Below are positions 1 to 40,619 of a DNA stretch of 40,619 bases, one piece after another. Each line of letters begins with the position of its first letter. Within the stretch, counting starts at the first letter, position 1. The notes below the pieces were generated by a model. That model did no database searches and was not told the origin of the DNA. It worked only from the letters and a program-made list of their open reading frames with translations. Source of the stretch: Nitrosospira sp. GTDB taxonomy: Bacteria; Pseudomonadota; Gammaproteobacteria; Burkholderiales; Nitrosomonadaceae. Made by a program: the position numbers and the translations under genes. The stretch spans positions 1 to 40,619 of the forward strand of contig JACDSH010000053.1 in NCBI GenBank assembly GCA_013450215.1. Reading direction: 5' to 3'.

Positions 1-3000
1 CCAGTACCGTGTCTTCCTCCTCATGCAACCGCCCTGCAGCCATGGCTGCCGCCTTGAGGAAGAGATCTCGTCTCATGACATCGCCATCCAGTGTGATAAG
101 ATCTATCGACTCGTTACGTCCATGGCGCCTTCTCCCACGCCTAACGATCACAAATCTTGGTTCGGTTTGGATTTGATGATGACCATGCTCGAGCACGACG
201 AAATGAGGGTCAAGACCTTGACGTTGGCTGAAGGCAGCGCGCAACTCATCGACCGGGGGTGTTGTATCACGACCCGCATCAATGACGACTAGCCACTGAC
301 CCAAAGGGAGAGTATCAATCCGCCCACGGGCTTGCTCAAAATCCGACAAACGTTCAACCGATGCACCACCATACTTAAGATAAGTGGCCAGGTCATCCGC
401 TAGACCCTCGTCACTTCCCATCACTAGGCAGGACAATCCCTTCAGATCATAAGACTTGTTGGTTACGATCGTCTGAACTAGAGAGGGCATGAAGGGCAGT
501 CTCACGGTAAAGGTGGACCCCACCCCGAGCGAACTTTGCACATCGATCTTTCCACCCATCAGCTCGGTTAGATAGTGAGAGATAACCAGTCCTAATCCAC
601 TGCCACCAAAACGTCGTGTGGTCGAAGCATCTCCCTGGGTGAATGACGAAAAAATTTTCCCCAGAGTCTCTTCATTCATGCCGATTCCATTGTCGGTGAT
701 ACGAAACTCCACCACCAATTCACTCGACCCAATCTCTGACAGCAACACACGCACAGATACTCGACTCCTGCGCGACTGCCCACTTGAAAACTTGATTGCA
801 TTATTGATTAGATTGATCAGTACCTGTCTCAGCTTTAGTGCGTCTCCCAAAACCTCCTCAGGAATTTCTGGGTCGATGAAGAGGAGTAACTCGACTTCAT
901 TCCTTACTGCCAGACTCTCTAACGTACCGCAAGCCTTCTCCATCACATCCATGACCGACATCGGCTCGCGCTCAATCTCAAACTTGTCGGCCTCGATCTT
1001 AGAAAAATCAAGAATATCGTCAATGATATCGAGCAGCGCGAAAGCCGATTCACGGATGAGGTCCAGCATCTCCCTTTGGTTACCGGTGAGGCTACTCTGC
1101 TGCAGCACATCTGCCATGCCGATCACCCCATTCATCGGGGTTCTAATCTCATGACTCATTGCAGCAAGGAATGTTGACTTGGCTCGGTTGGCCTGCTCCG
1201 CCTCTAGGCGCGCCTGATCTAGATCCTTCATGATATTGATCCGATCACTGATATCAACGCCTGAAGGGATCATCTTGATCACTAGTCCACTGGTGTCATG
1301 GACCGGTACCAGCATGAAATCGATAGTCATAAGATCACCACCGATCATGCGAACGTCCAGATCATGTCGTACGATCTGTCCCTGTAAGGCTCGCTCGATA
1401 TCATCTCGTATCTGTGTTTGAACTTCGAGTGAATGTGAGAACCACCAAGTCTCCTCGAGCCTCTTGCCGATCACGTCCTGGCTCTGCAACCCCCCCACCT
1501 CAAGCGCAGTACGGTTGATCTCTACCAACAACCCATCTGGCGTCATCTCGCCGACAAAGGCGGCCATATTATCCACAATGGCCCGTAATCGTTGCTCGCT
1601 TGCGCGCAATGCTTGCTCCACCTGTTTACGTTCTCGGATGTCACGCATCAGACCGGTGAAGTAACGTTTACCGCCCACATAGTATTCGCTGACTGCTAGG
1701 TACAGAGCGATGGGCTCACCATTCTTGTGAACCCCCTCAACCTCACGACCAATTCCCACACCATGCGAGCCCGACACATACTCCTGACCCTGCCCTGTCA
1801 GTCGGTATCTCACCATATAACTTTCATGCTTACTGCTATGAGGCTCGGACATCAGCATACCGACATCCTGCCCAATCACTTCATCTCGGTTATATCCGAA
1901 GAGCTTTTCCATAACTGGGTTAGTGGAGAGGATGATTCCATTCTCATCGACTGTGACAACACAGTCCTCCATATGCTCAACCACCGATCGGGTCTCCTCC
2001 TCCTTGCTGATTAGAATTGAATTAGCCTGCTGCAGGTCTTCAGTCCGTTCTGCTACCCTACATTCCAATTCTTGGTTAAGCTTTCGAAGATTATTCTCAG
2101 CCGATTCACGCTCGCGGTTACTTTCACTCAATCGCTCTGTCATTGCATTGAAACTACGCGCCAACTGTCCGATCTCATCCAAACCTTGAACCGGTACACG
2201 GTGCTGCAGGCTCCCTGCAGCAATCTCCCGTGCACTAAGGCTCAGTGTCTTTAAGGTATTGACCATACGACGACTAAATAGTGTAGCTCCCAGAATCGCG
2301 GCAAGAAGTGTCATACCCAGAATCAACAGGCTGAGTGTTCGCATCCGGTAAACAGGAGCGAATACCTCGTCCGCATCCATCTTGACTTCCATTCCCCATC
2401 CCATGCGAGGCAGATACCGCCATGCCGCAACCACCTCCTTATTACGGTAATCAACCGTGAGTCCAGCCCCGCGTTCTCCATGAAGGCTGCTCCAGATCGC
2501 TGCAGACAGAGGTATCTTCAGTTTCAGAGCAGCATTCGGCTGATCCTTCAAGGGGGCCATCACTAGGGCTGTATTATCACTTTCGAGACGAGTGACTACA
2601 GTCTCACCGGTGGCACCTAGACCTACATTATCTGTTAACACTTGAAACACCTGCTCGCTATAGATTTGCAATGCCAACACACCTTCAATCTTCCCCTCGA
2701 TCACGATTGGAAATGCCATGAAAGCAGCGATGGCACCAGCTGATGGAGCATAATACTCAAAGTCAGAGACGCCACTTTGTAGCATATTCAGTGCCTGCCG
2801 AGTGACGATGCCGAGCCCGCTATTGCGATAAGGGCCGCTAATTAAGTTGGTAGCAAAATCAGCTTCATGAGCATGTGAATAGACCACCGTACCCTGTGGA
2901 GAAATTAAAAACAGATCGTAATAACCAGCATCCTCAACAAACCTCTCGAAGTGATCTCGGTAGCTCACATCCAATTGGCGATAAGCATCACTCGCTACTC

Positions 3001-3271
3001 CGTTCTGGTGAAATGCCAGAGTAAAGTCACGCATGGCTGCGCGTGTTGTACTGGCGGTATTTATCACTCGGGTATCGAGAAGCCGTTCACGCAGGTAACC
3101 ATCGATCTGCTCGACTTTTTTATCTGCGATGGCAGAAACCTGCTGAATCGCTGTTTTCTGTAGTTCAGTCTCAAAGACGCGAAGAAGACCGTATCCTGCC
3201 AGCATAATTGGCAGCAGCGAGACCACTGCAAACCAAACCATGAAACGTTGTGTGAGTGAGGTGAACTTCAT
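1..3271 (-). CDS. Hybrid sensor histidine kinase (3' end outside window)
   Basis: Membrane sensor kinase, open in one frame from an ATG at 3271 to base 1 (about 1090 codons, C-terminus missing). Visible in order: a membrane segment near residues 8-28; a periplasmic region to about 305 that looks like a dCache-type sensor; a second membrane segment near 309-333; HAMP (about 334-388); a short coiled coil; two PAS domains (about 425-530 and 550-680); HisKA with the H-box AMSHEIRTPMNG, phospho-acceptor His707; HATPase with an N-box (LINLINNAIKF), DNGIGM and GGSGLGL; then a receiver-like domain that has lost the paired acidic residues. The start overlaps the stop of the upstream binding-protein gene in ATGA, so the two are probably translationally coupled. 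A functional receiver and perhaps an Hpt domain are expected beyond base 1, but that is inference. The signal sensed is not evident. Confidence 0.93.
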   Translation of the reverse strand, partial: MKFTSLTQRFMVWFAVVSLLPIMLAGYGLLRVFETELQKTAIQQVSAIADKKVEQIDGYLRERLLDTRVINTASTTRAAMRDFTLAFHQNGVASDAYRQLDVSYRDHFERFVEDAGYYDLFLISPQGTVVYSHAHEADFATNLISGPYRNSGLGIVTRQALNMLQSGVSDFEYYAPSAGAIAAFMAFPIVIEGKIEGVLALQIYSEQVFQVLTDNVGLGATGETVVTRLESDNTALVMAPLKDQPNAALKLKIPLSAAIWSSLHGERGAGLTVDYRNKEVVAAWRYLPRMGWGMEVKMDADEVFAPVYRMRTLSLLILGMTLLAAILGATLFSRRMVNTLKTLSLSAREIAAGSLQHRVPVQGLDEIGQLARSFNAMTERLSESNRERESAENNLRKLNQELECRVAERTEDLQQANSILISKEEETRSVVEHMEDCVVTVDENGIILSTNPVMEKLFGYNRDEVIGQDVGMLMSEPHSSKHESYMVRYRLTGQGQEYVSGSHGVGIGREVEGVHKNGEPIALYLAVSEYYVGGKRYFTGLMRDIRERKQVEQALRASEQRLRAIVDNMAAFVGEMTPDGLLVEINRTALEVGGLQSQDVIGKRLEETWWFSHSLEVQTQIRDDIERALQGQIVRHDLDVRMIGGDLMTIDFMLVPVHDTSGLVIKMIPSGVDISDRINIMKDLDQARLEAEQANRAKSTFLAAMSHEIRTPMNGVIGMADVLQQSSLTGNQREMLDLIRESAFALLDIIDDILDFSKIEADKFEIEREPMSVMDVMEKACGTLESLAVRNEVELLLFIDPEIPEEVLGDALKLRQVLINLINNAIKFSSGQSRRSRVSVRVLLSEIGSSELVVEFRITDNGIGMNEETLGKIFSSFTQGDASTTRRFGGSGLGLVISHYLTELMGGKIDVQSSLGVGSTFTVRLPFMPSLVQTIVTNKSYDLKGLSCLVMGSDEGLADDLATYLKYGGASVERLSDFEQARGRIDTLPLGQWLVVIDAGRDTTPPVDELRAAFSQRQGLDPHFVVLEHGHHQIQTEPRFVIVRRGRRRHGRNESIDLITLDGDVMRRDLFLKAAAMAAGRLHEEEDTVL

Positions 3272-4524
3272 AACCCCGTTCCCTCAATCGCTTTTATTAA
3301 GTGCCCCCAGTCCTCTCTAGTACGGTATGTGGGAAAGGGGGAAGGCTCAAATGGGCGACCAGAATCCCAAACGATGTCGAACTGTCCATCGGCGCGCGCC
3401 TTACCAATCCGAGCGACTCTCCACAAGTGGCGAGTCGCTGAGTCGAGTGAAACCACACCCTCCGGTGCGAGCAGACTCTGTCGCAGGATCGTACGCTTTA
3501 CCTGGCTTGGTTCGGCTGAACCAGCCTCATGTGCCGCCTGAACCCAAAGCTGCAGGCTGATGTAGGAGGCCTCCATCGGGTCATCAACTACCATTTTCTG
3601 GCCGTAGCGATTATGAAACCTTTGTAAGAAGGCCTGATTCTGGGGTGTCTGAATGCTCTGAAAATAATTCCAGGCGGCATAGTGACCCTCCATCCGCACT
3701 GTATCCTTACCTGCTAGGTCTACCTCTGCAATGCTAAACGACAGCACCGGTGTCTTTTCCGGTGTGATTCCGACTCTATTCAACTCACGAAAGAAGGCGA
3801 CCGCACTATCACTCTCGAGAGTATTCAGGATCATACCCGGTCGTTTTTGGAGGATATCAGCGACCAGTTCGACCACCTCACTTGATCCTAAGGGGATGTA
3901 GCGTTCTCCCACCACCGTCGCTCCCTGTGCCGCCAGCAAGTCCTTAATGAGAAGGTTGGTGACTCGTGGGAAAATATAATCTGACCCAACTAGGTAAACA
4001 TGCTTATTAGATTTATCGCGCTTGTCGAGTGTCTCTAATGCCCAATGTACCACCGGTGCGACCTGCTGATTCGGTGTGGCGCCGGTGTAAATGATATTGG
4101 GTGATTGCTCCATCCCTTCATACTGCACCGAGTAAAAGAGCAACCCCTGATGCCTCTCAACTACAGGCTTAACCGCTTGGCGGCAGGCTGATGTCCAGCA
4201 ACCGAAGAGCGCCTTTACCTTAGCTTCAGTGATGAGATACTCTGCCTGTTGGCCGCAATATAGAGGTTCAGAGCGACAGTCAACGATCACTGGTTCGATC
4301 TTTTGGCCATTGATGCCACCTGTGGCATTTGCCTCTTCGATCGCTAGCTGCAGTGCATCTACTAGCGGCTTTTCTCTGGTCGCCATGGGGCCGGTTAAGG
4401 AGTGCAGTATTCCGACTTTAATACTCGGGACACTAGACGAGTAATACTGCCACGCCATGAAAATGGAAATCAACAGAACAACCATCAACACTAGCATCGC
4501 GCTAACTCTGTTGTTGGCCTTCAT
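3268..4524 (-). CDS. Urea/short-amide-type periplasmic binding protein (UrtA/FmdD/AmiC-like)
   Basis: A 418-residue type I periplasmic binding protein (Peripla_BP_5 class). A hydrophobic N-terminal stretch (about residues 9-25) exports it, possibly as an uncleaved anchor because no lipobox cysteine is present. IKVGILHSLTGPMA (about 35-48) and FGCWTSACRQAVKP (107-120) are hallmarks of the UrtA/FmdD/AmiC branch, which binds urea and short amides in ABC importers or acts as an amide sensor. No permease or ATPase gene is adjacent; instead the stop overlaps the start of a hybrid sensor kinase by 4 bp. I infer a ligand-sensing partner of that kinase. GGAAG seven bases before the ATG is a good ribosome site. 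The ligand is not certain. Confidence 0.88.
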   Translation of the reverse strand: MKANNRVSAMLVLMVVLLISIFMAWQYYSSSVPSIKVGILHSLTGPMATREKPLVDALQLAIEEANATGGINGQKIEPVIVDCRSEPLYCGQQAEYLITEAKVKALFGCWTSACRQAVKPVVERHQGLLFYSVQYEGMEQSPNIIYTGATPNQQVAPVVHWALETLDKRDKSNKHVYLVGSDYIFPRVTNLLIKDLLAAQGATVVGERYIPLGSSEVVELVADILQKRPGMILNTLESDSAVAFFRELNRVGITPEKTPVLSFSIAEVDLAGKDTVRMEGHYAAWNYFQSIQTPQNQAFLQRFHNRYGQKMVVDDPMEASYISLQLWVQAAHEAGSAEPSQVKRTILRQSLLAPEGVVSLDSATRHLWRVARIGKARADGQFDIVWDSGRPFEPSPFPTYRTREDWGHLIKAIEGTGL

Positions 4525-4711
4525 GACTTAGCTTCCATTGGGTTCAGGTCACTGATAGAGGTGATTTGGATAACAGCTCTTTCATCATAGACTACATGAT
4601 CATGTTTCAGAACAAATCGCTACGCACTATCCACATCAAGCACACTTAAGCTAGAAGCTGATGCAAAGCCCCACTCAGTATGTAGCTTTAATCCATCTAC
4701 TCCGCGAGTGG
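4525..4711. other. Intergenic region upstream of the binding-protein/kinase pair
   Basis: Non-coding stretch of 187 bases between the end of the OYE gene and the start of the binding-protein gene. It contains a perfect 12-bp palindrome at 4594-4605 and no convincing terminator. A promoter for the sensor pair would be expected here, but I could not identify a strong -35/-10 pair. Confidence 0.5.
4594..4605. promoter_or_regulatory. 12-bp perfect palindrome ACATGATCATGT
   Basis: ACATGATCATGT is its own reverse complement and lies 70-81 bases upstream of the binding-protein start codon. The position suits an operator. Twelve-base palindromes also occur by chance, so this is only a candidate. Confidence 0.25.
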
Positions 4712-5803
4712 TCAGTTCGTATTAAGACTAGGATAGTCGGTGTAACCCTTGGCATCACCACCATAGAAGGTTGAAGGATCTGGTTTATTAAGATTTGCAC
4801 CCTGAGAGAAACGCATGGGTAGATCAGGATTGGCAATAAATAGTACACCGAATGCCACCATATCGGTCTCATTCCTGCTAATCGAAGCATTGGCTCGTAC
4901 GAGGTCGTAGCCACTATTCGTGATGTATATCCCCTTCCAGATACGCTTCAGATTGACCAGATCAAATGCCGGGCCTGCAGCATTGGGTGCCTCCTTCCCC
5001 ATTTCAGTTACATGCAGATAAGAAAGACCGAACCGGTTGAGTTGTTCCACAGCATAACTGAATGTCACTTCAGGATTAGAATCAAACATATCGTTAAAAG
5101 GCTGTAGCGGTGACAAACGAATCGCCACACGACTCGCCCCCCAAACCGAACAAACCGCATCAGTCACCTCAAGCATCAATCGCATCCGGTTCTCGACAGA
5201 GCCCCCATAGATATCGCTCCGATGATTACTCCCATCACGAAGAAACTGATCAAGCAGATACCCATTAGCACCATGAATTTCCACCCCATCAAAACCCGCG
5301 GAGAGTGCATTCTCAGCACCGGTACGATAGTCTTCAATGATGTCCGTGATCTCTGCAAGATCGAGCTCACGTGGAGTTACAAAATCTTTCAATCCTTGAT
5401 ATGTGACGGCCTGCCCCGCAGGTTTAATTGCGGAGGGTGCCACTGGCAAATACTCATCAGGCTGGAGTGAAGGGTGCGAGATGCGGCCCACATGCCATAA
5501 CTGCAGGAAGATTCTCCCACCTTTAGAATGCACCGCATCGGTGATCTGTCTCCACCCCTCCACCTGCTCCTGACTATGAATTCCAGGAGTTGAAGGATAG
5601 CCCACTCCTTGGGGAGATATCTGTGATGCCTCAGAGACTATTAAACCAGCACTGGCTCGTTGAGTGTAGTACTCCACATTGAGCGGTTGAGGAACATTCC
5701 CCTTCCCAGCACGGTTACGAGTGAGTGGTGCGAGCATCATTCTGTTCGGCAGAGAGTATGGGCCGAGCTGGATGGGGGATAAGACAGTAATCTCATTCTT
5801 CAT
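4712..5803 (-). CDS. Old yellow enzyme family alkene reductase (NemA-like)
   Basis: FMN-dependent ene-reductase of 363 residues that uses NAD(P)H to reduce activated C=C bonds or nitro/nitrate esters; cytosolic. The TIM barrel begins LGPYSLPNRMMLAPLTRNRA, typical of NemA/OPDA-reductase enzymes. The substrate-binding pair His177/Asn180 and the proton-donor Tyr182 lie in HGANGYLLDQFLRD, followed by the family signature YGGSVENRMR. Length matches the family. AGAGGAAAG lies just before the ATG. It is downstream of, and codirectional with, the cysteine-rich secreted protein and the arsC/kef genes. The physiological substrate cannot be read from sequence; a role in electrophile or oxidative defence next to the kef-type antiporter is an inference. 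No NemR-like regulator is adjacent. Confidence 0.93.
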   Translation of the reverse strand: MKNEITVLSPIQLGPYSLPNRMMLAPLTRNRAGKGNVPQPLNVEYYTQRASAGLIVSEASQISPQGVGYPSTPGIHSQEQVEGWRQITDAVHSKGGRIFLQLWHVGRISHPSLQPDEYLPVAPSAIKPAGQAVTYQGLKDFVTPRELDLAEITDIIEDYRTGAENALSAGFDGVEIHGANGYLLDQFLRDGSNHRSDIYGGSVENRMRLMLEVTDAVCSVWGASRVAIRLSPLQPFNDMFDSNPEVTFSYAVEQLNRFGLSYLHVTEMGKEAPNAAGPAFDLVNLKRIWKGIYITNSGYDLVRANASISRNETDMVAFGVLFIANPDLPMRFSQGANLNKPDPSTFYGGDAKGYTDYPSLNTN

Positions 5804-5852
5804 AGCCTTTCCTCTGTTATTTCAAAGTACGGCAATCCTCAAGCCTCCTATT

Positions 5853-6257
5853 TTATTTGCTTCCACTCCCGGCCCTGGTATTGGCCATACCAGACTCCGC
5901 ATAAGGCTTACAATACAGCTTAGACGGAAAATCCTTAGTTCTATGGTGATTCTTGATGATGTCACCACCACTCTTTATACATTCCATAGTCGCCTTATCT
6001 TGACTTGCGAAATGCTCATTTGATCCAGGGCTTGCTGAAATCGGCGGCACTTTCTCCCTGATTTTGCGACACGTGTCAGGCTCATCCGCTGCTAGAGGGA
6101 TATTCTTCATCGGGGGTAAAGCACATAACCTGCAGGGATCTCCTAGGCAGATACAGCCACTGCAATCAGCTTGAGCAGGTGTAGCGGATATTCCCAGGGT
6201 CAAGGTAATGACGAGTGGAACCATCACCCTCAGCCCATTAATTGATCTAATACGCAT
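5853..6257 (-). CDS. Secreted eight-cysteine protein of unknown function
   Basis: A 134-residue protein I do not recognise. Residues 1-30 form a clear Sec signal peptide ending ATPAQA. The mature part starts with a dense cysteine cluster, CxxCxCxxxxCxxC (Cys32, 35, 37, 42, 45), followed by Cys63, Cys93 and Cys116, eight in total. The spacing could suit disulfides or metal binding; no known signature is matched. The C-terminus is Gly/Ser-rich and polar. It sits between the arsC-like gene (58 bp upstream) and the OYE reductase (49 bp downstream) on the same strand, so it may be part of that transcript. The putative ribosome site (AAGG about 10 bases before the ATG) is modest. Signal peptide and reading frame make it a likely real gene; function is unknown. 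Confidence 0.68.
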   Translation of the reverse strand: MRIRSINGLRVMVPLVITLTLGISATPAQADCSGCICLGDPCRLCALPPMKNIPLAADEPDTCRKIREKVPPISASPGSNEHFASQDKATMECIKSGGDIIKNHHRTKDFPSKLYCKPYAESGMANTRAGSGSK

Positions 6258-6315
6258 AATTACCCAACCTTAAATCAAAACAGCTTCCCATTACAGCATC
6301 TCGATGCAGTAATGT

Positions 6316-6672
6316 TCACTTCAGTAACTTGGAGACTTTCTCAGGGGGGCGACACAGTACAACCTCATCACCACGCACAACAATGGGGCGTTGAATCAGG
6401 TCTGGGTTATCCACCATAATCTTAATTAACTCCTCATCCAACAGCTGCTGCTCGTTAAGTTTAAGACTATTCACCAGTGGCTCATCGCTACGGAGTACGT
6501 ACCATGGACTCACCCCTAACTTCTCAATCAAGCCTCTCAATTGCTCGACCGTTAAGGGCGTTTCATAATAGTTGACCATCTCGAACTCTTGCCCACTATC
6601 CTTAAGAATTGAGATGGTGGCTATACACTTGCTACAGGTTGGCTTCTGGTAAATGGTTAGCTTATTACTCAT
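6316..6672 (-). CDS. ArsC/Spx/YffB-type thioredoxin-fold reductase
   Basis: Small cytosolic protein of 118 residues of the glutaredoxin-linked ArsC family. The active-site loop reads KPTCSKC, giving Cys13 and Cys16, and the C-terminal half contains LIQRPIVV, the conserved RPI segment that in ArsC supplies an anion-binding arginine. Length is normal. The gene starts one base after the stop of the kef-type antiporter, so the two are surely cotranscribed. No arsR, arsB or acr3 gene is nearby, so arsenate reduction is not assured; a general disulfide or glutathione-linked function is equally possible. Confidence 0.85.
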   Translation of the reverse strand: MSNKLTIYQKPTCSKCIATISILKDSGQEFEMVNYYETPLTVEQLRGLIEKLGVSPWYVLRSDEPLVNSLKLNEQQLLDEELIKIMVDNPDLIQRPIVVRGDEVVLCRPPEKVSKLLK

Positions 6673-6673
6673 G

Positions 6674-8383
6674 TCACTCCATCTTGGTTTTGATCCTTTT
6701 TAGGATATGACGAGTCATGCTAAAAGCTAGCTCATGCTCCCCTAGAAATGCTGTCCCCAGACCATCTCTGCCGAGCAATTCTGACTCTTCTTCAGTATTA
6801 GTTCGTATGACAATCTCAATTTTCGGATTTAGCATGCGTGCAGTCTCAACCATGCTGCGCGCACGCAAGGTATCGGGGATTGTAATCACCAACATATCAG
6901 CCCTTACAATATGAGCCTGTATCAGCACTGCAGGATCTGTCGCATCACCCGCAACAGCATGGACTCCATGGTTGCGCAATCTCTCGACTAACTCACGATT
7001 CTGTTCGGCCACGACAAGCGACAATCCATGCTCTGTCAATGACTCTCCGATACGCTGACCGACCCGGCCATAACCGACCAGTACCACATGATCTGTCACA
7101 GAGCTTGATGAGACGGTCATCGGTAATTCGGCCAATGGATCCGCATTACGCTCAAGTATCCGTACAAGCTCTGATCGCCCAAGAATCCATGCTTGCAAGG
7201 GCTCAATCATTTGAAATAACAATGGGTTGATCGTGATCGAGATTAATGCACCCGCCAGTATCAGGTTCTGACCTTCGATCGGCAGTAGGCCGAGAGAGAC
7301 TCCCAACGCTGTCAGGATGAATGAGAACTCACCAATTTGTGCAAGACTGGCAGATACCATGAGAGCAGTATTTAGCGGGTAACGGAAGGCAAGAACAAGC
7401 AAAAAGGCAGCCAAGGATTTGCCCGTCACGATGATGGCGACCACGGCAAGAACCCGAAATGGTTGCTCCATCACAATATTCGGATCAAACAGCATACCGA
7501 CCGAGACGAAGAATAAAACCGAGAAGGCATCCCTAAGGGGGAGCGAATCCTGCGCAGCACGATGACTCAGGTGCGACTCTCGCATGACCATGCCCGCAAA
7601 GAAAGCGCCAAGTGCAAAAGAAACGCCAAATAGCATTGCTGATCCATAGGCTATCCCCACCGCGACCGCAATCACGCTCAGGATGAAGAGCTCATTCGAG
7701 CGGGTGCTGGCCACATGCCACAATAACCACGGGAATACCCGCTTGCCCACAATCAACATAAGTGCGATGAAGATCGCAACCTTACCGAAGGTAGTCAGCA
7801 ACGTGATCAGCAGATTGGGTTCGGATGAGCCCGCATCGGTAGTCGCAACGTCACCACCGAGCCAACTTGCAAGTGGAGGTAGTAATACAAGAACTAGAAC
7901 CATTGCTAGATCCTCAACCACCAACCATCCTACCGCGATCTGGCCATTGACGGACTTGAGTGCGCCGCGCTGCTCCAGCGCACGGAGTAGAACGACCGTA
8001 CTCGCCACCGAGAGTGCTAGACCGAATACCAGACCCGCGCCCAGACTCCAACCCCAGAGATCTGCAACCCCCATTCCGAGTCCAGTCGCAACCACAATCT
8101 GCAAGACTGCACCCGGCACAGCGATACGCTTAACTGCCAGAAGATCGTTCAGTGAGAAATGTAACCCGACACCGAACATCAAGAGAATTACCCCTATCTC
8201 GGCTAGCTGACGCGACAATTCAACATCAGCAACAAAGCCGGGCGTGGCCGGTCCAAGGATGACGCCCGCAAGCAGGTAACCCACCAGTACCGGCAGCTTC
8301 AAACGATGAGCAATGAGACCCAGTATCAAGGCAAGGCCCAAGCTAGCTGCAATGGTGGTTATTAAGGTAAGGCTATGGGGCAT
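6674..8383 (-). CDS. Kef/YbaL-type CPA2 cation:proton antiporter with TrkA-N domain
   Basis: Inner-membrane monovalent cation/proton antiporter of 569 residues. Roughly the first 395 residues are hydrophobic with about a dozen membrane segments, including GYLLAGVILGPATPGF near the start and VVEDLAMVLVLVLLP, typical of CPA2 exchangers. From about residue 430 a cytosolic Rossmann (TrkA-N/RCK) domain follows, with VVLVGYGRVGQRIGE and AGDATDPAVL, which binds NAD(H) or a related nucleotide. The architecture matches YbaL/KefB/KefC. In KefB/C this class responds to glutathione adducts; here the neighbouring arsC-like thiol protein and OYE reductase make a link to electrophile stress plausible, but that is inference. 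Confidence 0.92.
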   Translation of the reverse strand: MPHSLTLITTIAASLGLALILGLIAHRLKLPVLVGYLLAGVILGPATPGFVADVELSRQLAEIGVILLMFGVGLHFSLNDLLAVKRIAVPGAVLQIVVATGLGMGVADLWGWSLGAGLVFGLALSVASTVVLLRALEQRGALKSVNGQIAVGWLVVEDLAMVLVLVLLPPLASWLGGDVATTDAGSSEPNLLITLLTTFGKVAIFIALMLIVGKRVFPWLLWHVASTRSNELFILSVIAVAVGIAYGSAMLFGVSFALGAFFAGMVMRESHLSHRAAQDSLPLRDAFSVLFFVSVGMLFDPNIVMEQPFRVLAVVAIIVTGKSLAAFLLVLAFRYPLNTALMVSASLAQIGEFSFILTALGVSLGLLPIEGQNLILAGALISITINPLLFQMIEPLQAWILGRSELVRILERNADPLAELPMTVSSSSVTDHVVLVGYGRVGQRIGESLTEHGLSLVVAEQNRELVERLRNHGVHAVAGDATDPAVLIQAHIVRADMLVITIPDTLRARSMVETARMLNPKIEIVIRTNTEEESELLGRDGLGTAFLGEHELAFSMTRHILKRIKTKME

Positions 8384-8574
8384 TCGTCGGCCTATTCATA
8401 TCTTCAACGCCTACAGCATATCACGGGAATTTTTAAGATGAATGTACAGCATTCAATCTTTCAGATGGCCATTTCAAATGAAGCTGGAATTATTCTTTGA
8501 GAGTTATATTTCCGGCGGGGAAAGGGTCCCACTAAATCAGTAAGAGACGTGGGTTAATTCGAAGTGAAAACCGG

Positions 8575-8594
8575 AGCGCCAATCTCATGGCGCT
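8575..8594 (-). terminator. Probable terminator of the prpD-acnA transcript
   Basis: Inverted repeat AGCGCCA / TGGCGCT with a 6-base loop. Read on the minus strand it is followed by CCGG and then a short run of four T. It lies downstream of the acnA stop, just past a second hairpin at 8603-8622. Confidence 0.5.
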
Positions 8595-8602
8595 GATTAC
8601 AA

Positions 8603-8622
8603 GATGAGGGGGACCCCTCATC
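8603..8622 (-). terminator. Strong hairpin directly after the acnA stop codon
   Basis: Perfect 9-bp inverted repeat GATGAGGGG / CCCCTCATC with practically no spacer, beginning six bases after the acnA stop. The T-tract beyond it is poor, so it may act as a 3'-end stabiliser together with the second hairpin rather than as a terminator alone. Confidence 0.4.
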
Positions 8623-8628
8623 CTCCGA

Positions 8629-11454
8629 TCAGCTAGTCATGAGTTCCCTGAGGACATATGGCAAGATACCGCCATGCAGATAATAATCCACCTCGATGGC
8701 GGTATCGATCCGACATAACAATTGAACTTCTCGGTAGCTACCGTCGGGAGAGTGAATCACAAGCGTCACATCTTGCTGCGGACTGATCTCATCCAGACCG
8801 AGTAGGTCGAGTAGCTCATCACCCTTGATGCCGAGTGACTGTGCGCTATCATTACCCTTGAACTGTAAGGGCAGAACCCCCATCCCGACCAGATTGCTTC
8901 GATGAATACGCTCAAAGCTCCGGGCGATCACCGCCTTAACACCTAGCAACTGGGTCCCCTTTGCAGCCCAGTCTCGGCTGGAGCCAGTACCGTACTCCTC
9001 TCCACCAAACACCACGGTCGGAACACCATCCGCAATATATTGCATCGCAGCATCATAAATGCTCATCTGTTTCCCATCTGGCTGATGCAACGTGATGCCT
9101 CCCTCGCTATTGGGAATCATCAAGTTCTTAATACGAACATTGGCGAAGGTGCCTCGCATCATAACCTCGTGATTACCTCTCCTCGCACCATAACTATTGA
9201 AATTAGCCTTAGTAACGCCATTTGCAAGAAGATACCTTCCAGCCGGAGAGCTATCCTTGATAGCACCAGCGGGGCTGATATGATCGGTAGTGACTGAGTC
9301 ACCAAATATTCCCAGCACCTGTGCATGGCTAACTCCACTCGGCCGAGTGGGCAACATAGAAAAATTACTAAAGAATGGTGGCTCTGCAATATAGGTTGAT
9401 CTTGGCCAATCATAGACCTTGCCACTGACCGATGAGACTCCATTCCACAGTGGGTGATCCTTAGTCAGATTGCCATAGAGACGACGGAATGTCTTGGCAT
9501 TAGTAGCATGTTTTATCAGTGCTTGAATCTCTAAGTTACTGGGCCAGACATCGCCAAGCCATACCGGTTTACCATCCTTACCCATACCCAGTGGTTCGGT
9601 CATCAGGTCCTTCAGCATAGTTCCAGCAATGGCATATGCGACCACCAACGGAGGTGAAGCAAGGAAATTGGCACGGATATTTGCATGTATTCTCGCCTCG
9701 AAATTTCGGTTTCCAGAGAGTACTGCTGCACATACCAAATCGTTCTTAACTACGGACTCCTCAATCTGCTCTGATAGAGGGCCCGAGTTACCAATACAGG
9801 TGGTGCAACCATACCCAGCAAGATTGAAACCAAGTTGCTCCAGGTAGGGCAGTAGGCCGGCAGCGGTGAGGTACTCGGTCACTACGCGAGAGCCAGGTGC
9901 AAGTGAGGTCTTTATATGCTGCTTGACCGTCAACCCCTTCTCTACCGCCTTCTTTGCCAGCAAACCTGCGGCGATCAGTACGCTGGGATTAGAGGTATTG
10001 GTGCAGGAGGTAATGGCTGCGATCAATATATCGCCATGACCCAGATCAATTGCGCTATTCTCTAGACATGTAGGGTCCCGGTCTATGTCGATTACGGAGT
10101 GGTTACTAATCATCTCCACAAAATTCCTATCGCTTCCTGGTCTTAGGTAATCATCAATCTGATTTCTCGATTCAATGTGGGTAGCGGCATCATCGCAACC
10201 ACGTACCGGGTAGCGCTGATTTAGTTTGGCCGCGGCCCTGCCATAACCATTCTCCTTAGCAGTCCCGGTTAAAAGTTTGGTGAATTGTGATTTGATGTTG
10301 CCGATTTCAATGCGATCTTGCGGACGCTTAGGTCCTGCTAGCGACGGCGCCACTCCACCCAGATCAAATTCTAACTCGCGGGTATAGTCAATCTCACCCC
10401 TACAAGGAATACCATACAGACCTTGCGCCTTAAAGTAAGAGCGGAATGCTTCAACCTCCCCGTCACTGCGGCCTGTACCCTTGAAGTATTCGATGGTGGC
10501 ATCATCCACCGGGAAGAAGCCCATGGTGGCACCATATTCAGGCGCCATATTGGCCACAGTCGCTCGATCTGGCAGCGTCAAAGAGGCAGTACCTTCGCCA
10601 AAAAATTCTACAAACTTACCCACCACATTAGCCTTGCGGAGTATCTCGGTAATGGTCAGAACCAGATCGGTTGCTGTGACACCATCACGTAACCGGCCTG
10701 TCAGATTGACCCCTACCACATCGGGAGTAAGTAGATAGACCGGCTGTCCTAGCATCCCCGCCTCAGCTTCGATACCCCCCACCCCCCATCCAACCACACC
10801 GATCCCATTGATCATGGTGGTGTGCGAATCGGTACCTACCAGCGTATCTGGATAGGTCACACCATTCTTCTGATGCACTCCACGAGCAAGATATTCCAGA
10901 TTCACCTGGTGAACGATACCTATACCCGGTGGAACGACCCTGAACGTATCAAAGGCTTGCATACCCCATTTAATGAACTGATAACGTTCGTTATTACGCT
11001 TAAACTCAATCTCCATATTTAGACCGAGAGCTTGCTTATTACCGTAATGATCAACCTGTACCGAATGATCAACCACCAGATCAACCGGCACCAGAGGCTC
11101 GATCATATTTGGATTCTTACCCATCCCCTTAGCCACACTCCGCATTGCCGCAAGATCAACCAGGAGCGGGACGCCCGTAAAGTCCTGCAGAACGATACGA
11201 GCAACCACAAAAGGAATCTCATCGGTACGCACAGCATTGGGCTGCCAATTGGCAAGTTGGCGTACATGCATCTCAGTGACCTTCTTTCCATCACAATTAC
11301 GCAATACCGATTCGAGCACGATGCGGATAGAGACCGGTAGACGCGAGACCTTGCCTACACCAGATTTTTCCAGCGCTGCTAGCGAATAGAATTTTGTTTT
11401 TTTGCCCTTAGAAATCTGAAATTCCTTCAGGGTATTGAATAGATTATGGGTCAT
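8629..11454 (-). CDS. acnA: Aconitate hydratase A
   Basis: Fe-S aconitase of 941 residues that interconverts citrate and isocitrate in the TCA cycle and, in many bacteria, also hydrates 2-methyl-cis-aconitate. The [4Fe-4S] ligands are in TSCTNTSNP (Cys484) and [12 protein letters not shown] (Cys550, Cys553), and the swivel-domain signature [17 protein letters not shown] is intact. The start [12 protein letters not shown] and all domains match AcnA. It is about 50 residues longer than E. coli AcnA: the cluster cysteines are shifted by 49, and the extra sequence lies between roughly residues 385 and 470, just before the first cysteine motif. The gene follows prpD by 50 bp on the same strand, so cotranscription is likely. 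AGGAG about 11 bases before the ATG is the ribosome site. The usual methylcitrate partner genes acnD and prpF are not seen here. Confidence 0.97.
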
Positions 11455-11504
11455 GGCGTTAGATACTCCTGGGAGATCATGTTCTAGATTGTAGGGGGAA
11501 AATA

Positions 11505-12962
11505 CTAGATTACAAACATATCGACAAACTCATTGACCGGTGTTTCTTCGAGTCTCTTCTGGTTAAGAAACAGATCGATGATTGCTTTTTGCTGCTTGAC
11601 TGGAAAACGGCGCGCAAGATTGGTTCTGAACTTATCTTCCAATAAGGGTATCCCCTCCTTACGACGACGGCTGTGACCAATCGGATACTCAACCACCAAC
11701 TCCGGTAATTTCTCACCACCCTTGAATTCTACTGTGACAGCATTAGCAATGGCACGTTTTTCAGGGTCATGGTAATCCTTAGTAAATTGAGAGTCTTCAA
11801 GGCAAATAATCTTTCCCCTCAGATTATCAATCCGTTCGTCTCTGGCAACATCATCTAAATAATCAGCCGCCGTCAGTCTCCCAAAAATCAACGCTACCGC
11901 AACCATGTACTGCATGCAATGATCGCGGTCGGCATAATTATTAAGGGGTCCATGTTTATCAATGATACGGACCGCTGCCGCATGAGTACGGACCGTGATT
12001 TTTTCTATATCGGCGATTCGCTCTCTAACAATGGGGTGCAATTGCATTGCGCATTCGACCGCTGTTTGGGCATGAAACTCGGCCGGGAAGGAGATTTTAA
12101 ATAGTATGTTCTCCATGACGTACGTACCCCACCGCTCGACTGGTCGTTGGAACTGGAGTGATCTGCCTCTGAATAGCGCATCGTAGAACCCCCAGTTTTT
12201 TGTTGTGAGCACGGAGGGATAGCCCATCTCCCCCTTGAGTGTTATCAGCGCTAGCCATACCGCTCGACTGGTTGCATCACCCGCCGCCCAAGATTTACGA
12301 GAACCGGTATTGGGTGCATGACGATAGGTACGGAGTGCCTGTCCGTCTACCCATGCTTGTGAAAGTGCCGCGACGATTTGATCATGACTACCACCGAGCA
12401 GATGAGTTACCACTGCGGTCGATGCGACCTTCACCAACAGCACATGATCAAGCCCAACACGGTTAAAGCTATTCTCCAGTGCTAAACAGCCCTGAATCTC
12501 GTGTGCCTTAATCATTGCTGTCAGTACTTCCCGCATTAATAATGGCTCTCTATCGACATAGCCAGCCGCGATATTGCGGGCCAACCAGTCCGCCGTAGCA
12601 AGGATGCCACCCAGATTATCGGAGGGGTGCCCCCACTCTGCGGCCAACCAGGTATCGTTGAAATCCAACCAACGTATCATTGCACCAATATTAAACGCGG
12701 CCTGCACCGGATCAAGCTGGAATCTCGTACCCGGAACTTTTGCCCCATTCGGAACGATGGTGCCAGGGATGATGGGGCCGAGTAATCGAGTACATTCCGG
12801 ATAGGAGAGCGCCTCCAGCCCGCAACCGAGGGTATCCATTAAGCAGTGCCGAGCAGTCTCATAGGCCAATCCGCTCTGAATGCTGCGATTGATCACATAG
12901 TCCGCGATATCGACCAGTACTTGATCAGGCTGTGAACGAGTATTAGGGGTCTGGAGTGTCAT
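11505..12962 (-). CDS. prpD: 2-methylcitrate dehydratase
   Basis: MmgE/PrpD-family enzyme of 485 residues from the chosen start; it dehydrates 2-methylcitrate to 2-methyl-cis-aconitate in propionyl-CoA breakdown. Similarity to E. coli PrpD as I recall it is high throughout: [15 protein letters not shown] near the N-terminus, [60 protein letters not shown], and the C-terminus [11 protein letters not shown]. The frame stays open upstream to an ATG at 13112, which would add 50 residues (including MQFAIGVGG) absent from the family, so I prefer the ATG at 12962, although no strong ribosome site precedes it. It lies upstream of acnA on the same strand. prpB, prpC and prpR are not in the window. Confidence 0.95.
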
Positions 12963-13191
12963 ATAGAAACGGCAAATCTGATCGAGGCGGTAATGCGGCT
13001 CGATATTGCACTCAATCCTGATGCACCACAAGCGGTGTGCCGACGAAGTCTCAATATTAGCTACAAGATCCAGCAGACTCGACATCCCCCCTACGCCTAT
13101 GGCAAACTGCATCCATTCGATGAGTATCAGATGTCGTCACTGCTTTAGGATCATAGCCTGATCCAAAATTAAATTGAAAGGAATCGTCTGA

Positions 13192-14607
13192 ATGAGATCT
13201 AAGGAGAGGCAGGATACGCATGGAGTCTATTTAATTCTGTTGGTTCTGGTTCTAGGTCTTGCTGCCTGTGACGGAGAGAAGAAAGACGCGGGTGGAGATG
13301 CGGCTAAAACAACAAGCAAATCGCAATCCAGTTCAAGTATGCCCTCATCCACACCCACTACCGGAATATTGATGGATGCAGCGGTCTCTGGTGTGTCCTA
13401 TCTGGCGTCTTCCGGTGCTGCTGGCAATACTGATGAAAAGGGATTCTACAAATATAACCATGGCGATACAGTCGAATTCAAGCTCGGCAGTCTAGTTATA
13501 GGCAAGGTCAAGGGTGCTCCTATTGTAACGCCCATGGAGCTAGCTGAAGACAACACAATCCGACTTCAAAACCTACTAATTTTATTGCAGTCTCTGGACT
13601 CTGATAACAATCCAGAAAATGGCATTTCCATTCCGGCCAATGCCGCATCTGCTGTCAGTGCTGCCATAAATTTAGATAGCGATCCTGCTACATTCTCAAC
13701 ATCTGCTGAGCTACAGAAGGTGAGAGAGGCCGGTGGCATTGCCGGTCCGGTCAGAAGTCTCGCTCAGGCCAAGGCACACTTTCTCTCGCAAGGCATGGCG
13801 ATGCTTAGTACCAATATCTGGTTTAGACAGGAAGGTTCAACAGCCTTTGTATTACGAGCTTTACCATCGGGAGAGTATTTGCAAGGTGAGGCTATAACCG
13901 ATGACTTCTGTGATGCCAATCGGATATGTGGTGGCACCAAGGCCAGCACAGCCGGGGTTGAGTATGGTACAGCGACCCTTTCAGAGTTTGATAACCGAGG
14001 CTTCAAGATCGCTGTCAAGCCGACGGTTGATACTAATATTAAGGCCGGGCTGTCCCATCCACAGCCGACTTGGCGTATCCGTACCGACGGTTCAGACTTG
14101 ATTTCAACAGAGATTCTAACGGTACAACGAGAGAGGAAGCAGCACAGTGTCTTCAGTGAAGTATTTCATGCTGGAACGCGAGGTGGGACGCTGGCTGTAA
14201 CGGATAAAAAAGAGCCCCTAAAGACCCGGGTAGAGGAGATCCGTTACTCCAAAATGGAGAATGACCCAAGGGGTATCGTTGGGGCCTGGTCGGTGGACCC
14301 ATATTTGATAAAAACACCCACCTATTTATTCTTTACCAACGGGAAATTTTTGATGGTTGATCCGATCGGCGATTTAGACCGTGATAGCCATAAGAGCTGC
14401 GGTGACCCAGGTGTCGAATACGCCAACTACACTTATGATGCCAGTAGCAAGAATTTTAGTGTTAAAGGATTCACTTATGACACAAATGGCTGCTCTGGAT
14501 TTTCTGAAAACAATGCAGTCTCATTTAGTATCAGTGCGGATGGCAATACAGCAACGGTAAATACACAAAATAAGACTACATTTAACGTTCACCGAGTTTC
14601 AAAGTAG
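13192..14607 (+). CDS. Lipoprotein with a widespread adhesin-like N-terminal module
   Basis: A 471-residue exported lipoprotein. The signal peptide ends in the lipobox LGLAAC with Cys26 as the acylated residue; the +2 Asp (CDG) would, by the E. coli Lol rule, keep it in the inner membrane. A Ser/Thr/Lys-rich linker follows to about residue 56. Residues about 60-150 (VSGVSYLASSGAAGNTDEKG, then YKYNHGDTVEFKLG and LLILLQSLDSDNNPENGISI) follow a pattern I know from many uncharacterised proteobacterial surface lipoproteins. The C-terminal part (about 350-471, starting GIVGAWSVDPYLI) looks like a small beta-rich domain. AAAGGAA sits six bases before the ATG. It is transcribed away from prpD and is alone in its unit. 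Function unknown; a surface or adhesion role is only a guess. Confidence 0.85.
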   Translation: MRSKERQDTHGVYLILLVLVLGLAACDGEKKDAGGDAAKTTSKSQSSSSMPSSTPTTGILMDAAVSGVSYLASSGAAGNTDEKGFYKYNHGDTVEFKLGSLVIGKVKGAPIVTPMELAEDNTIRLQNLLILLQSLDSDNNPENGISIPANAASAVSAAINLDSDPATFSTSAELQKVREAGGIAGPVRSLAQAKAHFLSQGMAMLSTNIWFRQEGSTAFVLRALPSGEYLQGEAITDDFCDANRICGGTKASTAGVEYGTATLSEFDNRGFKIAVKPTVDTNIKAGLSHPQPTWRIRTDGSDLISTEILTVQRERKQHSVFSEVFHAGTRGGTLAVTDKKEPLKTRVEEIRYSKMENDPRGIVGAWSVDPYLIKTPTYLFFTNGKFLMVDPIGDLDRDSHKSCGDPGVEYANYTYDASSKNFSVKGFTYDTNGCSGFSENNAVSFSISADGNTATVNTQNKTTFNVHRVSK

Positions 14608-14620
14608 TAGGACTATTGCG

Positions 14621-14645
14621 CTCAGAATACAGCAAATTTTCTGAG
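14621..14645. terminator. Hairpin between convergent genes
   Basis: Inverted repeat CTCAGAA / TTCTGAG with an 11-base AT-rich loop in the 44-base gap between the lipoprotein gene (plus) and the SDR gene (minus). The position suits a two-way terminator, but neither side has a real T-tract. Confidence 0.35.
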
Positions 14646-14651
14646 GGTCTG

Positions 14652-15467
14652 TTAGATCTTCATCAGGTATCGGATTGCCCAAGAGAATAGACGGGGTCCC
14701 ATCAACCATCTGGCCATGATCGCCATCTTTGAACTGATTGGCAGAGCATGTCGTATCGGGGGATGCCTTGCTGTCGATGCCTCAAGAATCGCATGAGCGA
14801 TCATTTCAGGCCCGGGTGATCTTGGTTCATCAACCAGCAGAATGCGAATACCTGCAAGCAGCTTCTGGTATACCGGTGGATGTGGGATCGTCTCCAGCAG
14901 TGCCAACTGTTTGGGGACAAACTCGGTCTTGATCAGCCCAGGGGCAATCACCGCCACGTCAATTCCAGACCCCATCAACTCACTCCGCAAGGTCTCTGAT
15001 AGGGCTTCCACCGCATGCTTGGAGGCGGCATACCAACCAAAGCCTGGGATCGGTGCTCGACCCAGAATCGAAGTGATATTGATGATACGACCTGACTTCT
15101 GATACCGCATATGGGGCAGCACTGCTTGTATAAATCGTGCATATCCGAAGACATTAACCTCAAACTGCTGATGAGCAGCCTCCATTGAAACACACTCAAT
15201 TGCACCCAATTGACCATATGCAGCATTATTTACTAGGACATCAATCCGACCCTTAGTTGCGATGATGTGCTCCACAACCGATCTAATGCCCTCTGCATCA
15301 ACAACATCAAGATGGATGGGCTCGATTTGATCGCAACTCATCGGCTTAAGCTTCTCCATACGCCGTGCTACGGCAAATACGTAGTAGCCATTTTTCGCAA
15401 GCAGTTTGGCCGTAGCCTTTCCGATACCGCTGGATGCGCCTGTAACCAATGCAACCTTCAGACTCAT
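14652..15467 (-). CDS. Short-chain dehydrogenase/reductase
   Basis: Classical SDR oxidoreductase of 271 residues from the chosen start. The nucleotide-binding motif is TGASSGIGKAT near the N-terminus, NNAAYG is the structural motif, and the active site is Ser in INITSI with YAASK. The C-terminal tail is longer than in minimal SDRs and ends in a basic, moderately hydrophobic stretch (MARWLMGPRLFSWAIRYLMK), which may associate with membrane. I chose the ATG at 15467 because AAGGTGGG precedes it; the frame stays open 11 codons further upstream. Substrate is unknown; a fatty-acyl or lipid substrate is possible. It is convergent with the lipoprotein gene and appears monocistronic. Confidence 0.9.
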   Translation of the reverse strand: MSLKVALVTGASSGIGKATAKLLAKNGYYVFAVARRMEKLKPMSCDQIEPIHLDVVDAEGIRSVVEHIIATKGRIDVLVNNAAYGQLGAIECVSMEAAHQQFEVNVFGYARFIQAVLPHMRYQKSGRIINITSILGRAPIPGFGWYAASKHAVEALSETLRSELMGSGIDVAVIAPGLIKTEFVPKQLALLETIPHPPVYQKLLAGIRILLVDEPRSPGPEMIAHAILEASTARHPPIRHALPISSKMAIMARWLMGPRLFSWAIRYLMKI

Positions 15468-15631
15468 ACCACCCACCTTATTTATTTGATTTTGAATCAA
15501 CTAATTATAGATTGTATCGAGCCATCGATCACATTGTAGACACTCCATTCACATGCTCTCTCTCAATTCTGCTAAGCTGAATATAGCAGCGAAAAATCAG
15601 AAGATCACGTGATTCTTTATAGGAGCCAGAT

Positions 15632-16321
15632 ATGCGACCCCTGAACTCTCCAACCATTGAAAATCCCAAAATATTGATTCCAGTCCATCCCGCCATTGAG
15701 GATTATATGCGTGGAATATCTCGTCGTACGGATGATCCGGTGCTGATAGAGATGGAGAGGGTTGCGCAAGAGAATAACTTTCCTATTGTTGGTCGTTTGG
15801 TAGGTATTTTTCTTGAGACAATGGCAAAGTCAATTAATGCTCGTCGTGTATTTGAGTTTGGAAGCGGATATGGCTATTCAGCCTACTGGTTTGCAAGAGC
15901 GGTGGGGGCAGAAGGACAAGTAATCTGCAGCGATGGAGACCCCCTCAATCAAGCCCAGTCAGAACAGTATCTTGGATCAGCAGGATTATTAGACAGAGTC
16001 AATTTCCACGTTGGGTTTGCGCAAGAAATCTTTGCCCAGACTGAGGGCTTATTTGATATCTGCTACAACGACGTGGATAAAAATGATTATCCGGAAGTCT
16101 GGCATATGGCCAAAAACCGGATTCGTCCTGGTGGCCTTTATATCGCCGACAATGTTCTGTGGCATGGACGGGTGGCAGTCGAAGACTATGTTGATATCGT
16201 CCCCGGTTGGACAGAGGCCATCCTTGAGCATAATCGACTCATATTCGAAGACCCAGAATTTGATGCCTTTATCAACCCAACGAGGGATGGCGTTATCGTG
16301 GCCCGTCGAAAGACGGAATAG
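15632..16321 (+). CDS. O-methyltransferase, CCoAOMT-like class
   Basis: SAM-dependent methyltransferase of 229 residues. Motif I is VFEFGSGYGYSAYWFA (about 73-88), followed by the acidic motif VICSDGD, the metal-site-like CYNDVDKNDYPEVW and the YIADNVLWHG segment characteristic of the cation-dependent O-methyltransferases (COG4122). TAGGAG six bases before the ATG gives a strong ribosome site. It stands alone and is convergent with the peptidase gene, so genome context gives no clue to the substrate. Confidence 0.88.
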   Translation: MRPLNSPTIENPKILIPVHPAIEDYMRGISRRTDDPVLIEMERVAQENNFPIVGRLVGIFLETMAKSINARRVFEFGSGYGYSAYWFARAVGAEGQVICSDGDPLNQAQSEQYLGSAGLLDRVNFHVGFAQEIFAQTEGLFDICYNDVDKNDYPEVWHMAKNRIRPGGLYIADNVLWHGRVAVEDYVDIVPGWTEAILEHNRLIFEDPEFDAFINPTRDGVIVARRKTE

Positions 16322-16342
16322 CAGAACAGGCAAAACTAAGGG

Positions 16343-17434
16343 TTAGCGCTCAGCGATATTGGTCCGCTCGTGATTTTCAACTGCTGTCTGCAACACGGTA
16401 GCCCGCTCCGACTCGGGTAATTTACTGATCTCCTTGATAGCATCAAAAAAAAGACTCATATCCCCATTCTTCTGAGCAAGTAAGGCTTGGAATGCTGGTA
16501 CCAGTTGTGTGTAGGTAGAAATCGTCGCAAGTAGCGCATTATTAAGGTTCTGCGCGAACCAGCGGTCATAGCTACTGAACTCAGACTTAGTGACTTTTAG
16601 CTGAGTGAACTCTTCACGTAACTCATCAAAAATACGTGCCTTCTCTAACCGTTTCTCCGTATCACCCAGATCTGAAGCAAACAGTTCTTGTAGTCTCTTA
16701 CGATGGCTCATCACCATCTCAGTAAAAATCGCCTCTCTCCCCTGTCTAGCATTAAATAGGGCTCTCTGCGAAGTTGCTCCGTTGCTATCCAGCCAGCGAC
16801 CAACCCCCTCTTGCTCGACCACGGTGGCAAAAGATTCATTAAAGACACTGTCTCCAGGGAGATAGAGCACCTGATGAGTCAGCTCATGAAATATCAGGCG
16901 TGCAAGCTCCATTTCAGAATAGCCGATGAATGTATTCAGCACCGGATCATTAAACCATCCGAGAGTTGAGTACGCGCGAACCCCACCCACGTGAACGTCG
17001 TAGCCTTCATTTCTGAGTTCCTCGGCATAGCTTTCTGCCTCCGCTTGTGAGAAAAATCCACGGTAGTTGACACAACCGGCCTGTACAAAGCACCACTTCT
17101 TAAGCTCGCTGGAAAGTTCAGGAGCTGCGAATACATTCCAGACTACAAAGGGACGCTTTAGATCTGCATAACTCGTGTAGCTCTTATTGTCCGGTAACTT
17201 TAGCTCGCGGCTAGCAAACTCCCTCATCAGCACCACTCGAGCGAGGACTCGTTTCAATTTCTGGTCGGCACTAGGATCTGCAATAATCATCGTGATCGGT
17301 TGGGCCATGCGCAGAATTTCAATCTGACCATCCACAGCCTGGGCATAATAGGGAAGATTGGCACAGCTTCCCAATAGAATGGCCTGACCCACGGTAATGA
17401 CTAGTTTTAGATGACGCGAGATTTGTAAACTCAT
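16343..17434 (-). CDS. Lipoprotein zinc aminopeptidase (COG4324-like)
   Basis: Predicted exported zinc peptidase of 363 residues. The start at 17434 overlaps the upstream hydrolase stop in ATGA and yields a lipoprotein signal with lipobox LLGSC (Cys24); an in-frame ATG at 17491 would bury this signal and is rejected. The zinc motif is HELTH (His183, Glu184, His187), and Glu200 in FNESFATVVE is a likely third ligand. The family is annotated as predicted aminopeptidase. The C-terminal third is helical and charged. It is the last gene of the bio operon by position, but no link to biotin is known. Real gene with high confidence; exact substrate unknown. Confidence 0.88.
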   Translation of the reverse strand: MSLQISRHLKLVITVGQAILLGSCANLPYYAQAVDGQIEILRMAQPITMIIADPSADQKLKRVLARVVLMREFASRELKLPDNKSYTSYADLKRPFVVWNVFAAPELSSELKKWCFVQAGCVNYRGFFSQAEAESYAEELRNEGYDVHVGGVRAYSTLGWFNDPVLNTFIGYSEMELARLIFHELTHQVLYLPGDSVFNESFATVVEQEGVGRWLDSNGATSQRALFNARQGREAIFTEMVMSHRKRLQELFASDLGDTEKRLEKARIFDELREEFTQLKVTKSEFSSYDRWFAQNLNNALLATISTYTQLVPAFQALLAQKNGDMSLFFDAIKEISKLPESERATVLQTAVENHERTNIAER

Positions 17435-18114
17435 TTCGATTCCGTAGAATGCAGAAAATATCCTTGTCGTAAAAATGCACAAACCTGGCACACAACCTTA
17501 CGAGAAAACAGCATGCCAGCATGGTTAATATTGATGACTATCCAATCACTTGCAATGGGCAACCTCGTCTCCTCGACGGTTACCACACCATCATTGGGTG
17601 CCGGCAACCCTCCGAGCAGCTTACCGATTCCTACACTCATCCGTCCAGCAATTGAACCGATCTCGTGATGTTGAATGGATGGCCCCCCCTCTCGTCTCAT
17701 CAGCCACTGTCTCATGCTAGATCCGATCAGCCATCGCCCCGGCGCAATGCGTGCAAGCTTTATGGCTGCGTAACTCGCATGGTAAGGACTCCCCATCAGT
17801 ATGACGCGACCGATCCGTGGCTCTGAATGTTCTGACAGCATCTGCAATGCCAATAGTCCTCCCAAGCTATGACCCACAAGATGGATACGAGTCGCTGCAA
17901 TACCAGAAACAAATCGCGACAGTGATAGCGCATTTTGTGACAATGAGTCACGCATGGAAGGATAAGAGAAAATGACGGTATCGAAACCACACCGACGCAA
18001 ATTCCTTCCGAGCAATGTCATGATCCAGCCACTGACCCACAGACCATGGATCAATACCACTGTTTCTTTGACCAAAGTTTCGCCAGACAATTCAATTCCA
18101 GAAGTTGATTTCAC
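17431..18114 (-). CDS. Alpha/beta hydrolase, lipase/PGAP1-like
   Basis: Small alpha/beta-hydrolase of 227 residues. The oxyanion loop is VVLIHGLWVSGW (about 19-30) and the nucleophile elbow LVGHSLGGLLAL gives Ser83. A histidine near the C-terminus (ININHAGML) is the probable catalytic base. The gene begins with GTG 35 bp after bioD and overlaps the following peptidase gene by 4 bp, so it is read as part of the bio operon. BioH is already encoded three genes upstream, so this is not needed as the pimeloyl-ACP esterase. It resembles hydrolases annotated as triacylglycerol lipases; the substrate is unknown. Confidence 0.85.
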   Translation of the reverse strand: MKSTSGIELSGETLVKETVVLIHGLWVSGWIMTLLGRNLRRCGFDTVIFSYPSMRDSLSQNALSLSRFVSGIAATRIHLVGHSLGGLLALQMLSEHSEPRIGRVILMGSPYHASYAAIKLARIAPGRWLIGSSMRQWLMRREGGPSIQHHEIGSIAGRMSVGIGKLLGGLPAPNDGVVTVEETRLPIASDWIVININHAGMLFSRKVVCQVCAFLRQGYFLHSTESK

Positions 18115-18149
18115 AACAGATTGGTTAGTCTGACTTGATGACCCTAGGC

Positions 18150-18845
18150 TTAGTTCTGGAGAGTACCGACCTTGACCTGCTGAAGACTACTAATATCCAA
18201 TAGACTCGTAAATTCTTGCGCTATTACACCCGGTGTAAATGGCAGTACGCCTAGTAGAGGACAGGTCAGCCTTTGTTGCAGTGCACGTACATTCTCATCG
18301 AAATCGAGCATCTGTGGATCTATCTGATTAGCCACCCATCCTGCGAGCGGAAGGCCAACCGATTGCACAGCCTCTGCGGTCAGTAGTGCATGGTTTAAAC
18401 ATCCCAGACGCATCCCCACCACCAGTATTACTGGGAAGCCCATTGATCGCGCCATATCACCAGCATCATGCCGATTATTGAGAGGGACCCGAAAACCACC
18501 AATACCCTCAACGATTACTATCTCAGCAATGTCTTGTAATCCGCGGCAAGCTTTGAGGATCACAGCGGTATCTATCTCAATCCCCATCTCTATTGCTGCA
18601 ATATGCGGTGCAGTCCGCCGAATCAAAGCGTATGGATTGATCAGACTACGTGGCGCGGAAACGTTACTGGCTGCGATGAGCATTTCTACATCCATCCATG
18701 CTCCATCATCACCATGCCCTGCCGCTACCGGCTTCATTCCCACAACAGCCTTCCCACACGCAGAAAGGGCATGGATTAAGGTACAGCTCACAAGTGTTTT
18801 TCCTACGTTGGTATCTGTACCGGTAATGAAATAGCCTACTGACAC
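18150..18845 (-). CDS. bioD: Dethiobiotin synthetase
   Basis: ATP-dependent carboxylase that closes the ureido ring of dethiobiotin from DAPA and CO2; cytosolic, 231 residues. The P-loop is YFITGTDTNVGKTLVSCTL at the extreme N-terminus, with MKPVAAG and VIVEGIGGFRVPL as further BioD motifs. I prefer a GTG start at 18845: it puts the P-loop at the family-standard distance, AGGA lies about eight bases upstream, and it begins just after the bioC stop. An ATG at 18884 would overlap bioC by 35 bases and add 13 atypical residues. Confidence 0.93.
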   Translation of the reverse strand: MSVGYFITGTDTNVGKTLVSCTLIHALSACGKAVVGMKPVAAGHGDDGAWMDVEMLIAASNVSAPRSLINPYALIRRTAPHIAAIEMGIEIDTAVILKACRGLQDIAEIVIVEGIGGFRVPLNNRHDAGDMARSMGFPVILVVGMRLGCLNHALLTAEAVQSVGLPLAGWVANQIDPQMLDFDENVRALQQRLTCPLLGVLPFTPGVIAQEFTSLLDISSLQQVKVGTLQN

Positions 18846-18849
18846 CCGT

Positions 18850-19743
18850 CTATCCTGACAAGGGGAACTGATCGGTCGATACATGCTTGGTTATGATCTT
18901 ACCAATCTCTTTTCGTGGTAGCGGCTTCCAAGCATGACCATAAATCACTTCGAAGGTGGCCGGTAGCTTCCCATCGACTCTTAGCGACTCATAATGATCG
19001 ATCATTTTCTGCCATCTGACTCTCCCAGTGAGTCCATGCGCCCTACCCTCAGTCACATTACGAGCTCCAATAGTTCTCAGATCCTTCATCACACTGATCA
19101 CATCATCATAGGTCAGTGTGATGTACTCCATATCCATGACCGGCGTCGCAAAGCCGTTATGGACCAGCATGTCACCGATATCGTGCATATCAGTGAACCG
19201 ATTAATATGACTGTAATTATCTACGCTACGAAAGGCCTGACGTAGCTCCTTCAGGGTATCTGGGCCAAAAGTGCTAAACATAAAAAGACCGCCCGGCTGA
19301 AGAACCCGTCGAACCTCGGAGAATGTATGTCGTATATCGTTACACCATTGCAGTGTCAGGTTTGACCAGACTAATCCTGAGCAGGAATCCCTTACCGGTA
19401 ATGATTCAATATCCCCGCACGTGTAAATTGTCTGCCGCCCATGTGCAGATGCGAATGGCTTCCACCATGGGACCGGAGGACGCGCCTTAAGATGCATCGA
19501 CAAGGCAATATCAACCGCTAAAATTTTTGATGCAGGGAATCGCGTGGCCAGATTCCGACTACCATAACCCGTGCCACTGCCAATATCCAGAATGAAATCC
19601 GGGGTATGCTTGATGTAATTAAGGCGCGCCAACATCCGATCACATACCTCACGTTGCAGAACTGCTGCAACGTCGTAACTCGGTGCCGCACGTTCGAATG
19701 ACCGTCGCAATTGATGCTTATCTAGGGTATGGTCGTAATTCAT
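18850..19743 (-). CDS. bioC: Malonyl-ACP O-methyltransferase
   Basis: SAM-dependent methyltransferase of 297 residues that masks the malonyl-ACP carboxylate so that the fatty-acid machinery can build the pimeloyl chain. The N-terminal SFERAAPSYD is typical of BioC; motif I is ILDIGSGTGYGSRNL (about 51-65), followed by the acidic LAVDIA and SNLTLQWC, then FSTFGPDTLKELRQAF, a strong BioC signature. It starts directly after the bioH stop with no gap and is followed by bioD. The C-terminus carries the expected substrate-binding region (YEVIYGHAW-like segment). Confident assignment. Confidence 0.95.
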   Translation of the reverse strand: MNYDHTLDKHQLRRSFERAAPSYDVAAVLQREVCDRMLARLNYIKHTPDFILDIGSGTGYGSRNLATRFPASKILAVDIALSMHLKARPPVPWWKPFASAHGRQTIYTCGDIESLPVRDSCSGLVWSNLTLQWCNDIRHTFSEVRRVLQPGGLFMFSTFGPDTLKELRQAFRSVDNYSHINRFTDMHDIGDMLVHNGFATPVMDMEYITLTYDDVISVMKDLRTIGARNVTEGRAHGLTGRVRWQKMIDHYESLRVDGKLPATFEVIYGHAWKPLPRKEIGKIITKHVSTDQFPLSG

Positions 19744-20502
19744 TTAGACTGTCTGAATCAGTTTTGTTATAAATTGATCTGGATGTGACAAGAAGGGCGC
19801 GTGTCCGCAGCTTGGGATCATTACCAGCTCTGAACTCGGTAACTTCTGGTGCATCCATCGTGCTGCAGAGGGATGGGTGATGATATCGTTCTCCCCATGT
19901 ATCAGCACGACCGGCTGGCTGATTTTTTCTATTTTATTGCGTAAATCGGTCGTCAACAAAATCTGTAGCCCCGCCTGTAGTGAGGCTTCATTTAGTTCTC
20001 GGTCATGAGAGAAGCTTGCTCTCAATTTTGCTAGGACTGCTGTGGTATCGGTACTGCCTTTTACCTGTAGGCTGATAAATCGATCCAGAGTCATTGCATA
20101 ATCGCGCTTCAAGTTCCTCATAAAGAGTTGCAGCATCTCCTCATCCATGCCCCATTGCCAGTCTCTATGTTTAATAAAGCATGGAATGGTCGAGACCAGT
20201 ATCAGCTTTTTAACACGCCCGGGCAGTTGCAATGCAAGCTCGACCGATACTTGACCCCCTAATGACCAACCGCAAATGGTGCAATCATCGGGGAGTACCT
20301 CTGCAACTTTTTCTACCATGCATTGCAGTGTAGCCGTTTCGCATGCTGCACTGCCGCCATGACCCGGCAAATCGACTAGATGCAGACGAAAATGCCGAGC
20401 TAACTGATCACGCACACCATCCCAGATATCGCTGTGCATGGCCCAGCCGTGCAGTAGAACGAGGTCTGGGCCAGCGCCAAGGATTTTAACGTGGAGGCTC
20501 AT
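19744..20502 (-). CDS. bioH: Pimeloyl-ACP methyl ester carboxylesterase
   Basis: Alpha/beta hydrolase of 252 residues that removes the methyl group added by BioC, ending chain elongation and releasing pimeloyl-ACP. The catalytic triad is visible: Ser80 in CGWSLGG, Asp206 in HGENDIITH and His234 in SCGHAPF, at positions matching E. coli BioH. VLLHGWAMHSDIWD gives the oxyanion loop. The gene overlaps the 3' end of bioF by 17 bp and abuts bioC, so it is firmly inside the operon. Confidence 0.95.
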   Translation of the reverse strand: MSLHVKILGAGPDLVLLHGWAMHSDIWDGVRDQLARHFRLHLVDLPGHGGSAACETATLQCMVEKVAEVLPDDCTICGWSLGGQVSVELALQLPGRVKKLILVSTIPCFIKHRDWQWGMDEEMLQLFMRNLKRDYAMTLDRFISLQVKGSTDTTAVLAKLRASFSHDRELNEASLQAGLQILLTTDLRNKIEKISQPVVLIHGENDIITHPSAARWMHQKLPSSELVMIPSCGHAPFLSHPDQFITKLIQTV

Positions 20503-21655
20503 ATACCGAGTCCAGTTGCCTCAATGCCGATAACAATTGATCCACATCCTCCTTACTGTGTGAGGCCGACAGCGAGACCCGCAGTCTTGCCGTACCCTTC
20601 GGCACAGTCGGTGGACGGATTGCGGGTACCATTATCCCACGTTCTCGGAGCGATTCGCTTAACTGTAAGGCCTCATCATTGCTACCAATGATGAGAGGCT
20701 GGATTGGGCTCTTGGATGGCAATAATTTCCATCGCATTGACTGTAGACCCCTTTGAAATTGCATGATGAGCTGTGATAACCTTTCACGCCTCCATTCCTC
20801 TTGCTCGATTAATGACAGGCTACGAAGCAATGCGTGGGATAGCAGTGGCGGGGTAGCGGTGGTATAGATATAGCTACGGGCAGATTGGATCAGGGACTCA
20901 ATGATCTCAACCTGCCCAGCGACGAAGGCTCCAAATACACCCGCCGCCTTGCCAAGGGTCGCCATATAAATGATACGGGGTGAACTCAGATTGAAATGAG
21001 ATGCCACCCCCCTCCCCTGACGACCCAACACACCGAATCCATGTGCATCATCAATCAGCAGCCAGGCATCATATTTATCACACAATGCCAGCAGTTTAGG
21101 CACCGGGGCGATATCCCCATCCATGCTGAACACTGCATCGGTCATCACTAGCTTCCGTCTGGCCTGAGAACTAGCCAACTGCTTCTCCAAAGCGATCAGA
21201 TCAAGGTGCGGGTAACGGGTCAGCTTTATACTTGAGCATAGCGCAGCATCATTGAGCGAAGCATGATTGAGTTTATCCGCAAAGAGCGCATCGATACGCC
21301 CAATTAACGCAGTCACCACACCGGCATTGGCCATGTAGCCGGTTGAGAAGAGTAGCGCCCTGGGGAAGCCTGTAAAAGATGCTAGAGCACTCTCTAATGC
21401 ATGATGAGCTGATGAGTGTCCGCTGATAAGGTGCGAGGCACCTGCGCCCACCCCATACCGTCTGGCACCCTCACAGACTGCTTCAATCAGTTGAGGATGA
21501 TTAGCAAGTCCAAGGTAATCATTATCACAAAATGCAAGGTAACTACATCCGTCGATAGTGATATGCGCATTCTGACGACTCTCTGTGGTTATCCTGCGGC
21601 GTTTTAAACCTGCACTTTCCCGGGTACGAAGCTGTTCAGCAAGATCAGTGAGCAT
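20486..21655 (-). CDS. bioF: 8-amino-7-oxononanoate synthase
   Basis: PLP-dependent alpha-oxoamine synthase of 389 residues that condenses pimeloyl-ACP with L-alanine to give KAPA. The PLP lysine is Lys236 in MATLGKAAGVFGAF, the same position as in E. coli. Other family motifs are FCDNDYLGLANHP, GAGASHLISGHSSAHHALE and DDAHGFGVLG. Separated from bioB by only 5 bp and overlapping bioH by 17 bp. Confidence 0.96.
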   Translation of the reverse strand: MLTDLAEQLRTRESAGLKRRRITTESRQNAHITIDGCSYLAFCDNDYLGLANHPQLIEAVCEGARRYGVGAGASHLISGHSSAHHALESALASFTGFPRALLFSTGYMANAGVVTALIGRIDALFADKLNHASLNDAALCSSIKLTRYPHLDLIALEKQLASSQARRKLVMTDAVFSMDGDIAPVPKLLALCDKYDAWLLIDDAHGFGVLGRQGRGVASHFNLSSPRIIYMATLGKAAGVFGAFVAGQVEIIESLIQSARSYIYTTATPPLLSHALLRSLSLIEQEEWRRERLSQLIMQFQRGLQSMRWKLLPSKSPIQPLIIGSNDEALQLSESLRERGIMVPAIRPPTVPKGTARLRVSLSASHSKEDVDQLLSALRQLDSVYEPPR

Positions 21656-21660
21656 TCTGA

Positions 21661-22629
21661 CTAGATCGAACGAATTCCAAGTTTTTTGAATAAATTATCA
21701 TCTCTCTGAGATTCCGGATTACCCGTGGTGAGTAGCTTCTCACCATAAAAAATAGAATTTGCACCCGCAAGAAAGCACAGTGCCTGTACCGCCTCAGACA
21801 TTTCCTGCCTTCCTGCCGAGAGACGTACCATCGCTTTAGGCATGGTAATTCGAGCAGCTGCAATGGTCCGAACAAACTCAAAATGGTCCAGTGCTTCTGT
21901 ACCGTGCAGTGGTGTACCGGCTACTTGAACCAGATTATTAATTGGAACGGACTCGGGATAAGGCTTGAGATTCGCTAGTTGAGCGATCAGTCCTGCCCGT
22001 GCTTGACGTGATTCACCCATACCAACGATTCCACCGCAACATACATTCATACCGGCCGCCCTTACCTGTTCAAGCGTGTCTAGACGGTCTTGATAGTCAC
22101 GGGTGGTGATCACTTCACCGTAGAATTCTGGTGCTGTATCGAGATTATGATTGTAGTAATCAAGACCGGCCTGCCTGAGTTGCTCAGCCTGCCCCTGCTT
22201 CAGCATCCCCAGCGTGGCACAGGTTTCAAGGCCCAGTGCCTTCACTGAACTGATCATTTCTGATATTTTACCGATATCCCGCTGCTTAGGACCTCTCCAG
22301 GCCGCACCCATGCAGAACCGTGAAGCCCCCTGGGCCTTTGCCGCTCTTGCTGTATCGATCACCTCCGTCAGTGACAGCATCTCCTGATCTTCTAAACTCG
22401 TATGGTAGCGCGCCGCCTGCGGGCAATAACCACAATCCTCTGGGCAACCACCTGTCTTAACCGAGATCAGTGTCGATAGCTGCACCGCATTAGCATCATG
22501 ATACTGACGATGAATCAACTGGGCACGGTGAATTAGGTCGCCAAAAGGCAGATCCAGCAAAGCTTCGATTTGAGCAACAGTCCAGGCTGATGGCTTTATG
22601 GAAATTACATCGGAAACGGATTGATTCAT
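21661..22629 (-). CDS. bioB: Biotin synthase
   Basis: Radical-SAM enzyme of 322 residues that inserts sulfur into dethiobiotin. The radical-SAM cluster cysteines are Cys62, Cys66 and Cys69 in [12 protein letters not shown]. The auxiliary-cluster motifs are also present ([37 protein letters not shown]). I place the start at the ATG at 22629, preceded by AGGGTG at good spacing; the frame is open upstream to a TTG at 22662, but that adds 11 atypical residues and covers a palindrome. First gene of the bio operon, which probably runs through the two hydrolase genes to 16343. bioA is not present here. Confidence 0.97.
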
Positions 22630-22650
22630 TCTGCACCCTGTATGAATTGG

Positions 22651-22673
22651 TAACTGGGTCAATCATCCAGTTA
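22651..22673. promoter_or_regulatory. Inverted repeat upstream of bioB, possible operator
   Basis: TAACTGG and CCAGTTA form a perfect 7-bp inverted repeat with a 9-base spacer, 22-44 bases upstream of the bioB start codon. It lies within the predicted leader, so it could act as an operator or as a leader hairpin. It does not match the BirA operator (TTGTAAACC with its inverted copy) that I know from enterics. Confidence 0.4.
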
Positions 22674-22730
22674 TTCGGTTATTATCAATCGAACAGCGAG
22701 TCTGTGATTATCTGATTCGGGATGAGCTGT

Positions 22731-22759
22731 ATCATCAAGGCGAAAGGTACTGTTGTCAA
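22731..22759 (-). promoter_or_regulatory. Candidate sigma-70 promoter of the bio operon
   Basis: On the minus strand a perfect TTGACA (22754-22759) is followed after 17 bases by GATGAT (22731-22736), four of six matches to TATAAT. Transcription would start near 22724, giving a leader of about 95 bases that contains the 7-bp inverted repeat. Confidence 0.4.
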
Positions 22760-23385
22760 TTCGTAGCAAGCCATTTTTCGACGATAGATTAAAAATAGAT
22801 CAAACTGTTTCCTGTACGCCGTTAATGATCGCGGGAGAATTCAATATGATGGCCATCAGACTAGCCCTCTGAGCACTATACTGAGCTGCCAGAAAATGGA
22901 TTAAGCTGGCGAAAGGAACATGACGAGAAGATCGTGATGCAGAACAAGGGCGATCTCTCAAACCTAAGTTACGCTGAATCAAGTTGCTTCATTTCTGTAG
23001 ATACAAGTACATGCCTTCAGGCTACCGCTGATGGGACACAGCGGTGGAGTAGTATTGAGAAAATGATAGAAGACGATAAAGCACTCCATGTCGAGGAGCG
23101 AAGTGCTCACCATTCGCTAGATAATGGCACCAAAGGATTCATTGGCGTTTATTCTGGTTGCATAGATTCAGTTGATATAAAATTATAAGCTGCCGTGAAA
23201 AAATTGGCGGATTATAGACTTAGCCTCTAATGGACTCACGGTAGTTGTCTAGCGCTGCTGGGAACTTATTTTTGCTTATAAAGTCGAACGCTGTACAGGC
23301 TAGGGAATTTTCTATTAAGGTGTGAGGATCTCTAGTAAAGGTCTAAATTTAGATACTAATTCAACTCAATTTTAAGGAGCTACAC
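22760..23385. other. Gene-poor region between bioB and the TIGR04073 gene
   Basis: About 620 bases with no recognised gene. It may encode an 84-residue protein (22934-23188, listed separately). The final 200 bases (23189-23385) are AT-rich and contain no frame of note; they should hold the promoter of the following gene, but no clear -35/-10 pair stands out. No tRNA, CRISPR or repeat family was seen. Confidence 0.5.
22934..23188 (+). CDS. Doubtful small protein, 84 residues
   Basis: Open frame beginning GTG-ATG and ending with TAA at 23188. GAGAAG just upstream is a weak ribosome-site candidate. The product is polar and acidic in the middle (IEKMIEDDKALHVEERSAHH) with three cysteines, has no signal peptide or membrane segment, and resembles nothing I know. 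It could be a real orphan gene or chance coding in a long intergenic region. Confidence 0.22.
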   Translation: MMQNKGDLSNLSYAESSCFISVDTSTCLQATADGTQRWSSIEKMIEDDKALHVEERSAHHSLDNGTKGFIGVYSGCIDSVDIKL

Positions 23386-23739
23386 GTGAAAAAAATAATC
23401 AAGTCACTACTGATCGTATCTTCCTTGATCTTTTTAACTCCATCAGTTCATGCTCACGACGCAAGTTACGTGACGCATGTGGGAAACAAGTTAGGATATG
23501 GCATCGCTAACATCGCTACCGGCTGGGTTGAAGTCCCCAAGAATATAATGATAGTCGGACAGAGAGATGGTGTAGTTGCGGGGGCCATTACTGGTGTGTT
23601 CACTGGTGTATTTCAGATGGTTGGCCGCACAGCATACGGAATTATGGAGACTGCAACATTCTTGATTCCAACCCACCCCATAGTAAAACCAGGCTACATC
23701 TGGGATAACTTCGACAAGGAAACGAGCTACCACAAATAA
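23386..23739 (+). CDS. Secreted TIGR04073-type (exosortase-associated) protein
   Basis: Small exported protein of 117 residues starting with GTG; AAGGAG eight bases before is a strong ribosome site. A Sec signal peptide covers residues 1-23 (ending SVHAHA-like). The mature part reads KLGYGIANIATGWVEVPKNI, then a glycine-rich hydrophobic stretch (VVAGAITGVFTGVFQMVGRT) and YGIMETATFLIP. This pattern matches the family described as exosortase system-associated protein TIGR04073, which is also found away from exosortase loci. No exosortase or PEP-CTERM protein is nearby. Function unknown; probably periplasmic or outer-membrane associated. Confidence 0.8.
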   Translation: MKKIIKSLLIVSSLIFLTPSVHAHDASYVTHVGNKLGYGIANIATGWVEVPKNIMIVGQRDGVVAGAITGVFTGVFQMVGRTAYGIMETATFLIPTHPIVKPGYIWDNFDKETSYHK

Positions 23740-24060
23740 TTAAAAACCGATTACAGACATAATGGGATGGCAGGTCACGAGATAACCACAAAGTGACCTG
23801 CCTAACCTTGAGAGCGGCAATAAAAAAAAGAATGAAGAAGGTTTATTTTCTAACTTAAAATTATAAAATAGCTGAATTCAAGCTCTAGTTCCATTAGCCA
23901 ATGGTTTTTAGGGATGTGAATTTCCACTTAGAAGAACAATTCATAAAGCACTCTAAATCTCATCACTTCTTTACAGTAACTAACCAGCTGCACGCCCCCT
24001 ATCCCTGTTCAGCTTCATCACCTGTACCAACCAAGCTATCGATTTAAATTAAACGGCAGA
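23740..24060. other. Intergenic region before trmL with a hairpin
   Basis: About 320 non-coding bases. It begins with a strong hairpin (23769-23802), followed by an A-rich tract at 23821-23829 and generally AT-rich DNA up to trmL. No further gene or clear promoter was recognised. Confidence 0.5.
23769..23802. terminator. 10-bp hairpin downstream of the TIGR04073 gene
   Basis: GGCAGGTCAC and GTGACCTGCC form a perfect 10-bp stem with a 14-base loop, about 30 bases after the stop codon. The position fits a transcript end, but no T-run follows, so it may be a stabilising or Rho-associated structure. Confidence 0.4.
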
Positions 24061-24528
24061 ATGATGTTCGACATAATTCTATTTCAACCTGAAATTCCAC
24101 CTAATACCGGGAATATCATTCGCCTCTGTGCGAATACAGGATCAAAACTTCATCTGATCAAACCACTGGGCTTTTCATTGGAAGACAAGAGGTTGCTACG
24201 AGCAGGCTTGGATTATCATGAATTTGCCAATATTAAGATCCATGAAAATTGGGAAGATTGCCTCATTGATCTACAAGATCGTCGTATTTTTGCAGTATCC
24301 ACCAAGGGAAATCAGCACCACCACATGGCCTCATATCTGGTTGGAGATGCTTTTCTTTTTGGCGCGGAAAGCAGTGGTCTGAAGATCGAGATACGAGAAA
24401 GTTTTCCAGCAGAAAGATGTATCCGCGTGCCGATGGTACTAGGCAGTCGCAGCCTTAATCTATCTAACACCGTCTCGGTTGTGATCTATGAAGCCTGGCG
24501 ACAGACTGGATTTGGGGGCGCTATCTGA
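24061..24528 (+). CDS. trmL: tRNA (cytidine(34)-2'-O)-methyltransferase
   Basis: SPOUT-fold RNA methyltransferase of 155 residues that 2'-O-methylates the wobble base of some leucine tRNAs. The N-terminus IILFQPEIPPNTGNIIRLCANTG and LIKPLGFSL are TrmL hallmarks; the knot region FLFGAESSGL and the C-terminal RVPMVLGSRSLNLSNTVSVV carry the SAM-binding trefoil motifs. The start is either of two consecutive ATG codons; the ribosome site is weak. Convergent with gpsA. Confidence 0.94.
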   Translation: MMFDIILFQPEIPPNTGNIIRLCANTGSKLHLIKPLGFSLEDKRLLRAGLDYHEFANIKIHENWEDCLIDLQDRRIFAVSTKGNQHHHMASYLVGDAFLFGAESSGLKIEIRESFPAERCIRVPMVLGSRSLNLSNTVSVVIYEAWRQTGFGGAI

Positions 24529-24592
24529 GCCACCCCTATCCCCATAAAAACTTATCAACATAGAAATAGAAAATGTGAGACCAGCCCCTTGC

Positions 24593-25582
24593 TTAGCCAT
24601 TCTCTGTTTTGGGCTCCCGATTGATCAGTGACTCTAACGCCGTCTTGGGTGATACACCATCGAACAGTATGCTGCAGACGGCTCGGGTGATCGGCATATC
24701 GACCTCCATCTCTTGGCTCAGATGAAGAACTTCTCGTGCGGTATACACCCCCTCCGCAATATGTCCGAGATTTTTAAGAATATCTAACAGTGGCTGACCC
24801 TCTGCCAGCAACAGTCCTACACGTCGGTTGCGCGACAGATCGCCAGTCGTAGTAAGTATCAGATCGCCCACCCCTGCCAATCCTGAAAAGGTTTCTATAT
24901 GACCGCCGAGCTTCAGTCCTAAGCGAGTAATCTCGGCCAGTCCACGAGTGATCAGGGCTGCACGAGCATTATGACCAAGGCCCATACCATCAGAAATGCC
25001 GGCGGCAATGGTTATCACATTCTTGACTGCGCCGCCTACCTCTACACCAATGACATCGGTACTGGAATAGACCCTAAGACGTGGATGATGTAACTGTGCG
25101 GCGATACTCCTGGAGAATTCTTCATCATGAGATGCCAAGGTTAAGGCGGTGGGCTTTCGCTGCGCCACCTCCTGCGCAAAGCTCGGCCCTGACAGCACAC
25201 CACAGGGCGCGACCCCGGCATACTCATCAATCGCCACCTGGTGAGGAAGTTTAGCGGACTTCCCCTCGAAACCCTTGCATCCCCAGATCACCGGTATCGC
25301 TCTTCCGGTCGCAATAATTCTGCGTAATGTCTCACGCAATCCCGCAACAGGAACGACAATCACCGCAAGATCAGCCGTATCAATAGCATCGGCAATTACC
25401 GAGGTCAGCTCTAGTGAGTCAGGCAGAGGAAATTCAGGAAGAAAGCGGTGGTTAGTTCGTTGCGAGAGCATCTCATCTAGATGCTGCGTATCAGGTGTCC
25501 ATAATGTAACCTGGTGGTGCTCATTAAGATTAATCGCCAGCGCAGTTCCCCAGGCCCCAGCACCGAGGATGGCTATTCTCAT
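24593..25582 (-). CDS. gpsA: Glycerol-3-phosphate dehydrogenase [NAD(P)+]
   Basis: Cytosolic enzyme of 329 residues that reduces dihydroxyacetone phosphate to sn-glycerol 3-phosphate, the backbone for phospholipid synthesis. The Rossmann motif is ILGAGAWGTALAINL at the N-terminus; GCKGFEGKS, VLSGPSFAQEVA, GGAVKNVITIAAGISDGMGLG with the catalytic lysine, and GLAGVGDLILTTTG follow as in other GpsA proteins. The start overlaps the SH3-protein stop by 4 bp (ATGA); last gene of the rhodanese-grxC-secB operon. Confidence 0.97.
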   Translation of the reverse strand: MRIAILGAGAWGTALAINLNEHHQVTLWTPDTQHLDEMLSQRTNHRFLPEFPLPDSLELTSVIADAIDTADLAVIVVPVAGLRETLRRIIATGRAIPVIWGCKGFEGKSAKLPHQVAIDEYAGVAPCGVLSGPSFAQEVAQRKPTALTLASHDEEFSRSIAAQLHHPRLRVYSSTDVIGVEVGGAVKNVITIAAGISDGMGLGHNARAALITRGLAEITRLGLKLGGHIETFSGLAGVGDLILTTTGDLSRNRRVGLLLAEGQPLLDILKNLGHIAEGVYTAREVLHLSQEMEVDMPITRAVCSILFDGVSPKTALESLINREPKTENG

Positions 25583-26061
25583 GAACCCCAGACCTGATGT
25601 GTTCTGACGTACCCGACCTGACCGTCTCGATGGCGTACCTTAACCCACCCATTCATGGCAGGCTCCAGCCACTCCATCACCACATTCTGTAGGGCCTCGA
25701 ATATCAATGTTGAACCCGTATCCGTCGATTGATATGCCCCAGCCTGAGTGGCAGTTACGATCACGTAACGCATGCTGCTTAATGCCTTCTCTTCAACCCA
25801 GGCAAGACCTCCGCCACTATCACGTACCTTCACCCAGCCCTCTACCTTGACGATCACTTCCACCGGAAGGTAACGACTCGCTACGAAAACTTTGCCAGCC
25901 TTAAGGGATGGTGCGTCATACATAATAGCCGCACTATCCGCTATGGAAAAAAACTCCATTGATGCAAGAGCATGCCCATGGATCATTAATAACGAAGACA
26001 GTAGCAGCGCCTGGACTTGACGCCGCCTTGAAAAGCTTTCGAGGAGTAATGCGTATTTCAT
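25579..26061 (-). CDS. Exported bacterial SH3-domain protein
   Basis: A 160-residue protein with an N-terminal signal peptide (basic start, hydrophobic core, cleavage near HALAS) followed by two SH3b-like repeats: about residues 35-90 (ending GWVKVRDSGGGLAWVEEK) and about 95-158 (ending NGWVKVRHRDGQVGYVRT). Such repeats often bind peptidoglycan, so a periplasmic wall-associated role is likely. I take the ATG at 26061; a TTG two codons earlier would overlap the secB stop. It sits between secB and gpsA with 2-bp and overlapping junctions. Confidence 0.85.
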   Translation of the reverse strand: MKYALLLESFSRRRQVQALLLSSLLMIHGHALASMEFFSIADSAAIMYDAPSLKAGKVFVASRYLPVEVIVKVEGWVKVRDSGGGLAWVEEKALSSMRYVIVTATQAGAYQSTDTGSTLIFEALQNVVMEWLEPAMNGWVKVRHRDGQVGYVRTHQVWGS

Positions 26062-26063
26062 TT

Positions 26064-26543
26064 TCAATGTGTTTTCTTGTCCTCGTCCAATGAGCCCGCT
26101 GCCGCTGCATTCAAATCAGCACGCTGCTTATCCTGCTGGTAAATACCTTCAAAATTTATTGGATTGAGAATGACCGGAGGGAATCCAGCACGAGTGACCA
26201 CATCCGACACTACCTCTCGCAAATAAGGGAAAAGAATATTAGGACAAGCAATACCTAGTACAGGCTCCATCTCGGTCTCTGCGACATTACGAATTTGAAA
26301 GACGCCAGCCTGCTGGGCCTCCACCAAAAACATAGTCTTATCATTGACCTTAGCGGTGACAGTTGCGGTCAAAAGGACCCCGAACATCCCCTCATCGATA
26401 CGCTCTCCAGCCGTATGCAGCTGCACATCCACCTGAGGGGGCTCACGTTCCAGAAAGACTGCGGGCGCGTTAGGGATCTCAAGGGATAAGCCCTTGACAT
26501 AAATCTTCTCGATCCGGAAAACCGGTTGCTGCTCTTCACTCAT
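26064..26543 (-). CDS. secB: Protein-export chaperone SecB
   Basis: Cytosolic homotetrameric chaperone of 159 residues that keeps precursors unfolded for SecA. The N-terminus FRIEKIYVKGLSLEIPNAP and the helix region CPNILFPYLREVVSDVVTRAGFPPVILNPINF are strongly conserved SecB segments. I place the start at the ATG at 26543 (MSEEQQ); an in-frame ATG four codons upstream is possible. Encoded after grxC with a 107-bp gap, and directly before the SH3 protein. Confidence 0.97.
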   Translation of the reverse strand: MSEEQQPVFRIEKIYVKGLSLEIPNAPAVFLEREPPQVDVQLHTAGERIDEGMFGVLLTATVTAKVNDKTMFLVEAQQAGVFQIRNVAETEMEPVLGIACPNILFPYLREVVSDVVTRAGFPPVILNPINFEGIYQQDKQRADLNAAAAGSLDEDKKTH

Positions 26544-26650
26544 GATAGATTCCAATTTGACTGTTTTAAAAAGTGCCTCACCAAGATAACAGCCAGTGTC
26601 GTAGGATTGCGATTGTTTAGGAAAACCGTCGAACTACGGATGGACATGCG

Positions 26651-26908
26651 TCATTCCATCAGCATCTTTTCCAACTGATGATCATGATCAAGTTGCACCA
26701 GATCATCATATCCACCGACATGAGTATCATCGATATAAATCTGTGGGACAGTTCTGCGGGAGCTTCTCTCCATCATCTCGGCACGTCTCGCAGGATCCAG
26801 ATCGACCCGAATCTTTTCGATCTCGGTCACCCCTTTTGATCGCAAGAGACGTTCAGCCATGACACAGTAAGGGCAGCTACCGGTTGAGTATAGAACTACT
26901 CTGGCCAT
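26651..26908 (-). CDS. grxC: Glutaredoxin 3
   Basis: Dithiol glutaredoxin of 85 residues; reduces protein disulfides with glutathione. The active site is GSCPYC with Cys12 and Cys15, and the cis-proline and GSH-binding motifs are TVPQIYID and GGYDDL. Length is standard. It follows the rhodanese-like gene by 10 bp and precedes secB, a gene order common in Betaproteobacteria. Confidence 0.96.
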   Translation of the reverse strand: MARVVLYSTGSCPYCVMAERLLRSKGVTEIEKIRVDLDPARRAEMMERSSRRTVPQIYIDDTHVGGYDDLVQLDHDHQLEKMLME

Positions 26909-26918
26909 GCGGTTGCCT

Positions 26919-27338
26919 TCACTTCTTCACAATGGGGAGATTTGCCTTCTGCCATGTATCAATACCCCCGGCAAGATTGTGAACATGAGCAAATCCATGC
27001 TTACTCAGAATAGAACCGGCCTTACCTGTGCTATTCGCGCCGCTACGGTGAATGATCACGATGGGGTTGCTTTTGAATTTTTCCAGCTCCTGTATCCGGT
27101 CCTCAAGCTTGTCTCCAGGAATGTGTTTTGAATTAACGATATGGCCGCCCTCGTACTCGCTCCCCTCCCGAACATCCAGTACCAGTCCGTCCTTGTAGTT
27201 GATGAGTTGAACAGCGACCAGTGTATCGACCTCGCTACCCGAGCGACTGGAAGATAAGAAAGACCACAAAAGCATACCCCCGCTGACGACGGCAGCCATT
27301 ATCATGGCAATATTATTTTGTACGAATACTGAATCCAT
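26919..27338 (-). CDS. Membrane-anchored rhodanese-fold protein lacking the catalytic cysteine
   Basis: A 139-residue protein with one N-terminal membrane segment (about residues 8-28) and a rhodanese domain (about 38-137). Conserved fold elements are LVLDVREGSEYEGGHI and the C-terminal LAGGIDTWQKANLPI. The active-site loop reads IVIIHRSGANS: the position that is Cys in active sulfurtransferases is His97 (codon CAC), and the whole protein has no cysteine. It therefore cannot form the usual persulfide and is probably a binding or scaffolding form. First gene of the operon with grxC, secB, the SH3 gene and gpsA; that position is common in Betaproteobacteria, where the cysteine is, to my knowledge, usually kept. 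Confidence 0.9.
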   Translation of the reverse strand: MDSVFVQNNIAMIMAAVVSGGMLLWSFLSSSRSGSEVDTLVAVQLINYKDGLVLDVREGSEYEGGHIVNSKHIPGDKLEDRIQELEKFKSNPIVIIHRSGANSTGKAGSILSKHGFAHVHNLAGGIDTWQKANLPIVKK

Positions 27339-27609
27339 ATCTATTTATTCATCCCGTTAGATTTTTTTGATTTTATCAGAGACTGTAACATCCTGTGACC
27401 CTCTTGTTTCAACCGACACAAAACAAGTTTTAGCTGAGAGGTCGATAAAAGTAGCACCTTTTAGATGCTTTCTTTTGCAAGATAACCTGAAATTTTACTA
27501 CGATTCTCAATAATCGCTTACTGCGGCAAATAGCAAAATATATTAAAATGTATAGGATTTCAGAACGTTTCATAGATAATTTCATTCTTTTTATAAAGTA
27601 AAGGCCCAC
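27339..27609. other. Divergent promoter region between the rhodanese gene and gpmA
   Basis: About 270 non-coding bases, very AT-rich toward gpmA, between divergent genes. A weak candidate for the gpmA promoter is TTGCAA at 27475 followed after 18 bases by TACGAT. No hairpin with a T-tract and no RNA gene were seen. Confidence 0.4.
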
Positions 27610-28362
27610 ATGAAGAAGCTTGTTCTCCTGAGGCATGGAGAAAGTACCTGGAACGAGGAAAATCGATTTACAGGTTGGACCGATGTAGATTTATCGAAAA
27701 AAGGGCTGGAAGAGGCCAGGAATTCTGGCAGATTATTGCGTGAGAATGGATTCGTATTTGATGTTGCTTATACCTCCGTATTAAAACGTGCCATCCGTAC
27801 CTTATGGATTGCCTTGGATGAAATGGATCAGATGTGGATCCCGATCAATCTCTCCTGGCGGTTAAATGAACGGCACTATGGCGCTCTGCAAGGTCTCAAC
27901 AAGGCTGAAACAGCGGCTATTTATGGGGACGAACAGGTGCAGATCTGGCGACGAAGCTACGATATCCGACCACCTGCGTTAACGACTCAGGATGACCGAT
28001 ACCCTAGATCTGATCCACGCTACCTGAATATAGCCAAGGAAGATATCCCCCTATCCGAATGCCTACAGGACACGGTAACCCGGTTCCTCCCTTACTGGAA
28101 TGAGACTATTGCCCCCGCACTTCGAACCGGACAACGGGTCATCATTGCCGCCCATGGCAATTCACTGAGGGCACTGGTCAAGTATCTCGATAATATTTCT
28201 GATGAGGATATCCTAGAATTAAATATTCCGACCGGTATACCCCTGGTGTACGAGCTTGATGATGATCTAAAACCCATCCGAAACTATTACCTGGGTAATC
28301 AGTTAGAGATTGAAAAGGCCCAACAGGCCGTGGCCAATCAGGGAAAATCAAAGTCATCATAA
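27610..28362 (+). CDS. gpmA: 2,3-bisphosphoglycerate-dependent phosphoglycerate mutase
   Basis: Glycolytic enzyme of 250 residues that interconverts 3- and 2-phosphoglycerate. The phospho-histidine motif is [20 protein letters not shown] (His9), followed by [26 protein letters not shown] and the second catalytic histidine in [15 protein letters not shown] (His182). Sequence and length place it in the dPGM class, not the cofactor-independent GpmI. AAAGG six bases before the ATG. It is followed by the EnvC-like gene on the same strand after about 80 bp. Confidence 0.97.
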
Positions 28363-28443
28363 AGCTTAATCCCCTCTCATGACCCTCTCCTGGCGTAATA
28401 ACGATTGAAAACATCCACGTATCTCCGTAAGGAGTTGCTGGAG

Positions 28444-29616
28444 ATGCTTTTAAAATTCATTCTGCCCTGCGTCCTACTGCTGTCGCACTCAATCTATGCA
28501 GCCCCTCCTAAAAGCAATCCGGAGGATCTAAAGCAACTCCGACAACGCATTGATGCGCTACAGAAAGACCTAGCAAGTAAGGAAGAGTCCAGATCGGAAG
28601 CCGCGGATGCGTTACGTGAATCAGAACAAGCCATCAGCGGTGCAAGCCGGAAGTTGGCCGAACTGGCTCAGGAGCAGCGAGCGGCCAATGGCTCACTCAG
28701 CCAGCTACAAACCCGGTCCAATACGGTCAAAAGCGATATCGACCGGCAACAGCTTCAGCTTGCCAAGTTACTATACCGTCAATACGTTGGGGGGCAGCAT
28801 GAGTATCTACGTCTGCTTCTAAATCAGCAAGATCCAAATCTAATTGCGCGTGAACTGCACTACTACAACTATCTCTCGCGAGCGCATATAGAGAGTATTA
28901 ATGCACTCAGAACCAGCCTTGAGCAGCTTGATGAACTCACCCGTGAGAGCCACAATAAAAGCCTAGAGATTAGAGCCATTCAGGCTGAACAGGCCAAGCA
29001 GAAGAAGCATCTAGAACAGGAAAAAGCAGGGCATAAAAAACTACTCGCAAGCATCTCCCTCCAAGTTGAGCAGCAGAGGCGAGAGATTAGCAAGCTCAAG
29101 CGGGACGAGGAGAGGCTCTCCCGTCTGGTTGAGAGAATTGGAAAGCTGCTCGCTCAAAAAAATCGAGCATCAACACTGAGTAATAGCAGACTACCTGATG
29201 CATCCACAGATGGAAATCCATTCGCGGCACTCAAGGGTCGCTTGAGTCTGCCGATTAGAGGGGAACTCATCAACCGGTTCGGTAGTCAAAGAGCTGATGG
29301 TGGCATGACATGGAAGGGTCTATTCATTCGTGCACCCAGCGGTGAAGAGGTCAAGTCCATTGCAGGTGGCCGTGTCGTATTTGCGGACTGGTTAAGGGGA
29401 TTCGGAAATCTCATGATCGTTGATCATGGATCTGGTTATATGAGCCTATATGGTAATAATGAGTCTATTCATAAGCGGGTGGGTGACTCTGTCAAAAGCG
29501 GAGATACCATTGCCGCAGTAGGAAACAGCGGCGGCAATGCGGATTCCGGTTTATACTTTGAACTACGCCATCAAGGGAAGCCATTTGACCCCCTGAACTG
29601 GGTCAAAATAAAATGA
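28444..29616 (+). CDS. EnvC-like murein hydrolase activator
   Basis: Periplasmic protein of 390 residues from the ATG at 28444, which is preceded by AAGGAG and gives a proper signal peptide (FILPCVLLLSHSIYAAP); the frame is open 13 codons further up. Residues about 25-240 are a long charged coiled coil, and residues about 270-390 a LytM/M23 domain (FIRAPSGEEVKSIAGGRVVF, then FGNLMIVDHGSGYMSLYGN, and LYFELRHQGKPFDPLNW). The zinc ligands of active LytM enzymes, HxxxD and HxH, are replaced, as in E. coli EnvC, so it probably activates amidases (AmiA/AmiB type) during cell separation and does not cut peptidoglycan itself. Located between gpmA and ctpA, a common betaproteobacterial order. Confidence 0.92.
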   Translation: MLLKFILPCVLLLSHSIYAAPPKSNPEDLKQLRQRIDALQKDLASKEESRSEAADALRESEQAISGASRKLAELAQEQRAANGSLSQLQTRSNTVKSDIDRQQLQLAKLLYRQYVGGQHEYLRLLLNQQDPNLIARELHYYNYLSRAHIESINALRTSLEQLDELTRESHNKSLEIRAIQAEQAKQKKHLEQEKAGHKKLLASISLQVEQQRREISKLKRDEERLSRLVERIGKLLAQKNRASTLSNSRLPDASTDGNPFAALKGRLSLPIRGELINRFGSQRADGGMTWKGLFIRAPSGEEVKSIAGGRVVFADWLRGFGNLMIVDHGSGYMSLYGNNESIHKRVGDSVKSGDTIAAVGNSGGNADSGLYFELRHQGKPFDPLNWVKIK

Positions 29617-29647
29617 TCGGTAACAATACAAGTCTGGAGAGGGTTTA

Positions 29648-31084
29648 ATGCGCAACAAAATGCAACAATTTGGATTGATCCTTGTGGGCGCTGTCGCTGG
29701 CGTGATGCTCAGCCTTAACTTCTCTGCGGTTGCTAACAAGGATACAAAAGAAGTTCTGCGCCCACTTCCAGTTGAGGAGTTACGCGCTTTTACCGAGGTA
29801 TTCGGCCGTATTAAGAATGACTATGTTGAACCGGTAGAGGACAAGAAGCTTATCAATGAGGCCATCAACGGAATGCTGACCGGTCTTGACCCACACTCTG
29901 CCTATCTTGATATAGATGCCTACAAAGAGCTTCAGGTTTCCACTCAGGGCGAGTTCGGTGGACTGGGTATTGAAGTCACCATGGAGGATGGATTTGTTAA
30001 GGTGATCTCACCCATTGAAGATACCCCAGCATTCCGAGCAGGGATTAAGACCGGAGATCTGATCGTCAAACTAGACGATACCGCAGTCAAGGGTCTGTCT
30101 TTAAGCGACGCCATTAAACTTATGCGTGGGAAACCGAATACTCCGATCAGTATCACCATATCGCGTAAGGGAGAGAATAAGCTCCTGGTATTCAAGCTGA
30201 CACGGGCCATCATTAAAACTCAGAGCGTTAAATCAAAACTGATCGAGCCTGGTTACGCGTATATTCGTATCACCCAATTTCAAGAGCAAACCGGCGAGAA
30301 TCTTGCCAAGGCAATCGATAAGCTTTTTAAAGAGAGCACAGTACCGATGAAGGGTCTGGTTCTGGATATGCGTAATAACCCGGGTGGACTGTTAAATGGT
30401 GCGGTTGCGGTGTCTGCCGCCTTCTTACCGCCTGACTCACTCGTAGTGTATACCGATGGCCGAACAGATGATGCCAAGATGAAACTTAAGGCCAGCCCCG
30501 AGTTTTATTTGCGTGACTCTAAAGGTGATTATCTGAAAGGGTTGCCACCAGAGATCAAGACTGTTCCCATGGTCACGCTGGTGAATGCCGGATCTGCCTC
30601 TGCATCTGAAATTGTCGCAGGTGCATTACAAGACCATAAACGTTCTGTCGTAATGGGTACCCAAACATTCGGCAAGGGATCAGTACAAACGATACTCCCT
30701 CTTGGCAACAATACCGCCATTAAGCTGACCACTGCGCGGTATTACACACCCAACGGGCAATCTATCCAGGCCAAGGGAATTACCCCAGATATTGCTGATG
30801 CATCAGCAAAGGATGAATCTTCGCGTCTGCGCGAATCAGATCTGAATCGCCATCTGAGTAACGGAAAGGCTGATAAGACTAAGCCTCCTGAGGAAGTAAA
30901 AGCCGCTCCAAAGCCTGCAATCAAGACACCCGTCAAGCCTGAGGATGAAGATGAGGGCAGCAATAAACCTACCCTTCCGATGGAGTTTGGGTCGAGCAGT
31001 GACTTACTTCTGACGCAGGCGATGAACCGCCTCAAGGGTATTGTTCCAGAACCAGAAAAGAAACCAGCAGAAAATAGTAACTGA
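29648..31084 (+). CDS. ctpA: Carboxyl-terminal processing protease, S41 family
   Basis: Exported serine protease of 478 residues. A signal anchor (about residues 7-28) precedes an N-terminal helical region, a PDZ domain (about 90-180, with GGLGIEVTMEDGFVKVISP) and the S41 catalytic core. The Ser-Lys dyad is Ser318 in NAGSASASEIVAGAL and Lys343 in TFGKGSVQT, 25 residues apart as in CtpB. The C-terminus beyond about 400 is a Lys/Pro-rich linker and short tail (ESSRLRESDLNRHLS). Probably degrades or trims periplasmic proteins, perhaps with a lipoprotein adaptor. Begins 31 bp after the EnvC-like gene; cotranscription likely. Confidence 0.95.
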   Translation: MRNKMQQFGLILVGAVAGVMLSLNFSAVANKDTKEVLRPLPVEELRAFTEVFGRIKNDYVEPVEDKKLINEAINGMLTGLDPHSAYLDIDAYKELQVSTQGEFGGLGIEVTMEDGFVKVISPIEDTPAFRAGIKTGDLIVKLDDTAVKGLSLSDAIKLMRGKPNTPISITISRKGENKLLVFKLTRAIIKTQSVKSKLIEPGYAYIRITQFQEQTGENLAKAIDKLFKESTVPMKGLVLDMRNNPGGLLNGAVAVSAAFLPPDSLVVYTDGRTDDAKMKLKASPEFYLRDSKGDYLKGLPPEIKTVPMVTLVNAGSASASEIVAGALQDHKRSVVMGTQTFGKGSVQTILPLGNNTAIKLTTARYYTPNGQSIQAKGITPDIADASAKDESSRLRESDLNRHLSNGKADKTKPPEEVKAAPKPAIKTPVKPEDEDEGSNKPTLPMEFGSSSDLLLTQAMNRLKGIVPEPEKKPAENSN

Positions 31085-31124
31085 CCGCGCTGGCAGTGAC
31101 TGCTGGATAAAACGCGTCACAGAT

Positions 31125-31892
31125 ATGAATGATAACCAGCTGCTACGCTATAGTCGCCACATCCTGCTCCCTCAGATTGGCATTGAGGGGCAGGAAAAAC
31201 TAGTCCGGTCACATGCACTCATCATCGGTGCGGGAGGTCTAGGCTCCCCTGCTGCGATGTATCTAGCTGCAAGCGGTATAGGTAAAATTACCCTGTGCGA
31301 CCATGACATGGTCGATCTCACCAACCTTCAAAGACAGATCATTCATCACTCTGCCGCGGTCGGCATCCCCAAGGTTGAATCCGCAAAGAAAACCCTTTTC
31401 GACATCAATCCGGAAGTGAATGTAGTCGCCCTGCATGAGCGTGTTGATCAGGGTAGACTGAACCGACTCGTCGCAGAGGTTGATGTGGTGCTGGACGCGA
31501 GTGATAATTTCAGCACCCGCCATGCACTGAATAGGGCCTGCTTTAGCAACAAGAAGCCTCTCATATCCGGTGCAGCGGTACGTTTTGAAGGCCAGGTCAC
31601 CGTCTTTGACTTCCGTTATAGTGATAGCCCCTGTTACCACTGCCTGTTCCCAACCGATGGAGAGGATCACGATATGCAGTGCTCGGCGATGGGAGTATTT
31701 GCACCACTGACCGGAATCATCGGATGCACGCAAGCGGCTGAGGCGCTGAAGATTCTGATTGGATGCGGGGAAACTCTGAGTGGCCGTTTGCTGCTACTCG
31801 ATAGCCTGACGATGCGCTGGCGCTCGGTCACACTGAAAAAAGATCACTCATGCTCGGTATGCAGTGTCCGAGAAGCGGTACAAATACGCTAA
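31125..31892 (+). CDS. E1-like adenylyltransferase (MoeB/HesA/ThiF type)
   Basis: Adenylates the C-terminal glycine of a ubiquitin-like sulfur carrier such as MoaD or ThiS. From the ATG at 31125 it has 255 residues: LLRYSRHILLPQIGIEGQEKL at the N-terminus, the nucleotide motif LIIGAGGLGSPAAMYLAASG, DLTNLQRQIIH, and the two zinc-binding cysteine pairs SPCYHCLFP and HSCSVCS. MNDNQLLRYSRHILLPQIG matches the MoeB/HesA start; an upstream in-frame start inside ctpA is rejected. No moaD or thiS is adjacent, so the partner is not known. The stop overlaps the slmA stop on the other strand. Confidence 0.93.
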   Translation: MNDNQLLRYSRHILLPQIGIEGQEKLVRSHALIIGAGGLGSPAAMYLAASGIGKITLCDHDMVDLTNLQRQIIHHSAAVGIPKVESAKKTLFDINPEVNVVALHERVDQGRLNRLVAEVDVVLDASDNFSTRHALNRACFSNKKPLISGAAVRFEGQVTVFDFRYSDSPCYHCLFPTDGEDHDMQCSAMGVFAPLTGIIGCTQAAEALKILIGCGETLSGRLLLLDSLTMRWRSVTLKKDHSCSVCSVREAVQIR

Positions 31893-32485
31893 CGGATTGA
31901 GTTATGACCACCGGACAACAATTCTTGTCTCTGCATCTCCCAATACTCCAATGGATCCCGCTTGAAACCGCTCTTGGCAAACTGGTGCCAGCGACCAATA
32001 ACGTAACACATCATTAGATTCGCTTGGGCCCCTGCATCCTGGCCAGATCCAACCCCCCCCTCACCAGCAGAGAAGCGTAACGCCTGTTTCAATGTCGCCT
32101 CGAGACGGTCGTGCAGCTGATTAATCCGTACCTGCAGACGATCATTCTCGTTTACCAGAGCATCTCCTATCAGCACCCTGGCCATGCCTGGATTCTTTTT
32201 AGCAAAGCCCAATAGCAGTGACAGTATTCCATCAATCTGCCGGACGCCATCCTTCTCATCAGTAATTAGTTTATTGATGAGGCTAAACAGAGTCTGCTCA
32301 ATGAAATCAATCAGCCCCTCAAACATCTGTGCCTTACTGGCGAAATGTCTGTAAAGAGTAGCCTCGGAAACTTCGAGTTTGGCCGCTAGGGATGCGGTCG
32401 TGATCCTCTCTGCACGAGGATTCTCCAGCATCTCGGCCAGGACGTGCAGGATCTGGAGCTTTCTTTCACCGGGCTTATTTGTCAT
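31889..32485 (-). CDS. slmA: Nucleoid occlusion factor SlmA (TetR family)
   Basis: DNA-binding protein of 198 residues that blocks Z-ring assembly over the nucleoid. The TetR helix-turn-helix is TTASLAAKLEVSEATLYRHFASKAQMFEGLIDFIE (about 30-65), which matches SlmA closely, and the C-terminal domain continues with VRINQLHDRLEATLKQALR. It lies 60 bp after argB on the same strand. Convergent with the MoeB/HesA gene: the two stop codons overlap in CTAA. Confidence 0.93.
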   Translation of the reverse strand: MTNKPGERKLQILHVLAEMLENPRAERITTASLAAKLEVSEATLYRHFASKAQMFEGLIDFIEQTLFSLINKLITDEKDGVRQIDGILSLLLGFAKKNPGMARVLIGDALVNENDRLQVRINQLHDRLEATLKQALRFSAGEGGVGSGQDAGAQANLMMCYVIGRWHQFAKSGFKRDPLEYWEMQRQELLSGGHNSIR

Positions 32486-32545
32486 GAGTTTCTTATCTGT
32501 TTAAAGGATTCTTCTATAAATTCAGACCCAATATCGAAGAATTTA

Positions 32546-33460
<915 letters not shown>

Positions 33461-33530
33461 CTACACTGGGAATTCGCAACGATGGGGTCGTTACAGTCTA
33501 TGGCAGCAAGGAGCTTTATTACAATTGAGA

Positions 33531-36500
33531 TTAAGCTAAAGACTCAGGCTTCTCGACAGGCTGATCATCGAACCATCGGTACAGCATCGGCATTAAGACC
33601 ATCGTCATCAGGGTCGCGGTCGTTAATCCACAAATCACCACGATGGCCAGTGGTTTTTGCACCTCGGAGCCCAACCCACTCGCAAATAGGAATGGTGACA
33701 ATCCCAATATAGTCGTTGCGGCTGTCATCATGACAGGGCGGAAGCGTTGTTCACAACCCTTTTTCACAGACTCAGCCACACTCAGACCTTCATAGCGTAA
33801 CTGTCGTATAAACTCGATCAATACCACTCCATTTAATATCGATGTTCCCCAGACCGCGATAAATCCGACCGATGCTGGTACCGATAGATACTGACCGGTA
33901 ATGAACAGACCGACAACACCGCCCACCGAAGCAAATGGTAATGCCAGAAAGATCAGCGTAGCGAGCTTGACCGAATTAAATAACATGAATAACAGGAAGA
34001 AGATCAATGCAAGTGTAATCGGCACGATCACCGAGAGTGTCGACATGGCACGCTCCATATTCTGGAACTGACCACCCCATTCGAAATAATAACCAGGGGG
34101 GAGCTTCATCTCCTTAGCCGTCCGCTCCTTTAATTCGGCAACAAAACCACCCAGATCGCGATCATGCACATTGGCACCAACGACTACACGACGTCTAGCA
34201 AACTCTCGTGAGACCACCGCTGGGCCATCGGTCACCTTGATATCTGCCACAGCACTCAGTGGGACAAGTATGCCACCGCGCGCAATTAAACCCCCTGGAC
34301 CGGCATTACCCACAGGACGCAGCAAGAGATCACGAATAGCCTCGACATCATCACGGAAATGTAGAGGATAACGCAGCAAGAGCGTAAACCGACGCTCACC
34401 CTCAAATACTTGAGTGACCACCTTACCGCCGACTGCAGTAGCAATAAGCTCGTTTACTTCAGCAACGTTGAGACCATGACGGGCGATGGCACGTCGATCG
34501 ATATCAATGGTCAGTTCCTGCTGTCCTGATAATCGTTCAATACGAAGATCCCTAGCCCCTCGAGTGGACTTAACAATACGTGCCACCTGCTCAGATAATT
34601 TTCGTAGCTCTTCAAGATCATCACCAAAAATCTTAACCGCAACCTGTGATCTCACCCCGGTCACCATCTCGTCCACTCGTTGCTCGATCGGCTGCGCTAT
34701 CACGATATTAACGCCAGGAAGCGTCCTCAATGTCTTCCGGATATCCTCCTCGATCTCAATCTGAGTGCGGCCAGATTCCTCCAAGTCAAGCACTGCAATC
34801 GGGTCCGATTCATTCTGAGATGCTGGATCGGCAGGTGATTCACCGCGACCGAGCTTGGAGACCACAAACCTTACTCCCGGTACAGCGGCAATCAGTTTCA
34901 TCGCTTCTGTTTCCAGCTTGATTGAATCCTCAAGTGAAATCGATGGCACCCGGATAATGACCGGCGTGATCGAACCCTCTTTCATAATCGGAATGAACGA
35001 TTTCCCAAGAAATGGAAACAAGACGAATGCCATTGCGAGTAACCCCAGCGCGATCATCATGGTCGATTTCTGATTACCCAGGGCCGCATTGAGTAAGATC
35101 AGATAACGTGACTTAAGGGTCGCGACGATCTTGGTATCTTGATCCGATCCGCCCTTTAGGATATATGCGCTCAGTACCGGTGATAGCAGTACTGAAACAA
35201 ATAGCGCCACCATTAATGCAATGGCGATGGTAACTGCAAGAGGGCTGAACATCTTGCCCTCCATCCCCTCCAGAGTCATCAACGGCAAGAACACGAGCAC
35301 TGTCACAATGACACCAAAGATGACCGGCGTGGCAACCTCGCTGGTCGCTTTCACAATGATATCGAACTTTGATGCGCCGGTACCCCGAGCCAGGTTCAGT
35401 TTTTGATAAATATTCTCCACCACCACCACAGTGGGGTCGACCATCATTCCGAGTGCGATCGTTAGCCCACCCAGTGACATCAGGTTGGCCGGCATTCCTT
35501 GCTGATCCATCACTAAAAAAGTGACCAGCGGGGTGATGACAAGTGTCGAGCATACGACCAGGCTGGTCCGCAGATTACCCAAGAAAACAAATAAGACCAC
35601 CACCACGAGGATTAATGACTCAACCAGGGTGCTGTAGACTGTTTCCAATGCCGAATCCACTAAATCTGTCCGGTCATAAAAGGGTACGATCTTAAGACCA
35701 TCAGGCAATAACCCACGATCGTTAATCTCGGCAACCTTCTCCTTGACCCGTCCAACAACTTCCTTGGCATTACCACCACGTAGCATCATCACGATGCCCG
35801 TGACAGATTCTGTATAACCATCCTTGATACTGGCCCCAAGACGGACCTCACCACCAAACTGCACTTGTGCTACATCACGCACATAAACAGGTACCCCCTC
35901 CAACTCCTTGAGAACAATGTTACGAATGTCGTCTAATGAGACGATCAAACCAACACCACGGATTATATATTGCTCTGAACCCGTCGGCAGGATGTTGCCA
36001 CTGGCATTCGCATTGTTATTTGCAAGGGCCAGATCAACTGCCGCCAGTGTTAGGTCATAGTGTCGTAACCGATTGGGGTCAACCAGAACCTGATACTCCT
36101 TGACATGGCCGCCGATCGAATTAACTTCTGCTACACCCCTGATCGAGCGCAGCATCGGCCGCACGACCCAATCCTGTATCGTGCGACGTTCCATCAACTC
36201 ATCGAACGTAAGTTCGCGCTTACCGTCGTCAGGGTGTTCAATCGTATACTGGTATACCTCCCCCAGACCGGTAGATACTGGCCCGAGTACCGGTGTAATG
36301 CCCGGTAACATTCTTGAGGATACGTCGATCAATCGCTCCATCACGAGCTGACGAGCGAAGAAGACATCCACCTTGTCGTCAAATACCAGCGTGATGAGAG
36401 ATAGTCCGGTCTTATTCATAGAGCGCATCTCAACCAGACCCGGTAGGCCGGTCATCGCAATCTCGATTGGTATCGTAACCAGTCGCTCGACCTCCTCTGG

Positions 36501-36671
36501 ACCACGTCCAACTGCAATGGTGGCGACTTGTACTTGAATATTTGTTACATCGGGAAAGGCGTCGACCGAGACGGTCTTTGTGGCGATCACGCCGGCAACG
36601 CACAGACCAAGCGAGACCACTACAACTAGCAGTCGCTGATTGAGCATGGCGCGCACAATTGCGGCAAGCAT
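33531..36671 (-). CDS. Heavy-metal-type RND efflux pump, inner-membrane component (CzcA/CusA family)
   Basis: Proton-driven RND transporter of 1046 residues. N-terminal membrane segment, the large periplasmic loop (VDAFPDVTNIQVQVAT and ERLVTIPIE typical of HME-RND), and twelve expected membrane helices. In TM4 the motif is ALGMMVDPTVVVVEN: Asp412 and Glu419 are kept, but the aspartate found six residues earlier in CzcA is Ala406, as in CusA. The CusA methionine triad is only partly represented: EMVTGV keeps one Met, while the other two positions are Leu (RHGLNVAEV and ILVPLSAV). Cation specificity is therefore uncertain. It is last in the operon, two bases after the MFP gene. Works with the adaptor and outer-membrane channel as a complete tripartite pump. 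Confidence 0.94.
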   Translation of the reverse strand: MLAAIVRAMLNQRLLVVVVSLGLCVAGVIATKTVSVDAFPDVTNIQVQVATIAVGRGPEEVERLVTIPIEIAMTGLPGLVEMRSMNKTGLSLITLVFDDKVDVFFARQLVMERLIDVSSRMLPGITPVLGPVSTGLGEVYQYTIEHPDDGKRELTFDELMERRTIQDWVVRPMLRSIRGVAEVNSIGGHVKEYQVLVDPNRLRHYDLTLAAVDLALANNNANASGNILPTGSEQYIIRGVGLIVSLDDIRNIVLKELEGVPVYVRDVAQVQFGGEVRLGASIKDGYTESVTGIVMMLRGGNAKEVVGRVKEKVAEINDRGLLPDGLKIVPFYDRTDLVDSALETVYSTLVESLILVVVVLFVFLGNLRTSLVVCSTLVITPLVTFLVMDQQGMPANLMSLGGLTIALGMMVDPTVVVVENIYQKLNLARGTGASKFDIIVKATSEVATPVIFGVIVTVLVFLPLMTLEGMEGKMFSPLAVTIAIALMVALFVSVLLSPVLSAYILKGGSDQDTKIVATLKSRYLILLNAALGNQKSTMMIALGLLAMAFVLFPFLGKSFIPIMKEGSITPVIIRVPSISLEDSIKLETEAMKLIAAVPGVRFVVSKLGRGESPADPASQNESDPIAVLDLEESGRTQIEIEEDIRKTLRTLPGVNIVIAQPIEQRVDEMVTGVRSQVAVKIFGDDLEELRKLSEQVARIVKSTRGARDLRIERLSGQQELTIDIDRRAIARHGLNVAEVNELIATAVGGKVVTQVFEGERRFTLLLRYPLHFRDDVEAIRDLLLRPVGNAGPGGLIARGGILVPLSAVADIKVTDGPAVVSREFARRRVVVGANVHDRDLGGFVAELKERTAKEMKLPPGYYFEWGGQFQNMERAMSTLSVIVPITLALIFFLLFMLFNSVKLATLIFLALPFASVGGVVGLFITGQYLSVPASVGFIAVWGTSILNGVVLIEFIRQLRYEGLSVAESVKKGCEQRFRPVMMTAATTILGLSPFLFASGLGSEVQKPLAIVVICGLTTATLMTMVLMPMLYRWFDDQPVEKPESLA

Positions 36672-36673
36672 AA

Positions 36674-37822
36674 CTACTCCAGCTCAGCGAGCTTCCGCTC
36701 GTTATCTAAGTGAAAGGCACCATCAACCACAATCTTCTGACCGAGGGACACTCCCTTCACGATAGGACGCATATCAGCAACTTCTGGCCCAAGCTCGACA
36801 GGGATGCGTAAGAACTGATTATTACCTTGAGATAGGAAAATATAATCACGGTTACTTTCTCGTACCACTGCCGATATCGGCACCACCAAACTCTTAGTCG
36901 GATTATCAACAATATGCATGGTCGCCAGCATATCGGGCTTTAGCTTACGAGATGAGTTCTCTACCATCGTACGCACCATCACGGTCCGGGTCAGCGGGTT
37001 GAGTGTATCGGCAACAAAGATGATGAGTCCATCGAAGCTGACCTCATCCCCCAGCGCCGGCACGTGAATCTCAACATGCTGGCCCACCTTAACATCACGC
37101 GCAATTTGCTCAGGAACATCGCCGACCACCCAGACAGAGGATAGATCGGCTAGCTGAAATAACTGATCAGATGGCTGCACCACCTGACCAACAACGACAT
37201 TCCGGCCGATAACGACACCGTTCCTCGTCGCCCTAATAGCCATGGAAGGCAAGACGTGCCCATGCTTTGCCAAAGCTTTCAGCGTATCACTGTCCACACC
37301 CAGCAAGCGCAAATGATCCCTCGCCGTTTCAAATTCGGCACGGGCAATCTCCAGTTCCGATACGCGCCTCTCCACCTCTGCCATCGGCAGTACATCAGCA
37401 GTAAGTAAGTGCTGAGCACGCTCGGTCGCTTTTTCAGTCACGATGGTCCGTGAAAAAGCTCGCAAATAAGCTAACTGTGCTTGGGTTAACTCGGGACTGG
37501 TAATACGCGCAAGCGGGTCACCAATCTTAACGGTATCACCCAGTATGACGTACAAATCGGTAATACGCCCCGTCACGAAGGAGCCGATACGAACAAGCCT
37601 CTCCTCATCGACCTCGACCCTGCTCGGGGCCTGCAACTTATCAGCAAGGCTGACCATTGTTGGCTCGCCAATGATGATACGTTCAGTCAATTCCGGCCTG
37701 AGTGTGATGCTATTCACATCCTGAACTTCTTTCTTCACGGGTGCTGGCGGCTCACCCTTACATCCGGCAATGACTAATGCAAGAAACATAACAAAGCCGG
37801 TAGCCAGAATGTTTGTTTTCAT
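36674..37822 (-). CDS. RND efflux membrane fusion protein (CzcB/CusB type)
   Basis: Periplasmic adaptor lipoprotein of 382 residues. Signal peptide with lipobox VIAGC (Cys21). Then a barrel-sandwich half (GSFVTGRITDLYVILGDTVKIGDPL), a helical hairpin (about 125-195), the second sandwich half (IRATRNGVVIGRNVVVGQVV), a beta-barrel (VWVVGDVPEQIARDVKVGQ) and a membrane-proximal domain. It joins the RND pump to the outer-membrane channel. ATGA overlap with the upstream channel gene and a 2-bp gap to the pump gene show tight coupling. No His-rich N-terminal extension as in CzcB is seen. Confidence 0.93.
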   Translation of the reverse strand: MKTNILATGFVMFLALVIAGCKGEPPAPVKKEVQDVNSITLRPELTERIIIGEPTMVSLADKLQAPSRVEVDEERLVRIGSFVTGRITDLYVILGDTVKIGDPLARITSPELTQAQLAYLRAFSRTIVTEKATERAQHLLTADVLPMAEVERRVSELEIARAEFETARDHLRLLGVDSDTLKALAKHGHVLPSMAIRATRNGVVIGRNVVVGQVVQPSDQLFQLADLSSVWVVGDVPEQIARDVKVGQHVEIHVPALGDEVSFDGLIIFVADTLNPLTRTVMVRTMVENSSRKLKPDMLATMHIVDNPTKSLVVPISAVVRESNRDYIFLSQGNNQFLRIPVELGPEVADMRPIVKGVSLGQKIVVDGAFHLDNERKLAELE

Positions 37823-39102
37823 TCGGTGGTCTGCTCCTTGGGATAATACGCACGCAACCGGTCGATCTCAGCAGCTGCCGATTGTAATTCAAAACGAGCC
37901 AACAATGAGTCCACAAGAATCCCACGCAAGATCCGCTGTGTATCGAGCACCTCGATTAATCCACGTTCGCCAAAACGATGGGCCGTCCTGGCAACTTGAA
38001 AGGCCAGCTCCGCCTCTTTGAGGATACCTCCTTCAAACATCTCCACCCTGCGCTGTGCAATTTGATAGGCTTGCCAAGCAGACTCGAGTAACTGACCGAT
38101 TTCAAACAAACGGTACTCAAGTGTCTCTCGCACCCGAGCCGCATCGAATATGGCCGTGTTAATCTCACCTTTGCGCTGATACAGAAGCGGAACCGTCATC
38201 CTAAGACCACCTCTATTCTCGTTATACTGAGCATCCTGATAATTTGCGAACAAGATATCCACCGAGGGAATGACTGACGCACGTTCCTGGCTGATGCGCA
38301 GACGGGTACGTTCCTGCTCTGCTTGCAAGCGTAGTATTTCCGGATTGACAGAAGTTATTTCCTCGCGCAATAACTCCAGTGCAGGCAACTGAACCGGATC
38401 TTGCAAGGTCGCACTCAGTTCGAAATCGGGTTTCAATGTGCCTGCAGTTAGCTGAACCAGTACAATCCTCGCCCGCTGAGCATTCAGTTGAGCGGCCTCT
38501 TTACGGGAAGCTGCATTCAATACCTCAGCATTCGCCCGAATCAATTCGAACCCTGCTGTTTCACCCACGTCCACAGCAATTTTAATGCGTCGGCGTACAT
38601 CATCCATCAGGTCAAAGACTTCAGACTCTATCCGCGCAACCTCCTGCCTCTGTAGCAGTTCAAATGCACGGACCCGGAGCTGAGCTGCCAAATCAGCGCG
38701 AACCTGATTGAGACTGGCGCGACTGGCATCAACCCCTGCTGAAGCGGCACCGATACGAGCACTCCTCATGAACGGATTTTCTATGGGCTGAACGACACCG
38801 ATCTCGCGGGTAGAGTTCGCTGGATTAGCTGCTGAAAGTCGCGGTTGCTGAGGTCCCCCAATCGCACTCACCTGCGGGTTAGGATAGGCCTCTGCAGAGA
38901 TCACACCTGACTCAGCGATACCGACCTGAGACCGTGCTGCTTTCACTAGTCCATTAGCCTCAAGGCCCAGTCTTTGAAGTGCCTCAATTGACAGTACCGG
39001 AGGAGCTACGTTAATTGATGGGGCAACGACCTCATCCGCTGATGCAAGCGTAAGTTGCGAGACAAAAGCAAGACCTAACAGGCCACGGTGTCGCGAGCTC
39101 AT
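37819..39102 (-). CDS. RND efflux outer-membrane factor (CzcC/TolC type)
   Basis: Outer-membrane channel of 427 residues. A signal peptide (LLGLAFVSQLTLASA) is followed by two OEP repeats made of long helical coiled coils, including GVISAEAYPNPQVSAIGG, a segment typical of CzcC-type proteins, and YRLFEIGQLLESAWQAYQIA. It is the first gene of the efflux operon and is transcribed divergently from the LysR gene. The absence of a cysteine after the signal suggests it is not acylated. Confidence 0.92.
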   Translation of the reverse strand: MSSRHRGLLGLAFVSQLTLASADEVVAPSINVAPPVLSIEALQRLGLEANGLVKAARSQVGIAESGVISAEAYPNPQVSAIGGPQQPRLSAANPANSTREIGVVQPIENPFMRSARIGAASAGVDASRASLNQVRADLAAQLRVRAFELLQRQEVARIESEVFDLMDDVRRRIKIAVDVGETAGFELIRANAEVLNAASRKEAAQLNAQRARIVLVQLTAGTLKPDFELSATLQDPVQLPALELLREEITSVNPEILRLQAEQERTRLRISQERASVIPSVDILFANYQDAQYNENRGGLRMTVPLLYQRKGEINTAIFDAARVRETLEYRLFEIGQLLESAWQAYQIAQRRVEMFEGGILKEAELAFQVARTAHRFGERGLIEVLDTQRILRGILVDSLLARFELQSAAAEIDRLRAYYPKEQTTE

Positions 39103-39240
39103 TAAAATGATAAAGCCTCCTTTACTAACAATATCGGATTAATAAGCGTGCATCATAAAATTTAATTTACATCAATAAAAGCAGTATATTTCTGATAATA
39201 TCATCGGTATTTACGATCTATTTTAACTGGAATTATCACC
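39103..39240. promoter_or_regulatory. Divergent promoter region of efflux operon and LysR gene
   Basis: A 138-base AT-rich region between divergent genes, the classic place for LysR-type operators. It contains ATATT-TCTGAT-AATAT (39186-39201), a 5-bp inverted repeat with T-N11-A character, about 40 bases before the LysR start. The region should contain both promoters; exact -35/-10 boxes are not clear. Confidence 0.4.
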
Positions 39241-40155
39241 ATGCTCAACTATCGACAGCTACATTACTTCTGGGCGGTTGCTAAGGCAGGCAGTATCGTC
39301 CGTGCGAGCGAGCGTCTTCATCTCACCCCCCAGACCCTGAGCGGTCAAATCAGCCTGCTTGAGAGAGCACTGGGCGTATCGCTATTCTTGCGAGTGGGCA
39401 GGCGTCTACAGCTCACCGAGACCGGCAGACTCACACTCACTTATGCCGATGAACTCTTTCAGATCGGCAACAATCTAGAAGAGGCCCTACGCAGCAGACC
39501 AGAAGACCGTTCGATCCAGTTCCGTGTAGGGGTTGATGATGTGGTCCCAAAATCAATTGCCTATCGTCTATTGAAGCCAGCGATGTCAATGATTGAGCCG
39601 GTACATATCGTTTGTCGGGAAAATAAGTTAGTCCGATTACTGGTGGAACTGGCGATCCATCAGCTTGATCTGGTCATTGCGGACCGTCCTATGCCACCCG
39701 AAACAAACGTGAAGGGATACAGTCACAAACTCGGAGAATGCGGGATCACCTTTCTCGCAGCACCTCAGCTTGCAGATCAGATTAAGGGTAAGGTTAAATG
39801 GCCGCGACTACTGAATACTGCACCACTATTAATACCCGGAGAGAATGCGGCGGTGAGAGTACCGCTGATGCGGTGGTTTGATGCCCATCAGATCCAACCA
39901 CGTGTCGTGGGTGAGTTTGATGATAGTGCTTTAATGCATGCTTTCGGGCAGGCCGGTATCGGTATCTTTATCGCCCCATCGGTGATTTCTGATGAAGTAC
40001 GACGCGAGTATGGTGCCACCGTCATCGGCCGAACCGATGAAGTTACTGAGCAGTTCTATGCCATCTCCATGGAACGCAAGTTGACCCATCCTGCAGTGGT
40101 CGCAATTAATGACACTGCTCAGCGCAAGCTATTTGCTAGCTTCAAGACTCGCTAA
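39241..40155 (+). CDS. LysR-family regulator, NhaR-like
   Basis: DNA-binding regulator of 304 residues. The winged helix-turn-helix occupies about residues 3-62 (LNYRQLHYFWAVAKAGSIVR, LHLTPQTLSGQISLLERALG), strongly resembling NhaR, which controls the Na+/H+ antiporter gene nhaA in enterics. The substrate-binding domain follows from about residue 93. No antiporter of the NhaA type is present; instead the gene faces the heavy-metal-type RND operon, which it probably controls. Strong NhaR resemblance, inferred target. The ATG follows AACTGGAATTATCACC with only a weak ribosome site. Confidence 0.9.
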   Translation: MLNYRQLHYFWAVAKAGSIVRASERLHLTPQTLSGQISLLERALGVSLFLRVGRRLQLTETGRLTLTYADELFQIGNNLEEALRSRPEDRSIQFRVGVDDVVPKSIAYRLLKPAMSMIEPVHIVCRENKLVRLLVELAIHQLDLVIADRPMPPETNVKGYSHKLGECGITFLAAPQLADQIKGKVKWPRLLNTAPLLIPGENAAVRVPLMRWFDAHQIQPRVVGEFDDSALMHAFGQAGIGIFIAPSVISDEVRREYGATVIGRTDEVTEQFYAISMERKLTHPAVVAINDTAQRKLFASFKTR

Positions 40156-40361
40156 CATTCATTAATACGAATCAGGAGATTAGAAACCAGAACCGGATGA
40201 GCAGGACAGAACTAAACCGTCGAGATCGTTGTAGATACTACGACAGGTAGTTAGTAAAGACTGGTGGTAGGATGCGAATATAGCTCCCAGCGGGGTTTGT
40301 GACGAGCGGTCTGATCGTAGCTCTCAGGAGTAGCAGGCCCGTCACATCTCCGACTCAGACC
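40156..40361. other. Intergenic region between the LysR gene and htpG
   Basis: About 205 non-coding bases between convergent genes. I see no clear intrinsic terminator, repeat family or RNA gene. Confidence 0.4.
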
Positions 40362-40619
40362 CTACTTTCCGTTCAGAGTGGTCGACAGCAGTAGCTCGTT
40401 AAGTCTTTTGACAAATCCGGCTGGGTCCTCGAGTTGACCACCCTCTGCTAGCAGAGCCTGATCAAATAGAATATGGCTCCAATCGACAAAGCGCTCCTCC
40501 TCGTACTTCAACCGTTGCACCATCGGATGGTGTGGATTAATTTCAAGGATCGGCTTGGCATGGTTTACCTTCTGACCCGCTGATTTAAGGAGTCTTTCAA
40601 GGTTACCACCCATATCATG
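40362..40619 (-). CDS. htpG: Chaperone HtpG, C-terminal part only
   Basis: The last 85 codons of the bacterial Hsp90; the rest lies outside the window. The frame enters at base 40619 with His-Asp-Met and reads GGNLERLLKSAGQ, then KPILEINPHHPMVQRL and SHILFDQALLAEGGQLEDPA, the conserved dimerisation-domain tail of HtpG. The Met near 40613 is internal, not a start. Confidence 0.93.
   Translation of the reverse strand, partial: HDMGGNLERLLKSAGQKVNHAKPILEINPHHPMVQRLKYEEERFVDWSHILFDQALLAEGGQLEDPAGFVKRLNELLLSTTLNGK

What the first reader, a model, noticed from the sequence alone, without database searches (positions are those of the whole stretch)
1..4524. Urea/amide-type binding protein coupled to a hybrid sensor kinase, with no transporter
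A UrtA/FmdD/AmiC-like binding protein (FGCWTSACRQAVKP motif) has its stop codon overlapping the start of a two-PAS hybrid kinase with its own large periplasmic domain. No permease or ATPase genes flank it. This suggests a binding-protein-assisted sensor, comparable to LuxP-LuxQ or TorT-TorS, but built from a urea/amide-binding family. A nitrogen- or amide-sensing circuit is inferred.
Basis: partly seen in the sequence, partly recalled or inferred. Interest (0 to 1): 0.6.

Follow-up and report, generated by a model that had tools for sequence, protein, structure and literature searches.

The report
Membrane-tethered urea-type binding protein sensor pair
A small ammonia-oxidising bacterium carries a urea-transporter-type binding protein that looks tethered to the membrane and whose gene overlaps that of a sensor kinase, making it part of a family of such proteins that appears to be used for sensing rather than for uptake.

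Summary
The 418-aa binding protein (SBP; 3268-4524, -) overlaps by four bases a kinase gene (2-3271, -) that the contig end cuts. No urea permease lies nearby or scores over cut-off in the 99.8%-complete genome. The pair occurs at 18 of 18 orthologous loci examined. In an 81-row tree, 40 signalling-linked SBPs form one side of a 100/100 branch, apart from 35 transporter-labelled ones. Their partner is a dCache protein in 39 of 40 cases, with kinase or GGDEF/EAL outputs, and their N-terminal helix is unusually hydrophobic. I read this as a sensing branch of the UrtA family: a membrane-tethered co-receptor for a dCache kinase. The ligand inference needs correction. All eight conserved urea-contact residues are kept in 82 of 82 other SBPs tallied, but in only 2 of 18 from ammonia oxidisers; the window has Asn246->Glu. 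Its genome lacks urease and both urea transporter types sought, but has a carboxylase operon behind a guanidine riboswitch. In a sister genus 10 of 10 genomes keep the kinase without the SBP. Contact, ligand and output are unshown. SBP-coupled kinases are a known kind: new variant.

The parts
3268..4524 (-). UrtA-like solute-binding protein, 418 aa
   Evidence: ORF; Peripla_BP_5 E 2.7e-148; TIGR03407 UrtA 444.9 bits, below its 492.75 cut-off; AF2 pLDDT 91.3, best PDB match urea-binding protein 8tg1
4432..4518 (-). N-terminal helix (residues 3-31), predicted membrane anchor ending close to the binding domain
   Evidence: AF2 helix 3-31, first strand from 35; 15-residue hydropathy 3.09, no lipobox, no AxA by simple rules
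4123..4125 (-). Codon of Gln134 (= UrtA Gln144, urea contact, kept here; Arg in 8 of 10 g2 orthologues)
3814..3816 (-). Codon of Glu237, which replaces the urea-contact Asn246 of UrtA
3268..3271 (-). ATGA overlap of SBP stop and kinase start
   Evidence: sequence
2..3271 (-). Histidine kinase, N-terminal 1090 aa (cut by the contig end)
   Evidence: full-length orthologue L035 adds REC and Hpt
2393..3163 (-). Periplasmic double-Cache domain (dCache_1, residues 37-293)
   Evidence: Pfam 48 bits vs cut-off 45; AF2 pLDDT 91.7, dCache structures found by Foldseek
2126..2281 (-). HAMP domain
1637..1996 (-). First PAS domain
1241..1573 (-). Second PAS domain (PAS_4)
989..1183 (-). HisKA domain with the SHEIRTP motif at residue 706
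491..847 (-). HATPase_c domain; NLINNA, DNGIG and GSGLG motifs present
2..420 (-). Receiver-like stretch at the contig end, degenerate (boundaries and call by eye)
   Evidence: no Pfam hit here; in L035 the receiver found by Pfam follows at residues 1118-1229

Best explanation
This is a two-gene receptor of a sensing branch of the UrtA family. The binding protein keeps an N-terminal membrane helix that looks uncleaved, so it sits on the outer face of the inner membrane beside its kinase. A small urea-like compound closes its two lobes; the closed (or open) form contacts the kinase's dCache domain and changes the phosphorelay His -> Asp (REC) -> His (Hpt) -> an unlinked response regulator. Shown by computation: gene overlap, conserved pairing, a one-clade phylogeny of signalling SBPs, the tether signature, kinase motifs, purifying selection. 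Inferred: physical contact, direction of control, output (c-di-GMP turnover is the best guess, from relatives). The ancestral ligand is probably urea; in this ammonia-oxidiser lineage the pocket has changed, so its present ligand may be urea, guanidinium or another small nitrogen compound.
For: Pair at 18 of 18 orthologous loci. Of 80 named loci, 21 have the SBP within 400 nt before a dCache or kinase-like protein, 6 have it fused to a kinase, 47 have UrtB/C, 6 other. 40 signalling-linked SBPs lie on one side of a 100/100 branch; three labels need only 2 changes, as few in 0 of 200 shuffles. The dCache partner is retained (39 of 40) while outputs change: kinase, GGDEF/EAL, or both. Window vs G050: SBP 64%, dCache 61%, kinase core 43% identical. 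Distance correlation SBP-dCache 0.89, SBP-kinase core 0.77 (26 loci). N-terminal hydropathy 3.00 and 2.70 in two signalling groups of 20 vs 1.89 in 54 transporter-labelled SBPs, p 1.4e-15. SBP dN/dS 0.04-0.17 in the 13 of 14 pairs with finite dS. No UrtB over cut-off in 29 of 29 g1-g3 genomes. All eight conserved urea residues in 22 of 22 other coupled SBPs.
Against: In genus g3, 10 of 10 genomes keep the orthologous kinase (54-66% identity) with no SBP beside it, so the kinase can persist without it. Of 30 dCache loci fetched from a class-wide search, 6 have an SBP beside them, the window's own included. In the thinned set of 10 loci the SBP-dCache correlation is weak (0.34; 36 of 500 shuffles as high). 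PMC11113362 (abstract and passages read) found no interaction or activation for SBPs near two P. aeruginosa kinases: neighbourhood is not proof. Hydropathy p-value and correlations are not corrected for relatedness. The window kinase is incomplete.
Confidence: 0.75

Rival explanations
1. The kinase senses directly through its dCache domain; the overlapping SBP is a relic or an optional modulator that is being lost in ammonia oxidisers.
For: Kinase without SBP in 10 of 10 g3 genomes; only 2 of 18 Nitrosomonadaceae SBPs keep all eight urea-contact residues against 82 of 82 in the other three groups tallied; dCache domains often bind ligands themselves (established knowledge).
Against: SBP present in 7 of 9 g1 genomes (the two without are 51% and 80% complete) and 10 of 10 g2 genomes, under purifying selection (dN/dS 0.04-0.17), with a hydrophobic N-terminal helix in every one of them.
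Confidence: 0.15
2. Orphan transport SBP: it serves a urea or amino-acid ABC transporter encoded elsewhere, and its place beside the kinase is incidental.
For: The genome has a LivKHMGF-type operon on contig C24, and the SBP belongs to the urea-transport SBP superfamily.
Against: That operon has its own SBP (L033:13375-14649); no UrtB over cut-off; the tree puts the SBP among signalling-linked ones; hydrophobic anchor; gene overlap.
Confidence: 0.05
3. Ligand-switched sensor (a variant of the best explanation, not exclusive of it): the pair works as proposed, but in ammonia oxidisers the SBP now binds something other than urea (guanidinium in the Glu/Asp branch; an anion or nothing in the Arg branch).
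For: Asn246->Glu in 5 and ->Asp in 2 of 7 g1 SBPs; Gln144->Arg with Ser/Gly/Ala at 246 in 8 of 10 g2 SBPs and in named L069. The window genome has no urease, UT or UrtB over cut-off, but a TIGR02712 carboxylase and an amino-acid permease behind a guanidine-I riboswitch.
Against: Asp/Glu can still accept a urea NH2 hydrogen bond; two g2 SBPs (G033, G035) keep the full urea set; carboxyguanidine deiminase (PF09347) is missing from 8 of 9 g1 genomes, the window's among them; g2 has guanidine genes too but an Arg pocket; no docking or assay was possible.
Confidence: 0.3

Closest known systems
UrtA (urea ABC transporter SBP; PDB 8hic, 7s6e, 7s6f; 8tg1 urea-binding protein)
   Same: Fold (Foldseek ranks 1-6, 40-43% identity) and seven of the eight conserved urea-contact residues.
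   Different: Below the TIGR03407 cut-off; no UrtB; anchor looks uncleaved; Asn246->Glu; separate side of the tree.
SBP-activated sensor kinases (BctC-BctE, XylFII-LytS, TorT-TorS, LuxP-LuxQ)
   Same: SBP gene next to a kinase with a periplasmic domain; PMC9602780 (passages read) calls SBP activation of receptors general and widespread and describes BctC-BctE.
   Different: Here the SBP is a Peripla_BP_5/UrtA-type protein with its own hydrophobic helix, and the same SBP-dCache input is joined to kinases or c-di-GMP enzymes in different lineages. Interaction is untested. Whether XylFII is also membrane-anchored was not checked (paper not held).
AmiC-AmiR amidase regulator (PDB 1pea, 1qnl, 1qo0)
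   Same: A UrtA-related SBP used for regulation rather than uptake (Foldseek ranks 7-10, 33% identity).
   Different: AmiC is cytosolic and binds an antitermination protein (recalled; the title of O'Hara 1999 was seen in the reference list of PMC9602780). The window SBP has a hydrophobic N-terminal helix and a kinase partner.
Dechloromonas aromatica urtA region (PMC2907700, passages read)
   Same: Its published table lists a 1131-aa histidine kinase and a CheY-like receiver just before 'UrtA', ahead of cynS and apart from UrtBCDE; possibly the same kind of pair, described there as urea transport.
   Different: UrtBCDE and urease lie in the same region; the SBP was not compared here.
dCache receptors (Mlp24, PctA, DctB, DvhD periplasmic domain)
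   Same: The kinase's periplasmic domain has this fold (best by E-value 9rc2 DvhD, TM 0.54 by query length).
   Different: 10-16% identity in the 50 rows shown; here a partner SBP gene precedes it.

Membership tests
UrtA (TIGR03407) | Score over the curated cut-off | tested here: not met
   444.9 vs 492.75 bits
UrtA (TIGR03407) | Encoded with UrtBCDE | tested here: not met
   No UrtB over cut-off in the genome; none beside the pair in the loci shown
UrtA (TIGR03407) | Eight strictly conserved urea-pocket residues | tested here: not met
   Seven of eight; Asn246 is Glu237
UrtA (TIGR03407) | Cleavable or lipoprotein signal peptide | tested here: not met
   No lipobox or AxA by simple motif rules; no signal-peptide predictor was available, so this is weak
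SBP-coupled sensor kinase | Conserved SBP-kinase gene pair without transporter genes | tested here: met
   18 of 18 orthologous loci
SBP-coupled sensor kinase | Kinase with periplasmic sensor domain and catalytic motifs | tested here: met
SBP-coupled sensor kinase | Ligand-dependent contact of SBP and sensor domain | not testable with these tools
   Single-chain prediction only; correlated distances are indirect
Amide-type (FmdD-like) SBP | Pocket with an aromatic residue at 144 and Val at 246, as in UrtB-linked L062 and L064 | tested here: not met
   Window has Gln and Glu there; the name FmdD for that group is recalled
dCache_1 | Pfam gathering score | tested here: met
   48 vs 45 bits
Hybrid histidine kinase | Receiver and Hpt after the kinase core | tested here: inconclusive
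   Beyond the contig end; present in orthologue L035
AmiC regulator | No export signal; partner AmiR | tested here: not met
   Hydrophobic helix present, next gene is a kinase

The most novel reading that the evidence does not exclude
UrtA-type proteins form an old, widespread sensing family: membrane-tethered urea receptors plugged by way of one dCache module into kinases or c-di-GMP enzymes. In ammonia-oxidising bacteria this receptor has switched ligand, for example to guanidinium, in step with genomes that lack urease but keep a guanidine-riboswitch operon. A sister genus has discarded the binding protein and kept the kinase.
Probability: 0.2. Interest if true: 0.72.

Novelty: new variant of a known kind. 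Interest (0 to 1): 0.52.

Why it matters
Urea and related organic nitrogen compounds are alternative substrates for many nitrifiers, yet the ten literature searches made here (capped listings, open-licence papers only) listed no sensor kinase for them. A defined clade of UrtA-type proteins that sense rather than transport would correct routine 'urea ABC transporter substrate-binding protein' naming, give candidate urea receptors in Pseudomonadota, Verrucomicrobiota and Planctomycetota, and let the ligand change in ammonia oxidisers be tested with one purified protein.

Tried and rejected
Transport role: rejected. Plasmid or phage origin: 1606 plasmid records match, all under 60% identity, and the annotated ones among the 20 listed are urtA or urea ABC transporter SBP; phages give one weak partial hit. 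Amide-type pocket: rejected. Decaying SBP gene: not supported by dN/dS, though two of the 13 usable pairs have dS above 2.5 and many kinase comparisons are saturated. The promoter scan of 3000-4900 found none (1.7 expected in shuffles): uninformative. A full guanidine pathway in the window genome was looked for and is incomplete. The second guanidine-carboxylase signature aspartate was not verified: by simple counting Asp702 falls at model position 701, but model position 956 falls on Leu957, three residues from Asp954 (signature from passages of PMC11410670).

Rows dropped or labelled by judgement. Further UrtA-like matches, among them those in loci L054, L056, L065 and L066 where my gene picker kept no SBP ORF, were not used. 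L057 counts as transporter-labelled by kinship only: its contig is 4.5 kb and its genome had no UrtB match. L058_5 lies in the same cluster as UrtB but not next to it. The first tree left out 14 rows and the second 20 more, for length, redundancy or unclear context. The named loci were the best 80 of a capped list found with two patterns that already contain the residues equal to Trp120, Tyr141, Gln/Arg144 and Glu146, so conservation there is partly selected; Asn246, Ser122, Tyr190 and Ser274 are not in the patterns.

Literature: the ten searches named above listed no paper on a UrtA-type SBP coupled to a kinase, nor on a bacterial urea-sensing kinase; several listings were capped (for example 20 of 199, 15 of 249). 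Passages found by term search were read of PMC10392092, PMC2907700, PMC11113362, PMC9602780, PMC11410670, PMC12625717 and PMC8846402; other papers were seen as search listings only.
Full report
What is in the window. The window is an entire 40,619-base contig (G000:C13) of a 1.61-Mb, 99.82%-complete genome. On the minus strand, a 418-aa protein (3268-4524) ends in a TGA that overlaps the ATG of a kinase gene (2-3271) by the four bases ATGA. The kinase runs off the contig. The binding protein is Peripla_BP_5 (E 2.7e-148); the kinase shows dCache_1, HAMP, two PAS, HisKA and HATPase_c. The full-length orthologue L035 (1364 aa) adds a receiver and an Hpt domain. The motifs SHEIRTP, NLINNA, DNGIG and GSGLG are present.

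What organism. The genome has a hydroxylamine-oxidoreductase-type multihaem protein (PF13447, E 5.9e-150). Some relatives of the same genus (g1) carry amoC pieces, although none was found in G000. The nearest named loci are Nitrosovibrio and Nitrosospira (61% and 60%), and the Nitrosovibrio one falls inside the g2 rows of the tree.

No transporter. The genome holds two BPD_transp_2 permeases, both in one LivKHMGF-type operon with its own SBP. UrtB scores over cut-off in 0 of 9 g1, 0 of 10 g2 and 0 of 10 g3 genomes, against 5 of 8 g4 genomes. Within the window the gene before the SBP is an Old-Yellow-Enzyme-type flavoprotein. Past the kinase, L035 has CcmH and CycH-type genes and L038 similar proteins; other g1 loci were judged by ORF layout only.

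The pair is conserved. SBP orthologues (56% identity or more) occur in 7 of 9 g1 genomes, 10 of 10 g2 genomes and G050; at all 18 loci the dCache kinase follows on the same strand (window, and 17 loci). The two g1 genomes without it are 51% and 80% complete. Two g1 genomes also hold a second, more distant pair (47-48%; G001:C17 and G006:C93) followed by a dCache kinase and a REC-HD-GYP protein (Pfam for G001; G006 by sequence likeness).

A signalling clade. From 80 named loci context was sorted by BLAST: 21 of 80 have the SBP within 400 nt before a dCache or kinase-like protein, 6 are fused to a kinase (all cyanobacteria), 47 precede UrtB/C, 6 are other. With local loci added, a 101-row tree puts 40 signalling-linked and 2 unlabelled rows on one side of a branch. 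In a careful 81-row tree, 40 signalling-linked SBPs lie on one side of a 100/100 branch with none of the 35 transporter-labelled SBPs among them, and the 6 fused kinases form a second group (in one search it sits among transporter SBPs). One of the 40 (L084) has a neighbour with kinase but no dCache similarity; one of the 35 (L057) is labelled by kinship only. The 80 loci were the best of a capped list found with patterns from the pair, so the proportions are not a census.

One input, several outputs. The dCache partner is homologous across these loci while the output varies: kinase, GGDEF/EAL (Gallionella, Rhodocyclaceae) or kinase plus EAL. Window against G050 gives 64% for the SBP, 61% for dCache and 43% for the kinase core. 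Distance correlations over 26 loci are 0.89 (SBP-dCache), 0.77 (SBP-kinase core) and 0.78 (dCache-kinase core); over all 44 pairs SBP-dCache is 0.65; over 10 thinned loci the three are 0.34, -0.03 and 0.23, the first reached by 36 of 500 shuffles. Relatedness inflates the larger sets. Against the pairing, a class-wide search with the dCache domain (369 genomes, 58 with a match) gave 30 loci of which 6, the window's own included, have the SBP beside them.

Tether. The best 15-residue hydropathy before the binding domain averages 3.00 in 20 local pair SBPs, 2.70 in 20 other coupled SBPs and 1.89 in 54 transporter-labelled SBPs (p 1.4e-15, not corrected for relatedness); 33 of the 40 coupled ones show neither lipobox nor AxA against 10 of 54. 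These are simple motif rules. The AF2 model of the window SBP has one helix from residue 3 to 31 and the first strand from 35 (mean pLDDT 91.3). The six fused cyanobacterial proteins have no hydrophobic start and look cytosolic.

Pocket. Nine residues line urea in Prochlorococcus UrtA, eight of them reported as strictly conserved (PMC10392092, passages). All eight are present in 22 of 22 other coupled, 6 of 6 fused and 54 of 54 transporter-labelled SBPs, but in only 2 of 18 Nitrosomonadaceae orthologues (7 of g1, 10 of g2 and named L069). In g1 Gln144 is kept and Asn246 is Glu (5 of 7, the window among them) or Asp (2 of 7). In g2, 8 of 10 have Gln144->Arg with Ser, Gly or Ala at 246; G033 and G035 keep Gln and Asn. 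Acidic residues at 246 could still accept a hydrogen bond from urea; Arg at 144 is hard to reconcile with it (inference). The gene is under purifying selection (dN/dS 0.04-0.17 in 13 of 14 pairs; the 14th saturated), so loss of function is not the simple answer. Seven divergent paralogues, some UrtB-linked, have other pockets and were left out of these counts.

Urea and guanidine genes. Urease: 1 of 9 g1, 9 of 10 g2, 8 of 10 g3 genomes. UT: 1 of 9, 9 of 10, 8 of 10. The window genome has neither. It has a full-length TIGR02712 'urea carboxylase' (1916 bits, cut-off 1304) and an amino-acid permease behind a guanidine-I riboswitch (92.3 bits, gathering 63) on contig C31. Carboxyguanidine deiminase (PF09347) is absent from 8 of 9 g1 genomes, the window's among them, so a full guanidine route is not shown. 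[quoted passage not shown]

The sister genus. In g3, 10 of 10 genomes have the orthologous kinase (54-66% identity to the window's dCache). tblastn (E up to 1) found no SBP remnant in the about 1.5 kb fetched on each side of the ten dCache matches (one locus, L209, is shorter). The SBP search found no match in nine of the ten genomes and in G010 only a 26% hit elsewhere. A small Cys-rich gene of the window also lies near the kinase in G010 (51% over 78 residues), which supports a shared locus.

Outputs. In g2 an EAL gene follows the kinase on the same strand within two ORFs in 10 of 10 loci (REC-EAL by Pfam in L042). In the window the downstream side is missing. c-di-GMP control is thus a guess for the window.

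Verdict. A membrane-tethered UrtA-type co-receptor of a dCache kinase, from a sensing branch of the family, is the best reading (0.75). SBP-coupled kinases are a known kind (PMC9602780, passages); PMC11113362 (abstract and passages) warns that adjacency can mislead. The urea assignment is good for the wider clade and open for this lineage.

Noticed in passing
L220:5751-11060 (G000:C31): Guanidine-I riboswitch followed by an amino-acid permease and a TIGR02712 carboxylase in the window's genome, although carboxyguanidine deiminase (PF09347) is missing.
   Followed up: partly
L150, L208-L211, L213-L217 (genus g3): The orthologous dCache kinase stands without the binding protein in 10 of 10 genomes.
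   Followed up: yes
L037:527-8869 and L041:1133-12130 (G001:C17, G006:C93): Second SBP-dCache kinase locus with an intact urea pocket, next to REC-HD-GYP and further kinases.
   Followed up: partly
L089, L092, L094, L095, L096, L101: Cyanobacterial proteins with a UrtA-type domain fused to a histidine kinase and no hydrophobic start: possible cytosolic urea-sensing kinases, pocket intact.
   Followed up: no
L035, L036, L038-L040, L042-L049, L052, L069, L070: A histone-deacetylase-family gene lies just upstream of the pair on the same strand in g1 and g2 relatives, but not in the window or its closest relative L034.
   Followed up: no
window:5853-6257 (-): Small Cys-rich secreted-looking protein (CSGCICLGDPCRLC) that also lies near the kinase in G010 of genus g3.
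   Followed up: no
L058:6203-7459 and 12812-14068 (G032): Two urtA-like copies with the same score in one urea-transport cluster of genus g4, on both sides of the permease gene.
   Followed up: no
L084: Contig labelled Thaumarchaeota with an SBP-kinase pair of the bacterial signalling clade: horizontal transfer or wrong binning.
   Followed up: no
L127: Paenibacillus protein with a UrtA-type domain followed by a chemoreceptor-like tail, judged by eye.
   Followed up: no
G000: No amoC found in a 99.8%-complete genome that has the HAO-type protein; some relatives have amoC pieces at contig ends, so assembly loss is likely.
   Followed up: no
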